From Peronospora farinosa (taxonomy: Eukaryota > Oomycota > Peronosporomycetes > Peronosporales > Peronosporaceae), in contig CANTFK010000054.1 in NCBI GenBank assembly GCA_947646735.1, positions 248,001-312,000 of the forward strand: a DNA stretch of 64,000 bases. The letters are read 5' to 3'. Both the position numbers and the translations under genes were made by a program. Under the pieces are notes generated by a model that did not search any database, had not been told where the DNA came from, and worked only from the letters and a program-made list of their open reading frames with translations. Shown piece after piece: positions 1-64,000 of the stretch; the first letter of the stretch is position 1; each line of letters opens with the position of its first letter.

Positions 1-419
1 AGTGATCATAGAGGGCTATGCAGAAACAGAAGTAGTAAGGTAGTGTGATGGGAAATAAAGAAATTGGAGATAAAGACAATGGTGGGGGCGGCGCACGCGC
101 TCACCCCCGCTATCAAAAATTCTACTGTGGAATTACTCAAAAGAGCATTCCTGAACCCTTACAGCACCGGAGTGCAAGGGGCCTGCTCCGGCTCATGTCA
201 ACGCCCTCATTGAGCAGCGTCAAGCACCAGTCAGGTAAGTATGAATGTCGGTGCCATGATACACCATGCCCCTATATCCTTTTACAATCCCTACGTACAA
301 CTAAGTTGTTTGGCTGTTTTGGCTAAAAGTTAACACTTTTTTGTCGTCCCTAAATAAATCGGGATTGCAAAAGTCTCATGTAAGCTTCGGGGTTCATTAA
401 GTCGATGCATTACGTTGTA
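1..419. other. Left-edge segment, no confident gene
   Basis: A short open stretch from about 45 runs to a good-looking splice donor (AG|GTAAGT at about 233/234), so the end of an exon of an unrecognised gene is possible. The most protein-like readings change frame around 170-190, which argues for decay or chance. Nothing else is supported here. Confidence 0.25.
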
Positions 420-1302
420 TTACAAGTTAGAGTAGTTCTGTCCTTCTATCACTGCGTTCCATATTGATATAAGTTTGCAAAACATGTTCCTAGAAAATGA
501 AGTGTACGACTCGAGCCGCGTCATTCCATTTTTTTCAGCGTCGACTCCCTTAGTTTTTCTAGCCTTGATGTTCTTGTTCTTCATGACTTTTTGCTTGCAT
601 CTCCGTCTTGTAGCAGGGACTAAGCCAACCGAGAATACGAAGCAACCAGCGCAGTGCTTTCGATACTTGACAAGCGCTTGCGAACCGAAGACAAACCCAC
701 CGACTGACCCAAAGCCTTGCTTATGGTACATCGATATCCATCGGGTCTAAATTAAAGTGCTTGCAACTATTACGGGCCGTAGCTCCTGTTGTTCCAAAAG
801 AGCGAGCCTCGTTGAGGAATAGCAACGCCTTGTACTTCTTTTTGGTGCGGATCATTTCGCGCACGTTTGGTATATCACCGTCCATACTGTACACACCCTC
901 GATCACAATGAGCACACGACGGTACTTCGTACGCAGTTTCGACACCGTACGCTCAAGTGCCTTGGTGTCGTTGTGCGGGAAAGACAGAATGGTAGCGCCG
1001 CTGAGGCGTTGCGCATTCACACAAGAGTCGTGGTGAAGCGCATCGCACAGAATCAAATCACCCTTTGAGATGAGTCAATCGATGGTTGCGACGTTGGCCA
1101 CCCAGCCACCGACGAATAGAATGCAGGCCTCGGCGTCGAAGAACGTGCAAAGTGCCGTCTCCACATCAACGTTCACTTGCGTCTGGTCCACGATAGAAGA
1201 GCTCATAGTTGTGCCATATACCTCAATCCCTGCCTTCAATGCAGCCACTACTTCAGGATCCAATGCATTACCGAGGAAGTTGTACGTGTATATATGTGTC
1301 AT
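420..1302 (-). pseudogene. Alpha-oxoamine synthase family pseudogene (PLP enzyme, serine palmitoyltransferase/AONS-like)
   Basis: The minus strand encodes a fold-type I PLP enzyme of the alpha-oxoamine synthase family (serine palmitoyltransferase, 8-amino-7-oxononanoate synthase and relatives). Recognisable blocks in order are YNFLG, a GTTMSSS block, CILFVGGWVANV, LCDALHHDS, LSGATILSFPHND, VLIVIEGVYSMDGD and GGFVFGSQALVKYRKHCAG. It is broken by an in-frame TGA near 1074 and by a frameshift near 725-731. The block that in active relatives carries the PLP-contacting Asp and the His (DEAHSFG type) reads NEARSFG here, so two active-site residues are replaced. The N-terminal fifth and the C-terminal third are missing. 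The gene looks dead; the exact subfamily is inferred from similarity only. Confidence 0.75.
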
Positions 1303-1725
1303 GCAGCGTTTTTAGACTTGGCTGGAGCTGATGTCTTTGTCGATTCTTTGGCCATTTTCGCTGTCTCCAATTTTCCTGCGCTTGTTATCTATCATTTATC
1401 TGGAAGGCATTCAAACGATTCAAAAATGACCACACACTCTTCCACTGGGTCAAGTAAGTAGATAAACAACTTCATAGTACGGCTGAAGGTGTGTGTGGAT
1501 CTTTTGCTCAACACAGGGATTTCAGATCTTTGACTTACTTGTACTCTCTCTCTACATCTTGTCGTGTCATTTAGGTACCCGAACGAGCCATCTTTATCGG
1601 CGGGAGCTCGCAAATTTTCTGACGGAAGGATTCATAGTTATAGCGCAAAGCGGTTGTCGTGCAAGAGTTGAAGATGCTGCAGACAGATTCTCGATTACTG
1701 CAAACATGTATTGTGCAATTTGCCT
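1303..1725. other. Non-coding or decayed spacer
   Basis: No convincing gene. Short open stretches on both strands have no recognisable domains. The segment may contain the lost N-terminal part of the neighbouring pseudogene, but nothing can be aligned by eye. Confidence 0.4.
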
Positions 1726-2152
1726 ATGGCAAGACGTGGAAGCTTTGGTGACGACGATATTGCTCTAAATGGTGCTCAGAGCTTGGAGCAAATGATGAAG
1801 CTCAGCCCAAAACTTGTGACTTTGTTACAGCATTGGGTTTGTGCTTGGAACAGCATAGTCAGCAATCAAATCAAGTTTATGCATCGATAAAAAGGCTGAT
1901 GAGCTTGCTAGGACAGCCATAGCTGCTGAGAGTGGTGACAACTACAGCAAGAGAAAGGTACTGGTAATGATGGACGTGAGTGAAGATGGAGAAGACAAGG
2001 AGGAGGAGAAAGAAGATAAAGATTATATACAAAATGTATTAACCTTGGTGAATCAACTAAGCGACCTGCATGTCATTTATCTTAGCTTGTGTAGTCCCCG
2101 TCCAAGGCTTCAAAATTCAGACGACGCAGCGTGTAACGGCGCTGAAGTGTAA
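1726..2152 (+). pseudogene. Frameshifted gene relic, acidic protein of unknown function
   Basis: An ATG at 1726 opens 54 codons ending in TAA at 1888-1890. One base later a second frame continues without a break to 2152. Together they would give about 140 residues: a helical part followed by a very acidic stretch rich in Glu, Asp and Lys (about 1973-2030). A single-base indel near 1888 explains the break. I do not recognise the family. It could instead be two exons with an unseen intron, but no good splice pair spans the junction. Confidence 0.35.
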
Positions 2153-3275
2153 GCACGTCTAGTACACGTTCTTTCTGTTTGAATGCACTCAGCCAATGGG
2201 CCGCCACTTGGCTCACCGCACGTGCCTCGCCAGTTTGGAGCTTTTGAACCGCTCGGGCTTTGTTTGACCTTATGTCTCAGTTCATTGAACCTCTTTGTCT
2301 TGTATATTTGCGTACAGCAGTTGACTAACGTTTCAACGTCAATGTCCTGAAGTATGTCCGTGCTACTTGCGGGTTCGTGTCGCTTCTTTCGACTTTGAGC
2401 ACCAACGTCCTTGCGGCTTTGTAATCCTCATCAGCACTGTCAAAGCGCGAAATCAAACTAAGTAAATCCCCGCGGAGTCCATGAGCCTCAATAGCTTCGC
2501 GTGAACTTTTTGGTGCAAATTTCACAGCGACATCGCAAGCACGCAACGCATGTTGTGTAACGTTGGCATCATGTTCTGACTTGACGACGCGTCGTCGTCA
2601 AGCGTTGCACACAAATGCAGTCCAATACGCGCATAATCTGGAATCTGCTTTTGTAAGGATTGAGATGTCAGCCTTAGGCATACATCACTAGGTCCATTGC
2701 TATTCCATTGAGCAAAGTCGGTAAATCTTCCTCTTTCCATATAATCCTTTCCAGTTGACAATTTTCTTTACGTCACCATCGAAAATGTCCACGACGAGAC
2801 TGAGTACACGAGTGTCAATTGCACCGAAATAAACAATCACTGCACCTGTCAGCCAAATGTATACACTTGATACTGCATTTTCTTTCGTCGTAACCGTCTC
2901 CTTTTCTCAGGGTCAGCTCGTGTGTCAATAGCACAACCAAATCTCTTTCAAAAGCCAATAGTAATGCTTTACCCGTCTGCAATTGTCGTTAGTGTCTGCA
3001 TCCTCGTCCTTCTCTTTCTCTTCTTGATATCGATTGAATAGTTTCTCATTTGATGGCACGTAATCACTGTCTGAATCTTGATCAATAATTGGGGAATGTC
3101 ATGTCACGAAATACTGAGACAAACTTCAGTTTCGACGACGTTAAAGCGTCACGTCGGACGTCCAAACAGATGGTCGTCAGTTGTCGAGTCCGACTTGAGC
3201 AGCTGCTGCTTGATATTTGACAGTATCGTCTTTTGCTGCAGAAAAACAATAAGGTACCGTATTTTGTCACGAGTG
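2082..3275 (-). pseudogene. Decayed TPR-like gene, unrecognised
   Basis: Several minus-strand segments in different frames look like pieces of one protein. They include a hydrophobic piece at about 2800-2900 (probable membrane segment), a stretch with repeated helical pairs at about 2340-2640 resembling tetratricopeptide repeats (CDVAVKFAP, LRGDLLSLISRFDSADEDY), and a basic helical tail ending in TAA at 2082-2084. At least three frame changes are needed to read through, near 2330, 2230 and 2560, and no matching introns are obvious. A degraded gene is more likely than a multi-exon active one. The TPR assignment rests on the A/L/Y spacing and is tentative. Confidence 0.35.
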
Positions 3276-3516
3276 AGCATCCTTCTCAACGGACGAGATC
3301 TATTAATTCATACCCTGTTTTACGCATTGCTATAAGTATAATATTATGCAGTTTGTTTTACTTATGCGCAAAGTACTGATTTAATAATGCAAGTACATTG
3401 TACTTGTATAAAGGTCTTAGCCAATCATATTAACCTGGCACGATGACAAGTCACATTTTAATAGAAGCAACACGACAATTTAGAAGACAAGTAAGTCAGT
3501 TTTACGACAAAGGTTG

Positions 3517-3834
3517 ATGACGCGTGGTAATCAGCGAGACACGGACCGAGCGGTACGAGCTAGTAATGAAAATTATTCACTTATCTATTGGTGCTACATA
3601 AAAACTCATTGAAAGGTGTTCTTTGCTATGGTATAGCGTGCCCAAGCACGTCAGGCTAAACACGCCAAGGGCACGACTCAGGGCAATCCATTGGCTAAAC
3701 GTGAAGCAGATGCAAAAGCTTTGCAGGAGAAAATTGCTCGTAAAGCAGCCATGAAAGCAGAAGGTGGTGATGTGAATACCAGTGCCGCTAATAACAAGGG
3801 CAAGAACAGTAAACAACAAGACAAGAAGAAATAG
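3517..3834 (+). CDS. SERF/4F5-family small basic protein (two exons)
   Basis: Exon 1 (3517-3552) encodes MTRGNQRDTDRA, the hallmark N-terminus of SERF (small EDRK-rich factor) proteins. A GT-AG intron of 84 nt (3553-3636) precedes exon 2 (3637-3834). The frame is kept and the product is 77 residues, in the size range of the family. Exon 2 is rich in Lys, Ala, Gln and Asn (AKREADAKALQEKIARKAAM) and ends with a Lys-rich tail. SERF proteins are small, disordered and nucleic-acid or amyloid modulating in animals and yeast; the role here is inferred from the N-terminal signature. The gene ends about 150 bp before the THOC6-like gene on the same strand. Confidence 0.8.
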
Positions 3835-3987
3835 AGTCAGTTGTTGTATTGGACTCGTGGTGGGGGATGATTAAGGATCAATGATCATTTTAGAGAGGGA
3901 ATGAACGGCTTATAATTGAGACTTGTTTGTAGAGCCAGTAAGAGCTTAATTTTTTTACTATATAGCGACGTTAAACTGAAGAAAAGA

Positions 3988-5327
3988 ATGGATCCTGCTG
4001 TATATGATGAAGATGCGTATCGTGTTCAGTTGCTGCAAAAAATGCGCACGAGTGAGACGATCGTGTATCAAGCGATTTTTGCCCCGGAAAACATTTCGGG
4101 TGGTGGACCCGTGCTCGTGGCTGCGACAAGCTTGGGGTTGATACATATATACCGACTCAGTCACGTGATGACACCGGTATACTGGGATCAAGTTGGACGG
4201 GGCGAGTACGTTCGTCTTGTATATTTTTTTATACCTTTAATGTAATTGTTATTGAAATGGTGTACTGATTTATGATATTTGGGACAGAATGAGTGCATTT
4301 CCAGGTCCAAATCTGTCGTTTTTGGCACATTCGACTCAGATTTATTCACTTTGTTTTGCGGGCAATGACACGACCCCATTACTAATTAGGTACGACAATG
4401 GAACTATACAATTGTAGTAATATTTGTGTCACTAATGGCTACATTTTTACCTCTATAAACTTGTTAATTAGTGGAGGAGATCAGGATTTTCGAGTGTGGA
4501 AGTGGAAGGACATTTTGTTGGCTGTGGAAGATCCTGCACGGACTAAAACACTAGAACCTGTACATATTGGTCGCTTAAAGTGCCGTACATTAGGATTTAG
4601 AGGAGCACTATTACCAGCTACGGAGATTAATGATGTGACAGTGAGCAAGAATACTGGACATTTGTTCTTGGCGGGTGGAGACAGCGTCGCACACGAGTGG
4701 GATATCGACACGCAGCAGTTTACAAGACAGTTCGAAGGCCATGAGGATTACTTGCATGCTGTACGTCATTTGCAGCATTCGCAGGAGCTCGTGACGGGCT
4801 CTGAAGATGGCACACTCGGTATTTGGGATGTCCGTCAAAGCAAAAAGGTGGAATTTCTGCGTCCTCAGCAAACAACGCAGTCCTCGTCGTCAGTATTGTC
4901 GTCATTATGGATTGGTGCTGTTGCACACGATGAGTCTGAAATGTGGCTAGCATGTGGCGGTGGAACCAAACGATCTCCTCGCTGTCACTCTCATCGAGCA
5001 CCAGCTACTGGTGGTTTCTTGGGTATGTGGCATTTACCCTCACGGGTGCCCGTGCACTACACTGCGACGACATGCGATGTGCATGATGTCGTTTTTCATC
5101 ACATGGAATTGCTTAGTGTGGGAAATGATGCCAGTTTGAAAAAGTGGAATCGCAGCTCTGGTCAATTGCTTGCAGCTACCAGATCGACCCTACCGTCCTG
5201 CCATTTTTGTGTGGTTGACAAGGCTACTGATGTAATTGCTGCTGGTGGTGCTGCACCTGCTATTGATATTTACACCATGTCCGGTGTTGTTAGTTTTTCA
5301 CTGGTTGTTGCGGACAAGGAGTGTTAA
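3988..5327 (+). CDS. THO complex subunit 6 (THOC6)-like WD40 protein, three exons
   Basis: The exon model is 3988-4205, 4294-4389 and 4472-5327, with introns of 88 and 82 nt. Phases match and give a 389-residue protein. The order of motifs fits THOC6: an N-terminal blade (YQAIFAPENISGGGP...VAATSLGLIHIYRLS), GGDQDFRVWKW, an EINDVTVSKNTGHLFLAGGD block, GHEDYLHAVRHL, TGSEDGTLGIWDVR, LWIGAVAHDESEMWLACGGG, a GMWHLPSRVPVH block and a final IDIYTMSGVVSFSL strand. THOC6 is part of the nuclear THO/TREX complex that couples transcription to mRNA export. The first intron acceptor (AG at 4292-4293) was chosen because the nearer AG would give an immediate stop. A general WD40 protein is the alternative, but the similarity runs over the whole length. 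Confidence 0.85.
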
Positions 5328-5332
5328 GACCG

Positions 5333-5354
5333 ATCACTCACTCACTCACTCACT
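5333..5354. repeat. Tetranucleotide microsatellite (CACT)n
   Basis: About five tandem copies of a four-base unit lie directly after the stop codon of the THOC6-like gene, in its presumed 3' UTR. Confidence 0.85.
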
Positions 5355-5496
5355 GCGAAACAAAATATTGTAGTTTGAGGACGTTCAAGCTGAAAATTAC
5401 AGTGGGGAGTGCTTCATTCAAGAGTTTTTTTTATCTTTCGGCATCAACTTACACGGGAATAAATAACTTCCATCCTCTACAAGGGTCAGTATAAAA

Positions 5497-5855
5497 ATGC
5501 CGGCCACCAAGTTTGATAATGCTGTACGTACATGCATTACTGCTCGACTCGTCTTGCAGATTTCATTCTTTCTTTATTTTTACAATTGCTGACAAAATAC
5601 GGATGAGAATATGTAATGTATGGAGCAGGAGTGTGCCAAGTTGCAACGAGAATCGCTCAATTGTCTTATGGGTATATGAATTTTTATGTTACTGGACAAC
5701 AGCGTCCATTCATCTCACTCGGTTGGGTCCTTTTGTATCCAGATAATCCAGACAAGAAACACCTGTGTCAAGCCTTCTTTGACCGCTACAAAAAGTGCTT
5801 AAAGGACCGTCGGGAGCGTGAAATTACGGAACGCAGAGCACGATTTCAACGATAA
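5497..5855 (+). CDS. Cox23-like twin-CX9C mitochondrial protein, three exons
   Basis: Exons 5497-5523, 5629-5671 and 5743-5855 join in phase to give a 60-residue protein starting MPATKFDNAEC. It contains two CX9C motifs (CAKLQRESLNC and CQAFFDRYKKC) followed by a basic helical tail, the coiled-coil-helix-coiled-coil-helix pattern of small intermembrane-space proteins. The spacing and the DNPDKKHLC linker resemble Cox23/CHCHD7, which supports cytochrome oxidase assembly and is imported by Mia40-type disulfide relay. The three tiny exons hide it from simple ORF scans. Another CHCH protein is possible, but the fold class is clear. Confidence 0.85.
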
Positions 5856-5920
5856 GTCATCTCATATCAATCAGCTACTTGGATGCTGTGTCAAAGAATA
5901 CAGACGATTCACCTACTTTC

Positions 5921-7133
5921 TTATATACTTGGAAGCTCCTTGATACCGGCGTCTTCATCTGTTTCCAATCCAATTAAGGCCAGCACAGCCTTTGGCTTCT
6001 TTTCCATTCCATCGGCAATTTGGTTGACGCCATCCATCGCAATGCGTTTACGTGTCACCCACGCTGTCTGCTCACAAGAAACACGACCAAAGTGGTAACG
6101 ATCTCATACAAAATCAAGCTGGAAACTAATAGCGTACGTACGCGATATTTCATAATCTTGCATTTCAATTCGTCCTTCCTGCCAGGAGACACAGGAGCTC
6201 GACCAGGTTGATCCAGTGTCTCGGCCTTTTTCTCTAGATTTTCTGCGTCCTCTTCAAGTTGTTTTATCGCCGTATCCAAGTCTACGTCGGAGATTTGTGA
6301 AGTGATGCCAGCCAAAGTAGCTTCTGCACTCTTCAACTCCTGCTCCAATGTAGCACATTCTGCAGTGACAGCTTTAATTTGTTCCTCCACTGCCATCCGT
6401 TCTTCTTCGGACGGTGTTGGCAAGTTGTTTTGATTCATGTAGTAGATTGCTGCCTTGCCGTACGTTTTGCTCGCCAACTCTTGTCTACAGCAGCCCCATA
6501 ACACACAAAACCCATGAGAATAGACACTACTCCATCATCAAATTGACACTTTGTACTTGATCACAAGGTTGTCCAGTAACTTTGTCAGAGATGGTTTAGC
6601 AATGGCACGATGCATATTCTCAAACACATTAAGCAGACTATAAGGTCGATTGGTCTACCATATCAACATGCCATCACCGTCAGTCGATTAGTACACAACT
6701 CAATTGCACAGAGATCAAATAACTATTGCAATAGGACCTTGCGCATGTATTCCAGTACTGCCATTTCAGCATTTTCAGCTGTTATAACCTTTAGTGTTGA
6801 AGCTGCTGGAGACGTTTGAGCAGTAGTAGCTGCATCTTTTGCCTTGGAAACTGTAACCTTTGGACCAATTGATGTATTTTTCACTGGTAAAGAACGTGAG
6901 GTTGCGTTTGAGCGAATTTTTCTCGGTTTGGAGCTTTTGACAGCCGATTCTTGAGGTGACACTCGTGCTTTTTTGTGTTTCGGACCCGAGTCCTCGAGAT
7001 CGGATGCGTCACTGGCAGTAGATTCTTCAGCAAAATCATCATCTTCTTCTTCTTCATTGTCATCGAGTGAGAATCGATCGTTATCTGAGGATTCGTCACC
7101 CAGAGAAAAGTCTTCGTCGTCAAAGTCGCTCAT
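5921..7133 (-). CDS. HOP2: HOP2/PSMC3IP (TBPIP) meiotic recombination factor, four exons
   Basis: Minus-strand exons 7133-6738, 6654-6557, 6484-6142 and 6067-5921 join in frame to give 327 residues. After an unusually long acidic, Ser-rich N-terminal extension (about 115 residues, MSDFDDEDFSLGDE...) comes the winged-helix domain (AVLEYMRK-TNRPYSLLNVFENM, AKPSLTKLLDNLV, SKTYGKAAIYYMNQ). A coiled coil follows (ECATLEQELKSAEATLAG, DTAIKQLEEDAENLEKKAETL) and then the conserved C-terminal helix region ending near GLETDED. HOP2 with MND1 stimulates Dmc1/Rad51 strand invasion in meiosis. The introns have GT-AG ends and phases 0, 2 and 0. The exon joins are supported by the matching winged-helix sequence across both early introns. 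The acidic extension is not typical of animal or yeast HOP2. Confidence 0.9.
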
Positions 7134-7276
7134 GAAGTCTCGAAATTGACAAATTTGGGAAAGGAGAGAGCAATATCACGATAGGAAATGCTTTACTAAT
7201 TGATCGCGTTTGAAGCAGTGTGGGTGGGGGGGGTCTGGAATTCAAAAGTAGTACATCAACTGTTAAGGATTTATGG

Positions 7277-7573
7277 ATGATGGATGTTATGGACTTGGGT
7301 GATATTGGTCAAAGCACTTTTAAGGAGGCATTTGACCTTTTAGATGCCGAGAAGCAGGTCCGTCTATTGATTGTCGATCTCTAGATAACGTTTTGAGAGA
7401 TTCACAGCTTTGAGCATGCGAAAATGGTGTGACTAATAGTTCCTGAGTGTTTGACGGACAACCAGGACGATGAGCACAAGATCATCTTTCCAAAACTTCC
7501 ACTTACTCTCCCGAAAGCATTTGTACAAACGTCTTTGTCGCTTGAGAATAATCAACTTGCACCACGACGCTGA
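7277..7573 (+). CDS. Small two-exon gene, unrecognised (62 aa, possibly partial)
   Basis: Exon 1 (7277-7357) and exon 2 (7466-7573) are joined by a phase-0 GT-AG intron of 108 nt and give 62 residues. The central blocks are MMDVMDLGDIGQSTFKEAF, DLLDAEKQ and DDEHKIIFPKLPLTLPKAF. The composition is protein-like, the splice sites are plausible, and the frame is open upstream of the ATG, so a further 5' exon may exist. I do not recognise the family. It lies between two minus-strand genes. It could be a chance pairing of two short open stretches. Confidence 0.35.
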
Positions 7574-7583
7574 CTCACGTCAT

Positions 7584-8204
7584 TCAAGTTGTAAAATTAA
7601 ACTTAAAGTCGTTGCTTGTAGCTGCTGCTTCCATCGTATGTGCATCCATCATCATCTTTCGCTGTTGACGCTGCTTCATTGCTGCCAAATTTCGTCGTCC
7701 CTGGCCATATCGCAAGTGCATCTTGGCCACTTCACTCTCCGTCCCCGTCGCTTTGCGTAACTTCAAAAAGGATGAAGAGATGGCAAGATTCTCAGTCTTC
7801 ACTTTGTCATTCATCTGCTTGGATCCGACTGACTTGTTCCTTTTGTCCTTTGCAGTGCCAATTGCCATCATGGGCACAACAGCATCAAGTCTTTCTCCAC
7901 TCGTGACGTTCTCGATCGTTTTTCCTACTTTCTCCAACTTCTTCTTGGCTTTTCGTTTGCTCTTTCGCTTCCGATTCTTCTTGACATTCGTGCCAAGAGC
8001 TTGAACTTCTTCTGCAATCTGAAACTTAAACTTGAAAACCGTTTCTTCCGACTTCCAAAGCGCTTCCAGAATCTCATCGGGTGTCGCTTCTTTGACGTTC
8101 TCATTACACTTTTCCATTTGCTTAACAGTAGCCAAAATCCGTCTCTTGGTCTCGAAATGCGCTGCCAATGACGTTCCTGTCGGTGCTTCTTGTGTTCCAT
8201 TCAT
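7584..8204 (-). CDS. Basic, helical protein of unknown function
   Basis: A single open frame of 206 codons starting at 8204. The N-terminal half is helical with mixed charge (FETKRRILATVKQMEKCNENV, EILEALWKSEETVFKFKF). A strongly basic cluster in the middle (KKNRKRKSKRKAKKKLEK) looks like a nuclear or nucleolar targeting signal. The C-terminal third contains EVAKMHLRYGQGRRNLAAMK and a Gln/Met-rich stretch. No enzyme motif is visible. A role in nucleolar RNA or ribosome biology would fit the composition, but that is only inference. It ends a few bases from the convergent small gene to the left, and its start faces the peptide deformylase gene. Confidence 0.65.
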   Translation of the reverse strand: MNGTQEAPTGTSLAAHFETKRRILATVKQMEKCNENVKEATPDEILEALWKSEETVFKFKFQIAEEVQALGTNVKKNRKRKSKRKAKKKLEKVGKTIENVTSGERLDAVVPMMAIGTAKDKRNKSVGSKQMNDKVKTENLAISSSFLKLRKATGTESEVAKMHLRYGQGRRNLAAMKQRQQRKMMMDAHTMEAAATSNDFKFNFTT

Positions 8205-8330
8205 TATTGTCTTCGCTAGTACGGGAAAAAGTGTACTTGAATGATACGATCATATGGTAATAGAGAGACAAAACGGAACGAACCTATCATATAGACACGT
8301 TTTTGACGTTAGTGAGAACCAATCGTGAAC

Positions 8331-9173
8331 ATGACGCTTGTATTCCTCGGAAATTCTGGTACGTCTTCCATGCGTGTATTTGTACCTTTCAATACCTTGT
8401 TAGTACAAGCAAATAAAGACATCTCTCAAGGCGCAGTCACTTTTGCACTTGACAATGTCTGTAGACTGAGAACTTGTGCTTTTCATGTCATTCAGCTCTC
8501 CGTCGAGTATCCAAGTCAGTGGCGGATGTCCAAGCCCCAGCGATCCGGAGATTGCTTGAATCAATGGAGAAGGAAGTGGTGCGATCTCACAGTATTTTTT
8601 CTTGGCAATGTGTTTTCACGATCTCATTGTGTTGATACGATCTGCATTTGTCAGCGTCAGGAGGCTGGTGTAGGCATCGCAGCTTCTCAACTTGCCCACA
8701 ATTTGCGCATGTTTCTCATGATCAAGAACATGCCTGATAACGAAGATGAGCTGAGCAAGATGGAGTATCAGGAGGTGCTGAATCCAGAGATCGTGGCCAT
8801 GTCCGACTCTGTCAAGCGCGACTTTGAAGGCTGTCTCAGTGTTCCCGGCTACCAGGGCATTGTTAAACGCGCACAACAAGTCCGAGTGCAATACCAAGAC
8901 GGTCAAGGTCGCACAATCCAACAAACGTTGACGGATTTTCCTGCTCGCGTCTTTCAGCATGAAATGGACCATCTCAATGGTGTCATGTACCTCGACCGCA
9001 TGGACCCCGGCAGCCTCATCCACAACGAAGAATTTGAAACGATGGAGTGGATTGACATTCAAAAGATGCTGCTGCAGGAACCACCAAAGATCCCTCCTCT
9101 CATGGCCTCGACATTTCCGACTGAAAACAGTCGTCATGGAAAGAGTAAAGACAATTACAAGATTAAGTACTAG
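8331..9173 (+). CDS. Peptide deformylase, three exons
   Basis: Exons 8331-8358, 8496-8578 and 8655-9173 join in phase to give 209 residues. All three family motifs are present: GVGIAASQ (motif 1, about residues 42-49), EGCLS with the metal ligand Cys97, and QHEMDHL with His139, catalytic Glu140 and His143. Peptide deformylase removes the formyl group from N-terminal formyl-methionine of organelle-made proteins, so a mitochondrial role is expected. The modelled N-terminus (MTLVFLGNSALRRVSKSV) is short and has only a weak targeting character; an upstream start or exon cannot be excluded. The first intron was placed so that the conserved helix VQAPAIRRLLESMEKEV stays in frame. Confidence 0.9.
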   Translation: MTLVFLGNSGTSSMRVFVPFNTLLVQANKDISQGAVTFALDNVCRLRTCAFHVIQLSVEYPSQWRMSKPQRSGDCLNQWRRKWCDLTVFFLGNVFSRSHCVDTICICQRQEAGVGIAASQLAHNLRMFLMIKNMPDNEDELSKMEYQEVLNPEIVAMSDSVKRDFEGCLSVPGYQGIVKRAQQVRVQYQDGQGRTIQQTLTDFPARVFQHEMDHLNGVMYLDRMDPGSLIHNEEFETMEWIDIQKMLLQEPPKIPPLMASTFPTENSRHGKSKDNYKIKY

Positions 9174-9231
9174 GTAGATCCAATGCACCATTATCTTTGA
9201 TCAATTAAATTCTCGTCGATAGAACAAAATG

Positions 9232-10242
9232 TTAGACATAATACTTGTCCGATCCTCTCTCTGTTGCTTCCAGAGCGTCAGCTTTTGCTCCCGTTTTCAT
9301 TCGCAATGCTCGTTTCAATGGCGAGATACAATTCGCAGCCAGTACAGTCACACCTGCAACAAGTGCAATAAAAATAGTGGCATAGCGAAGTTTCGTCACT
9401 AACGACGTCTTGTAAAAAGTGTACCCATTGACTATGTTTTCAATGCATTCCATCCTCATTGTAATTGGTGTCATGTAATTGCGTCCATACTCAGCATTAG
9501 CCAAGTAACTAGGATTACGTGGTATCGTCACAGGCACATTCAAAAAAAATGCTGGTTTCTCATAAAGTGGCAAAATTTGGTCGTACAATAACCATTTGCT
9601 TCTAATAGTCCGATCATCATTCACAAGCCACTTGATACCGGTTTTTTCATCCACTTCTTGTCGATAGAGCCAAATATCAGCATGAGAACCTTTGGTCTCT
9701 TTATCCAAGTACAATTGTATCAATTCTCGTTCCCTATGGTAGAGCACAAATACCGGTCTCTGGAGCTCCAAATATGCTTCTTTTTTGACAATTTTCGAAA
9801 AATTAGCAAAACTGCCAAATTGACTAATAAAGTCCGTCTTGAGTATACCAATATCCGAATCTGTGTCCCCTACAGGAATACGACGTTGGCCTCGCATCAC
9901 AAATAACAAATTACCAAATGCGACCCAATAGGGTACATTTTGGCGACCACATAATTCGTACACAAAACGTGCCAAATTCTCAATCTCGTAGTGAAATATC
10001 GCGCTATTAGGACACCCCCGTGAGTGATAAATCTCTAATAATACACCGAGGACGGCTAATATTGAGCTAAAAATTAGCAGTCCCAATAACAAGTACCATC
10101 GCTTTCTGCTGCGTTTGGAAATGTCTCCGAAATACACACGCCAACGAGGATGCAGTAACACAACAAGAGCAGCCATGGGGAGTAGTAGAGCCAGCAGGAA
10201 CCAATTGCCATCAGCGATAAAAGAAGGCAGGAGCACCGTCAT
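9232..10242 (-). CDS. LicD/fukutin-like membrane protein
   Basis: A single-exon gene of 336 codons. Two hydrophobic segments lie near the N-terminus (about residues 14-30 and 48-68) and one near the C-terminus (about residues 285-305). Between them is a domain with CGRQNVPYWVAFGNLLFVMRG followed by PVGDTDSDIGI, the pattern of LicD/fukutin nucleotidyltransferase-like proteins, in which the acidic DxD-type residues bind metal and nucleotide sugar or phospholigand. Such proteins modify surface glycans in the secretory pathway. The C-terminal tail after the last hydrophobic segment is charged. The family call is good; the substrate cannot be told. Confidence 0.75.
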   Translation of the reverse strand: MTVLLPSFIADGNWFLLALLLPMAALVVLLHPRWRVYFGDISKRSRKRWYLLLGLLIFSSILAVLGVLLEIYHSRGCPNSAIFHYEIENLARFVYELCGRQNVPYWVAFGNLLFVMRGQRRIPVGDTDSDIGILKTDFISQFGSFANFSKIVKKEAYLELQRPVFVLYHRERELIQLYLDKETKGSHADIWLYRQEVDEKTGIKWLVNDDRTIRSKWLLYDQILPLYEKPAFFLNVPVTIPRNPSYLANAEYGRNYMTPITMRMECIENIVNGYTFYKTSLVTKLRYATIFIALVAGVTVLAANCISPLKRALRMKTGAKADALEATERGSDKYYV

Positions 10243-10419
10243 TATTATAGCTCAATTGGACAAATAAATCTTTACAATATATGTGATTTGACCGGTAGTT
10301 TTGGACGCAATCGTAGCGTAAAATGTATTATATATCACAGGTAATCAAATGTCCCCGACAATGTATCCATCTTTCAAGTGTTTACGGACTCGACGTTGAT
10401 GGGAACTTATCTACGCAGA

Positions 10420-11983
10420 TTAAACACAAGCCAACTTTGTATCACAACTACTGAGACAAATGGAAAATGCTTGAAACGGAGATAACGGCCACTGGAAATC
10501 CATCGTAAACATGTCGTCGGCTACACGACCAAATTGCAATATGTTGCCCATTGACGGATCTTCGCTGCTGATTAGCTGAAAGTTCTTGACAGACGCCATG
10601 GATACCCGTCCACCAAAGTCCAAACAATAGGCACCCAGGTCTTCACGAAAAACGGGCTCACGATTCGAAAAGCGCATCAAATCCTTCATCTCACCCGTGG
10701 AAAGACGAGTAACGAGTCGATCTTGGCGGCTCATGGGTCGTACAATTTTGGACGAACCACCTTCCTCGTCCACGTCAGGAATCACCACACGCATCTTCCG
10801 AGGACCCACACTCGTGCGATTAGGCTCGTACGTTACGCAACCCAGCTCTTCACGGATCTGAAACACGTTCTGGACGACAACATTGTCGGAGCTCACGGCA
10901 TCCTGAATCTTCGCCAGCTTTTGTGGATCCCGGCCATTGTCGTAGAGTGTGAAACATGTACCGAGGAAATTAGAGCCCATGCGCCCAATACGTTTGGCAT
11001 CTGTGCACTCTTTATCCGTGCAAATTGTGTAATTAGCCGTCATGTTTGAGCGCACCTGACGTCTTGCAGCCAGCAAAAACTTATCCTCTTCCTGAGTACC
11101 AATCTGACCCTGAAGATACAATTCGTAGCCATATTGTTTAAACATTCCACGGTACACTTGTTTCACGTAGCATCGAATGATACCTGCATCCAAGGGCACG
11201 GGTTGTATTGCCATCTTAGTCATATCTTGCAATTCCAGCTTTTGCATCGGCTGCAACACCAGTGGATCACAAGCACCTCGACACAATGGACAGCTACCCG
11301 ATTGTCCCAACCACGCCATAATGCATCGATAATGCACAAATGCACCCGTGCATTGGCCCGTACACGGCAGGGGATAAGCTTTACGTCGTGCTGAGAAATC
11401 ATCCATGCAAATTAAACACCCTTCACTATCATCCAAGGTTTCATCTCCTTTCTCTTCGAGCTCTTTAGTCATTGACATCTTTTCCAAATGCATTTTCACG
11501 TGACCACCTCCAATTGAAACTTTTCCTTCTTCATTTCCATCTGATTCTCTCTTGTTCCATTGTAATGTATCCACTTCTCCATCTTCCTCATCTTCTTCTT
11601 CTTTTTCCTTCTTCTTCTTCATCTCCAAAATTCACATGGACAGTACTAGAATCTACAGCAATTTGTGTGTGTTTCTGAGCACTTAAAGCACGTCTACGAG
11701 GTGAAAAAGTAGCCAATTCAACAGGTGGTGCGTCTACAAACGCAAGAGACGAGTGATGGACAGCTCGAGGTGATAAATGAAGCGGTGCAGCGTTTACTTC
11801 ATTCATGGGCATCGTTGCAACGTTCAATAAGGCATTTCTTGGGCCACGAGTGTCTCCATGACGTGGAGAAACCATTGCTTCAGTCAATACACGCTCAAAA
11901 TTCCGCATGACGTCACGGGCGTCCGTCGAGTCGTTTCGAGACGGCGAAACGTCTTGAAAAGACGCGACGTTTTGAGCAAACAT
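10420..11983 (-). CDS. RING finger plus Tubby-domain fusion protein, with an apparent frameshift
   Basis: The C-terminal frame (11628-10420) carries an acidic region, a RING-type zinc finger (CLIC...CTGQC...FVHYRC...CPLC) and a complete Tubby C-terminal domain. Tubby blocks include FLLAARRQVRSNMTANYTI, GRMGSNFLGTCFTLYDNG, GPRKMRVVIPDV, EPVFREDLGAYCLDFGGRV, ASVKNFQLI, LQFGRVADDMFTMDFQWPLSPFQAF and a final SSCDTKLACV. Tubby domains bind phosphoinositides, and the RING suggests E3 ubiquitin ligase activity at a membrane. An N-terminal piece starting MFAQNVASFQDV (11983) is open in a different frame and meets the first inside a GAA/GAAG-rich tract at about 11595-11635. A one-base difference in this low-complexity tract (real indel or sequencing error) would explain the break; translation could also simply start at 11628. 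Confidence 0.85.
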
Positions 11984-12770
11984 ATTATCGTTTAAACAAT
12001 AAAATTAAATCCTCTTCTTTCGGTCACTTGATGCAAAGGAGAGACACTACGAACGACGGTATTTGTTGCTAGTGAATTCGTAGAGAGATAATGAGATGAA
12101 AGAGTAAAGAACGTATTCGAAAAAGTGACTCAATTTTCCTTCTCTCTCTCTCTCTCTCTCTCTTCCACCGACTAGTTAGGAATATTTAACAAGAAGGTGA
12201 AGGAAGGCCAGTCGACGTTTTTGTTTTTTACAAAGAAGGGTAAGAGAGAGGTTGCTGAAAAAGAGGAGTACTATTTGAAGACAATAGTAAATGAGTACTA
12301 TTTTGACAATGACGGCATATTTCATACACACTAGCAAAAACACACTTCTTTTGTCGTACTATATGACTGTCTCTTGATAACTGTTCTATTGTGGACGAAT
12401 GGCTGACGTGCTACCTCAACAATAAAGGCGACATGATCTGTTGTTGTCAAGTATTACACTTTTTGTCATGGACTTCATACCACCATACTCATATTTATAG
12501 GAATCTTATAAACGCAAAAGTACTACTATATCTATCTGTAAATACAATAAAATCGTTAAAATTATTTCGTGTGTGTGTGTGTACTTGAACGTTACATCAC
12601 TTTATGCGTTTACATAGGTACAAATCCATTGGATATCAAAGATATTCAATCATTTCTCAATCGACGGCAGTAATCAACAGTACCTCTTAAATTTAATATT
12701 AACACGTACGTAACCCATGAACGTTCTCCTTTTCCTTCTCGCTAACGTCTTTTATCTCTATTTTTATAGC
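11984..12770. other. Intergenic region with simple repeats
   Basis: No gene is supported in these 787 bases. It holds a (TC)n microsatellite at about 12140-12163 and a (GT)n run at about 12569-12582. A pyrimidine-rich stretch ending in TTTTTATAG lies just before the ATG at 12771, so an upstream non-coding exon of the aminotransferase gene is possible. Confidence 0.55.
12140..12163. repeat. Dinucleotide microsatellite (TC)n
   Basis: About ten tandem TC units in the region between the divergent RING-Tubby and aminotransferase genes. Confidence 0.9.
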
Positions 12771-14266
12771 ATGACCAAGAAAATATTATGCATGAATCCA
12801 GGTCCTATTGAGTTTGAGCCACGTGTGCTCCAATCGTTTGCTATGGAAGGCATTTCTCACGTGGATAAGACAGTCATTGAGATATTTGGTCAATGTCTTG
12901 AGAAAATGCGCAAGGTTTTCATGGCTTCTGATGGACAACCACTTGTCGTAGCGGGTTCTGGAACACTTGGATGGGATATGGTCGGCGCAAACCTCATTAA
13001 CAAGGACGACGACGTGCTTGTTATTAATACCGGCACGTTTCATACTCTCTCTTTATTACTACTTTTTCTTACGAGAAAAAAGTACTGATTATTATTAATT
13101 TATACAGGTTATTTTGGTGATAATTTTGCCCAGTGTTTACAACACTATGGAGCCAAGATTACTCATCTTCGTGGCAAGGTACAGGAGAAAAACGAGTTGT
13201 TTATTGTTGATGGATTGCAATGAGAATTGTTCTGATTGGTACTTGTGTTTTTTTCTGGTATTACAAGCAGATTGGCGCACAACCTTCAGTTTTGGAATTG
13301 GAAAAAGTGCTGGAAAGTGGTGTAAGTTTTAAAGCCGTGACGATCACACATGTCGATACGTCTACGGGTGTACGTGCTCATGTGAAGAAATTTGCAGCTG
13401 CAATTCGTCGTATTCAACCGGATACTGTCATTGTGGTGGATGGTGTGTGTGCCACGGGTGGCGAAGAAACTCGTATGAAGCAGTGGGACCTCGATGTGGT
13501 GCTTACGGGCTCGCAGAAATGCATTGGCGTGCCTGCTGGATTGTGTCTCATGGTTGTCCGTCCACGTGCGCTGCAGTTGTTTGAGAAGAACACATCTACA
13601 GTCAAGTATTATGTGGACTGGCACAATTGGTTACCGATCATGAAGAACTATGAGGCTCGTCAACCAAGTTATTTTGCCACCCCGGCAGTGAATCATTTGT
13701 TCGCCCTGAACGTAGCGCTGGATATTTTACTCGAGAATGGAGGCATGGAGCAGCGCTTTGAAGAGCATAAACGCATTGGTGACGCCATCAAGGAAGCTAT
13801 AAAGACGCTGGGATGCTCGCTTGTGACCGTTGATGACAGTGGAGCAAACACGTTGACGTGCGTGCGCTACCCCACCGGTGTAGGTGCAGCTGACTTTTTG
13901 CCAAAAGTGGTAAAACGTGGTGTGTCACTTGCAGGTGGACTGCACAAAGCTATCAAGACGGAATACTTTCGTATTGGCCACATGGGCCCAAGTACGCGCC
14001 GTTTGGACCACATTTTAAGGACAGTGGAAGCCATTGAAGGTGCATTCATCGAGTGCGGTCACAAGGTGATGCAACCTGGTAAAGCGGCCAAGAATCTCAA
14101 GAAGAAACTCGAAGGAACTATTCCTTTGCATCCAGTGTGCGACTATGCTTCGGTGTATCACGGCTGCCCCGTCCCTCCAAAATGTCAAGTCTATTCAATT
14201 GGCACGGTGATTGTTGCATTTGCTGCTGGAATGTTGATCTCACACTTGAAGCATAGTAATGCTTAG
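12771..14266 (+). CDS. Alanine-glyoxylate/serine-pyruvate aminotransferase with C-terminal membrane tail, three exons
   Basis: Exons 12771-13032, 13108-13178 and 13271-14266 give 442 residues. Class V PLP aminotransferase landmarks are NPGPIEFEPRVL near the N-terminus, VVAGSGTLGWDM, THVDTSTG, VVDGVCATGG with Asp168, and TGSQKCIGVPAGL with the PLP lysine Lys194. The C-terminal domain includes GAADFLPKVVKRGVSLAGGL and FRIGHMG. The enzyme moves amino groups between alanine or serine and glyoxylate or pyruvate, usually in peroxisomes or mitochondria. The first intron only keeps the frame as a GC-AG intron (GCACGT...ACAG). The C-terminus extends about 45 residues beyond the usual end and finishes with a hydrophobic segment (VYSIGTVIVAFAAGMLI) and a short basic tail, consistent with a tail anchor; no PTS1 tripeptide is present. 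Confidence 0.85.
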
Positions 14267-14516
14267 ACATTCTGCTTCAAGTACATGATCAAAACGCCTG
14301 GAAGTTGACGAGATGAGAGACAAAAGCATGGAGAAGTGAGAGCTTGGTTCGAAGTGATTATATAACCCACTTTTGATCCCTTATTGCGTCAATTAAACCC
14401 ATCCAACAAGACACCTAATTCATCACCAAAACCCTTCATCTTTAACTGGTCTTTTTCGATTTACCCCTCAGTCTCCACTATTTATTCTTCAAAAACCCCA
14501 AATCTCAGCACTACCT

Positions 14517-16580
14517 ATGGAAGCTCTCCGTCTCGCTTTCTGGCGAAAACCTCTTGTAAATGCATCACTTTCTCCTTCTCTTTCCATTCAAGATGACAAT
14601 ATGCTAGAGATTAAACGGACTCTTGGTCTATTTGACTTGATTATGATTGGTATTGGAGGTACGGTCGGTACGGGTGTTTTTGCGACTTCGGGTTTTATTG
14701 CAAGTAGTTATGCTGGTCCTGCTGCGACCTTGTCGTGGTTATTAGCTGGTATTGGCTGTCTCTTGAGTGCTTTTAGCTTTATGGAACTTTCCTGTCTGAT
14801 TCCAAGTGCAGGGAGTACTTATGCTTATACTTATTATGCTTTGGGTGAATTACCAGCTTTAGTTGCTGGGTTTTTATTAACGTTAGAGTATGGAGTCTCG
14901 AGTGCTGGAGGAGCACGGAGTTGGAGTGATAAATTAACTCAATGGATGGATTCTCAATTAGGTATCCAAGGTCCCAATTGGATGAAACCACTGGATTCAA
15001 GTATTGATTTGTATGCAGGCCTATTAATGGCAAGTAGTACTGCGATAGTACTTTGTGGTATGCAAGCTGGCAAATGGGTCATTAATATTGTCACGATGAC
15101 GAAAATAATAGTTGTACTATTTATCATTGTCATTGGGTTACTACATTTTCAACTGGACAAGGTCTCACCTTTTATACCGGATCAAAGTCTTGTGGAACTA
15201 CAGGGACAAGATCAATTGGCATTTGGATGGCCTGGTATTTTATTAGGAACAAGTGCAAGTTTTTATGGCTACATTGGGTATGATGAAGTCTGTTGTCTTG
15301 CAGGTGAAGCAAAAAATCCTGCCCGAAATATTCCACGGGCTGTCATTGGAACAATTTTGGGAGCTGCTACATTGAGTATTCTTGCAACATTGGCACTTGT
15401 TGGCATGCAAACGTACACGGAAATTGACGCGGAGGAATCCTATGGCAATGCATTTTCCAGTATTGGATTAAATTGGGCAGCATCCTTTGTAGCATCAGGC
15501 GAAGTGCTGACAATGCCAGTGACATCATTCATTGGGTTTCTAGCACAACCACGTGTGCAATACGCAATGGCCAAGGATGGATTATTGCCACCGGTGTTTG
15601 CTCATGTTGATGCAAATGGTAATCTCTTTTGTGGCACATTATTGTGTGGAATTGGAGTCACGTTGCTTGCTGTGTTTGTGCCATTTCACGTGCTTTGGAA
15701 CTTTATTTCGCTTGGAATTCTCGTTGCATTCAACTTAACCAACAGTTCCCTCCTTTTAGTTCGTGCTTCGAACCACACGAAATCGCAAGAAAGTGAAACA
15801 AAAGAGTCGTCACGAAACCATTCGCACGGTGCTACGATAGCTGGGTACTTTGTGTCGTCTTTTCTTGCAGCTTTTCACTGGCAAAAGGGTGTTGTTGCTA
15901 CCGTTTCGATCTCTGCAACAGCTGACATGTCGATTTTTGACAGCTATATGCAGACGATGGGGCCGTTTGTCGCTGCTTTTTTTACGGTGGTCGCCATTGC
16001 GCTTATGTTTGCGCTGAGTGGCACTGGAAAGGAGCAGACCATTGCCGCGAAAGTAGCCGTTGCAAAAGCAAAGCCTCAATTGAAAACACCCATGACGATT
16101 GTTGTATCTTCAAAGAAGCAGCAAGATTCATCTGAGACTGGTCATGTGAGCTCTCATCATCGAAACCTCTCTTCGAGTCGAGACAATAATGAAAATGATC
16201 TGAAGACTAAAGTTGAGGAGATGGAGCGTCCGAGAGAATTTTTCGAACGAACGTCTTGTCTCGAACAACTCAGTACACATCCCAACGAAGCCACAGTGGA
16301 TAGCAGCGAGAGCGACGAAGACAAGATTGAATCTTTCAACAGCAGTCACGAAAACGATGCGAAGAAGGATGCAGTGTCAACATTTCGAGCACCGTTCGTG
16401 CCTTTTGCACCTTGCGTGGCTATTTTTTTCAACTGGTTTTTGTTTGCTCAAATGGACGGGACGAGTGTCGTACTCATCGTGGTCTGGTTGCTGGTTGCTG
16501 TGACTGTCTACTTTGGTTACAGCCGTCATCACAGCCTGGCCTTCCAGCAGACCAAGTACCATCAACTTGCACAGCACTAA
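14517..16580 (+). CDS. Cationic amino-acid transporter (APC superfamily, CAT/SLC7-like)
   Basis: A single open frame of 687 codons. The first membrane helix carries the APC signature IMIGIGGTVGTGVF (about residues 40-53), followed by WLLAGIGCLLSAFSFMELSCLIPSAGSTYAYTYYALGE. Later come the loop GYDEVCCLAGEAKNPARNIPRAVIGT and further helices typical of the CAT (SLC7A1-4) group. A long hydrophilic loop of about 110 residues (around residues 510-620, rich in Ser, Glu and Lys) separates the last two helices (PFAPCVAIFFNWFLFAQM and VVLIVVWLLVAVTVYFGY). It should import basic or neutral amino acids at the plasma membrane or vacuole. The substrate is inferred from the family. Confidence 0.9.
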   Translation: MEALRLAFWRKPLVNASLSPSLSIQDDNMLEIKRTLGLFDLIMIGIGGTVGTGVFATSGFIASSYAGPAATLSWLLAGIGCLLSAFSFMELSCLIPSAGSTYAYTYYALGELPALVAGFLLTLEYGVSSAGGARSWSDKLTQWMDSQLGIQGPNWMKPLDSSIDLYAGLLMASSTAIVLCGMQAGKWVINIVTMTKIIVVLFIIVIGLLHFQLDKVSPFIPDQSLVELQGQDQLAFGWPGILLGTSASFYGYIGYDEVCCLAGEAKNPARNIPRAVIGTILGAATLSILATLALVGMQTYTEIDAEESYGNAFSSIGLNWAASFVASGEVLTMPVTSFIGFLAQPRVQYAMAKDGLLPPVFAHVDANGNLFCGTLLCGIGVTLLAVFVPFHVLWNFISLGILVAFNLTNSSLLLVRASNHTKSQESETKESSRNHSHGATIAGYFVSSFLAAFHWQKGVVATVSISATADMSIFDSYMQTMGPFVAAFFTVVAIALMFALSGTGKEQTIAAKVAVAKAKPQLKTPMTIVVSSKKQQDSSETGHVSSHHRNLSSSRDNNENDLKTKVEEMERPREFFERTSCLEQLSTHPNEATVDSSESDEDKIESFNSSHENDAKKDAVSTFRAPFVPFAPCVAIFFNWFLFAQMDGTSVVLIVVWLLVAVTVYFGYSRHHSLAFQQTKYHQLAQH

Positions 16581-16942
16581 AGGACAAGGTCCAAGGACAA
16601 CATTGGAATAAGAGTATCGCTTTAGGACAAGTCGCAGTCGTGGCATTATACATGCACTATTAGAAAACGTTGAAGCCTGAGCATTGATGATGTCTCCTCT
16701 TGACATGTTCTTCCACTGAATCCATAAGACTCTTTAGACTGAAGCGATCAATATTACATGTACTCAAAATCGATAAGCACCAACACCAGCAATGGCCATG
16801 GCACTACCTGAATGAAAATACGTAATTGCTTATCAGAAGAAGCAAACAAAAACGTAGCGCTCGCGTTTTCTCATCGAGACGTTTAAAAAACTGGCATACA
16901 TCGCCCAAAATCCACGCGTCTTGTGTCCGCATCAGCTCCGTT
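16581..16942. other. Convergent 3' intergenic region
   Basis: Lies between the stop codons of the transporter gene and the mucin-like gene on the opposite strand. Short open stretches have no recognisable content. Probably both 3' UTRs. Confidence 0.6.
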
Positions 16943-19900
16943 TTACAGATCGACCTCGTTGTTGCGCTGGTGATTATTCTGCTGTGCCACAAAGTGATTC
17001 TGCTGCATGTTGTAAGTGTTCATCTGCTGGGGCTGAGATCCATGAGGTTGGTTGCCGTAGTTGTGATTAACGTTGGAAGGAGTCTGCTGTGCGTAGTGGT
17101 CTTGCATCTTCGGAGTCGTATCGCCCAACACAGCCAGCGAATTGCCGCGGCCCTTGTTGCTGCAATATTGCGGCTCGCCACCTAGAGCAAAGAAACCCTC
17201 GGAGCCTGCGCGGGCGCTCGTCGTCTGCATCGTGACCGTCTTGTTGTCTGTTGACGTACCGTCACGCTTAAGCTTCCACGTGCGGTAGAAGATGTAGACT
17301 TGACGAATCATTAGACACAAAAGCACCAGCACCTGCAAACCCACAATAGCAAAAGCCACACCCTCACGAAGGTCATCCGGGATACTCTCCGTGAAGCTCG
17401 TGGCGCTTGACAGGAGGAAAAAACTCAAGAAAAGAGCCGAGATCTTGATAATAATGACAAAGCTCGACGTCTTCTGCACAAAAGCTGTGGGGTACGGCTG
17501 CTTGATCTCAAGGTACAGTAGGAATACAATATGGAGCGCAATAAGAACGATAATCTGCCAGAGTCCCTGAATCCAGACCATGCCCGTAGTCATACCGCAG
17601 AGAAGCGCCAATAGAAGCTTAGGTGCGAAGAAGAAGCGGCCCTCAAAGCTATGTTCATCGTACAGCGGTCCATAACGGTTGTGGAACTTCTTGTCAAAGT
17701 GGTCCTTCGTACCCAAGTCACGCAGCTCATCTTCGTTGTTCTTGATGACAATAACGCCATAAAGAATCGTGCCGAATGCCAACCCCAGCAGTGCGGCAAT
17801 AGCCAAAAAGAAGCTCACGTCCACAGAGTCGTGGTCAATGCAGTAGCAAATCTGGTACATGGCTGTAGCACCGACCACATACTCGGACAGGATCAAAATC
17901 ATCATGAGCACGCCAATGGCTTTATCGAGCCACTTGCGGCTAAATGTCGTAAAGTCTTTTACAATAAAGTAACACACACCCATTGCCATCACGTAAAGCC
18001 CGAAGACGATACCAACCATGCAGGCAATGCCAGCCACAGCCAGGTAGAACAACATGTCAGGGTCCACACCAATAAGGGCCGCGTACTTCTCCATACCCTG
18101 TATACCCGACGTCGCAGTACCCGGTCCCGAGCCATGGCTGGAGCTGCCATTTGCACTACTGTCATCGGCCAAACGACGCGAAGTGGCCGTAGATCCTGCC
18201 GGATTCAAATCATCGGATGGCGTCGGTTTAGACTTGCCGAAGGGCAGGAACGTAAAAGTAGCAGGAGCCATCCTCCTGCCCATGTTCTCCATGAAACGCG
18301 GACGAGCGTCAACGTTCATCTGGGTAAGCATGATCGAAAACTGGCAGATATCTACAGCAGCTAAAGTAATCCCCACACTGGCAGCTGCCGACATACTCGA
18401 GGCCACACCGACCGAGGTACCACCAACAATGCCACTGGCCACCGACATGACACCCCCCGCAACAATGGAAACCGTAGCCGCACCGCTAGCAATGGTCGTT
18501 GACGCAATGCCAGCCTTGTCCACCGTGGTCTTTTTAGTACCATCAGGCCAATGGTGCGAGTCCTCAAGACCCTTATTAAAAGGCACCGTATACTGCAAAT
18601 TTGAAGTCTCCGACGCGCCAGCCGCGCCAGATGAAGGTGTCGTGCTCATTCCACCCGCACATTGGCAGTCACTGAACGAATTGTCGCTAGTGTAGTCACA
18701 CTTTGTTGTCACAGCAAATGTGAGATTCGAAAAAGGCTGTTGAACGCTATCAGCCGCAGCTTCCGCCGCCTGTGGTCCAGCATAACTCATGAGCGTAATG
18801 AAATCCAAATTTGCGTAAATGGACGAGTTCATCCCTTCATTGGACGAATAGTCCCATATACCATTGTTACATGCCGGGAAGCGACAACTTGACATACACG
18901 TAGCCAGATCAAAAATCTCTGTCCCCGATGATAGTCCCGAGTAAATTAAACATTCAGCGGACGCTACAGCGGCCACAATGTCCAATTCAGTACCTTTACA
19001 TGTCAATCCCATCGTGTGCCATGCACTATAAAAGGTTTCGTCACAACTAAACTCAATTGACGTGGACTCCGGTTTTTCCCTCGAGCCAGTACCGTCTCCT
19101 ATTCCAGGCATAAGTGGCAACTCCATCTGCTTTTGCATGTCAGGTATTGCAGTCGATTTGGCCGATGTGGCATTTGGTATCTCTGATGGGGTCTTAGTAG
19201 GGGACGATGGGGTCGCACTAGTGGACGATGGGGTCGTGTTCGTGGACGATGGGGTCGTGTTCGTGGACGATGGGGTCGTGTTCGTGGACGATGGGGTCGT
19301 ATTAGTGGACGAAGGGGTTGTGGTAATGGACGGTGGGGTCGTATCAGTGGACGGCGGGGTCGTGTTCGTGGACGAAGGGGTCGTGTTCGTGGACGAAGGG
19401 GTCGTATTAGTGGACGATGGGGTCGTATTAGTGGACGATGGGGTCGTGGTAGTGGACGGTGGGGTCGTGGTAGTCGGTGAAGCGATGGGCTCGGCCGAAT
19501 CTGAAGTGTCTGACATCCCTTCAGCTGCAGTAGCTGTGGTCTCACCCACTAGACGACGATTGTCATCTGATCCAGTGGGCGAAGTCGTCTTGGCTGTCGT
19601 GGTGGACACTAATTCATCCAAAGTGGAGGTGGACTCTTCTGTCTTGGAAGACGTTAATGTCTTGGTAGTAGACTTTTGTGTCTCTGGAGTGGACGCTGGT
19701 GCCTTTGGAGTAGATGCTGGTGTCTCTGTAGTACTGGACGCTGGTGCCTTTGGAGTCTCTGTAGTAGACGTTTTTGTCTCTGGAGTGGACGCTGGTGCCT
19801 TTGTAGTGGACGCTGGTGTCTCTGGAGTGGACGATTTTGTCTCTTGAGTGGACGTTTTCGTCTCGGGAGTGGACGATTTGACCTCAGGAGTGGACGATTT

Positions 19901-20395
19901 GACCTCAGGAGTGGACGCTTTTGTCTCTGAAGTGGACGGTGGTGTCTCCGGAGTGGACGATGGTGTCTCTGAGGTGGACGATGGTGTTTTTGTAGTGGAC
20001 GCCGGCGTCTTGGATACATTTTCTTTCCCATTTTTATCATTAGACGAGCTTGAAGTGTCCAACTCCGAAACGTCTTTACCAAGATCGTCCTCCGATCCAT
20101 TTTCTACACTGTCGGTAATTACTTCCTTTTTGTCGTCCGAATCACTATCTGGTAACGTGGTGGACGTAATTAATGGTGTAGACACACCACTTGGTAAATT
20201 TGTGGCCGTTGGCATTGAGTACCGAAATACACAAGACACAGGCTCCTTCTCGATTGTAATAGGGTTGTTACTTCCAGATGAAGTGGACACTGTCGACGTG
20301 GGAACGGTCGGTGAAGTGGACGTTGTTGGAGACGTTTGCGCAGTTGCGACACCAAGTGCCACAGCGACACTTGCTGCTGCTGCATATATGCGCAT
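16943..20395 (-). CDS. Mucin-like polytopic membrane protein (possibly TRP-like/FLC-type)
   Basis: One exon of 1150 codons. A signal peptide (MRIYAAAASVAVALGVATA) is followed by a Ser/Thr/Pro stalk of about 380 residues containing two 7-residue repeat blocks: an STPETK-type block (about residues 125-260) and an STNTTPS block (about 300-405, with many N-x-T sites). A Cys-rich ectodomain follows (about 440-590). Then comes a Gly/Ala/Ser-rich segment and at least seven hydrophobic helices between about residues 790 and 1080 (for example LFYLAVAGIACMVGIVFGLYVM and VAFAIVGLQVLVLLCLMI), with a cytoplasmic Gln/Asn-rich tail. The layout of ectodomain, ICQFSIMLTQMNVD linker and helical bundle resembles fungal TRP-like/flavin-carrier proteins, but that assignment is tentative. 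The stalk suggests a heavily O-glycosylated surface protein. Confidence 0.8.
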   Translation of the reverse strand: MRIYAAAASVAVALGVATAQTSPTTSTSPTVPTSTVSTSSGSNNPITIEKEPVSCVFRYSMPTATNLPSGVSTPLITSTTLPDSDSDDKKEVITDSVENGSEDDLGKDVSELDTSSSSNDKNGKENVSKTPASTTKTPSSTSETPSSTPETPPSTSETKASTPEVKSSTPEVKSSTPETKTSTQETKSSTPETPASTTKAPASTPETKTSTTETPKAPASSTTETPASTPKAPASTPETQKSTTKTLTSSKTEESTSTLDELVSTTTAKTTSPTGSDDNRRLVGETTATAAEGMSDTSDSAEPIASPTTTTPPSTTTTPSSTNTTPSSTNTTPSSTNTTPSSTNTTPPSTDTTPPSITTTPSSTNTTPSSTNTTPSSTNTTPSSTNTTPSSTSATPSSPTKTPSEIPNATSAKSTAIPDMQKQMELPLMPGIGDGTGSREKPESTSIEFSCDETFYSAWHTMGLTCKGTELDIVAAVASAECLIYSGLSSGTEIFDLATCMSSCRFPACNNGIWDYSSNEGMNSSIYANLDFITLMSYAGPQAAEAAADSVQQPFSNLTFAVTTKCDYTSDNSFSDCQCAGGMSTTPSSGAAGASETSNLQYTVPFNKGLEDSHHWPDGTKKTTVDKAGIASTTIASGAATVSIVAGGVMSVASGIVGGTSVGVASSMSAAASVGITLAAVDICQFSIMLTQMNVDARPRFMENMGRRMAPATFTFLPFGKSKPTPSDDLNPAGSTATSRRLADDSSANGSSSHGSGPGTATSGIQGMEKYAALIGVDPDMLFYLAVAGIACMVGIVFGLYVMAMGVCYFIVKDFTTFSRKWLDKAIGVLMMILILSEYVVGATAMYQICYCIDHDSVDVSFFLAIAALLGLAFGTILYGVIVIKNNEDELRDLGTKDHFDKKFHNRYGPLYDEHSFEGRFFFAPKLLLALLCGMTTGMVWIQGLWQIIVLIALHIVFLLYLEIKQPYPTAFVQKTSSFVIIIKISALFLSFFLLSSATSFTESIPDDLREGVAFAIVGLQVLVLLCLMIRQVYIFYRTWKLKRDGTSTDNKTVTMQTTSARAGSEGFFALGGEPQYCSNKGRGNSLAVLGDTTPKMQDHYAQQTPSNVNHNYGNQPHGSQPQQMNTYNMQQNHFVAQQNNHQRNNEVDL
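19198..19482 (-). repeat. 21-bp coding minisatellite (STNTTPS repeats)
   Basis: About thirteen tandem 21-bp units encode a 7-residue Ser-Thr-Asn-Thr-Thr-Pro-Ser type repeat in the stalk of the mucin-like protein. Units differ at a few positions, some giving PPS, STD or SIT variants. Indels of whole units would keep the frame. Confidence 0.9.
19675..20005 (-). repeat. 21-bp coding minisatellite, second block (STPETK-type)
   Basis: A more diverged array with the same 7-residue period, encoding units such as SSTPETK, ASTPEVK and PSTSETP, nearer the N-terminus of the mucin-like protein. The shared period with the other block suggests one origin. Confidence 0.85.
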
Positions 20396-22576
20396 CGTTT
20401 ATTACCTAAAGAGACAGGGGGGGGGGTAGCGTCTGTGATCCTCTGCCGTGAGCAAATGTCCTGTCGCTTTAAGCCAATTTGCTTCCAACAAGTCCCTCTT
20501 TACGCAAAAAACGCCGTCGCTACGAATTGATTTTTGCCTTTTCACTTATGCAGTGCGATTGACAGACTGAACGAAAGAGTCAGCGTTTTTTTTGCGGTAG
20601 AGGACTAGGGTGTAAGATGTGGTGAGGCCATGGACGGAACGATCAACCAATCAGCACGCGTTTGCATCGCAAATATCTTATTTTCAGTATGCCCTTATTA
20701 TCTGAACAGCATTTTGAGATGCTACGATTGGTAATGTAGTCATCACGACAGCACTCAAGCTGGTTGCGAAATAATACTAGCATACAGTATATATGGAATT
20801 GTAGACGGCGCACCCTCTCGATATAGCTGCGCAGACGCAATATGATGGAATAATAGACTCGAGTCTTCGTAGTTCTAGCCACCACCGCAAAGTTAATGCT
20901 AGTTAGCTACCACTACCTCTAAATAGCAATGCATACTGACCGACATCAGTCAAATTGACATTGCTGTGCGAACACCCCCCTGTCGTCACACCATAGTACT
21001 CGCTTGAAAGGCCAGAAGACACCTTTTTTTTGCATCACCTTCATCACCGGTACTAACCTCATCAGCTGAGGAAACATCAGCCAGCCGAATCATTTTCATT
21101 CTCCTAGTCGTCTTTGTGTAGGATGATAGTGTCATGTCCTCAAATAATACAAGCATAAAGTTGTGCCTTCTTTTCTATCGTTTGCACTGCGACAGTGTTG
21201 TTTTTTTTGATTTGAGGCGAGCATTCGCTACGAGACTCTGCAAAATTGTGTGGACAATGACAGAAAGAAATACAAATGTGTAGGGTTGATACTGCATGCT
21301 AGTTCACCTCACAATGAATCCTACTAAGGTTGCTTCTTGATTCTGGCCACTAGACGTAACGAGTGGACCTGCTGCGTGACAACCGTAGCGCTGGAGTGAC
21401 ATGATAGCAACTACATGCAATAGGAAAGGGAATTGTGTAGTTGCAATAAGGACGTCGGCGGAGGATGACGTCCACGATCATTCCAGTAGCCAAGAAAAGA
21501 TTGCTTTACGTATTGCAACCGTCTCATTATATTATTTTCTTGATCTCTAGTCGCCCACCCCGTCGATGGTCTGGTACATTAGGTTCTGCCATAGACATAG
21601 CAAGAACAAGCTATCATTGCAAGTCGGAAATACGTCCATGCTAACCATTATGTGAGTTTCTTTGAGACCGCCTTATTCATTGATCATAGTCCGATAGATT
21701 GTCCAAGCCGCCAACACATGAATTTCTTCTCCATCAAGATCAGCTCGCTCAGCCGAAGGTCGCATCTGCACTTCAGCCGTGGACGTTTAAGTCTTTCAAA
21801 CGACGTTAAAATCAGGCTGTTCCACGCCCACTATTGTGCTATATTAACTCTCCATGAAAAAAATGAGCCCCCTTCACTCTGCATCTCCAATGCTGACTCA
21901 ATTGCAGCTACACTTCTTTTTATACCACTAGGGTCCTTAAATGCTTCTTAAAGCCGTGCAGTCAAGAGTTCCCAACGTTTACAAGAATTATCGTACCCTG
22001 ACACCCTGCACGTGAACAGCAATTCGATATTGAAATAGCACGGAGAAAAGACTACGACGTATACTTCTTCGACGCCACGGGGCCATGCCGCAAGCCCATT
22101 AGTTTTGCTTTCGCTCTCGCTTGAGCAGAATCTCGCTATCGATTCTTGATCTAGCTCATGTAGCTTTCTGACAAACTTGTAGTTGTTTGTATGCCAAGTT
22201 CCCGGCTGCATCGCTCAGCATTATCACTATTGAAAGGTCGCAATTGATGTTAAAAAGGTCACGATCCTCGGAGATGGCGAATTAAAGTGAGAGCGACGGC
22301 AGAGCAACTCTTGCGGACTTAATATGAAGTGATCGATGGTAGCGGACTCAAGAGATAGCTAGGATCCTACATTTCGTTTCTCATTTACCTTCTTCCTACC
22401 AAGTACCAAGTACATATAAATGATCATAACGTCCCAGTCTTTATCACTAAATTGCTCATTTTGATCGTGCAAGTGTATACTTTAGGGTCTAAATCACTAT
22501 TTTAGTGACAGCCGTATTTCATGTGGCCCACCCCACCCCCCCCCTCTTGATAACTACTATAAGGTCTTAACTAAAG
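20396..22576. other. Long intergenic region (about 2.2 kb), no gene seen
   Basis: The 5' ends of two divergent genes face each other across this region. I see no supported coding region on either strand: open stretches are short (under 100 codons) and not protein-like. A G-run lies at about 20419-20428 and a C-run at about 22531-22545. The size is unusual for this block, so a lost gene, a non-coding RNA or regulatory sequence is possible. Confidence 0.5.
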
Positions 22577-24211
22577 ATGCAAGGCTCTAGACGTGTCTTG
22601 TTCCGTACCATTGCGCGTGCTAACGATGCCACTTCTCGCTCTCTTTCTTCTTTTAAAAGAAGTGCCATCATCTCAGCTTCAATCTCATGTAAATTGAATG
22701 TGAAAATGTTATCTCGTTCGTCTGCTAGACCTATACAATCTTTGAGTCCAAACGTCATGTCGTCTCTTCAAGTTCGCCTCTATTCCATCTCTATGGAGAT
22801 AATAGACGTACCTGTACCGTCTATGGGTGACTCTATCTCGGAAGGGACAATTGTGGAATGGCTGAAACAACCAGGAGATGCTGTAGTTGAAGATGAAGTC
22901 GTTGTTGTGCTTGAAACGGATAAAGTGAGTGTTGATGTACGTTCACCTATTGCTGGAGCCATGGGGAAGCAATTAGCAGCTATTGATGAGAATGTGCTAG
23001 TAAATGCACCATTATTTCAAGTCATTAAAGGGGCAGGAGATGTCAAATCGACGCCAGAAGTCCAGACAGAGACAGAGATCGAGTCGGAGACGACGTCGAG
23101 GGCTCTAAATGATGAAGAGATGATGATCTCGGTGCCGTCTATGGGTGACTCTATTTCGGAAGGGACGATTGTCAATTGGATGAAGAAACGTGGAGAGTTT
23201 GTGGCTGAAGATGACGTTGTTGTCGTGCTAGAGACGGATAAAGTTAGTGTTGATGTTCGTGCTCCAAAAAGTGGCACGATTACAAACACATTGGCTACTG
23301 TGGATCAAACGGTCAAGATTGGTGAACCACTTTTCCAAATGGTTACAGGTGGAGACGCTCCTGCAGCTGCTGCTGCTACTTCGACGTCAGATACGGCGGC
23401 GACATCGACACCTGCTGCTATTTCGGAGCCTGCTGCCATCCCAAAGCCTGTCGCTATTCCGGAGCCTGTGAATACTACTAACAATCCGTTGCTGGCTACA
23501 CTTGAGCGTGCGTCTCGTCGTGAGAAGATGAGTCGCATGCGTCTGCGTACGGCTGAACGTCTGAAAGAATCGCAGAATACGGCAGCGAGTCTTACGACCT
23601 TCCAGGAGGTGGACATGTCGAAGCTTATGGGTCTACGTAAGCAGTACAAGGACGCGTTCGAAGCTAAGCACGGTGTCAAGCTGGGTTTCATGTCGGCTTT
23701 CGTCAAGGCTAGTGCCTCTGCGTTGATGGAGGTTCCGGGTGTAAATGCCATGATTGACGATGAGCACCAGGAGATTGTTTACCGTGACTATGTGGATATG
23801 AGCGTGGCCGTCTCGACATCTAAGGGTCTAGTGACGCCGGTGCTGAAAAATACCGAGTCTATGAGCTTTGCTGATGTGGAAAAAGGGTTGGCGGAGCTTG
23901 CAGCTCGTGCACGTGATGGCAAGTTGACGCTGGAGGAGATGACCGGTGGCAACTTTACAATCTCGAACGGTGGTGTCTTTGGCTCATTGATGGGCACACC
24001 AATCATCAATCTGCCGCAGTCGGGTATTCTCGGTATGCACGGGACGAAGATGCGCCCTGTAGTTGTGGACGGCGAGGTGGTTGCTCGTCCCATGATGTAC
24101 CTTGCACTTACGTACGACCATCGCCTCGTTGACGGACGTGAGGGTGTCACGTGCCTCAAAGCTATTGCTGACAAAATTGAGAACCCGGAGCGACTTTTGC
24201 TCGACATTTGA
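22577..24211 (+). CDS. DLST: Dihydrolipoyllysine succinyltransferase (E2 of 2-oxoglutarate dehydrogenase) with two lipoyl domains
   Basis: One exon of 544 codons. A basic, Ser/Arg-rich N-terminus (about 70 residues) fits a mitochondrial presequence. Two lipoyl domains follow, each with the [11 protein letters not shown] opening typical of the 2-oxoglutarate class and the ETDKVSVDV lipoylation site (Lys116 and Lys222). After an Ala/Pro-rich linker the catalytic domain runs from [21 protein letters not shown] sequence to the end, with YDHRLVDG (His515, Asp519) as the acyltransferase centre. It transfers succinyl groups to CoA in the TCA cycle. No E3/E1-binding domain is obvious between linker and catalytic domain. 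Eukaryotic DLST usually has one lipoyl domain, so the duplication is notable. Confidence 0.92.
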
Positions 24212-24549
24212 GTTACTTTGATAGATGGACTACTCCTGTAATGAGCGTGGCGAGGAATAGGAGCTCAAAGTCATTGAAGAGTGCAATCGAGGCATTTACC
24301 AATATAGCAAAGGTACTAATGGTATTGGATTCCGCCTCACAATTTCTTGTCTCACATATAGAAGATCATCACGTACTATTGCGACTTGATCGTCAATTCC
24401 TTATAGTCATGGACTACATCGCTGCAATAATGTGGTTCACACTACAATACAGCGGCATGCGGTTCATAGTGGTTGGCCACGGCATTCCAGTAGCTCGTAC
24501 TTTTCTTCTGTCATCTCGTTTCTTCTCAATTCCTCCTCATTGCATTGAA
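24212..24549. other. Intergenic region between DLST and dihydroorotase genes
   Basis: An open frame runs through this stretch into the dihydroorotase gene, but its sequence has no relation to that enzyme. It is taken as 3' UTR plus promoter and 5' UTR. Confidence 0.55.
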
Positions 24550-25695
24550 ATGGCTTCTTTAAAAGAGCTGAAATGGGTCAATGCTCGTCCCGATGATATG
24601 CACCATCACTTGCGCGATGGATACGATGCATTGGCTTGTACCGTGTCCCACGTGACATCTCAATTTGCACGTTGTATCGTAATGCCCAACCTGGTGCCAC
24701 CCGTAACGACTACGGAGATGGCATTGGCATATCGAGAACGGATCATGGCTCATGTACCACCTGAGAAGCGCGAACCCAATAGCGCCAATGGATTTGAGCC
24801 GTTAATGACCCTCTATATGACGGATGGCACCTCGGCCGACGAGATCCGTCGCGCTGCTGCCACCAACAAGATTGTTGCTGTCAAACTGTATCCCGGTACG
24901 TACGGAGTTAGAAACACGCACTGCATGTGCTGACTTACTCACAACTTCCAATATCAATTTGTAGCGGGAGCAACGACCAACTCGGATTCCGGTGTGACCA
25001 AAATTGACAACATTTATTCGGCACTGGAAGCCATGAGCGAAGTCGGAATGCCCTTGTTAGTGCACGGTGAAGTCACTGACTCGTCTGTGGATCTGTTTGA
25101 CCGAGAGGCGACGTTTGTCGAGCAGGTGATTAAACCGTTGGTAAACAAATTCCCTCAGCTCAAAGTTGTGATGGAGCATATTACCACGAAAGAAGCGGCC
25201 GAATTCGTCTCGAACGCACCGGCAAACGTCGCTGCGACTATCACACCGCAGCACTTACTGTACAATCGCAATGCGATTTTTCAAGGTGGACTCCGTCCAC
25301 ACAAGTATTGTCTCCCGGTACTGAAGCGCGAAACCCATCGTCAGGCTTTGTTACAAGCTATCGCGAGTGGAAGCAAGAAATTTTTCCTCGGTACAGACAG
25401 TGCCCCGCACGTATCTTCCAAGAAAGAATCTGGCTGCGGTTGCGCCGGCATATACTCAGCCCACGCTGCACTTGAGCTGTACGCTGAGGCATTTGAGTCC
25501 ATCGGCAAGCTCGATCTCTTACGTGCGTTTGCATGCGAAAACGGCGCCGACTTTTACGGTCTAAAGCGCAACACATTAGGTGATACCGTTTTAGCGCAGG
25601 AAGAGTGGAAGGTGCCCGACAAGTATCCGTTCGACAACGGATTCGTCGTACCTCTTAAAGCCGGCGAGACGATCCGCTGGAAGCTGCAGCAGTAA
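24550..25695 (+). CDS. Dihydroorotase (PyrC type), two exons
   Basis: Exons 24550-24895 and 24965-25695 (intron 69 nt, GT-AG) give 358 residues. The zinc-binding motif DMHHHLRDG (His18, His20), the carbamylated lysine in VKLYPAGATTNS (Lys112), metal-ligand histidines in LLVHGEV and MEHIT, and the catalytic aspartate in GTDSAPH are all present. The intron falls inside the lysine motif and removing it restores it exactly. The enzyme closes carbamoyl aspartate to dihydroorotate in pyrimidine synthesis. It is the short single-function bacterial/fungal type rather than part of a CAD protein. The ATG was chosen because it starts just before the first conserved strand. Confidence 0.95.
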
Positions 25696-25766
25696 ATGCC
25701 TTCCAAGCTTTCAACTCGATCTTTGCTTCGTGTTTAGAATGCAGACTGAGTAGAGGTGATCTTTTT

Positions 25767-28232
25767 TCACGCAGTAGATAAAGAGATGTCCAGGCTAGCG
25801 CGTTTTTCTCTCGTCTTCATCTCAAATACTGACTTTAAAATCCGACACGTTGGTTCATGTACTGTTGATGATGTCAAATCGGGTGAAGATAAGCTCTCGT
25901 TCGCAGTAGATATATCGCTTTTCTTCTTCTTGCCAGTTGTCATGACACTTCCTCGTACAATCAGTGCAGTCAAAAAGCTCAAAAAGTCCGAAAAATCACG
26001 AAACACTTGACTCACGCGATAGCACGTCTTGCCGACGTTGTTATCAGGCTGCAAAGGATCCTCGATTACAAGCAAACCGTCGCGAGAAACCGGCTGTGCT
26101 AGCATTACTACAGGGTTCGAGCAAGAATGTTTCATCGTCGGGGAAGAGTAAAGAGAAGGAGATAGAGCGTGTAGAGGCGGCGACATTGCTTTTACAATTG
26201 GTGATGTTGGCTCAGCCCTTGATACAATCGAAATCAGGTCAAGATTCTGTCTGAAGTCGTTTCCGTAAAACTGCAAGAAATCCATAAGCAATTTTCCAAG
26301 CAGATATGGTCTAACCTCGTGCTCACATCCGTTTTCCGAGCCAGTAACAAAGGAAGGAAGCACTGCTCGCTTTGCTCCCTTCCTTTGTATTTTATCTGTC
26401 TCGGCTTTCTTTGGTAGTTGTCTTGCTGAGCATTGTTTGATGATTTCCTTGCCAATCAGCTCCCCCTTAAGACATTGAGATTCATAGCGCACGTTCCAGC
26501 GAGTATGTGCAGGCGGAGCAGCTCGCTTTACCTTGTCAAAATCATCGTCGTCGACTAATTCATGTGCAAGCTCTTGCCCACCGCCCATCGAGATCAGAGC
26601 CCCTTGCTCTTGCAGCACAAACACTACCATTAACAGTAAGCCGTAGGATGACAAACCTCCAACGTACGGATCATTTAGCCCACGCTCCACCAAAAAATGC
26701 TTCAGTACAAGAGTCAGCTCCCGCAGTCCGTAAAATGCACTTGCGAGACATTGTACCATCGTAGCACTTGCCACTCCATTGTGGTGAATGCCGTACGGCT
26801 CGTCAAATGTAATATCAACCGGAATTTGTCGCACGACCGCCCCGCCATACTCAGGGTTGTTGCGGTTTGTTTTCTTTGCATTATCAACCGTCACCCGGAC
26901 CACCACTTTCAATAATGGGATGGACGCGCGAGTTATTGTTTTTACATCGACATATGTAGACAGCTCCCGGAAATGTTCAGCCAAAGTCTCCACACACTGT
27001 TGACCGGTAAAATTAAACTCTTCCGATGCTCCAAAGACTACAAGGTCTACATCACTTGCTTCTCCGTGTAATCGTGTTGCAAAAGATCCATACCCTTCGA
27101 CTTGCACGCAGTGGTTCCATAGAATTTCTATCTCCTCAGTCACCATTGCTATAGCTTTCTGCATCCAGGGAAGCTTTTCCCTCGCTTCCCGTCTGTGATG
27201 ATTGTAAAAGTCCACAATCTCGTCGTGAAGTACAACCTGCATCATGGTCGTTTGTTCTTCGTAGAGCCTCTGTAAATTGCCAAACGAAAGTCCACTTCCG
27301 TTTGCTCCTTCTTCCACTCGATCTTCATCCATTCGGCGTTCCCGTTCTTTCTCTGTTGCTTGAATCACATTTCGTCGCCCTTCCAGTCGTTCTTCCCACT
27401 CTTTTTCTCGTGAAATGCCATTGACAGGACAATTTGCAAGATGTTCAGCCAAATTCTCTCGTGGACAAATCTCTTTACATCCTAAGACTGCATTTGGACA
27501 CACGACATCGTATGAGTAAAAATCCGTTGTCGTATCTTCCACCACTTGATCCAAAGTATCAGGCACCTGTCGATAGACACATCTCACTAAATGCATCTCT
27601 AAATCCTTCAACATGCAGCTAAAAGTACAACCAAACCAGCTATTAGGACACACGACCTCATAATCCTCTGAAAACCTCGAGATTGTCGATTGGAACCACT
27701 GGGTATTCTTCATATTGTCCAGAAACATCTCTCGCATCATCGCTTCTTGTTCTTTTTCGATAGTAGCAATAGCCCATTGTCTTCTCCGTTGTATCTCTTC
27801 TTCTTCTTCACATTGCAATTGTTTCAACACATTTAATCGTCTCGTTCGTTCCTTTTCAGCTGCTTCAATGACCCAATGGGTCCAATAAGCTCGTTCCGCA
27901 GCCTGCTGTTCCTGTTCTCCCCTTATAACTGCACGATCTTCTGCACTTATCGTTACATGTTTCATAAGTTTCAAAGTGGATCCACTAGAGCTACTAATTA
28001 AAGTATCTGAGCTGGTTTTAAGCTCATTTGCTACCGATTTTACGGAATTTATCGATTCGGACGTTGATCCAGCCACATTTTGGCGTCGTTCTGGCGCTAG
28101 AGAATGATTCAAGTCACGAGAAGCAATCTTCTTCTTTGTACGTCGCTTACGGGGACCAGTATGTTTCTTTTGTGGCTTCTTGATGTCTAGATCCGGTGCT
28201 ATAGTGTCCAGCATTGGCGTCTCTTGAGTCAT
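25767..28232 (-). CDS. Zinc-finger plus TRF4/TENT4-like nucleotidyltransferase
   Basis: One exon of 821 codons. A basic N-terminus (about residues 20-35) and a long charged coiled coil (about 100-175) come first. Two Cys/His motifs resembling TRAF-type zinc fingers follow (about 190-220 and 240-270: VVCPN...GC...C...H...C twice). The nucleotidyltransferase domain starts at about 325: GYGSFATRLHGEASDVDLVVFG gives the GS motif (Gly382, Ser383) and two catalytic acids (Asp394, Asp396), and IPVDITFDE gives the third (Asp473). A PAP-associated domain follows (LTLVLKHFLVERGLND, GGLSSYGLLLMVVFVL). It should add nucleotides to RNA 3' ends, as TRF4 does for nuclear quality control. It starts about 110 bp from the divergent XPD gene. 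Confidence 0.88.
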   Translation of the reverse strand: MTQETPMLDTIAPDLDIKKPQKKHTGPRKRRTKKKIASRDLNHSLAPERRQNVAGSTSESINSVKSVANELKTSSDTLISSSSGSTLKLMKHVTISAEDRAVIRGEQEQQAAERAYWTHWVIEAAEKERTRRLNVLKQLQCEEEEEIQRRRQWAIATIEKEQEAMMREMFLDNMKNTQWFQSTISRFSEDYEVVCPNSWFGCTFSCMLKDLEMHLVRCVYRQVPDTLDQVVEDTTTDFYSYDVVCPNAVLGCKEICPRENLAEHLANCPVNGISREKEWEERLEGRRNVIQATEKERERRMDEDRVEEGANGSGLSFGNLQRLYEEQTTMMQVVLHDEIVDFYNHHRREAREKLPWMQKAIAMVTEEIEILWNHCVQVEGYGSFATRLHGEASDVDLVVFGASEEFNFTGQQCVETLAEHFRELSTYVDVKTITRASIPLLKVVVRVTVDNAKKTNRNNPEYGGAVVRQIPVDITFDEPYGIHHNGVASATMVQCLASAFYGLRELTLVLKHFLVERGLNDPYVGGLSSYGLLLMVVFVLQEQGALISMGGGQELAHELVDDDDFDKVKRAAPPAHTRWNVRYESQCLKGELIGKEIIKQCSARQLPKKAETDKIQRKGAKRAVLPSFVTGSENGCEHEVRPYLLGKLLMDFLQFYGNDFRQNLDLISIVSRAEPTSPIVKAMSPPLHALSPSLYSSPTMKHSCSNPVVMLAQPVSRDGLLVIEDPLQPDNNVGKTCYRVSQVFRDFSDFLSFLTALIVRGSVMTTGKKKKSDISTANESLSSPDLTSSTVHEPTCRILKSVFEMKTREKRASLDISLSTA

Positions 28233-28388
28233 CGTCTGTCGTATAGAATTAGCACGATATATTAGTAAATGGTGTTTTAGACACTACTTCGCATGTAATG
28301 TAACCCACACTAAAAATACAACACTAGATCCTAATGCTATGTGGTACACATCAACTCGGTACCTCCGCTATATCTAAGCAAAGAAAAA
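28233..28388. promoter_or_regulatory. Compact divergent promoter region
   Basis: Only about 150 bases separate the start codons of the divergent TRF4-like and XPD genes, so both core promoters must lie here. No individual site can be assigned with confidence. Confidence 0.5.
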
Positions 28389-30746
28389 ATGAAGGTTGAG
28401 ATTGATGGCCTCGAAGTGATTTTCCCGTATGAGCGCATGTACTCGGAGCAATTGCAGTACATGCGTGAATTAAAGCGTGCTCTTGATGCACAGGGCCATT
28501 GTATGCTGGAAATGCCTACGGGTACTGGCAAGACCGTGTCTTTGTTGTCCCTTGTATTAGCCTATAAACACGCCCATCCGACTGTTGGAAAATTGGTGTA
28601 TTGTACACGAACGGTCCCCGAAATGGCCAAATGTGTCGAAGAGATCAAGAAATTAATTGCGTGTCGTACACAATATTATGGCGACAGGGCCCAGGTGACG
28701 GCTGTGTGTCTCAGCTCGAGACGAAATATGTGTGTACACCCAAGAGTTATGGCCCATGCTGACGGTGAAGACGTCGATGGTCAATGTCGAAAGATGACGG
28801 CATCATGGGTTAGGGCAAAAGCGGCTCAAGCGAATAATAGCAATCAAGCCAGTTCGATGCCCCCCACTGAAATCCCAGAAACTTGTTCTTTTTTTGAAAA
28901 GTACGAAACGCGAAAAAGTGACGAGACAATTTTACCACCTGGTGTTTATGCAGTGGATGATTTAAAAGAATTGGGTGTTCAAAAAGGCTTGTGTCCCTAT
29001 TTTTTAACACGATATGTCGTTACTTATGCTGATATAGTGGTATACAATTATCAGTACATGCTGGATCCTAAAGTTAGTCAATTAGTATCCAGGAGCTTTG
29101 AAAAAGAGAGTGTTATCGTGTTTGATGAAGCACATAATATTGATAATGTGTGCATTGAAGCACTAAGTGTTGATTTGGATCGACGAGGACTTGATCGAGC
29201 ATCGAGGAATTTGACGACGTTGTCCAGTCAAGTGAACAAATTGAAGCAAGCGGACAAATCTCGATTGGATGCAGAATATCGACGATTGGTAGAAGGTCTT
29301 CGTTCTAGTAACGCCGTAGTGGCACCCACGTATACGAATCCGACCACAAATCAAGCCATTGAAACAAATCATGATATTATGCTCGGAAACCCCGTGTTGC
29401 CAGATGATGTACTGGATGAAGCTATTCCGGGTAACATTCGACGGGCGGAACACTTCGTCGCATTTATGCGTCGACTGATTGAGTATTTGCGTCAACGAAT
29501 CCGAGTACGACAGGTGGAATCTGAGACGCCCCAGGCTTTTCTTCATCAGTTACACCAGGCTATTAGTGTGGACATTAAGCCCATGAAGTTTTGTTATACG
29601 CGACTTAATTCACTCTTACGTACGCTAGAAGTGACGAATTTGGAGGAGTTTAACTCGTTGACACATGTAGCAGATTTTGCGACATTGGTGGCCACCTACG
29701 CAGAAGGGTTTATGCTGATCATTGAGCCATTTGATAGTTCTTCAGGTGTTCATGATCCTGTGCTGCAGCTTACGTGCTTGGATGCTTCACTGGCGATTCG
29801 TCCGGTGTTTGAGCGTTTCTCTAGCGTCATTATTACATCTGGAACATTGTCCCCAATTGATTTGTACCCTCGACTACTAAATTTTAACCCAGTAATTCGA
29901 GAATCGCTGCCTATGTCTGTGTATCGCTCGAGTATTTGTCCCTTGGTGATCACACGTGGTAGTGACCAGATGCCGGTTAGCACCAAGTTTGACCTTCGAG
30001 ACGATTTATCTGTTGTGCGTAATTACGGCACTCTTCTGCTTGAGATGGCAGCTTGTACTCCTGATGGCATGGTATGTTTCTTCCCATCGTATCTTTACAT
30101 GGAAAAAATTATCGGTCAATGGGATTCGCTTGGCGTGCTCAAACGTGTTCTCTCAAGCAAGCTGCTTTTTATTGAGACCAAGGACATTGTAGAGACGACA
30201 TTAGCGCTGGACAATTACAAAAAAGCCTGTGATTGTGGACGGGGTGCTATTTTTTTCTCGGTTGCTCGTGGAAAAGTAGCAGAAGGAATTGATTTTGACC
30301 GTCACTACGGACGTGCTGTGCTTCTTTTCGGTATCCCATTCCAGTACACGCTGTCAAATACGTTGCGTGCACGGCTAGAGTACTTACGTTACACTCATCA
30401 GATCCGTGAAGGTGATTTTCTCACTTTTGATGCGTTACGCCAAGCAGCTCAATGTGCCGGTCGAGTTCTTCGTAGTAAAACTGATTATGGACTGGTTCTT
30501 TTTGCTGACTCACGGTACAATCGGGCTGACAAACGAACGAAATTACCTCCGTGGATTACCCAGTTTCTCGTGGATTCCCACTTGAATTTGTCGGTGGATA
30601 TGGCAGTTTTTATGGCCAAGAAATATCTGTCCTTAATGGCTCAACCAGTTGATGAATCTACCAACGTCAACTCTATTTTACTAGATGCCGATGGCGTCGA
30701 CAAGTGGCTTGGCAAACATTCAAAGAAAGACGAACTGATGCAGTAA
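28389..30746 (+). CDS. XPD: TFIIH helicase subunit XPD/ERCC2
   Basis: One exon, 785 residues from the ATG at 28389, which matches the conserved XPD start (MK-x-x-x-DGL-x-V-x-FPYE); an upstream in-frame ATG at 28341 would add 16 residues. Walker A is MPTGTGKT with Lys48. The four FeS-cluster cysteines are in RRNMCVHP, DGQCRKMT, PETCSFFEKY and KGLCPYFL. The DEAH box is VIVFDEAHNIDNVC. C-terminal helicase motifs include TSGTLSPIDLYPRLL, FSVARGKVAEGIDF and AAQCAGRVLRSKTDYGL. XPD is the 5'-3' helicase of TFIIH in nucleotide-excision repair and transcription. A hydrophilic insert of about 10-15 residues precedes the third FeS cysteine. Confidence 0.97.
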   Translation: MKVEIDGLEVIFPYERMYSEQLQYMRELKRALDAQGHCMLEMPTGTGKTVSLLSLVLAYKHAHPTVGKLVYCTRTVPEMAKCVEEIKKLIACRTQYYGDRAQVTAVCLSSRRNMCVHPRVMAHADGEDVDGQCRKMTASWVRAKAAQANNSNQASSMPPTEIPETCSFFEKYETRKSDETILPPGVYAVDDLKELGVQKGLCPYFLTRYVVTYADIVVYNYQYMLDPKVSQLVSRSFEKESVIVFDEAHNIDNVCIEALSVDLDRRGLDRASRNLTTLSSQVNKLKQADKSRLDAEYRRLVEGLRSSNAVVAPTYTNPTTNQAIETNHDIMLGNPVLPDDVLDEAIPGNIRRAEHFVAFMRRLIEYLRQRIRVRQVESETPQAFLHQLHQAISVDIKPMKFCYTRLNSLLRTLEVTNLEEFNSLTHVADFATLVATYAEGFMLIIEPFDSSSGVHDPVLQLTCLDASLAIRPVFERFSSVIITSGTLSPIDLYPRLLNFNPVIRESLPMSVYRSSICPLVITRGSDQMPVSTKFDLRDDLSVVRNYGTLLLEMAACTPDGMVCFFPSYLYMEKIIGQWDSLGVLKRVLSSKLLFIETKDIVETTLALDNYKKACDCGRGAIFFSVARGKVAEGIDFDRHYGRAVLLFGIPFQYTLSNTLRARLEYLRYTHQIREGDFLTFDALRQAAQCAGRVLRSKTDYGLVLFADSRYNRADKRTKLPPWITQFLVDSHLNLSVDMAVFMAKKYLSLMAQPVDESTNVNSILLDADGVDKWLGKHSKKDELMQ

Positions 30747-30932
30747 TCATTTTTTTAGCCATAAATTGGTGAGTTTGTACGAAAAAACGTTTAGGTGAAA
30801 AAATACACACGAGGCATATAAAAAACAATGTTAAAACTTTAGGTTTAAAACTCTCCATTTTGTGTTAGCTGCTGCAAAAGTGGTTGGTTACTCTTGCTAT
30901 CAGTACCGACTGAATAGCTTTTTTTAACAGAT

Positions 30933-31971
30933 TTAAAGACGAGGCGCATCCAGGACAATGCCCTCGAACTTGGTCTGGAACCAGTTGATAGCGTCATCCT
31001 TGGTCAGACGGTGCGGCGCACCGACACGCGACTGCTGCATCTTACGACGGGCAACACGGGCACCAGGGCGTTTAAGCACCACAAAAAAGTCCATTCCGTA
31101 GATACCCGTAGAAGGGTCGTACTTGATGCCCAAATCAATGTGCTCCTGGATACCAAATCCAAAGTTGCCCGTTTCCGAAAAGTTCTTGCGCAAAAGCTCA
31201 TACTCCTTCACCTTCAGACCACGGTCCAAAATTTCTTGAGCAAGTTCACCACGGATAGTGACATGACACGAGATCTTTTCGTTACGACGGATACCAAAGG
31301 TACGGACCGTGTAGCGCGCTGTTTCAAAAAGAAAACAAACAAATAGTTAAAAGTTAGACCTTCCATATTATTTTGAGTTTTTTTTTCATCTTGCTGGCTC
31401 TCTGCCACCACTTTCCCTCCGCTTGTTTTTCACTTTTGTATAACAGTGAAACTAAAGCGAGTGTACACAACGAATAAACGAATGATCACGCATCTTTTGC
31501 CATCCGTTGAGACGGTCGAAAAGAAAAACACCAACCTCCAAGATCATTGATGGGTGCGTGACAATTCAGTTTTCCGCCTCTTTCGAAGCTCGTTGTACTC
31601 GTAGCGAGCGCAATCGGGGATGAACCAGAGCGAGAGCTCCAGCACCCGGAAAGGCCGTTTGAAAGTTAGACACACTCTTTTAATCAAGAGTGGCCCGGGT
31701 AAGTAGCCCGTTAAGGCAGTTCTTTGCTTTTACACTAGTGTCAAAAGCTTACCCTTAGAGTACACGGGCTTCTGACCAGTTAGCTGTTCAAGCACACGAG
31801 CGGCACGTGTGAGCTTGTCACCCGACTCGCCGACGCAGCAGTTGATCACCAGCTTGTCGACACGAATTTCACGCATGACATTGTTGCTCTTGTCGCCGGC
31901 CTGATATACAGTTTCTTATCAGCATCCTTACACGAAACATTTTGTTACCCTAAAGCGAGTGTACGTACCAT
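30933..31971 (-). CDS. RPL11: 60S ribosomal protein L11 (uL5), three exons
   Basis: Minus-strand exons 31971-31969, 31900-31753 and 31318-30933 give 178 residues in phase. The first coding exon is just the ATG, followed at once by GTACGT. Exon 2 carries [20 protein letters not shown] and [20 protein letters not shown]; exon 3 carries [54 protein letters not shown] and [15 protein letters not shown]. These match uL5, which binds 5S rRNA in the large subunit. Intron 2 is 434 nt, long for this locus. The start is certain because uL5 begins M-A-x-x in most eukaryotes and the join restores [15 protein letters not shown]. Confidence 0.96.
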
Positions 31972-32938
31972 CTTAGTTTGTAGTTTTAGAGCTATTGGAG
32001 AAGTACTGGCAGCGCAATGGCAACAGTCATATCATAGATGGTTGGCTACAGACAGTAGACACCAACCAATTGACGCAAAACGTGTCGCAGTATAGTGTTC
32101 ACTATGAAGCAAGGCTGCACCTCTATAAGTCGCTCAAGACTTTTATAACCATGTGGCACGTTGTGTGACATAATGTCTCGGTTAAATCCGAAACATGCAA
32201 AAGAGTACCGAGACGTGATATGGACTCGACATGCAAGAGACATCTGGCTCAACACGAAAAACTTCTACACATCCTCTGCGACTGCGACAGTACGTCGAGA
32301 TCTTGGGCATACATCATCACGCAGTGGAAACGCAATCGGAGGTAGTATCTGCTCAAATGGTCTTGTACAAACAAGCAGCGTGATCGCGATCGAAGAGTGC
32401 GAGCGAATATCAAGCTCGTGATCCCAGACAACGCTGACAGTGTTGGCCAAGCCTGGAAAAGACTATGGTGAATACTAGGAGTAGTAATAAGCAGGAAAGT
32501 ATATATACAGATAATCGACAAAAGAGACATCTACTGGGGTACTAGAATGGCTGCGGACTTGTAAACCATAACGATCAATAGACAGTCTCGACCCCCCCCC
32601 CCTAATATTCATTCCGTTGCGAAGCAAGCACACCACAAAGGGTATGTAATGCCCCTCTTTGGTGTTGCTCCGATTGAAAGACATATAAGTTGCAACATGC
32701 TTCTGCCAAACCAGTTGGCTAAGCATCAACTGGTTTTGAGGAAGCAACGAGTGGCCCCAGCCGTCACCTTGACCATCTAAGGAATACGTAACTGTCTTTG
32801 TCCTGGTTAGGTAGAACTAATGCTTACAACTAATGCTTGGTTCTCGATCGCCCTTAACCATATCAATTCTATCCTCTCAAGCTACCATTATCCTACACGT
32901 CATCGACCACAAAACCTTTTGGCATTTCAGGAAGTAAC
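31972..32938. other. Intergenic region with a possible non-LTR retrotransposon relic
   Basis: About 970 bases without a sound gene. On the plus strand around 32260-32420 a broken frame reads HILCDCDSTSRSWAYIITQW, which resembles the zinc-binding tail (zf-RVT type, with spaced Cys/His and Trp) seen at the end of LINE-like reverse transcriptases. It is too short to be sure. A C-run lies at about 32591-32602. Confidence 0.3.
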
Positions 32939-34213
32939 ATGAAGTTCACATTATCCGAAAATGCGTTTCCTGAATTGCATCTGTCGAAAGAACACCAAGA
33001 GGAATTAGCTGAAGAAGCAGAGGATGTCGTGCGCGACACGCTTGCTGCTAACAAAGCCTTTCTTGCTGACAACGCAACATTTCGAGACCCCAAATGGAAC
33101 CTAGTGAAGGCAAAAGATGGACTGAACGTGTATTGTCACCAGCGGACGTCGACCAGGAGGAGCCCCACAAAATTCAAAGTACCGCATAGAAGGAGTTCCT
33201 TTTTGCCGGTCCTCTTAAATGCATCTCAGGTCACAGATCCTTCGGGGGCTAGTAGTACCGGCGAGATTGGTACCGATCTAACAGCTTCATTGTCTGCATC
33301 GGCCGTGGATGAGAAAATGAGGCGACCTGAAGGCTTTCAAGTGGTTCTTCATGGAACTGTGGACGGAAATCTGGACGATGCCATGTTTGGGACCTTTGCC
33401 GCTACAAACCAGGCTTGGATGTGGCGCAGCTCGCATATCAACGACCGTCTGGATGATGCACGTGTGTTGGCGACCATTAGAGGCCCGACAGAGCAAGACC
33501 CTTTTCGTTTCCTGGGTATCAAGTGGTTTGCTAGAGAATGCCCTGCTATGCTTGTGGGTATCGTGCAACAACGAGATTACCTCATTCTTGAGGCCACGGG
33601 GCTTACACGTGACTCAAATGGCGAGAGAGTGGGTTATTTTCTCATGCACTCGATATCTCTGCCTCGTATGATTCCAGAGCTCTCAGAACTTGGGCTGCTT
33701 CGGGGAGACTTGAGTCTCTGCTATATCTACCGTCAATGCGGCCGTGGTAAAGTCGAAACGTTCTGCAGATGTTTCAGCAATCCTCGAGGCAAGATTGTCG
33801 ATTGGATGGCTGTGGCTTTCTTAGCTGACTCGCTCATCTGCGCGGCCAGGATTGTTGACTACGCCTATATCAAGAAGTTGACGTGGCTGATGAAGCACAA
33901 AGGTGGCCAAAGTACATCGAGTGAACGACGGACTCGAAGTCATCGTCCCAAGCAGTGTGATACCTGCAACAAAGTTTTTACCAAGTTCACACTATCTACC
34001 GCCGCGTCGGGGGTGACTTGTCAGATCTGCCGTCGTGTATTATGTGGCAGGTGTAGCGTTGTGAAAAAGATGACAGTCGACGTGTCCGACACTGGAGCAG
34101 TAAAGCAGTGTGCTCTTCGATTCTGTCTCGAGTGTCTACACGAAGCTAAAGAACAATCTGTTTGGGAGATAGCGCGGAACACCTCTTCGGATACTTCTTC
34201 CGCTACGGGTTGA
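32939..34213 (+). CDS. START-like plus FYVE-like zinc-finger protein
   Basis: One exon of 424 codons. Residues about 20-300 resemble the START-like lipid-binding domain often found with FYVE fingers in oomycetes (LVKAKDGLNVYCHQR near the start, VVLHGTVDGNLDDAMFGTF, KWFARECPAM, RDYLILEATGLTRD, GYFLMHSISLP). The C-terminal zinc finger (residues 340-399) has CDTC...CQIC...C-x2-C...C-x2-C spacing like FYVE, but the basic R+HHC+ patch is reduced to RRVLCGRC, so phosphoinositide binding is uncertain. Oomycete genomes carry large families of such genes of mostly unknown role. It is the last ordinary gene before the transposon nest. Confidence 0.8.
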   Translation: MKFTLSENAFPELHLSKEHQEELAEEAEDVVRDTLAANKAFLADNATFRDPKWNLVKAKDGLNVYCHQRTSTRRSPTKFKVPHRRSSFLPVLLNASQVTDPSGASSTGEIGTDLTASLSASAVDEKMRRPEGFQVVLHGTVDGNLDDAMFGTFAATNQAWMWRSSHINDRLDDARVLATIRGPTEQDPFRFLGIKWFARECPAMLVGIVQQRDYLILEATGLTRDSNGERVGYFLMHSISLPRMIPELSELGLLRGDLSLCYIYRQCGRGKVETFCRCFSNPRGKIVDWMAVAFLADSLICAARIVDYAYIKKLTWLMKHKGGQSTSSERRTRSHRPKQCDTCNKVFTKFTLSTAASGVTCQICRRVLCGRCSVVKKMTVDVSDTGAVKQCALRFCLECLHEAKEQSVWEIARNTSSDTSSATG

Positions 34214-34448
34214 ACGACGTTATACATACAAAATAACTTCAGCCAGCTTGGGTGGTGTGATTAATAGGTTTAACAACAATTTATGGGAAGATCGTCTCAA
34301 GCACTATTCAGGCCACAACCTCACCATAGCTGTTACGAAGTATCAGTAAAGTAAATTTTTCCTATTTGATGTCAAAGTGTTGTATCATGTACAAGGTAAG
34401 AAAGCTGCTAGCCAAATTTAAGTACTCACTTCCTAAAGCCACGCTAAA

Positions 34449-35050
34449 TGTAGCAGGGCATCTAGTTACACGTAAACATTAAGTAATATACTTAATGTTT
34501 GGTCTAAAAGTATCCATGGTTACTTTTGACCTGTCACTTTTTGGGTGCGATACACAAACGTGATCCACCCTCGTGAATGTGATATCCACTTATGGATTCA
34601 CATGAGAAGGGATGACGCTAGTTGAAGCTAGGCATCGCGACGTCTCAGAAAGACGTCAGTTGCGATCTTAAATCTAGATTTAAGTTCATGCGACAGGATA
34701 CGCTTCTAAAGAGTCGCGTATCCGATCTATATACATATATAGCCAATCAGTAGTTAAGTATATATTTAGTTATAATTAATTAAATATAGCTCAGTCTTGA
34801 ATTTGCTAAATCAAAAGCACTACGCACGAGAAGCCGAAAAGCTTCTACGTGACATCGGTGTCTTCTTGTCTTAGAAGTTCGTTGCACTCTCGCTTAAGCG
34901 AGAGGCAACTGGTGGTACGACTGCTTGAGCAGTCGATCAACCTCCTAACCACCTCGCACGAGAAGGTAAGACGGTCTAACCGCTTTCTCACAAGTGCATA
35001 AGGTGTGTGCTAAGAAGCACGAGGCAACTTCGTAGAAGTGCCCGTCTACA
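34449..35050 (+). repeat. 5' LTR of element A
   Basis: 602 bp, TGTA...TACA ends. Near its 5' end is a perfect 21-bp palindrome (34477-34497). Its right half contains several perfect short hairpins, such as CTCTCGCTTAAGCGAGAG and CGACTGCTTGAGCAGTCG. Confidence 0.95.
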
Positions 35051-35052
35051 CT

Positions 35053-35070
35053 TGGTAGCACTAGTAGTCC
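35053..35070 (+). other. Primer-binding site of element A
   Basis: Two bases after the LTR the sequence reads TGGTAGCACTAGTAG. TGG is the expected complement of a tRNA CCA end. The first eight bases match the complement of an initiator-tRNA-Met 3' end (TGGTAGCA), but the match then fails, so the primer tRNA is not settled. Confidence 0.6.
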
Positions 35071-35094
35071 TTCCCAAGACCCGTCTCTCTGAGC

Positions 35095-36150
35095 GTGCGT
35101 GTGGTTAAGATGGTCCTTAATATGGACTGGAGTGACTTCCCTCACCTCTCCCAACATCATAGGGAGTTAACAGAGCATTTGGCGCAGGGACTTGGTAAAC
35201 AAGCCCTGGTCAACCTCTTGCATTGTCCTCCTGAGCAACATGCTGCTCAGTTGGAGCAATTTGAGGCGTTTGTGCTCGGACAGCGTAGAAACGCGTCCGA
35301 GGTAAACAGCCAAGCCACCGCTGAGTCCATCAATAAGACTCAGGATGAGTTTATGCTTGAGCAGGCACGTAATGAGGCGCTCAACAGAACTGTTGAGACG
35401 CTCTCTGCCCGGCCTAATCAACCGAGGCCCATTCGGATGGACCCTCCAAAGTTTGATGGAACTAGCCCTCACACGATTGTTCACTGTCTATTAGTAGTTG
35501 AGCAATGTGGAGTGGCGCAGCTCATCGAAGACGACACCAGAATGGTGTCGTATGCCATGTCCAATTTGCGTGGCAAAGCGTCAGAGTGGGCATACTCTGC
35601 GCTGATGGCAAATGCTGATGCGTTTCCATCATGGACGATCTTAAAGTCAAAGATTCGTGCATGTATCAGCCGCCTAACAATGAAGTGCTGCTTATGATGC
35701 GCTTCTTTGGAGCACGACAGGCGCAACGCTCTCTGCAAGAATTTGTGCAGGAGATGCGTTCGCTGTCGGCGTCCATCAATGAAGAACCGATACCAGAACG
35801 TATCAAGGTGGCCACGTTCATGAATGGACTTAGGCGCGGCCCATCGCGTCAGGCCCTTTTCAGAAAGGTGCCAGCGACGATGGAAGAGGCAATTGACATT
35901 GCCTTAGTTGAGGAGCAATCCTACAACAGCGCCTCGGCGACAGCCTATTACAGGCCGTCGTCCTAGAAGTCTGATGCCACTCCTATGGAGTTAGGCAATG
36001 CAGATGTGATCCGCTACAAGTGCGGCAAGCGAGGCCATATGATGGCTCGCTGCTATGCCAAAGTAGCTGCTGGTGCCAAGGCAGCCACAAGAAAGCTCCC
36101 TATCCGAAGGGAGGTGCGAAAAACCAGCGTGCACAACGCACGGGTTTAGC
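35095..36150 (+). pseudogene. Element A gag (broken)
   Basis: A first frame (35095-35697) contains a gag-like N-terminus and the capsid segment around RMDPPKFDGTSPHTIVHCLL and MSNLRGKASEWAYSALM. A frameshift near 35640-35690 moves to 35631-35966 (QRSLQEFVQEMRSLSAS, GLRRGPSRQALF), then a stop. A zinc knuckle follows at about 36010-36060 as RYKCGKRGHMMARC, with the first cysteine of the CCHC motif replaced by Arg. The gene is dead by at least one frameshift, one stop and the lost cysteine. Confidence 0.85.
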
Positions 36151-36252
36151 GCCTGCCCAAGATGGGTCGGGAAATGTGGGAGCACAGTAGAATCGGGATT
36201 TCCTACTGTCGCGGACTCTGAAGCTACCCCTATTTTCAGAGTGATCGAATAA

Positions 36253-37440
36253 ATGGGTAGCATAGTCCCTGAAGTACCGAAAGGTCGGGTCTCAATCCTT
36301 TTGGTCTATAGCGCTCGAGAACGAGGCTATGACCAAGTGATGACCCTTCTCGTGGATTCGGGTGCATCACAAAACTTTGTAAAACTCGCGGCTCTGAAAA
36401 AGAGACCGGCGAGTTATGAGGCGCTTTGCCAGGATGGCAAGCGAGAAGAGGCGATCGTTCGTTTAGCGAACGGCGCGCTCGTTAAATCGGAGGGAGTTCA
36501 AGTTGAAATCGCCTTCAGTTTCAGTGACTTCTCTTGTAAAGAGAAGTTCACAGTGCGAGGTATGGAGAGTCCGTATGACCTCATCCTAGGCATGCCTTGG
36601 TTGGCTAAACACCAACCATGGATAGACTGGCGTACACGCACAGTCGCTAGCTCTACGCAAGACACCGGAAAGGATGTGCTCTTGCGAGAGGCTTATGTGG
36701 CTGATGCTGTGTCTAACACAGTCGAGGGTGCGATGACGGTATGTCAATCGACACCAGGAACTACCCAGCTCGAAAGGAGTGGTGTAGTTGGAAGTGCACT
36801 GGCGGAAAGCCAGGTGACACATATTCCTACCCAGGTCGAAAATACTGGTGTAGTGAATGGGGCGATGACAGGTAGTCATGCGTCCAATAGTCCTGCACAG
36901 AGCCAAGAGCCTGTGGCAGTTGATGATGGCCTGACAGGAAGTCAAGCGCTACAAGAACCGGCACAGAGCCAAGAGCCTGGTGCGGTTGGAAGGCGTGCGT
37001 TAGCTGAGATAGCAACGAAACCTTCTTCCAGGTCAAAGGTCGTGGTGACTCGAAGAACGAGCACCAGACGTATTAAGACGATCAAGGGCACGTCGAAACG
37101 AGTGACCCTTGGATCAGTCTCGGTCCAAGAGGACGAACCTACGAACGAGTTGTTCGAGGCCGTCGAAGACAAAATGCCGGAGGCATCCTCAGTTGAGGTG
37201 CTCCAACTTGTCTTGGCATCTGCCGAGGAGATAGTAAATCTCTCGGAGGATGACGTGGGATCTGTTCCTGTCCGAACTAAAGGAAGGAAAGATCCACGAG
37301 ATAGTCGTACCAGTTCCAGAAGAGAACGTGGTGGACTGTTGCTCTTCATCCACAATGGACGAGAGCGTCTTGGAGACCGACAAAAAGAAACGGTTCGCTG
37401 CTCAAGGCTGGGATGCCTTGAAGGACATCCCGTTCTATGA
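36253..37440 (+). CDS. Element A protease region and linker
   Basis: A 395-codon open frame. A retroviral-type aspartic protease is seen near the start (LLVDSGASQNFVKLAAL, active site DSGA; later ESPYDLILGMPWLAKHQPWIDW). It is followed by a long repetitive linker of about 200 residues (with repeats such as SPAQSQEP and EPAQSQEPGAV) and then a frame change before the reverse transcriptase. The protease part looks intact although the rest of the polyprotein is broken. Confidence 0.85.
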   Translation: MGSIVPEVPKGRVSILLVYSARERGYDQVMTLLVDSGASQNFVKLAALKKRPASYEALCQDGKREEAIVRLANGALVKSEGVQVEIAFSFSDFSCKEKFTVRGMESPYDLILGMPWLAKHQPWIDWRTRTVASSTQDTGKDVLLREAYVADAVSNTVEGAMTVCQSTPGTTQLERSGVVGSALAESQVTHIPTQVENTGVVNGAMTGSHASNSPAQSQEPVAVDDGLTGSQALQEPAQSQEPGAVGRRALAEIATKPSSRSKVVVTRRTSTRRIKTIKGTSKRVTLGSVSVQEDEPTNELFEAVEDKMPEASSVEVLQLVLASAEEIVNLSEDDVGSVPVRTKGRKDPRDSRTSSRRERGGLLLFIHNGRERLGDRQKETVRCSRLGCLEGHPVL

Positions 37441-39160
37441 TGTTCTGTGGAAACACCGTGATGTGTTTCCAGCAGAAGTGCCGAGCCGCCTACCGGCCGA
37501 TAGGGGATCAGGCACGAGATTGACCTGAAGCCTGGCACCAAGTATTGTGTGACCAGGTAATGGCCGTTGCCGAAGGAACAAGTCGATTACATCGATGAGT
37601 TCTTCGACAAGCGAGCCAAGGCGGGACATGTACGTGAGAGCAAGTCGCCTCACTGCAGCCCGACCTTCTGTGTGCGTAAAGCAACAGGTGGATGGCGCGT
37701 GGTTCATGCTTATAATAAGCTGAACACGGCCACCATTCCGGATCAAACGCCGATCCCGCGGAAAGATGTTTTGTTGAATTCCATGGGAAAGTCAACTATC
37801 TTTTCCGCGTTGGATCTGAAGGATGCTACTATTAGGTTCTCATGAGAGATACCGATGTAGCCAAAACGGCAGTAAGCACCCCAAGCGGTATGCTGTGGTA
37901 GTGGCTTGTGATGCCACAAGGGTTGAAAAATGCTCCGGCAACATTCAACCGAGTGGTGGCTCACGTGATGCGTCAGCACCGTGCCTACGCGCCCCATTAC
38001 TTTGACGATGTATTCGTGCATAGTAGGGCGGAGGACGGTCTGAGAGCGATAGAGTCGCACAAGCTTCATTTAGACGCTGTGTTGCAGACTCTGGGTGACG
38101 CCCAATTATACGTGAGCTTGCAAAAGTGCGTAATAGGGGCCCCCGAGATACCTGTACTGGGCTGCATCGTAGGTGCACATGGTGTGAGAGCAGACCCAGA
38201 AAAGGTAAAGGCTGTAAAGGAATGGCCAGTCCCACGTAATGTGAAGGATCTGCGCCAATTGCTTGGGCTCGATAAATACTTGCATAAGTACAGCAAGAAT
38301 TATGCGGCGCAGAATAAGCCATTGTCTGATCTTTTGAAAAAGGATGCAGAATGGACTTGGTCAAAGGAACAAGAAGATGCGTTCACTTCAGTGAAGCAAT
38401 CTCTTGTAGAGGCACCGGTCTTGGCATTGCCAGACGCGGATAAGCCCTTTAGCATCGTCTGAGATGCAAGCAATTTTGAAATCAGCAGCGCGATCATGCA
38501 GAAGTATGACAACGGCATTGACCGTGTCATATCTTATCAGTCTCGGCTTTTAAAAGCTGCCGAGCTGAATTACCCTGTGCATGACAAGGAGCTACTTTCA
38601 ATGAAGTATGCCCTTGTAAAGTTTCGGGTGCACCTCTTGGACACCGAACCTTTTGCGGTTTATACGGATCACGCATCACTGCGGACCGCTATAAATTCAC
38701 CGCAACTCTCGCCGAGAATGGCGAGATGGATAACATTCTTCTCTGAATTTAATTTCAAAGTTGAATATAAGCCGGGTAAGTCGAATGTCTTGGCTAACGC
38801 GTTATCGCGCAGACCAGACTTCGAGGCAAGACACCAGGAAAGTGTGTCTCGTGCGAAAGCACAATTTGAGTCGTCAACATTGGCAGCCATGAAGGTCTAC
38901 CATGTGACGAGCTCAATGGCCTCCGATATAAAGGAGTGTTACAGTCAGGACGAACATTGTCGCCTGCTGTTGGATCATTTTGATGGGCGAAAGGTTACCC
39001 TTCCGTCGCACCTCAAAGCGAAGTTAAAACGCTTTAGTTACAGTGATGGCCTGTTATGGCATCAACTGTCACCCTGTGATCCCTTGAGAATTTATGTCCC
39101 TCATGACACAGACCTTAAGCTGATGATACTTCACGAGTGCCATGATGCGCCATCTAGTTG
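37440..39160 (+). pseudogene. Element A reverse transcriptase and RNase H (broken)
   Basis: RT blocks appear in separate frames: [32 protein letters not shown] (about 37620-37710), [37 protein letters not shown] and the catalytic YFDD in HYFDDVFVHSR (about 37990). RNase H follows (38496 on: [40 protein letters not shown]). Breaks include a TAA after the CVTR block near 37558, an indel near 37840 and a TGA at 38461. The sequence is closely related to, but distinct from, family B pol. Confidence 0.9.
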
Positions 39161-41006
39161 ACATCTGGGCCGTGAAAAGAAATTTTTACGAGTGTCAGAG
39201 GAATTTTGGTAGCCCCACCTATATCGGTGGGTGGCCAACTATATTCGCTCTTGTGAAGAGTGTCAGCGCATAAAGCCTGCACCTTCGAACAGTGCGCCAC
39301 TGAAGCCACTGCCGATTCCGACGGATTATTGGAAGTCGGTCAGTTTGGACTTCATGTTTGGCTTACCGCCTGACCATAAAGGCAGGACGGGGCTCGTCGT
39401 CTTTGTAGACAGACTGAGCAAGATGGTGCATTTGGCACCATGTAGCAACAAGATCTCAGGAAAAGAGGCTGCCCTTTTGTTTCTGGATCACGTGTATCGA
39501 CTACACGGGATGCCCGAGTCCATAGTATCGGACCGGGATCCTCGTTTTATGTCGGGTTTTTGGCGACATGTGTTTGAGCTGCTGGGTAGCAAGCTCCACA
39601 TGTCAACCGCTGATCATCCCCAGACCGATGGCCAAACAGAACGGGCCAATCGAGTCTTGGCGGATGTGTTGCGTACAATAGCGACTCCCAAAGAATGGAG
39701 CAAGCAATTTCCATTCGTGGAGCTCGCTATTAATAACAGTGTTCACGCCAGTACGGATGAAACACCATTTTACATTAACGGACTGCGTCATCCTCGAACG
39801 CCAGTCTCGTTTGTACGCAGCCCGAGTCTTAGTGGGGGAGGGCCCCTCACTTCGCTCGGTTCGAATGCCAAAGAGGGCCAAGGTTGCCCTAATGACACTG
39901 CTAATTTATCAGTGGTCACGACATCTATAGGTGTCACAAAGGAGGCACGGCAAGAAATGCCAGTGCTCCTTGATGATGACACTATCTTGTTATCAACAGC
40001 GTCGACCCATGAACGGACTCTTGGAGGCGTCATCGGCGAGCTGGATGTTAAAAGCGTGAGAGAAGCTCAGCGCTTCGTGGATGAGCGATTAGCCATCACA
40101 CGTAAAGTCCGTGACGCGACGGCAAGCGCACAGGACAAGAAAAAACAATATGCAGACCAGCATGGTCGCAAAAACAATGAACACTTTAGTGTGGGGGACA
40201 AAGTGCTATTAAGTACTTCTACCCTACCTAAACATGCAATTTCTGTACTACCTGGTGGTACTACTAAGCTATTGCCCCGATTCATTGGGCCCTTTACAGT
40301 GGTTAAGGAGGTTGGAGACCTAAATTATAGGCTCACTCTCCCACCGTATATGAAGATGCACCCCGTATTTTACGTGGGTCGTCTGAAACGGTATGTTGAT
40401 CCAGAAGAGATCACATATCCACATCGGTCTAACGAGACCGATGGTGACGTCGACTGTGAGTCGAGCGTCGCGGCCGATCAGGCGACGAGGAAGCCGAGAG
40501 GCTCCCCGTATACGAACGAGACGATAGAGGACTCGGTGATCGAGGAGGACTCCGCGCTTGACGCGGGTCTCTCATCACCAGTCGCTCTAGGATGTCCAAA
40601 CGGGTCTTCAGGCGGTCATACCCCTGAAGGTCCCTCGCCCTCACATCGCGCAGATCCAAAGTCAGTCGCGAGACTTGACTCTCGAGATCTGCCACCTGCC
40701 TCTTCAGCGCAGCGGACTCAGCCTGCGACTGAACAGCAGCAGGGTAGGCAGCCGCGAGTAGGTGGATGTAATCGCCGCTCCTATCGGGCGCCACCTGTGT
40801 TGGTGGACACGGAAGGGAATACGCGCTTCCTTGTTGGAAGGCTGTTGGCCCACCGGTTTGTGAAGCGAAAGCTCCAAATCCTGGTCCAATGGAAGGGTTA
40901 CCCAACGAGCTTTGACTCGTGGGAGCCTGTGGACGCTTTGCGCGTTGACGTGCCTAGGCTGGTGGCTGCTTATGTGAAGCAGCACCAGCTGACGTCTTTC
41001 TGCTAG
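39110..41006 (+). pseudogene. Element A integrase with C-terminal chromodomain
   Basis: The zinc-binding N-terminus (HECHDAP...SCEECQRIKP) is broken by stops at about 39161 and 39210. From 39231 a 591-codon frame holds the integrase core (LDFMFGLPPDHKGRTGLVVFVDRLSKMVH, SDRDPRFMSGFWR, HPQTDGQTERANRVLADVL: the D, D and E catalytic residues), a GPY/F-like part (LLPRFIGPFTVVKEVGDLNYRLTLP, HPVFYVGRLKRY) and a chromodomain (RFLVGRLLAHRFVKRKLQILVQWKGYPTSFDSWEP). Chromodomains steer integration toward marked chromatin. The 3' third of this frame overlaps the antisense frame of element A. Confidence 0.9.
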
Positions 41007-41863
41007 GTCCGGATGGACTAGCAGAAGAAGCGTGGCGAGAATCAATTTGGGGTCGCTTACCACGCAAGATTTCATGCGCACGCTTCATGGCGAAGCTGAT
41101 TCGCTGCGACCGTTGTTTCGTTGCATCTACATGCAAGGTAACACGGCGCCGAAGTTCAGCTTCATATTCGTCGGCTGTTTCGTTATAACGCAGCACGACT
41201 GGAATTGTGAAATCACGACCTAGTGCTTTGCCCTGCTTTTTCCACAAGGAAAGACGCTATAAAATTTATGAGCGTCAATAGTTGCACGCTGCAAAAGCGC
41301 TGCACTAGACCCATCCGAGTTCATCCACTCAGATGGAGGTGGCATTGGTGGCAAGCCACCACTCACGTAGCCGCCCTCGCGACGGCGGGCTAGTGAGGCC
41401 GAAGGTGTACTTGGTGGAGCTTTAAGCTCACACTCAATTGAGTCTGACTCTTCATTATGGATTGTCAAGACATCAGCTTGAGAAGTTACATCTGACTGAG
41501 TCGCGACAACTCCTTTCGATGTAGCGCGCTCAGTCTTAGTCGCTGCGCTCGTAGGCGCAGGCGACGAGATTTTATAGGAAGCATAGATGCTCCCTCAAGG
41601 ACGGGTGCCTCAAATGATGGGGACATATGTCCCATCAATGCACTTTGCTCATCGCCACTTTGGGGTGATGGCAATGGTGTAGTCTCATTGTAGTCTACAA
41701 TGAGAGATGGATCTTCATCCACATTATAGTGAGATGGAAGATTCACCTCAGTGCCTGAAGCGCTTTGCGACGGCTGCGATAAATCGCGGCGCGTGCGCTT
41801 AGTGCTGGACTGCATGGGTGCCTTCGCAGGCGACCCATCAGCCTTACCACGTTTCGGTGGCAT
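40429..41863 (-). pseudogene. Element A antisense gene (decayed), coiled coil plus RS-rich tail
   Basis: On the strand opposite pol a protein-like reading starts at MPPKRGKADG (41863), about 107 bp inside the 3' LTR. It runs leftward through acidic Ser/Pro sequence, a block with FTIPVVLRYNETADEYEAEL and QRISFAMKRAHEILRGKRPQ, a coiled coil (ALKRQVADLESQVSRLTLDL...) and an Arg/Ser-rich end (SPPRSPSPLSSRSY, RSTHSRRHHRSR). It is broken by a frameshift near 41570, another near 41240 and one TAG near 40955. Corrected for these it would be about 480 residues, close to the intact antisense ORF of family B. The position beside the 3' LTR is the same. Confidence 0.65.
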
Positions 41864-41956
41864 GAGAGTTGAGTAGACTAAAGCGGCGCGTTTATAAACG
41901 GCTCGAAAGTCTCTCTGTCTCTTAGGCGACGTTTTACAAAACGTAAAAATCGTTCT

Positions 41957-41970
41957 AAAAAGGGGGATGG
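41957..41970 (+). other. Polypurine tract of element A
   Basis: A purine run (AAAAAGGGGGATGG) ends exactly at the 3' LTR start, as expected for plus-strand priming. Confidence 0.8.
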
Positions 41971-42561
41971 TGTAACAGGGCACGTAAACATTAAGTAATA
42001 TACTTAATGTTTGGTTTAAAAGTATCCATGATTACTTTTGACCTGTCACTTTTTGGGTGCGATACACAAACGTGATCCACCCTCGTGAATGTGATATCCA
42101 CTTATGGATTCACATGAGAAGGGATGACGCTAGTTGAAGCTAGGCATAGCGACGTCTCAGAAGGACGTCATTAGGAAACTGAAATCTAGATTTAAGTTCA
42201 TGCGACAGGATACGCTTCTAAAGAGTAGCGTATCCGATCTATATACATATATAGCCAATCAGTAGTTAAGTATATATTTAGTTATAATTAATTAAATATA
42301 GCTCAGTCTTGAATTTGCTAAATCAAAAGCACCACGCACGAGAAGCTGAAAAGCTTCTACGTGATGTCGGTGACTTCTTGTCTTAGAAGCTCGTAGAACT
42401 CTCGCTTAAGCGAGAGGCAACAGGTGGTACGACTGCTTAAGCAGTCGATCAACCTCCTAAACACCTCGCACGAGAAGGTAAGACGGTCTAACCGCTTCCT
42501 CACTTGTGCATAAGGTGTGTGCTAGTAGTACGAGGCAACTTCGTAGAAGTGCCCGTCTACA
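41971..42561 (+). repeat. 3' LTR of element A
   Basis: 591 bp, collinear with the 5' LTR but lacking 10 bp near the start and with scattered substitutions. It keeps the palindrome and most hairpins. Confidence 0.95.
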
Positions 42562-42566
42562 CTAAA

Positions 42567-43167
42567 CACAGTGCTGTCCAAATTCGCAGTATTAATTAAC
42601 GTCTTTTCTGCCACCTCAGCACCTAGAGGTACATAGAGACTAACATAGTTTGATCGTTAGAAATCTGTCCACCGAGCTTTTCTCAACTTCAACTAACGGT
42701 AGCAACCCTACCAAGTGCCACCTCCACAACTTCCCATACTTCTGTCCACATAACGACCTGATGATACTACCTCAAAACTCCTCTCCCGGGTACCCATTGT
42801 GCCTTGTCTCATCATCCATATTCTAACCCGCCTCTATAAGATCGCTACTCAAGTCCAAACAGCTGCAACAGCCGCTTAAGACGTTTTTTGTCTAAAATTT
42901 TGTAAACGCGTCAGCAGGGTCTTCATTTCTTTCACTTTTTTCACAACAATGGCTTCTTTCTTGACCTCTCGAGCACATAGTGCCATCTTAATTTAACATG
43001 TCGCGTTCGTCAACTATTCGTGGAGCTCGTTGCCATCACGAATGCAGCCTGGTTGTCAATAACGAGTGAAACTTGAGTCCCTGGTGTGGTAATAGCTCCT
43101 TCAATATGTTTTACATTGCCAGTGCCTCGATGATTGTCTCAGATGCGACCACTTACTTGGCCTCGAC
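42567..43167 (-). pseudogene. Relic of a minus-strand Copia pol 3' end
   Basis: Read on the minus strand with frame changes, this segment gives pieces of Ty1/Copia RNase H: VVASETIIEAL, SLVIDNQAAFV, RTRHVKL, a WHYVLERSRK-like stretch and EDPADAFTK followed by LKRLLQLFGLE. The last matches the conserved end of Copia pol. It is heavily mutated. Element A was inserted next to it, and an LTR-like sequence starts at 43168. Confidence 0.6.
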
Positions 43168-43844
43168 TGTAACAGGCCAATGGTTACACGTGTCCGTTAA
43201 GTATATGATACTTAACAGGGAGGTCTTACAGGGTACGTGGTAGCTTAGACCTCCCACTTGGGTGAGGCACCCACCCTCGTGAATGTGATATTCATTGGTG
43301 GATCCACATTTAACGGGGATGACGCCCAGCTGGGACTAGGCATCATGGTGACGTCACGGACAGACTTCATCAGCGAGCTTAAAATATATGTAAGCTCGCA
43401 CGTAGGGATTCGCTTCTATATAGACGCGTATCCGATCTTTACATTTACCCAATCAGTAGTTAAATTTATATTTTCTATCATATGTAAGTCAGTCCTGAAT
43501 TTTCTAATTACCGTCCACTGCGCGCGAGAAGACTGGAAACGGCTTCCGCGAAGCAGTTATGTGTTTGTTCTAAAGATCGTTGCGCGGTTCGATTGGGCGA
43601 CCGGCAACGCTTGGTACAGCGCTTCGGCGCCTACCACCCCCCCCCCCCCCGAGTGGGATGTAGTAAATTTAAGACTGACTTACATATGATAGAAAATAAT
43701 CAAATATAAATCTAGCTACTGATTGGGTAAATGTAAAGACCGGATACGCGTCTCTTTAGAAGCGTATCCCTACGTGCGAGCTTACATATATTAAGCTCGC
43801 TGATGACGTCTGTCTGTGACATCACCATGATACCTAGTCCCAGC
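43168..43844. repeat. Inverted pair of element-A-related LTR fragments around a C-run
   Basis: A plus-oriented LTR-like sequence starts TGTAACAGG at 43168 and shares blocks with element A LTRs (ACCCTCGTGAATGTGATAT, GGGATGACGCC, the CAATCAGTAGTTAA box). From about 43660 to 43844 the reverse complement of about 43310-43500 reappears with about 90 percent identity by eye, forming a large imperfect inverted repeat. A run of about 14 C bases (about 43640-43653) lies at the turn. The inverted copy is cut at 43845 by the Copia LTR. It may be two LTRs in opposite orientation from separate insertions or a rearrangement; the C-run could also mark an assembly problem. Confidence 0.75.
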
Positions 43845-44131
43845 TGTTAGAAACGATAGTTTTTGACAGGTTGCAAGGTGTTGAAGGCAAGGGCTATACC
43901 CTGTGCCCGGTAAGTTGCGACCGCACCCGAATTGGCTAATGTTGTGACATCTTAACAGATGTGGCGAAGCGGGATAGACGAAGACTACAGACTAGACATG
44001 GTATAGTCGCAGTTGACTCTATCGTACATGTTAAAGCACTAGCGAAGGAGAGTGGTTAATGCTTAATATATTTTACTTTTACTTCTACCTCTACGTGCAC
44101 AAGTGTACCACTACTTCACTTCACTCTTACA
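43845..44131 (+). repeat. 5' LTR of the Copia element
   Basis: About 287 bp from TGTTAGAAACG to CTCTTACA. Immediately after it GGTTATGAGCCCAAC resembles the complement of a tRNA-Met anticodon stem and loop, the internal (half-tRNA) priming site known for Drosophila copia. The right LTR edge is inferred from this site because the 3' LTR is not in the window. Confidence 0.7.
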
Positions 44132-44135
44132 GGTT

Positions 44136-45400
44136 ATGAGCCCAACGGAACGTGTTGTGCGCAAGCCCAAACAGGCTATGCCTAACGTGGCAGTCGGCGA
44201 CCCTAATCGGGTTAACGATGACCACCTCGAAGAAAAGTCGGCAGTGCCTGATGCGGCACTGGTCAAGGTGATTACCATGCTCGGAGACCTATCTGATCGG
44301 CTGAATCGGATGGAGGTCCAAAAGAAGCATGCCGGTGGACACCGGAAGGACTCTGCGGAGTCAAGCGTCTTTGGTTCGGCTCTGGGAGCGGGTGGAGGGA
44401 TGAACATCCAGGCTTTGGAACTTACCCCTCCCCGGAAGAGGTCACCGAACGACGTGTCGCCGGCTACGTACTTTGGAGCCAGGCGACACTACGAAGCTGA
44501 TGATGCAAGTCATCAAGCAGGCCATATTGCAGCAGACCGCAACATGGGACAATCACCGGAACCTACACATTTTATGGCAGGGGTGCCAGGCTATTACCCC
44601 GACGCGGGTATGCCAAACGTGATGCATGCCAATCCGGGGCCAACAGGTTGTGAGGATACCAGACGCGTAACATCGGAAGCTTGCATTACAACCTTTTAAT
44701 GGTAAGGAACTATACCATGGCCTTGGTAGTGGTTTCCTCGGATGGGGCAAGGAATTTGTGCGTCAAATTAGTTTTGCCGAGCGTGTGTGTGAATTTACGT
44801 GGCCGGAAGACATCAAGGTGGATGTCTTAGGACAACACCTGGCCGGTAAGGCACAGACGTACTATCGTCGTCAAGTGGAGACTTGGTGGTGTGAAAGTCA
44901 AACCCTGGAGTATGCTATGCAAAGTCTGCTTCAGACCTTCAGCACCAAATCACGCCTGCCCAAAGCATGAAATTGTTTAAGGCGCCCAAGGCACCTCACA
45001 GAAGCTGGGCGGACCATTTTCTGTACCTGACGGCAGTCAGTGATGCTTGCGGAGGGGCGGATACCCTGGTGTTGAATAACATCGTCCATTACGCGGACCC
45101 GCATATGCGAATGACCAGGATTTCCAGGCTGGACATTCATCGGACCGACTGCTTGCGCCAAGCCGAGTAATTGGCACAGTGCGCCCAGTCAACGGAGATT
45201 GACAACCACGCGAAGCATCTCGGACGTGACGTGGTCAATGCTGTTGAACCAAGGAAGGAGCTAAGAGACAAGGTCAAGCACAAGGTGCTGAAGGAATCGA
45301 ATGACAATGACCAACGGACGTGCTACAGGTGCAGCGAGGTGGGACATACCAAGCCGATGTGCCCCAAGAGACAGTTGTTCAAGGTCCCGAGACCAAGTTT
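44136..45400 (+). pseudogene. Copia gag (broken)
   Basis: It starts MSPTERVVRKPKQAMPN at 44136, and the first frame ends at 44699. The capsid-like part (FLGWGKEFVRQISFAERVC, WPEDIKVDVLGQHLAGKA, YYRRQVETWW) continues to 44970 and a further piece runs to 45170. A CCHC zinc knuckle, CYRCSEVGHTKPMC, lies at about 45319-45362. At least two frame breaks and one stop are present. Confidence 0.8.
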
Positions 45401-45419
45401 CACATTTGCGATCGACAAA

Positions 45420-46990
45420 GGTGATCGTCTCCAAGACAATCACTGGATCCTCGACAGTGGATCGAGCAGACACCTTGTCAACGACTTGTCTCTGCTCGTC
45501 AACCGAGCGACTGTCGAAACGAATGCTTACAGCCGCAACGGATGGAGGTGTGCTCCGGATTACCAAGCAAAGGAGTGTCAACATTAAAGTTGTTGCACTC
45601 GGGGTTGTGAATACTATCCGACTCCTCGATGTACAGTACGCCGCGAACCACGAGCAAAGCATCATCTCGTATGGTAAGCTCAAGGCTAAGGGATGTGTAC
45701 TTGAGTACCGAGGAGAGAGACGTGTGTTAACCTCTGGGTTTGGAGGTGCACCGGTTATGGATGTGGATTGCAATAACAATGTGCTAGTTGTTGCAATGAC
45801 AGAACCATGAAACAAGACCTCACATTTACCACCAAAGGAGATGACGGCTGCGATCAATTCATCTGAATATAAATCCTATTCGGATGTTCAGAGTGGTACC
45901 TTGATGCAGTTCCATCGTCGCTTGGGTCACCTGTGTTACGACACGATCATCAAGATGGCCAAAGACCCGGCATCTGGTATCAGGCTAAGTGACACGAGGC
46001 ACATGCATTGCTTGGCCTGCGCACAAGGCAAGCAAACCAAGGCATTACAGTCAAGAAAATAATCAGGCCAAAATTCTCCCATCGATGTGATCGGTGAAGT
46101 AATTTGCTCCGACCTCAAAGGCCCAATGACTCCAAGGGATCGTCTGGGTAACCGTTACCTGGTCAATTTCATTGACCACAGGTCAATGAAATTGCCTTGT
46201 GCTCGTGGTCAGATCCAAGGATGCTGCTGCCCTCAAGCTCAAGCACTTCCTGGTGAGCTTTGAACGAGAGTTCAATTGAAAGATCCACGTACTACGCACG
46301 GACGGAGGTGGTTAATACAAGACCTTGGACGTGTTTTGTAAGGCGACTGGAGTCTCGCGTCAAGTCAGTGAAGCCAGACATCAGGCAAGTAACGGCAAGG
46401 CTGAACGGATGCATCGGACAATTATGAACATGGTCTGAAGCATGGTGTTTGCTCTAAACCTGCCTTTGCATTTCTGGGGCGACGCTGCTGAGTATGCAAC
46501 ATACATACTCAACAGAAGCAGGACCAAGTCGAATCCAGGTGGGGTGTCACCGATGGAATTTCTGACCACGAATGTGCCAAAGCTGAACGACATCATGGTG
46601 TTCGGCTCCACGTGCACGGTGCACGTGGATGCAAGGAACAAATCACTCGGAGAGCGAGGGAAGGCGGCCATCATAATTGGAAAGAGTGATGAGACTAAGG
46701 GGTACAAAGTGTACATTCCCAAGGACAAGGTGGTCGTGGTAACGCAGCACGTACGCAACATCGAAAAACTGTCGGATGGGCGTAACGGTCAAGACGACTC
46801 ATACACCGAAAGGATTGAACATCAGGAGATACCAAACGATAATCAACCGAAGGTTCAAGTACCTTCAAGTGTCAAGAAACGGGCGGCGAAAGCCCGAAGT
46901 GGCCGTAAGTCCGGATGGACTAGGGAGAGACACGGCACAAGGTCAACGAGCAGAGGTGCTAAGGAAGTTGTTGGTGAAGGCCCTGCTGAA
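45420..46990 (+). pseudogene. Copia protease and integrase (broken)
   Basis: The protease active site reads WILDSGSSRHLVNDLSLL (about 45444). Integrase follows with the zinc-binding FHRRLGHLCYDTIIKMA...HCLACAQGKQTKA (about 45907-46040), pieces of the catalytic core and a later LPLHFWGDAAEYATYILNRS segment (about 46460). Stops at 46060, about 46280 and 46438 and frame changes break it. Confidence 0.85.
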
Positions 46991-48211
46991 CGACAGGATG
47001 TCGTGAATGCAGTCATCACTCAAGATCCAAAGCATTATGGTGAAGCCATCCGAAGTGGTGATCGCCAGAAATGGACAACGGCTATGACTGAAGAGTTGGA
47101 TGCTCTGAAGTCAAACGGCGTGTGGACGGTTGTGCTACCACCAAAAGGTGCACACTCTTGCACAACAAGTGGGTCTATAAGACCAAGACTGATGCAAACC
47201 GGAACGTGGAGAGGTACAAGGCTCGCTTGGTGGTCTGTAAGTGTTTGGTGTCGATTGTACCCTCACGTTTGCTGCCGTCATGAATTTGGGAGCGGTAAAG
47301 CTGATTTTGGTGCTCTCCAGGCGTTGGAACGTGCCTGCCCGACATGGTGACGTGCCCAATGCCTACGTCAAGGCTGAAAAGGAGGAGCACCTTGACATCT
47401 ACATGTAGGTGCCCAAGGACATGGTTTTGAGTGACCAAGAGCTTAAGTCGCACGGCGTGCGAACATAAGTGACCTGGTCCTCCTGTTGAAGAAGTCACTG
47501 TACGGGCTCAAGCAGGCTGGAAGGCTCTGGAGTAAATTACTTAATTTAAAGCTACGTCAAGGTGGATTCCAGCAATGCAGCACGGATATGTGCCTGTACT
47601 ACAAGTACAAGGGTGATACGTGCACGGTGGTTGGCGTCTACGTGGACGACCTATTGGTTACAGGCACGGAACAAGGGGCCGTGGCTGAATTTTTCATGGA
47701 GATGAGCTCGCTGTCCATCAAGTACCTAGTCGTCGTCAACAAGTTTCTTGGTTTAAGAATCAATTTGAACGACGAGACAGGATACGTTCTGGACCAAGAA
47801 GTCATGATCAACCTCCTGTTGAAGGATTTTGGACTGGATTCAGCTAATGGGGTGAGGACCACAATCGGGGACGAGTGCAATGCATAAGACGAGGATACTG
47901 TGGAATGCCTTCCTGTGAAGGGTGCAAAGGGCGAGCCAAGTGTGACGTGTTCCAGTCGCTGGTTGGGAGCCTGCTGTGGATAGCAAGGTGCACGCGTCCT
48001 GATATCTGCTTTGCTGTTCACAAGGCAACTAGGCAGATACACAAGCCTACGCCAAAGGACTGAAAGATCGCAAAACGTATTGCAATATACTTGAAAATGT
48101 CAAAGGGCACCTCAATGGTGTTGGACCTACATCCAATGATGTTCGGGTCGAATGTTGGAGCGATGCCGATTTCGCTGCCGACAAGTCTGATCGCAAGTCA
48201 GTCTCCGGGTG
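46990..48211 (+). pseudogene. Copia reverse transcriptase and RNase H (broken, cut at 48211)
   Basis: RT begins near KWTTAMTEELDALKSNGVWTVV (about 47068). After several breaks the clear block KKSLYGLKQAGRLWSKLL appears at 47489 and the catalytic YVDDLLVTG at about 47638. RNase H has the block WSDADFAADKSDRKSVSG just before the end. The family B LTR interrupts it within this block. Confidence 0.9.
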
Positions 48212-48553
48212 TGTAACGGGGCTAGAACGTACCGTCACTAACTTACACGTGCGCTTGAGGAAGACTCAAGCCCAAGTATTAAGTATTAAGTAGATTTAAC
48301 TCTGATTTTTATTTTGGTTTTAATTCGTACTAATTACGAAGATTTTAGTCGTAATAAATACGACAGTGTTCCCGCCTTTCGGGAACCACACAATTTCAGG
48401 TTGATTTATCATTGGTCCATATTGGGACTTTAGGCCCCAATAATAAACCAATAATTTATTACCACGCTGTGCCCGCTATTCGGGCCCAGCACCTGCCTAC
48501 ATATGTAATTGTTTATTTGTGTTAATACTATATGTGTAATGTAGCCCATTACA
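48212..48553 (-). repeat. Family B LTR copy 1 (3' LTR of element B)
   Basis: 342 bp. On the element strand it starts TGTAATGGG and ends CCCGTTACA. It contains hairpins such as GTTCCCGCCTTTCGGGAAC and a terminal stem TGTAATGTAGCCCATTACA. The flank on the left is Copia RNase H; the right edge joins a polypurine tract (GAAGGGGGTGA on the minus strand). Confidence 0.95.
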
Positions 48554-48566
48554 TCACCCCCTTCTC

Positions 48567-49994
48567 ATGACAGCACTCACCAACCGTGAGTGCTCAACTG
48601 TCGAAAACCCTTCGCCCACAAACGAACAAGCAATGTCCGGAGACCCAACAACTAATCCAGCAGCACTCCCAAAAAACATCAGCGGGAATGCATTAACCAG
48701 CATCATGGCGCGGCAGCTCATACCTTGGTCGCTGTACGACTTGTCCGGAGCTCACGCTCCGGACTCACTGGACATGATGCGGGACTACTTCCGCCGATTT
48801 CGAAAACTGCGCGGGAAAGGTCTTGATGGAATCGAGCATGAAGCTCAACAACGTTCTTGGTGCGCCTTCATCCAACGTTGGAATCGGATGCTCGAGGATG
48901 GTAGCAGCTTCCAGTTATGGCTCGCCAATCGAGAGGAGCTTCGCGCCGATCACTCCATCGGCGCGCTACGCGAAAGGGTGTGTGAGGAAGCTTGGAATGA
49001 GGACCGTCTCTGCTTCGTCCATGTCAATGAAGGATGCCAATCTTGTGACTCGACTCCACGCCCAACTCATGACGAATGGCGACGACACATCGCTGAGTGT
49101 CCACTCAGCGATCGCGAACGAAGTTGGATTGCAAAGTATGAGCGAAGTCTGAGCGAACGGAGAAGCGCAGTTATTCGTGGTGCGCCTCGCTGGCAGCACC
49201 ACTCGCGACAGCGGAGTCACTTTCCGCGGAATAATCTGCGCAGGGCAGCGACACGTTCGCTTGTCCGTCCTGCTTCGAGATTCTCGCCTCGCAATCGTGA
49301 TATGTATTCACCGCGGCGTTCTCGTTCACGGCGTCGTTCTCGTTCGCGTCTTCGTTCCCGCTCTCGACGACGTGGACCTCCTTACCGCTCTCGTTTGTCA
49401 CGAGAGCGTTCGCGTGCTCGCCCGCCTTAGAATAGTCCGACTTCGTGGCTTCATACGACAGAACCACATCTGGAACGTCACGAAGGAGCGAGGAACGTGG
49501 TTCCCATGTATCCTGCTCGGGAGGGAATCCAAGCCAACGTACTTGGTACCTACGCACGGATGGAACCGCACGCTTCTCATGAGCCGACTGCCGTAATGGT
49601 TGTGGAGGGTCCTCGTGACCCACAATGCGGTCTAAAATCCAGCGCACCTGTCCCTCCGCATCAACAAGCGGAGGAGGGCCCTCGCGATGGTAGTGCTGGC
49701 GTCCTGGTTGCTCAGGACGATGTTGATCAGGCCGTGAACATAGCTGCCGATGCTCAGCTGGAGGCTGAGGCTGCCAGTGAACGTGCTGCCCGGGCGGAGA
49801 AGACTTCGAGTAAGAACAGACAGTCGAACCGTGAACTGCTCGAGCGGATAAGGATTCTGGAGCGCCAGATGCTTGGTCAGGTTCAGACGGGATCGAGACC
49901 CCGCCCCATGTCATCGGCGCGTCGAGCACGAAGGGAAGGCCGTTCGACTTACGAACCCCTGAAGCCGGCGTCGGAGCCAAACCGTGAAGCGTAG
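48567..49994 (+). pseudogene. Element B antisense ORF, broken by one nonsense codon
   Basis: It starts MTALTNRECSTVENPSP 13 bp from the LTR and runs 287 codons to a TAG at 49428-49430, where copies C and D have TGG. The same frame then stays open to 49994, so a single G-to-A change explains the truncation. The zinc-finger-like motif (CQSC...HIAEC) and a short RS region are present. The RS minisatellite has fewer units than in C and D. Confidence 0.85.
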
Positions 49995-52214
49995 CCGGAC
50001 GATATTCCTTCAGCCGACCGACATAGAATGTCGGGTGGAGTCGCAGTGAAGAGGGGACGTCGAGTGTATAAGCGTCGCCGATTGCCTTCAGAACCTTGAA
50101 TGGACCGATGAAGCGTGGCGCGAGTTTACTCGCGCCCAGGTTAGTGACCGTTGAATCCCTTAAACCTTCCGTAGATTATAATACACGGTCACCTTTCTCA
50201 AACTTGCTCATGTTCTTTCTGCCATGTTTGTCAGCGTTCTCCTTCTGTTGGTCTACCGCAGATTGTAGTTCGTCGCGTACAAACCGGGTGATGGCTTGAC
50301 GTTGGAGTATAAAGTCCGACACAGCCATGTCATTAATTGGTCGCGCCGACTCAATTGGCGCGTAGTTGGCAGTAGGTGAACGCTTACCCGAAGACGGGTC
50401 AATCAATGTCTGCGCAGTCCATCGAGCTAATGGGGACGCCACGTCTGATGGCGTCAAAATGGCCGTCTTTGCCTTGGATCGGGTTACTGTATTAGCGCTC
50501 AAAATACCGTGAGATGCACTCGATCCTTGTTTATCAACTTTATCCCCCCCAGAGTGGAGCCACTAGGTGTTGTGGGTCGCCCCACGACCAGGTTAGTAGG
50601 AACACGAGGGTGACGAGCCGAATTCACAAAAAATGGCGTCAACCCTGTTGACGCGTGTACGGCGTTGTTGAGTGCGAACTCAGCGAGTGGTAAAAATGCA
50701 CTCCAACTTGTAAATGACGTAGCATAACTCCGAAGAACATCTTCGAGGACCCGGTTCACGCGCTCGGTCTGCCCATCCGTTTCCGGATGGGCTGCCGTCG
50801 ACATCAGCAGTTTTGTCCCGAGGAGCTCGAAAAGTGATGTCCAAAATGCGGACGTAAATCGCGGGTCACGGTCCGAAACAATGTTTTCTGGAAGGCCATG
50901 ATGTGATGACGAAACACCGCGTCAATAAAGTGCGCCGCGGTCTTGCCGCGGTGACCTTAGCGTGAACAGGCACGAGATGTGTCATCTTGCTGTATTCATC
51001 AACAAAAACCAAGATGCCCGTTCGAGCTTGGCTATCGGGCGCAAGCCCGAAGATGAAGTCCATCGAAACGGATCTCCAGGCCTCTGCTGCAATTGGCAAC
51101 GATCGCAAAGGAGCCTGTGACGATGGTGATGGCTTCACACGCTGGCATATTTCGCACGTTCGGATCCAGTTGCGTACCCACTTATACATGTGGGTCCAGA
51201 AGAAGTCTCGAGACACAGCCGCGAAAGTCTTTTCGCGGCCTAAATGGCCGCCAGCAGGAGCATCGTGATACTCATGAATTATTCTTGCACGCAAATCCAT
51301 GTCATTGGCAATCACCGTACGAGGAGAATCGAATTGGTCGATGCTATACAGAAGCAAATCGCCGTCTTAACTGTATCGATGAATGTGGTCGCGCTTGGTT
51401 CGTGATAATGCTCCCAGTGCAGCATCGCTGGGAGCACGCAGATACTCGATAATGTCTGCATAATCTGAGTCACCCTTGTACGCTGCGACGATCTCATCAA
51501 ATAAACACGGCTCGGGTGTAACCCGAGTTAAGTTCAGCGATACACACATTGCACATCGGTCATCATCGTCCTCGTCATCAGTAGCCTGGCGACTCATGAC
51601 AGTCCGAGGATCGTAGTCGGGGCGTCGTGACAAGGCGTCAGCGAGAATATTGGTCTTGCCTGGCTTGTAATGCACGACGAAGTTGTACTCAGAGAAGAAT
51701 GAGAGTCATCGTGCCATCCGTTGGGACAGGTGTGGGCTCTTCATCGCTGTGCGCAGCGATGCATGGTCGGTGTACAAAGCAACTGTACGTTCACCAAGGA
51801 GATGCACGCACAACTTGATGAGTGCATAGCGCATCGATAATAACTCCTTGTCGTGAACCGGATAGTTGTTCTCAGCTGGCTTCATCTGTCGCGACTGATA
51901 GCTCACGACTCTTTCGCGGCCCTCATCATCAAATTGCATCCGATTGCAAAATCACTGGCGTCGCAAACCACGTAAAACACTTTAAGGCCGTCCAATAGGA
52001 TCAGCACTGGCGCTGACGCCAGGCTCTTCTTTACTGCTTCGAAGGCTGCTAGGTGCTCGGGACGCCACAACCACGTGGCGTCTTTCTTCAAGAGTGACGA
52101 CAAAGGCTGGATAGAACCAGCATAATCCTTCGTATACTTGTGTAAATAATTAGGCGTAGCGCAGGAGGACTGGAAGGTTGGGCTGCCACCGGGGGACCCG
52201 GACCTCCGTTCCAA
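49171..52214 (-). pseudogene. Element B RNase H, integrase and chromodomain (broken)
   Basis: The frame pieces from 52214 down to 49171 match the pol of C and D ([68 protein letters not shown], chromodomain VRWLGFPPEQDTWEP), but many indels and stops separate them. The reverse transcriptase is absent: the first piece begins with unrelated sequence fused to the NYLHK block. Confidence 0.9.
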
Positions 52215-52233
52215 TCAGTAGGGCGCCCTGCAC

Positions 52234-53279
52234 CTACTGGTCCCGACCGTTTTTTGGACGTGCGGCCGGTACAGCACCCTCATGATGGGCGTCCACTACT
52301 TGTACCGATATTGGGGCTGGCGCACGGCACTCTGCCGCGCGATGTCCTGGCTTGCGACAACGAAAGAAAACCATTTGACGCCCGTTGCGAGCGTCACCTT
52401 TATGAAAGACACGTCGCCGGTCACCCGACGACTCAATCACGTCAATCTCCATAGGTTCTGGACCAGAAGGCCGGGGAACGGTGACGACCGAGGGTTTGGC
52501 ATATGCCTTTGTGACCCTAAAGTCTTCACGGAGTACGATGGCAAATGCCTCCTCCAATGTGGCAGGCTCGGCGCGCTCCAGCGATAAGCGGGTCTACCCC
52601 TCACGCATACCATCCACAAAGACATTCACCTGCGTGTACATGTCCATGGGGTGCGTGATAATACATGACGCCAGATGCCTAGCCATCTGTACGTAGTCGC
52701 GCATCGCCATTTTACCCTGTCGCATCGACAGGAATCTTTATAGCACCAGTTTCTCCTCTTGCGGTGGCTAGAAAGCAAGACGAAGATCGTCCTGGATGGT
52801 ATCCAAGGTGGGGATGCGTGCTCGTCCACAACGAGCTTACCAAGGGCCCACTCCTTGGTCTTCCCGGTGAGGCGGGAAAGAAGAAAGTTGACCTTCGCCT
52901 GGGGTGCCTCAAGAAGTCTCGAGGCGATGGCGATATCAACTTCTCGGAACCACCGATTCAGCGATAACCGGTCCTTACCTTCTCCAGAGTAGGAGGAGGT
53001 TTCCATCTTCACGGCCTCATTACGTGAAGGGCGTGAGGAAGTTAAACCTCGCCGGTTGGATTCGGTGAGCTCGCGTGCCATAAACTCATGTATGGCGAGA
53101 CGTTGCGCGTCAGGGGTCGCTGATCTCATCAACGACGCGACGAATGCCTCTCCCGATATCACCGCGAGGCGATTAAGGGCATCCCACTCAACACCAGTAA
53201 GATGGGGGAAGGTCGCGTGCTCCAGAAATAAATCTGGAGCGTCAAAGTACGACGATTCGCTCATCCCAAACTCGGGCAT
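52234..53279 (-). pseudogene. Element B gag (two frames)
   Basis: The first frame (53279-52626) starts [18 protein letters not shown] and includes [20 protein letters not shown], a gag capsid-type block. The second (52557-52234) holds a zinc knuckle in which the first cysteine is replaced by Phe (FFRCRKPGHRAAEC). This is the only family B gag in the window, as that of C and D lies outside. Confidence 0.85.
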
Positions 53280-53293
53280 AGGAAGGACTACAA

Positions 53294-53303
53294 AGTGCTA
53301 CCA
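53294..53303 (-). other. Primer-binding site of element B
   Basis: On the element strand TGGTAGCACT lies two bases after the 5' LTR, the same sequence and spacing as in element A, so both families appear to use the same tRNA primer. Confidence 0.6.
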
Positions 53304-53305
53304 GG

Positions 53306-53648
53306 TGTAACGGGGCTAGAACGTACCGTCACTAGCTTACACGCGCGCTCGAGGAAGACTCAAGCCCAAGTATTAGGTATTAAGTAAATTTAACTCTGAT
53401 TTTTATTTTGGTTTTAATTCGTACTAATTACGAAGATTTTAGTCGTAATAAATACGACAGTGTTCCCGCCTTTCGGGAACCACACAATTTCAGGTTGATT
53501 TATCATTGGTCCATATTGGGGACTTTAGGCCCCAATAATAAACCAATAATAAATTACCACGCTGTGCCCGCTATTCGGGCCCAGCACCTGCCTACATATG
53601 TAATTGTTTATTTGTGTTAATACTATATGTGTAATGTAGCCCATTACA
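53306..53648 (-). repeat. Family B LTR copy 2, shared by elements B and C
   Basis: 343 bp, very similar to copies 1 and 3. On its left it abuts the PBS of B (5' LTR role) and on its right the polypurine tract of C (3' LTR role). One LTR therefore serves two internal regions. Confidence 0.95.
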
Positions 53649-53660
53649 TCACCCCTTCTC

Positions 53661-55136
53661 ATGACAGCACTCACCAACCGTGAGTGCTCAACTGTCGAAA
53701 ACCCTTCGCCCACAAACGAACAAGCAATGTCCGGAGACCCAACAACTAATCCAGCAGCACTCCCAAAAAACATCAGCGGGAATGCATTAACCAGCATCAT
53801 GGCGCGGCAGCTCATACCTTGGTCGCTGTACGACTTGTCCGGAGCTCACGCTCCGGACTCACTGGACATGATGCGGGACTACTTCCGCCGATTTCGAAAA
53901 CTGCGCGGGAAAGGTCTTGATGGAATCGAGCATGAAGCTCTACAACGTTCTTGGTGTGCCTTCATCCAACGTTGGAATCGGATGCTCGAGGATGGTAGCA
54001 GCTTCCAATTATGGCTCGCCAATCGAGAGGAGCTTCGCGCCGATCACTCCATCGGCGCGCTACGCGAAAGGGTGTGTGAGGAAGCTTGGAATGAGGACCG
54101 TCTCTGCTTCGTCCATGTCAATGAAGGATGCCAATCTTGTGACTCGACTCCACGCCCAACTCATGACGAATGGCGACGACACATCGCTGAGTGTCCACTC
54201 AGCGATCGCGAACGAAGTTGGATTGCAAAGTATGAGCGAAGTCTGAGCGAACGGAGAAGCGCAGTTATTCGTGGTGCGCCTCGCTGGCAGCACCACTCGC
54301 GACAGCGGAGTCAATCTCCGCGGAATAATCAGCGCAGGGCAGCGACACGTTCGCTTGTCCGTCCTGCTTCGCGATTCTCGCCTCGCAATCGTGATATGTA
54401 TTCACCGCGACGTTCTCGTTCACGGCGTCGTTCTCATTGGCATCGTTCTCGTTCACGGCATCGTTCTCGTTCGCGACATCGTTCTCGTTCGCGTCATCGT
54501 TCCCGTTCCCGACGACGTGAATCTCCTTACCGCTCTCGTTTGTCACGAGAGCGTTCGCGTGCTCGCCCGCCTTGGAATAGTCCGACTTCGTGGCTTCATA
54601 CGACAGAACCACATCTGGAACGTCACGAAGGAGCGAGGAACGTGGTTCCCATGTATCCTGCTCGGGAGGGAATCCAAGCCAACGTACTCGGTACCTACGC
54701 ACGGATGGAACCGCACGCTTCTCATGAGCCGACTGCAGTAATGGTTGTGGAGGGTCCTCGTGACCCACAATGCGGTCTACAATCCAGGCACCTGTCCCTC
54801 CGCATCAACAAGCGGAGGAGGGCCCTCGCGATGGTAGTGCTGGCGTCCTGGTTGCTCAGGACGATGTTGATCAGGCCGTGAACATAGCTGCCGATGCTCA
54901 GCTGGAGGCTGAGGCTGCCAGTGAACGTGCTGCCCGGGGGAGAAGACTTCGAGTGAGAACAGACAGTCGAACCGTGAACTGCTCGAGCGGATAAGGATTC
55001 TGGAGCGCCAGATGCTTGGTCAGGTTCAGACGGGATCGAGACCCCGCCCCATGTCATCGGCGCGTCGAGCACGAAGGGAAGGCCGTTCGACTTACGAACC
55101 CCTGAAGCCGGCGTCGGAGCCAAACCGTGAAGCGTA
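53661..55136 (+). pseudogene. Element C antisense ORF with C-terminal frameshift
   Basis: Opens at 53661, 12 bp from the LTR, and stays open for 406 codons to 54881. It keeps the N-terminal domain, the CQSC-x13-HIAEC motif and the longest RS repeat array of the three copies. A one-base deletion near 54787 (compare 59488 in D) throws the C-terminal coiled coil out of frame; a second deletion near 54938 is also present. The protein would keep its RS region but end in unrelated sequence. Confidence 0.85.
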
Positions 55137-58025
55137 GCCGGACGATATTCCTTCAGCCGCCCGACATAGAATGTCGGGTGGAGTCGCAGTGAAGAGGGGA
55201 CGTCGAGTGTATAAGCGTCGCCGATTGCCTTCAGAACCTTGAATGGACCGATGAAGCGTGGCGCGAGTTTACTCGCGCCCAGATTAGTGACCGCTGAATC
55301 CCTTAAACCTTCCGTAGATAATAATACACGGTCACCTTTCTCAAACTTGCTCATGTTCTTTCTGCCATGTTTGTCAGCGTTCTCCTTCTGTTGGTCTACC
55401 GCAGATTGTAGTGCGTCGCGTACAAACCGGGTGATGGCTTGACGTTGGAGTATAAATTCCGACACAGCCATGTCATCAATTGGTCGCGCCGACTCAATCG
55501 GCGCGTAGTTGGCAGTAGGTGAACGCTTACCCGAAGACGGGTCAATCAATGTCTGCGCAGTCCATCGAGCTAATGGGGACGCCACGTCTGATGGCGTCAA
55601 AGTAGCCGTCTTTGCCTTGGATCGGGTTACTGCATTCGCGCTCAAAATACCGTGAGCTGCACTCGATCCTTGTTTATCACCTTTATTCCCCCCCAGAGTG
55701 GAGCCACTAGGTGTTGTGGGTCGCCCCACGGCCAGGAGAGTAGGAACACGAGGGTGACGAGCCGAATTCACAAAAAATGGCGTCAACCCTGTTGACGCGT
55801 GTACGGCGTTGTTGAGTGCGAACTCAGCGAGTGGTAAAAATGCACTCCAACTTGTAAATGACGTAGCATAACTTCGAAGAACGTCTTCGAGGACCCGGTT
55901 CACGCGCTCGGTCTGCCCATCCGTTTCCGGATGGGCCGCAGTCGACATCAGCAGTTTTGTCCCGAGGAGCTCGAAAAGTGACGTCCAAAATGCGGACGTA
56001 AATCGCGGGTCACGGTCCGAAACAATGTTTTCTGGAAGGCCATGATGACGGAACACCGCGTCGATGAAGTGCGCCGCGGTCTCTGCCGCGGTGACCTTAG
56101 CGTGAACAGGCACGAGATGTGTCATCTTGCTGAATCTGTCAACAAAAACCAAGATGCCCGTTCGAGCTTGGCTATCGGGCGCAAGCCCGAAGATAAAGTC
56201 CATCGAAACTGATCTCCAGGCCTCTGCTGCAATTGGCAACGATCGCAAGGGAGCCTGTGACGATGGAGATGGCTTCACACGCTGGCATATTTCGCACGTT
56301 CGGATCCAGTTGCGTACCCACTTATACATGTGGGGCCAGAAGAAGTCTCGAGACACAGCCGCGAAAGTCTTTTCGCGGCCTAAATGGCCGCCAGCAGGAG
56401 CATCGTGATACTCGTGAATGATTCTTGCACGCAAATCCATGTCATTGGCAATCACCGTGCGAGGAGCATCGAATTGGTCGATGCTATACAGAAGCAAATC
56501 GCCGTCTAAACTGTATCGATGAATGTGGTCGCGCTTGGTTCGGGATAATGCTCCCAGTGCAGCATCGCTGGGAGCACGCAGATACTCGATAATGTCTGCA
56601 TAATCTGAATCACCCTTGTACGCTGCGACGATCTCATCAAATAAACACGGCTCGGGTGTAACCCGAGTTAAGTTCAGCGATACACACATTGCACATCGGT
56701 CATCATCGTCCTCGTCATCAGTAGCCTGACGACTCAGAGCAGTCCGAGGATCGTAGTCGGGACGTCGTGACAAGGCGTCAGCGAGAATATTGGTCTTGCC
56801 TGGCTTGTAATGCACGACGAAGTTGTACTCAGAGAAGAATGAGAGCCATCGTGCCATCCGTTGGGACAGGTGTGGGCTCTTCATCGCTGTGCGCAGCGAT
56901 GCATGATCGGTGTACAAAGCAAATGTACGTTCACCAAGGAGATGCACGCGAAACTTGATGAGTGCATAGCGCATCGCTAATAACTCCTTGTCGTGAACCG
57001 GATAGTTCTTCTCAGCTGGCTTCATCTGTCGCGACTGATAACTCACGACTCGTTCACGGCCCTCATCATCAAATTGCATGAGGGCACAACCGATTGCAAA
57101 ATCACTGGCGTCGCAAACCACGTGGAACGGCTTGGAATCGTCTGGTAGGACCAGGACTGGCGCTGACGCCAGGCTCTTCTTTACTGCTTCGAAGGCTGCT
57201 TGGTGCTCGGGACGCCACAACCACGTGGCGTCTTTCTTCAAGAGTGACGACAAAGGCTGGATAGAACCAGCATAATCCTTCGTATACTTGTGCAAATAAT
57301 TAGCCAAGCCGAGCCACTGGCGCAACTCCGTAGGGTTCTTGGGCGTGGGCCAAGAACAGATGGAACGACACCTTCTCTGGATCAGCTCGAACTCCCGATT
57401 TACTCACATAGCAACCTAACACCGGAATCTCCGGTGCACAAAAGACACACTTCTTGAGATTCGCGTACAACTTGTTGTCCCGCATAACTTGAAACACTTG
57501 CTTCAGGTGTTGAAGGTGGACTTGGACATCGTTGAGGTTGCCCTCGGCGCGACTATGGACGAAGATATCGTCAAAATAACTTGGGGCAAAGTTCCGAAGA
57601 GGTCTCAACACTTGAGACACCATGCGATTGAAAGTGGCCGGAGCGTTCTTCAACCCTTGTGGCATTACCAGCCACTCCCATAACATGCCACTCGGGGTGC
57701 TTACCGCGGTGAGTGGGATATCGCTCGGGCGCATCAAAATCTGGTAAAAGCCATCGGTCAAGTCGATGGCACTGAAGATGACACTTCCTGACATGGAATT
57801 CAGCACCATGTCCTTCCTGGGAATTGGCGTTTGCGCAGGAATAGCGGCATCATTCAGCTTATTGAACGCATGCACTATCCGCCAGCCTCCCGTAGCCTTC
57901 TTCACGCAGAAGGTTGGACTCGAATGTGGTGAGATACTCTCCCGCACATGACCCGCTTTGCGGCGGCCTTCGAAGAATGCGTCAATAGTTCGACTTGATC
58001 TCGAGGCAACGGCCACTGCCGTGTC
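54265..58025 (-). pseudogene. Element C pol (RT, RNase H, integrase, chromodomain)
   Basis: An 867-codon open frame (57325-54722) covers RNase H and integrase (HHCC zinc motif HEYHDAP...CEICQRVKP; catalytic core with FVDRFSKMTH, SDRDPRF and [13 protein letters not shown]) and the GPF/chromodomain linker. RT lies in another frame to the right (ending at 57300), with YFDD in [14 protein letters not shown], separated by a one-base insertion near 57363. The chromodomain and the Asn/Glu/Asp repeat tail are in the frame 54768-54265. The RT reading is cut at 58025 by the LTR of D. Confidence 0.9.
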
Positions 58026-58365
58026 TGTAACGGGGCTAGAACGTACCGTCACTAGCTTACACGTGCGCTTGAGGAAGACTCAAGCCCAAGTATTAGGTAT
58101 TAAGTAAATTTAACTCTGATTTTTATTTTGGTTTTAATTCGTACTAATTACGAAGATTTTAGTCGTAATAAATACGACAGTGTTCCCGCCTTTCGGGAAC
58201 CACACAATTTCAGGTTAATTTATCATTGGTCCATATTGGGGACTTTAGGCCCAATAATAAACCAATAATAAATTACCACGCTGTGCCCGCTATTCGGGCC
58301 CAGCACCTGCCTACATATGTAATTGTTTATTTGTATTAACTATGTGTGTAATGTAGCCCATTACA
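58026..58365 (-). repeat. Family B LTR copy 3 (3' LTR of element D)
   Basis: 340 bp, near-identical to the other two copies with a few small indels. Same TGTAAT...GTTACA ends on the element strand. Confidence 0.95.
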
Positions 58366-58378
58366 TCACCCCCTTCTC

Positions 58379-59842
58379 ATGACAGCGCTCACCAACCGTG
58401 AGTGCTCAACTGTCGAAAACCCTTCGCCCACAAACGAACAAGCAATGTCCGGAGACCCAACACCCAATCCAGCAGCACTCCCAAGCACCATCAGCGGGAG
58501 TGCATCAACCAGCATCATGGCGCGGCAGCTCATACCTTGGTCGCTGTACGACTTGTCCGGAGCTCACGCTCCGGACTCACTGGACATGATGCGGGACTAC
58601 TTCCGCCGATTTCGAAAACTGCGCGGGAAAGGTCTTGATGGAATCGAGCATGAAGCTCTACAACGTTCTTGGTGTGCCTTCATCCAACGTTGGAATCGGA
58701 TGCTCGAGGATGGTAGCAGCTTCCAATTATGGCTCGCCAATCGAGAGGAGCTTCGCGCCGATCACTCCATCGGCGCGCTACGCGAAAGAGTGTGTGAGGA
58801 TGCTTGGAATGAGGACCGTCTCTGCTTCGTCCATGTCAATGAAGGATGCCAATCTTGTGACTCGACTCCACGCCCAACTCATGACGAATGGCGACGACAC
58901 ATCGCTGAGTGTCCACTCAGCGATCGCGAACGAAGTTGGATTGCAAAGTATGAGCGAAGTCTGAGCGAACGGAGAAGCGCAGTTATTCGTGGTGCGCCTC
59001 GCTGGCAGCACCACTCGCGACAGCGGAGTCAATCTCCGCGGGATCATCAGCGCAGGGCAGCGACACGTTCGCTTGCCCGTCCTGCTGCGCGATTCTCGCC
59101 TCGCAATCGTGATATGTATTCACCGCGACGTTCTCGTTCACGGCATCGTTCTCGTTCACGGCATCGTTCTTGTTCACGACATCGTTCTCGTTCGCGTCAT
59201 CGTTCCCGTTCCCGACGACGTGAATCTCCTTACCGCTCTCGTTTGTCACGAGAGCGTTCGCGTGCTCGCCCGCCTTGGAATAGTCCGACTTCGTGGCTTC
59301 ATACGACAGAACCACATCTGGAACGTCACGAAGGAGCGAGGAACGTGGTTCCCATGTATCCTGCTCGGGAGGGAATCCAAGCCAACGTACTCGGTACCTA
59401 CGCACGGATGGAACCGCGCGCTTCTCATGAGCCGACTGCAGTACTGGTTGTGGAGGGTCCTCGTGACCCACAATGCGGTCTACAATCCAGCGCACCTGTC
59501 CCTCCGCATCAACAAGCGGAGGAGGGCTCTCGCGATGGTAGTGCTGGCGTCCTGGTTGCTCAGGACGATGTTGATCAGGCCGTGAACATAGCTGCCGATG
59601 CTCGGCTGGAGGCTGAGGCTGCCAGTGAACGTGCTGCCCGGGCGGAGAAGACTTCGAGTGAGACCCGGCAGTCGAACCGTGAACTGCTCGAGCGGATAAG
59701 GATTCTGGAGCGCCAGGTGCTTGGTCAGGTTCAGACGGGATCGAGACCCCGCCCCATGTCATCGGCGCGTCGAGCACGACGGGAAGGCCGTTCGACTTAC
59801 GAACCCCTGAAGCCGGCGTCGGAGCCAAACCGTGAAGCGTAG
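58379..59842 (+). CDS. Antisense gene of element D: zinc-finger-like, RS-rich, coiled-coil protein (intact, 487 aa)
   Basis: Opposite to pol, an intact 487-codon ORF starts 13 bp after the LTR edge. Residues 1-200 form a dedicated domain not overlapped by pol, with a helical part (MMRDYFRRFRKLRGKGLDG, RSWCAFIQRWNRML) and a motif C157-x2-C160-x13-H174-x3-C178 that fits a C2HC zinc finger. Residues about 200-300 are Arg/Ser-rich with RSRSRH repeats, like SR splicing proteins or a nuclear/RNA-binding region. A linker follows, then a coiled coil at about 415-460 (EAEAASERAARAEK, RELLERIRILERQVLG). From 58983 on it overlaps the pol C-terminus on the other strand. Transcription could start in the 3' LTR. 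Function is unknown; a regulator or RNA-handling accessory protein is inference. The two other copies keep most of this frame, which supports a real gene. Confidence 0.75.
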   Translation: MTALTNRECSTVENPSPTNEQAMSGDPTPNPAALPSTISGSASTSIMARQLIPWSLYDLSGAHAPDSLDMMRDYFRRFRKLRGKGLDGIEHEALQRSWCAFIQRWNRMLEDGSSFQLWLANREELRADHSIGALRERVCEDAWNEDRLCFVHVNEGCQSCDSTPRPTHDEWRRHIAECPLSDRERSWIAKYERSLSERRSAVIRGAPRWQHHSRQRSQSPRDHQRRAATRSLARPAARFSPRNRDMYSPRRSRSRHRSRSRHRSCSRHRSRSRHRSRSRRRESPYRSRLSRERSRARPPWNSPTSWLHTTEPHLERHEGARNVVPMYPAREGIQANVLGTYARMEPRASHEPTAVLVVEGPRDPQCGLQSSAPVPPHQQAEEGSRDGSAGVLVAQDDVDQAVNIAADARLEAEAASERAARAEKTSSETRQSNRELLERIRILERQVLGQVQTGSRPRPMSSARRARREGRSTYEPLKPASEPNREA

Positions 59843-62800
59843 CCGGACGATATTCCTTCAGCCGCCCGACATAGAATGTCGGGTGGAGTCGCAGTGAAGA
59901 GGGGACGTCGAGTGTATAAGCGTCGCCGATTGCCTTCAGAACCTTGAATGGACCGATGAAGCGTGGCGCGAGTTTACTCGCGCCCAGATTAGTGACCGCA
60001 GAATCCCTTAAACCTTCCGTAGATAATAATACACGGTCACCTTTCTCAAACTTGCTCATGTTCTTTCTGCCATGTTTGTCAGCGTTCTCCTTCTGTTGGT
60101 CTACCGCAGATTGTAGTGCGTCGCGTACAAACCGGGTGATGGCTTGACGTTGGAGTATAAATTCCGACACAGCCATGTCATCAATTGGTCGCGCCGACTC
60201 AATCGGCGCGTAGTTGGCAGTAGGTGAACGCTTACCCGAAGACGGGTCAATCAATGTCTGCGCAGTCCATCGAGCTAATGGGGACGCCACGTCTGATGGC
60301 GTCAAAGTAGCCGTCTTTGCCTTGGATCGGGTTACTGCATTCGCGCTCAAAATACCGTGAGCTGCACTCGATCCTTGTTTATCACCTTTATCCCCCCCCA
60401 GAGTGGAGCCACTAGGTGTTGTGGGTCGCCCCACGGCCAGGACAGTAGGAACACGAGGGTGACGAGCCGAATTCACAAAAAATGGCGTCAACCCTGTTGA
60501 CGCGTGTACGGCGTTGTTGAGTGCGAACTCAGCGAGTGGTAAAAATGCACTCCAACTTGTAAATGACGTAGCATAACTCCGAAGAACAGTCTTCGAGGAC
60601 CCGGTTCACGCGCTCGGTCTGCCCATCCGTTTCCGGATGGGCCGCAGTCGACATCAGCAGTTTTGTCCCGAGGAGCTCGAAAAGTGACGTCCAAAATGCG
60701 GACGTAAATCGCGGGTCACGGTCCGAAACAATGTTTTCTGGAAGGCCATGATGACGGAACACCGCGTCGATGAAGTGCGCCGCGGTCTCTGCCGCGGTGA
60801 CCTTAGCGTGAACAGGCACGAGATGTGTCATCTTGCTGAATCTGTCAACAAAAACCAAGATGCCCGTTCGAGCTTGGCTATCGGGCGCAAGCCCGAAGAT
60901 AAAGTCCATCGAAACTGATCTCCAGGCCTCTGCTGCAATTGGCAACGATCGCAAGGGAGCCTGTGACGATGGAGATGGCTTCACACGCTGGCATATTTCG
61001 CACGTTCGGATCCAGTTGCGTACCCACTTATACATGTGGGGCCAGAAGAAGTCTCGAGACACAGCCGCGAAAGTCTTTTCGCGGCCTAAATGGCCGCCAG
61101 CAGGAGCATCGTGATACTCGTGAATGATTCTTGCACGCAAATCCATGTCATTGGCAATCACCGTGCGAGGAGCATCGAATTGGTCGATGCTATACAGAAG
61201 CAAATCGCCGTCTAAACTGTATCGATGAATGTGGTCGCGCTTGGTTCGGGATAATGCTCCCAGTGCAGCATCGCTGGGAGCACGCAGATACTCGATAATG
61301 TCTGCATAATCTGAGTCACCCTTGTACGCTGCGACGATCTCATCAAATAAACACGGCTCGGGTGTAACCCGAGTTAAGTTCAGCGATACACACATTGCAC
61401 ATCGGTCATCATCGTCCTCGTCATCAGTAGCCTGGCGACTCAGAGCAGTCCGAGGATCGTAGTCGGGACGTCGTGACAAGGCGTCAGCGAGAATATTGGT
61501 CTTGCCTGGCTTGTAATGCACGACGAAGTTGTACTCAGAGAAGAATGAGAGCCATCGTGCCATCCGTTGGGACAGGTGTGGGCTCTTCATCGCTGTGCGC
61601 AGCGATGCATGATCGGTGTACAAAGCAAACTGTACGTTCACCAAGGAGATGCACGCGAAACTTGATGAGTGCATAGCGCATCGCTAATAACTCCTTGTCG
61701 TGAACCGGATAGTTCTTCTCAGCTGGCTTCATCTGTCGCGACTGATAACTCACGACTCGTTCACGGCCCTCATCATCAAATTGCATGAGGGCACAACCGA
61801 TTGCAAAATCACTGGCGTCGCAAACCACGTGGAACGGCTTGGAATCGTCTGGTAGGACCAGGACTGGCGCTGACGCCAGGCTCTTCTTTACTGCTTCGAA
61901 GGCTGCTTGGTGCTCGGGACGCCACAACCACGTGGCGTCTTTCTTCAAGAGTGACGACAAAGGCTGGATAGAACCAGCATAATCCTTCGTATACTTGTGC
62001 AAATAATTAGCCAAGCCGAGCCACTGGCGCAACTCCGTAGGGTTCTTGGGCGTGGGCCAAGAACAGATGGACGACACCTTCTCTGGATCAGCTCGAACTC
62101 CCGATTTACTCACATAGCAACCTAACACCGGAATCTCCGGTGCACAAAAGACACACTTCTTGAGATTCGCGTACAACTTGTTGTCCCGCATAACTTGAAA
62201 CACTTGCTTCAGGTGTTGAAGGTGAACTTGGACATCGTTGAGGTTGCCCTCGGCGCGACTATGGACGAAAATATCGTCAAAATAACTTGGAGCAAAGTTC
62301 CGAAGAGGTCTCAACACTTGAGACACCATGCGATTGAAAGTGGCCGGAGCGTTCTTCAACCCTTGTGGCATTACCAGCCACTCCCATAACATGCCACTCG
62401 GGGTGCTCACCGCGGTGAGTGGGATATCGCTCGGGCGCATCAAAATCTGGTAAAAGCCATCGGTCAAGTCGATGGCACTGAAGATGACACTTCCTGACAT
62501 GGAATTCAGCACCATGTCCTTCCTGGGAATTGGCGTTTGCGCAGGAATAGTGGCATCATTCAACTTATTGAACGCATGCACTATCCGCCAGCCTCCCGTA
62601 GCCTTCTTCACGCAGAAGGTTGGACTCGAATGTGGTGAGATACTCTCACGCACATGACCCGCTTTGCGGCGGCCTTCGAAGAATGCGTCAATAGCTTCGA
62701 CTTGATCTCGAGGCAACGGCCACTGCCGTGTCACACAATACTTCGACCCTGGCACGAGATCAATCTCGTGCCGAACACCGCGGTCCGCAGGAAGTTCAGC

Positions 62801-63253
62801 CGGGATCTTGTCCGGGAACACGTCTGCATACTCACGAGCAATGTCGTAGACGGGGTTACCAGACTCTCGCAGAGCCTCCCATGACTGTGATGCAAACCTT
62901 TCTTCACGCGCAGACTTCGGCTCAGCGCTTCGAGGACGCGCCATATGCTCCTCGTTTGCCACGGTAACCACCTCGTTGGTGATTAGACACACTTGTTCCA
63001 CAGTGCCTTCCTTAAGGTCACGTAGGAAATGCTTCCAGGAAAGCCCTGGAAGACTTGTAATGGAAGACGCATTACGAGGAGGACTCTCGACCTCGATATA
63101 TTGGCGCCTTTGTGGACTCCCTTCCACGTACACGATAGCGTGGACACATTCCAACGCTATATTCTCGGTGCTGTTGTCCCCATCGTGCTTCGAGTCACTA
63201 CTCGAAGCTGGCGAACCGCAGTCAGGTGATAAACCATCACCCCCTCTAGGCAC
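58983..63253 (-). pseudogene. Element D pol (RT, RNase H, integrase, chromodomain), two frame breaks
   Basis: The frame 63253-61535 carries the pre-RT region, RT ([26 protein letters not shown]..., [19 protein letters not shown], catalytic [14 protein letters not shown]) and RNase H. After a one-base insertion near 61628 the frame 61674-60529 carries the end of RNase H and integrase (HEYHDAPAGGHLGREKTF...[50 protein letters not shown]). After another near 60589 the frame 60491-58983 carries the integrase tail (LAPRFIGPFKVLKAIGDAY, HPTFYVGRLKEY), the chromodomain (LVDAEGQVRWIVDRIVGHE...RYRVRWLGFPPEQDTWEP) and the acidic repeat tail. Element C is intact at both break points, so the breaks are recent or sequencing errors. 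Confidence 0.92.
59100..59230. repeat. 18-bp minisatellite read on both strands
   Basis: Tandem 18-bp units encode RSRSRH on the plus strand (antisense gene) and an Asn-Glu-Asn-Asp-Ala-Val type repeat on the minus strand (tail of pol). Copy number differs between elements in whole units (compare 54405-54515 and 49315-49375), so both frames are kept. Confidence 0.9.
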
Positions 63254-63990
63254 TGGATGTCGTCATCCAAGATGCCGGAAACACTGGACGGGAGTACCCC
63301 AAACTCGACCGTCGACACTTGATGCGGGAGCTCCTGCTCGGCTGCCGTAAACCCGTGTGGGAGCCCCTGCTCAACCACAGTATGCCCATGTGGGAACCTC
63401 GGTTCGGCCACAGTGGGTGATGATGGGAACCCCGGTTCGACCATCATGCTCTCGCGTGGGGACTCCTGTCCGCCCACGTTGTACTCGTGTGAGAGCCCCT
63501 GCTCGACCACAATATGCCCATGTGGGAACCTCGGTTCGACCACAGTGGGTGATGATGGGAACCCCGGTTCGACCATCATGCTCTCGCGTGGGGACTCCTG
63601 TCCGTCCACGTCACACTCGCTGGCGAGCTCTTGCTCGTCGTCACAATGCCCTTGTGGGAGCCCCTGCTCGACCACAATAGGTGCAGATGGGAACCCCGGT
63701 TCAACCACTGCATTCACGTGCGGGAACCCCTGTTCAACCGCATTAATGACGCGCGGGAACCCCTGTTCGACCGCGTCGTCCTCGTCGTCCTCTTCGCTCT
63801 GTAGCGAGGAGTCACTGTCACTTGTGTCTCGAAGAACAGCACAAGCAGTGCAGAGAGGGCCATCGCTCGCTCTGTGCACCGCCAACGTCGTGGAATCACG
63901 ATCCACGACTGTGACGTTCGGCCAGTCACTTGGAGATACCAAGAGATGGGTAAACACTTCACTGACATCGAACTTGCGTTGACGTCTCAC
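63157..63990 (-). CDS. Element D pre-RT repetitive linker, continues past window end
   Basis: A 277-codon frame reaching almost to the window edge. It encodes an acidic stretch (EEDDEDD) and then repeated modules such as [20 protein letters not shown] and VVEQGLPHG, with a 132-bp higher-order repeat (for example 63381 and 63513). It overlaps the RT frame around 63157-63253 with a frame change near a five-G run. By position it corresponds to the linker between protease and RT in element A; the protease itself must lie outside the window. Confidence 0.75.
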
Positions 63991-64000
63991 TGATCTGTCT

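Follow-up and report, generated by a model that had tools for sequence, protein, structure and literature searches.

The window, that is, the whole 64,000-nt stretch of the Peronospora farinosa genome analysed here (contig CANTFK010000054.1, positions 248,001–312,000), contains several copies of one Ty3/Gypsy element on its minus strand. In one of these, copy D, pol is broken and spread over three frames: domain matches place the reverse transcriptase (RT) and RNase H at 61,535–63,253 and the integrase at 60,529–61,674, each in a separate frame, followed by a C-terminal frame at 58,983–60,491 that was delimited from the ORF list and domain matches. In its direction of reading, this last frame contains an SH3_Tf2-1 domain (59,847–60,041), a linker (59,487–59,846), a chromodomain (59,298–59,486; Pfam PF00385) and an acidic tail (58,986–59,297). 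The 3′ LTR of copy D, read from the sequence and also on the minus strand, spans 340 bp (58,026–58,365) and is bounded by TG...CA in the sense direction.

An ORF on the plus strand (58,379–59,842), identified from the ORF list, from genome matches and from the selection tests described below, starts next to this LTR and runs into the end of pol. As described by an initial reading made from the sequence only, it is intact in copy D over 487 codons (487 aa), and its ATG lies close to the 3′ LTR, at a distance of 13 bp. These 13 bp (58,366–58,378) are purine-rich in the sense direction of the element (minus strand), resembling a polypurine tract, which we take to be their role. The ORF extends 604 bp past the end of pol at 58,983, close to the 600 bp first estimated, and overlaps pol by 860 bp, for a total of 1,464 bp; its stop codon ends 4 bp before the SH3 domain (59,847). 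In the overlap, antisense third positions lie opposite pol second positions and antisense second positions opposite pol third positions. The same antisense start was found, as had been reported, in three copies of the family (at 48,567, 53,661 and 58,379), and alignment to copy D confirmed how the two sister copies are damaged. Copy B (48,567–49,994, plus strand) has one nonsense change, a TAG at codon 300 (49,428–49,430), together with a 36-bp deletion, and copy C (53,661–54,881, plus strand) is shortened by two one-base deletions and carries a 15-bp insertion.

Copies B, C and D follow one another head to tail, with one LTR separating each from the next (48,205–58,365). The LTR of D directly adjoins the start of the RT region of copy C, which therefore appears to lack gag and protease, and the arrangement looks like a truncated tandem array. 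Upstream of the gag gene of copy D (L094:2021–2696) there are two LTR copies almost in tandem and a short repeat of the U3 edge, and behind its protease (63,326–63,787) there are internal 132-bp repeats, spaced by 33 and 99 bp, that encode acidic repeats of the VVEPGFP type.

Predicted architecture of the antisense product

In the AF2 model of the whole protein, a helical part is predicted with confidence and a coiled coil spans residues 395–453, and the pLDDT is below 50 for most of the middle; when modelled alone, the domain (aa 43–208) reached a mean pLDDT of 83.9 and a pTM of 0.71. These predictions suggest a helical N-terminal domain (codons 45–201; 58,511–58,981), with no pol opposite, followed by an RS-rich, low-confidence and probably disordered middle (codons 203–345; 58,985–59,413) and by a C-terminal coiled coil with a short tail (codons 394–487; 59,558–59,839), opposite the pol linker. 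The RS-rich stretch and the coiled coil had been proposed by the initial reading and are supported, the coiled coil as a prediction; RS/SR dipeptides, however, were more frequent than in every one of 200 shuffles for only 8 of the 20 proteins. Among the homologues, the best conserved residues of the domain include W105 (23/23), S130 (28/28), C139 and C149 (26/27 each). The zinc motif C-x2-C-x13-H-x3-C of that reading did not withstand comparison: C157 and C160 are present in 22 and 25 of 27 proteins, whereas H174 is found in 15 of 26 and C178 in only 5 of 26. Pfam searches with 33 members of the family did not detect the RRM of SR proteins nor, at E ≤ 0.1, a dsRNA-binding domain or a bZIP.

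Openness of the antisense frame

The window has many long ORFs that face other ORFs, and the antisense frame might owe its openness to chance, through the codon usage of pol and the base composition. The overlap, however, has no stops in the antisense frame, against a mean of 6.5 in synonymous-codon shuffles of pol (n = 2000), so that the comparison with codon-shuffled pol proposed at the outset came out in favour of a gene. Synonymous shuffling closed the overlap in 1999 of the 2000 trials and left it open in one, and none of 2000 shuffles of pol codon order left it open. The 201 non-overlap codons stayed open in 46 of 20,000 first-order Markov sequences, and each of the other five frames of this part contains 3 to 11 stops. 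The three reverse frames in copy D are closed by 4 to 7 stops.

Selection on the antisense protein

The ORF matches at least 88 places in the genome (46.85 Mb; 89 rows, with one place represented twice), a count that is a lower bound with 88 of 905 candidates scored. Eighty copies, most of them from these places, were aligned; of the 80, 17 retain an ORF of at least 470 aa, 54 have a shorter ORF, seven lack the ATG and two are fragments; the ATG is kept in 72 of 79. Changes were counted by parsimony on a FastTree tree, excluding the branches at the root and the branch of L088, a divergent relative from the same genome with 73.8 % DNA identity that is itself decayed, with two TAG codons and no ATG at this place. 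For the tests by segment, all changes were used and null positions were drawn among sites with the same base.

Constraint was clearest in two segments. On internal branches, codons 45–201 had an ω of 0.34, with 48 silent changes against 25.7 expected (0/1000 simulations), and the other two forward frames of the same segment gave 2.70 and 2.31; codons 394–487 had an ω of 0.48–0.49, with 49 silent changes against 30.8 expected (0/1000 simulations). On terminal branches the pattern was similar but weaker (0.62 and 0.83, respectively). The RS region (codons 203–345) appeared to be under little constraint (internal ω of 0.85), and no constraint was seen for codons 346–393 (1.43) or for codons 1–44 (58,379–58,510; 1.47), the latter with an excess of amino-acid changes, which may reflect relaxed selection, diversifying selection or an effect of the alignment. 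The first window of the antisense gene also shows an excess of second-position changes. Codon positions gave a picture similar to that of ω: in the two windows that comprise most of the domain (58,562–58,927), 11, 12 and 46 internal changes fell on antisense positions 1, 2 and 3, comparable to the 14, 9 and 51 at pol positions 1, 2 and 3 in a positive control made with part of the pol-only region (21 sequences). A spectrum-matched test over the whole non-overlap part, for which 98 of 156 changes were usable, gave a weak signal (internal P = 0.035), because codons 1–44 are unconstrained.

A second comparison was made with L088. Nei-Gojobori estimates of ω were 0.18 for codons 45–201 (dS 0.90, dN 0.16) and 0.23 for the whole non-overlap part, so that dN/dS, the check suggested by the initial reading, is not near 1 either here or, for codons 45–201, on internal branches. 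One reverse control frame also yielded a low value (0.36), which is explained by wobble positions that it shares with the antisense frame. Several close pairs ranged from 0.4 to 0.8 (0.42 for L083, 0.76 for L087, 0.83 for L090), as young, mostly neutral differences would give.

Insertions and deletions were counted over copies, so that shared events are counted repeatedly. Lengths divisible by three made up 94 of the 101 events in the RS part (58,982–59,413), but 2 of the 90 at the LTR edge, 3 of the 23 within the domain and 2 of the 23 between 59,414 and 59,839. The scarcity of in-frame events outside the RS part is as expected where broken copies accumulate.

These results also bear on the possibility that the RNA itself is the functional product, exerting antisense control, and that the frame is kept passively. 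Non-coding antisense transcripts are described for other elements, such as micropia, in parts of a review (PMC7264820), but the frame-specific excess of silent changes and the bias among codon positions speak against it, and we regard this explanation as very improbable. It is practically certain, in our judgement, that the antisense ORF is a real protein-coding gene under purifying selection, and the original proposal, that a Ty3/Gypsy family carries a conserved protein-coding gene in antisense at its 3′ end, is supported.

Division of the overlap between the two strands

Within the overlap, the strand that is constrained changes along the sequence. The part of the linker facing antisense codons 394–487 (59,558–59,839) is well supported as being held by the antisense gene: ω on internal branches was 0.48–0.49 in the antisense frame (0/2000 simulations) but 1.54 in pol, and against L088 the values were 0.39 and 0.81, respectively. 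The chromodomain (59,298–59,486) is held mainly by pol, as judged from terminal branches (0.68 for pol, P = 0.0025; 1.10 for the antisense frame) and from L088 (0.30 for pol, 1.41 for antisense), though the 40 changes on internal branches do not separate the frames (0.67 for pol, P = 0.116; 0.73 for antisense). In the acidic tail, pol and antisense values were similar on internal branches (0.77 and 0.83) and were 0.95 and 0.68 against L088. The RS stretch is thus placed opposite a loosely held acidic tail, and the coiled coil opposite an unconstrained pol linker.

The same tendency was apparent among proteins from other elements. In six of eight antisense-pol partner pairs, which were formed from like elements, not always of one species, and two of which share the pol protein P0054, the pol linker was 27–44 % identical to that of the window, whereas the antisense C-terminal end was 49–77 % identical. 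The exceptions are the pair P0001-P0034, with 92 % identity in the linker and 77 % in the antisense protein, whose members probably derive from different elements, and the pair P0019-P0120, with 32 % in the linker and 40 % in the antisense protein, over 25 residues.

Further arguments against a chance opening of the antisense frame are the linker, whose conservation is in the antisense frame but not in that of pol, an ω of 0.18–0.34 where no pol lies opposite, and homologues in three genera (see below). We consider chance hardly credible as an explanation and, in our view, it is refuted by the excess of silent changes in 58,511–58,981.

Homologues in other species and a fixed phase

A protein search retrieved 19 homologues, and 33 when the alignment was used as query. 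Wherever a species is given, it belongs to Phytophthora, Peronospora or Hyaloperonospora; the annotations are hypothetical, unnamed or uncharacterised protein. The best pol protein match, with 92 % identity, is to P. farinosa. In L088, from the same genome, pol and antisense homologues also occur on opposed strands.

To see whether a single stretch of DNA could specify an antisense protein and a pol protein at once, we paired the 19 antisense homologues that reach 280 aa with the last 450 residues of 120 listed pol proteins out of 213 matches; the other 14 homologues, both those from Hyaloperonospora among them, are shorter. As a control, copy D scored 555 bits over 284 residues in its true phase and 20 and 15 bits in the other two. 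A partner with at least 60 bits in the phase of the window was found among the 120 pol proteins for 17 of the 19 antisense proteins, over up to 222 residues, and with shuffled antisense proteins the maximum was 28.0 bits, with none of 2280 pairs reaching 40. Examples are P0010 with P0039 (both from P. rubi, 222 residues), P0009 with P0051 (both from P. idaei, 217 residues), P0006 from P. capsici with P0054 from P. lilii (203 residues), P0002 with P0036 (Peronospora matthiolae, 154 residues), and P0004 from P. matthiolae with P0034 from P. farinosa (126 bits). P0012 and P0018, with best scores of 39.5 and 58.0, had no partner at 60 bits among these 120 pol proteins. A partner was found for 28 of the 120 pol proteins, the other 92 being uninformative on the presence of an antisense gene. 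Three oomycete pol proteins with linkers of around 180–200 residues (P0071, P0076 and P0088) had no antisense partner at 60 bits.

Pairs with at least 60 bits, among the 2280, numbered 180 in the phase of the window, 56 in phase 0 and three in phase 2. Of the 56 phase-0 pairs, 36 include P0015 or P0017, two sequences that pass into a different frame midway, and the remaining 20 fall on five pol models (P0049 with seven, P0050 with six, P0037 and P0042 with three each, and P0066 with one); P0049 and P0050 match at their very C-terminal ends, beyond the expected pol stop. The three phase-2 pairs are all on P0036. The phase-0 pairs probably stem from gene models joined across frames. By these protein comparisons, the antisense gene faces the C-terminal end of pol in elements of both the Peronospora and the Phytophthora type, and the phase is the same in both. 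Its occurrence in three genera and the way in which constraint passes from one strand to the other along the overlap go beyond what had been noted from the window.

Putative transcription and role

The 13 bp between the LTR and the antisense start codon leave no room for a promoter, and the mRNA would therefore start in the LTR or beyond it. Judging by this geometry, as opposed to promoter evidence, the LTR, as the expected site of any antisense promoter, probably contains the start of the transcript. The half of the LTR on the internal side is 79–82 % identical to L088, and for the other half blastn gave no match in L088, a distribution that would suit transcription in either direction. Around 58,225–58,270, letters resembling CCAAT occur in the LTR in either orientation, which might point to a promoter active in both directions.

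Since fold searches gave no match at E ≤ 0.001, with no family match standing out, any assignment of function is drawn from the architecture of the product. From the RS stretch and the coiled coil we infer a nuclear, self-associating, RNA-related protein. Its mRNA would start in the 3′ LTR and run into pol, and the protein would oligomerise through the coiled coil, enter the nucleus through the RS stretch, and bind the RNA of the element or its integration complex; this binding would control expression, export or integration of the element, in the manner of Rev- or HBZ-like accessory proteins. We see about even chances that the ORF is a functional accessory gene of the chromodomain Ty3/Gypsy lineage of the Peronosporales with a role of this nuclear, RNA-related type. 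That the product acts specifically as a nuclear RNA-related regulator, by analogy with such proteins, is a tentative proposal to which we give somewhat less than even weight.

An assembly protein that binds nucleic acids would be a suitable bearer of the domain, the RS stretch and the coiled coil as well. The product might accordingly be a structural or assembly factor, acting in the particle, as a nucleic-acid chaperone or in the nuclear import of the integration complex, instead of a regulator of expression; nuclear import is raised for plant antisense ORFs in parts of the review cited above (PMC7264820). We find such a factor unlikely, given that the Gag of copy D already has a zinc-knuckle-like stretch, degenerate and read by eye, and that an antisense promoter would provide no coupling to Gag-Pol output. 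A third role would be that of a shield from RNA silencing, with the protein as a silencing suppressor or dsRNA binder. The two mRNAs would overlap by about 860 bases (58,983–59,842), which would allow dsRNA to arise wherever they are produced together; parts of the same review (PMC7264820) mention antisense transcripts as a possible source of siRNAs. The 33 members, however, lack a recognisable Pfam dsRNA-binding domain at the threshold given above, and we consider a shield of this type decidedly improbable.

Returning to a nuclear regulator, the broadest reading combines it with the history of the gene. The antisense proteins of these retrotransposons would form a protein family not described before, at least as old as the split between Phytophthora and the downy mildews if inheritance was vertical, double-coded with the integrase-chromodomain end of pol in such a way that the domain on each strand lies opposite dispensable sequence on the other; the product would be an independently evolved nuclear regulator of the Rev/HBZ type whose mRNA pairs with that of pol. 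We offer this synthesis as possible, short of an even chance.

Comparison with known systems

A layout comparable to that of antisense ORFs in plant elements and of retroviral antisense genes had been suggested by the initial reading, and the comparison holds. In plant Ty3/Gypsy elements, the antisense ORFs between pol and the 3′ LTR, designated aORF-3R, are described for Grande, RIRE2, Retand (TRP28, PF04195) and PvRetro13 in the parts of PMC7264820 and PMC11963269 consulted, and antisense TRP28 ORFs occur in 97 % of Retand clusters (PMC11963269, in part). On these accounts, the plant ORFs resemble the oomycete ORF in being antisense, in adjoining the 3′ LTR, in being present in most copies and in their conservation across species. 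The antisense ORFs of PvRetro13 and some of those of Retand have Smc-type matches (excerpts of PMC7264820 and PMC11963269), which suggests coiled coils in these proteins too. Besides the host group, plants there and an oomycete here, a difference lies in the position: Retand ORFs are situated in a POL-3′LTR region of 2.9–6.6 kb (same excerpts), whereas 604 of the 1,464 bp of the oomycete ORF lie between pol and the LTR and the other 860 bp overlap pol, as also occurs in relatives by the protein compatibility test. TRP28 (PF04195) had no match in the 33 members (E ≤ 0.1) and none in the genome (E ≤ 10). The oomycete ORF is a variant that overlaps pol, and no relationship with the TRP28 ORFs of plants was detected.

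In fungi, the brtn gene of the Boty elements of Botrytis cinerea is an additional antisense gene (Zhao 2011; PMC7264820 and PMC8365987, in part). As described in those parts, it is likewise antisense, at the 3′ end of a Ty3/Gypsy element and in a filamentous plant pathogen; brtn is fungal, and its comparison with the oomycete ORF is by description, not by sequence.

Antisense genes are known in retroviruses as well, ASP of HIV-1 being one of them. The LTR-driven genes HBZ of HTLV-1 and APH-2 of HTLV-2 (PMC10186651, in part) share with the oomycete ORF the antisense orientation and an expected start in the 3′ LTR, and the C-terminal end of HBZ also forms a coiled coil, as part of a bZIP. The oomycete protein differs from HBZ, again in a comparison by description and not by sequence, in having no bZIP match and in its overlap with pol.

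Among oomycetes, Chronos and other Ty3/Gypsy elements, some with chromodomains, have been surveyed (PMC5348765, in part). Chronos is similar to the present element in having a chromodomain, here PF00385, behind the integrase, and is described in that part as having a second RNase H of archaeal/plant type; the scanned frames of copies C and D matched only Gypsy-type RNase H models, the pol of copy D being broken. The main text of PMC5348765 does not contain the word "antisense", and a literature search over titles and the starts of abstracts, which is no proof of absence, found no antisense ORF of an oomycete element. The kind of gene is known, from plants and fungi; what appears to be new, within that search, is the family of proteins, the group of hosts and the way in which the overlap is shared out with pol.

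Antisense accessory genes of LTR retrotransposons were earlier reported from plants and from fungi of the Botrytis type, without an assigned function. In the element described here, coding is demonstrated by frame-specific selection, and the overlap with pol presents two opposed genes that divide one DNA stretch between them. The phenomenon is thereby extended to oomycetes, with a protein architecture that can be tested, and a set of hypothetical proteins of Phytophthora and downy mildews can be recognised as transposon-borne and not as host genes.
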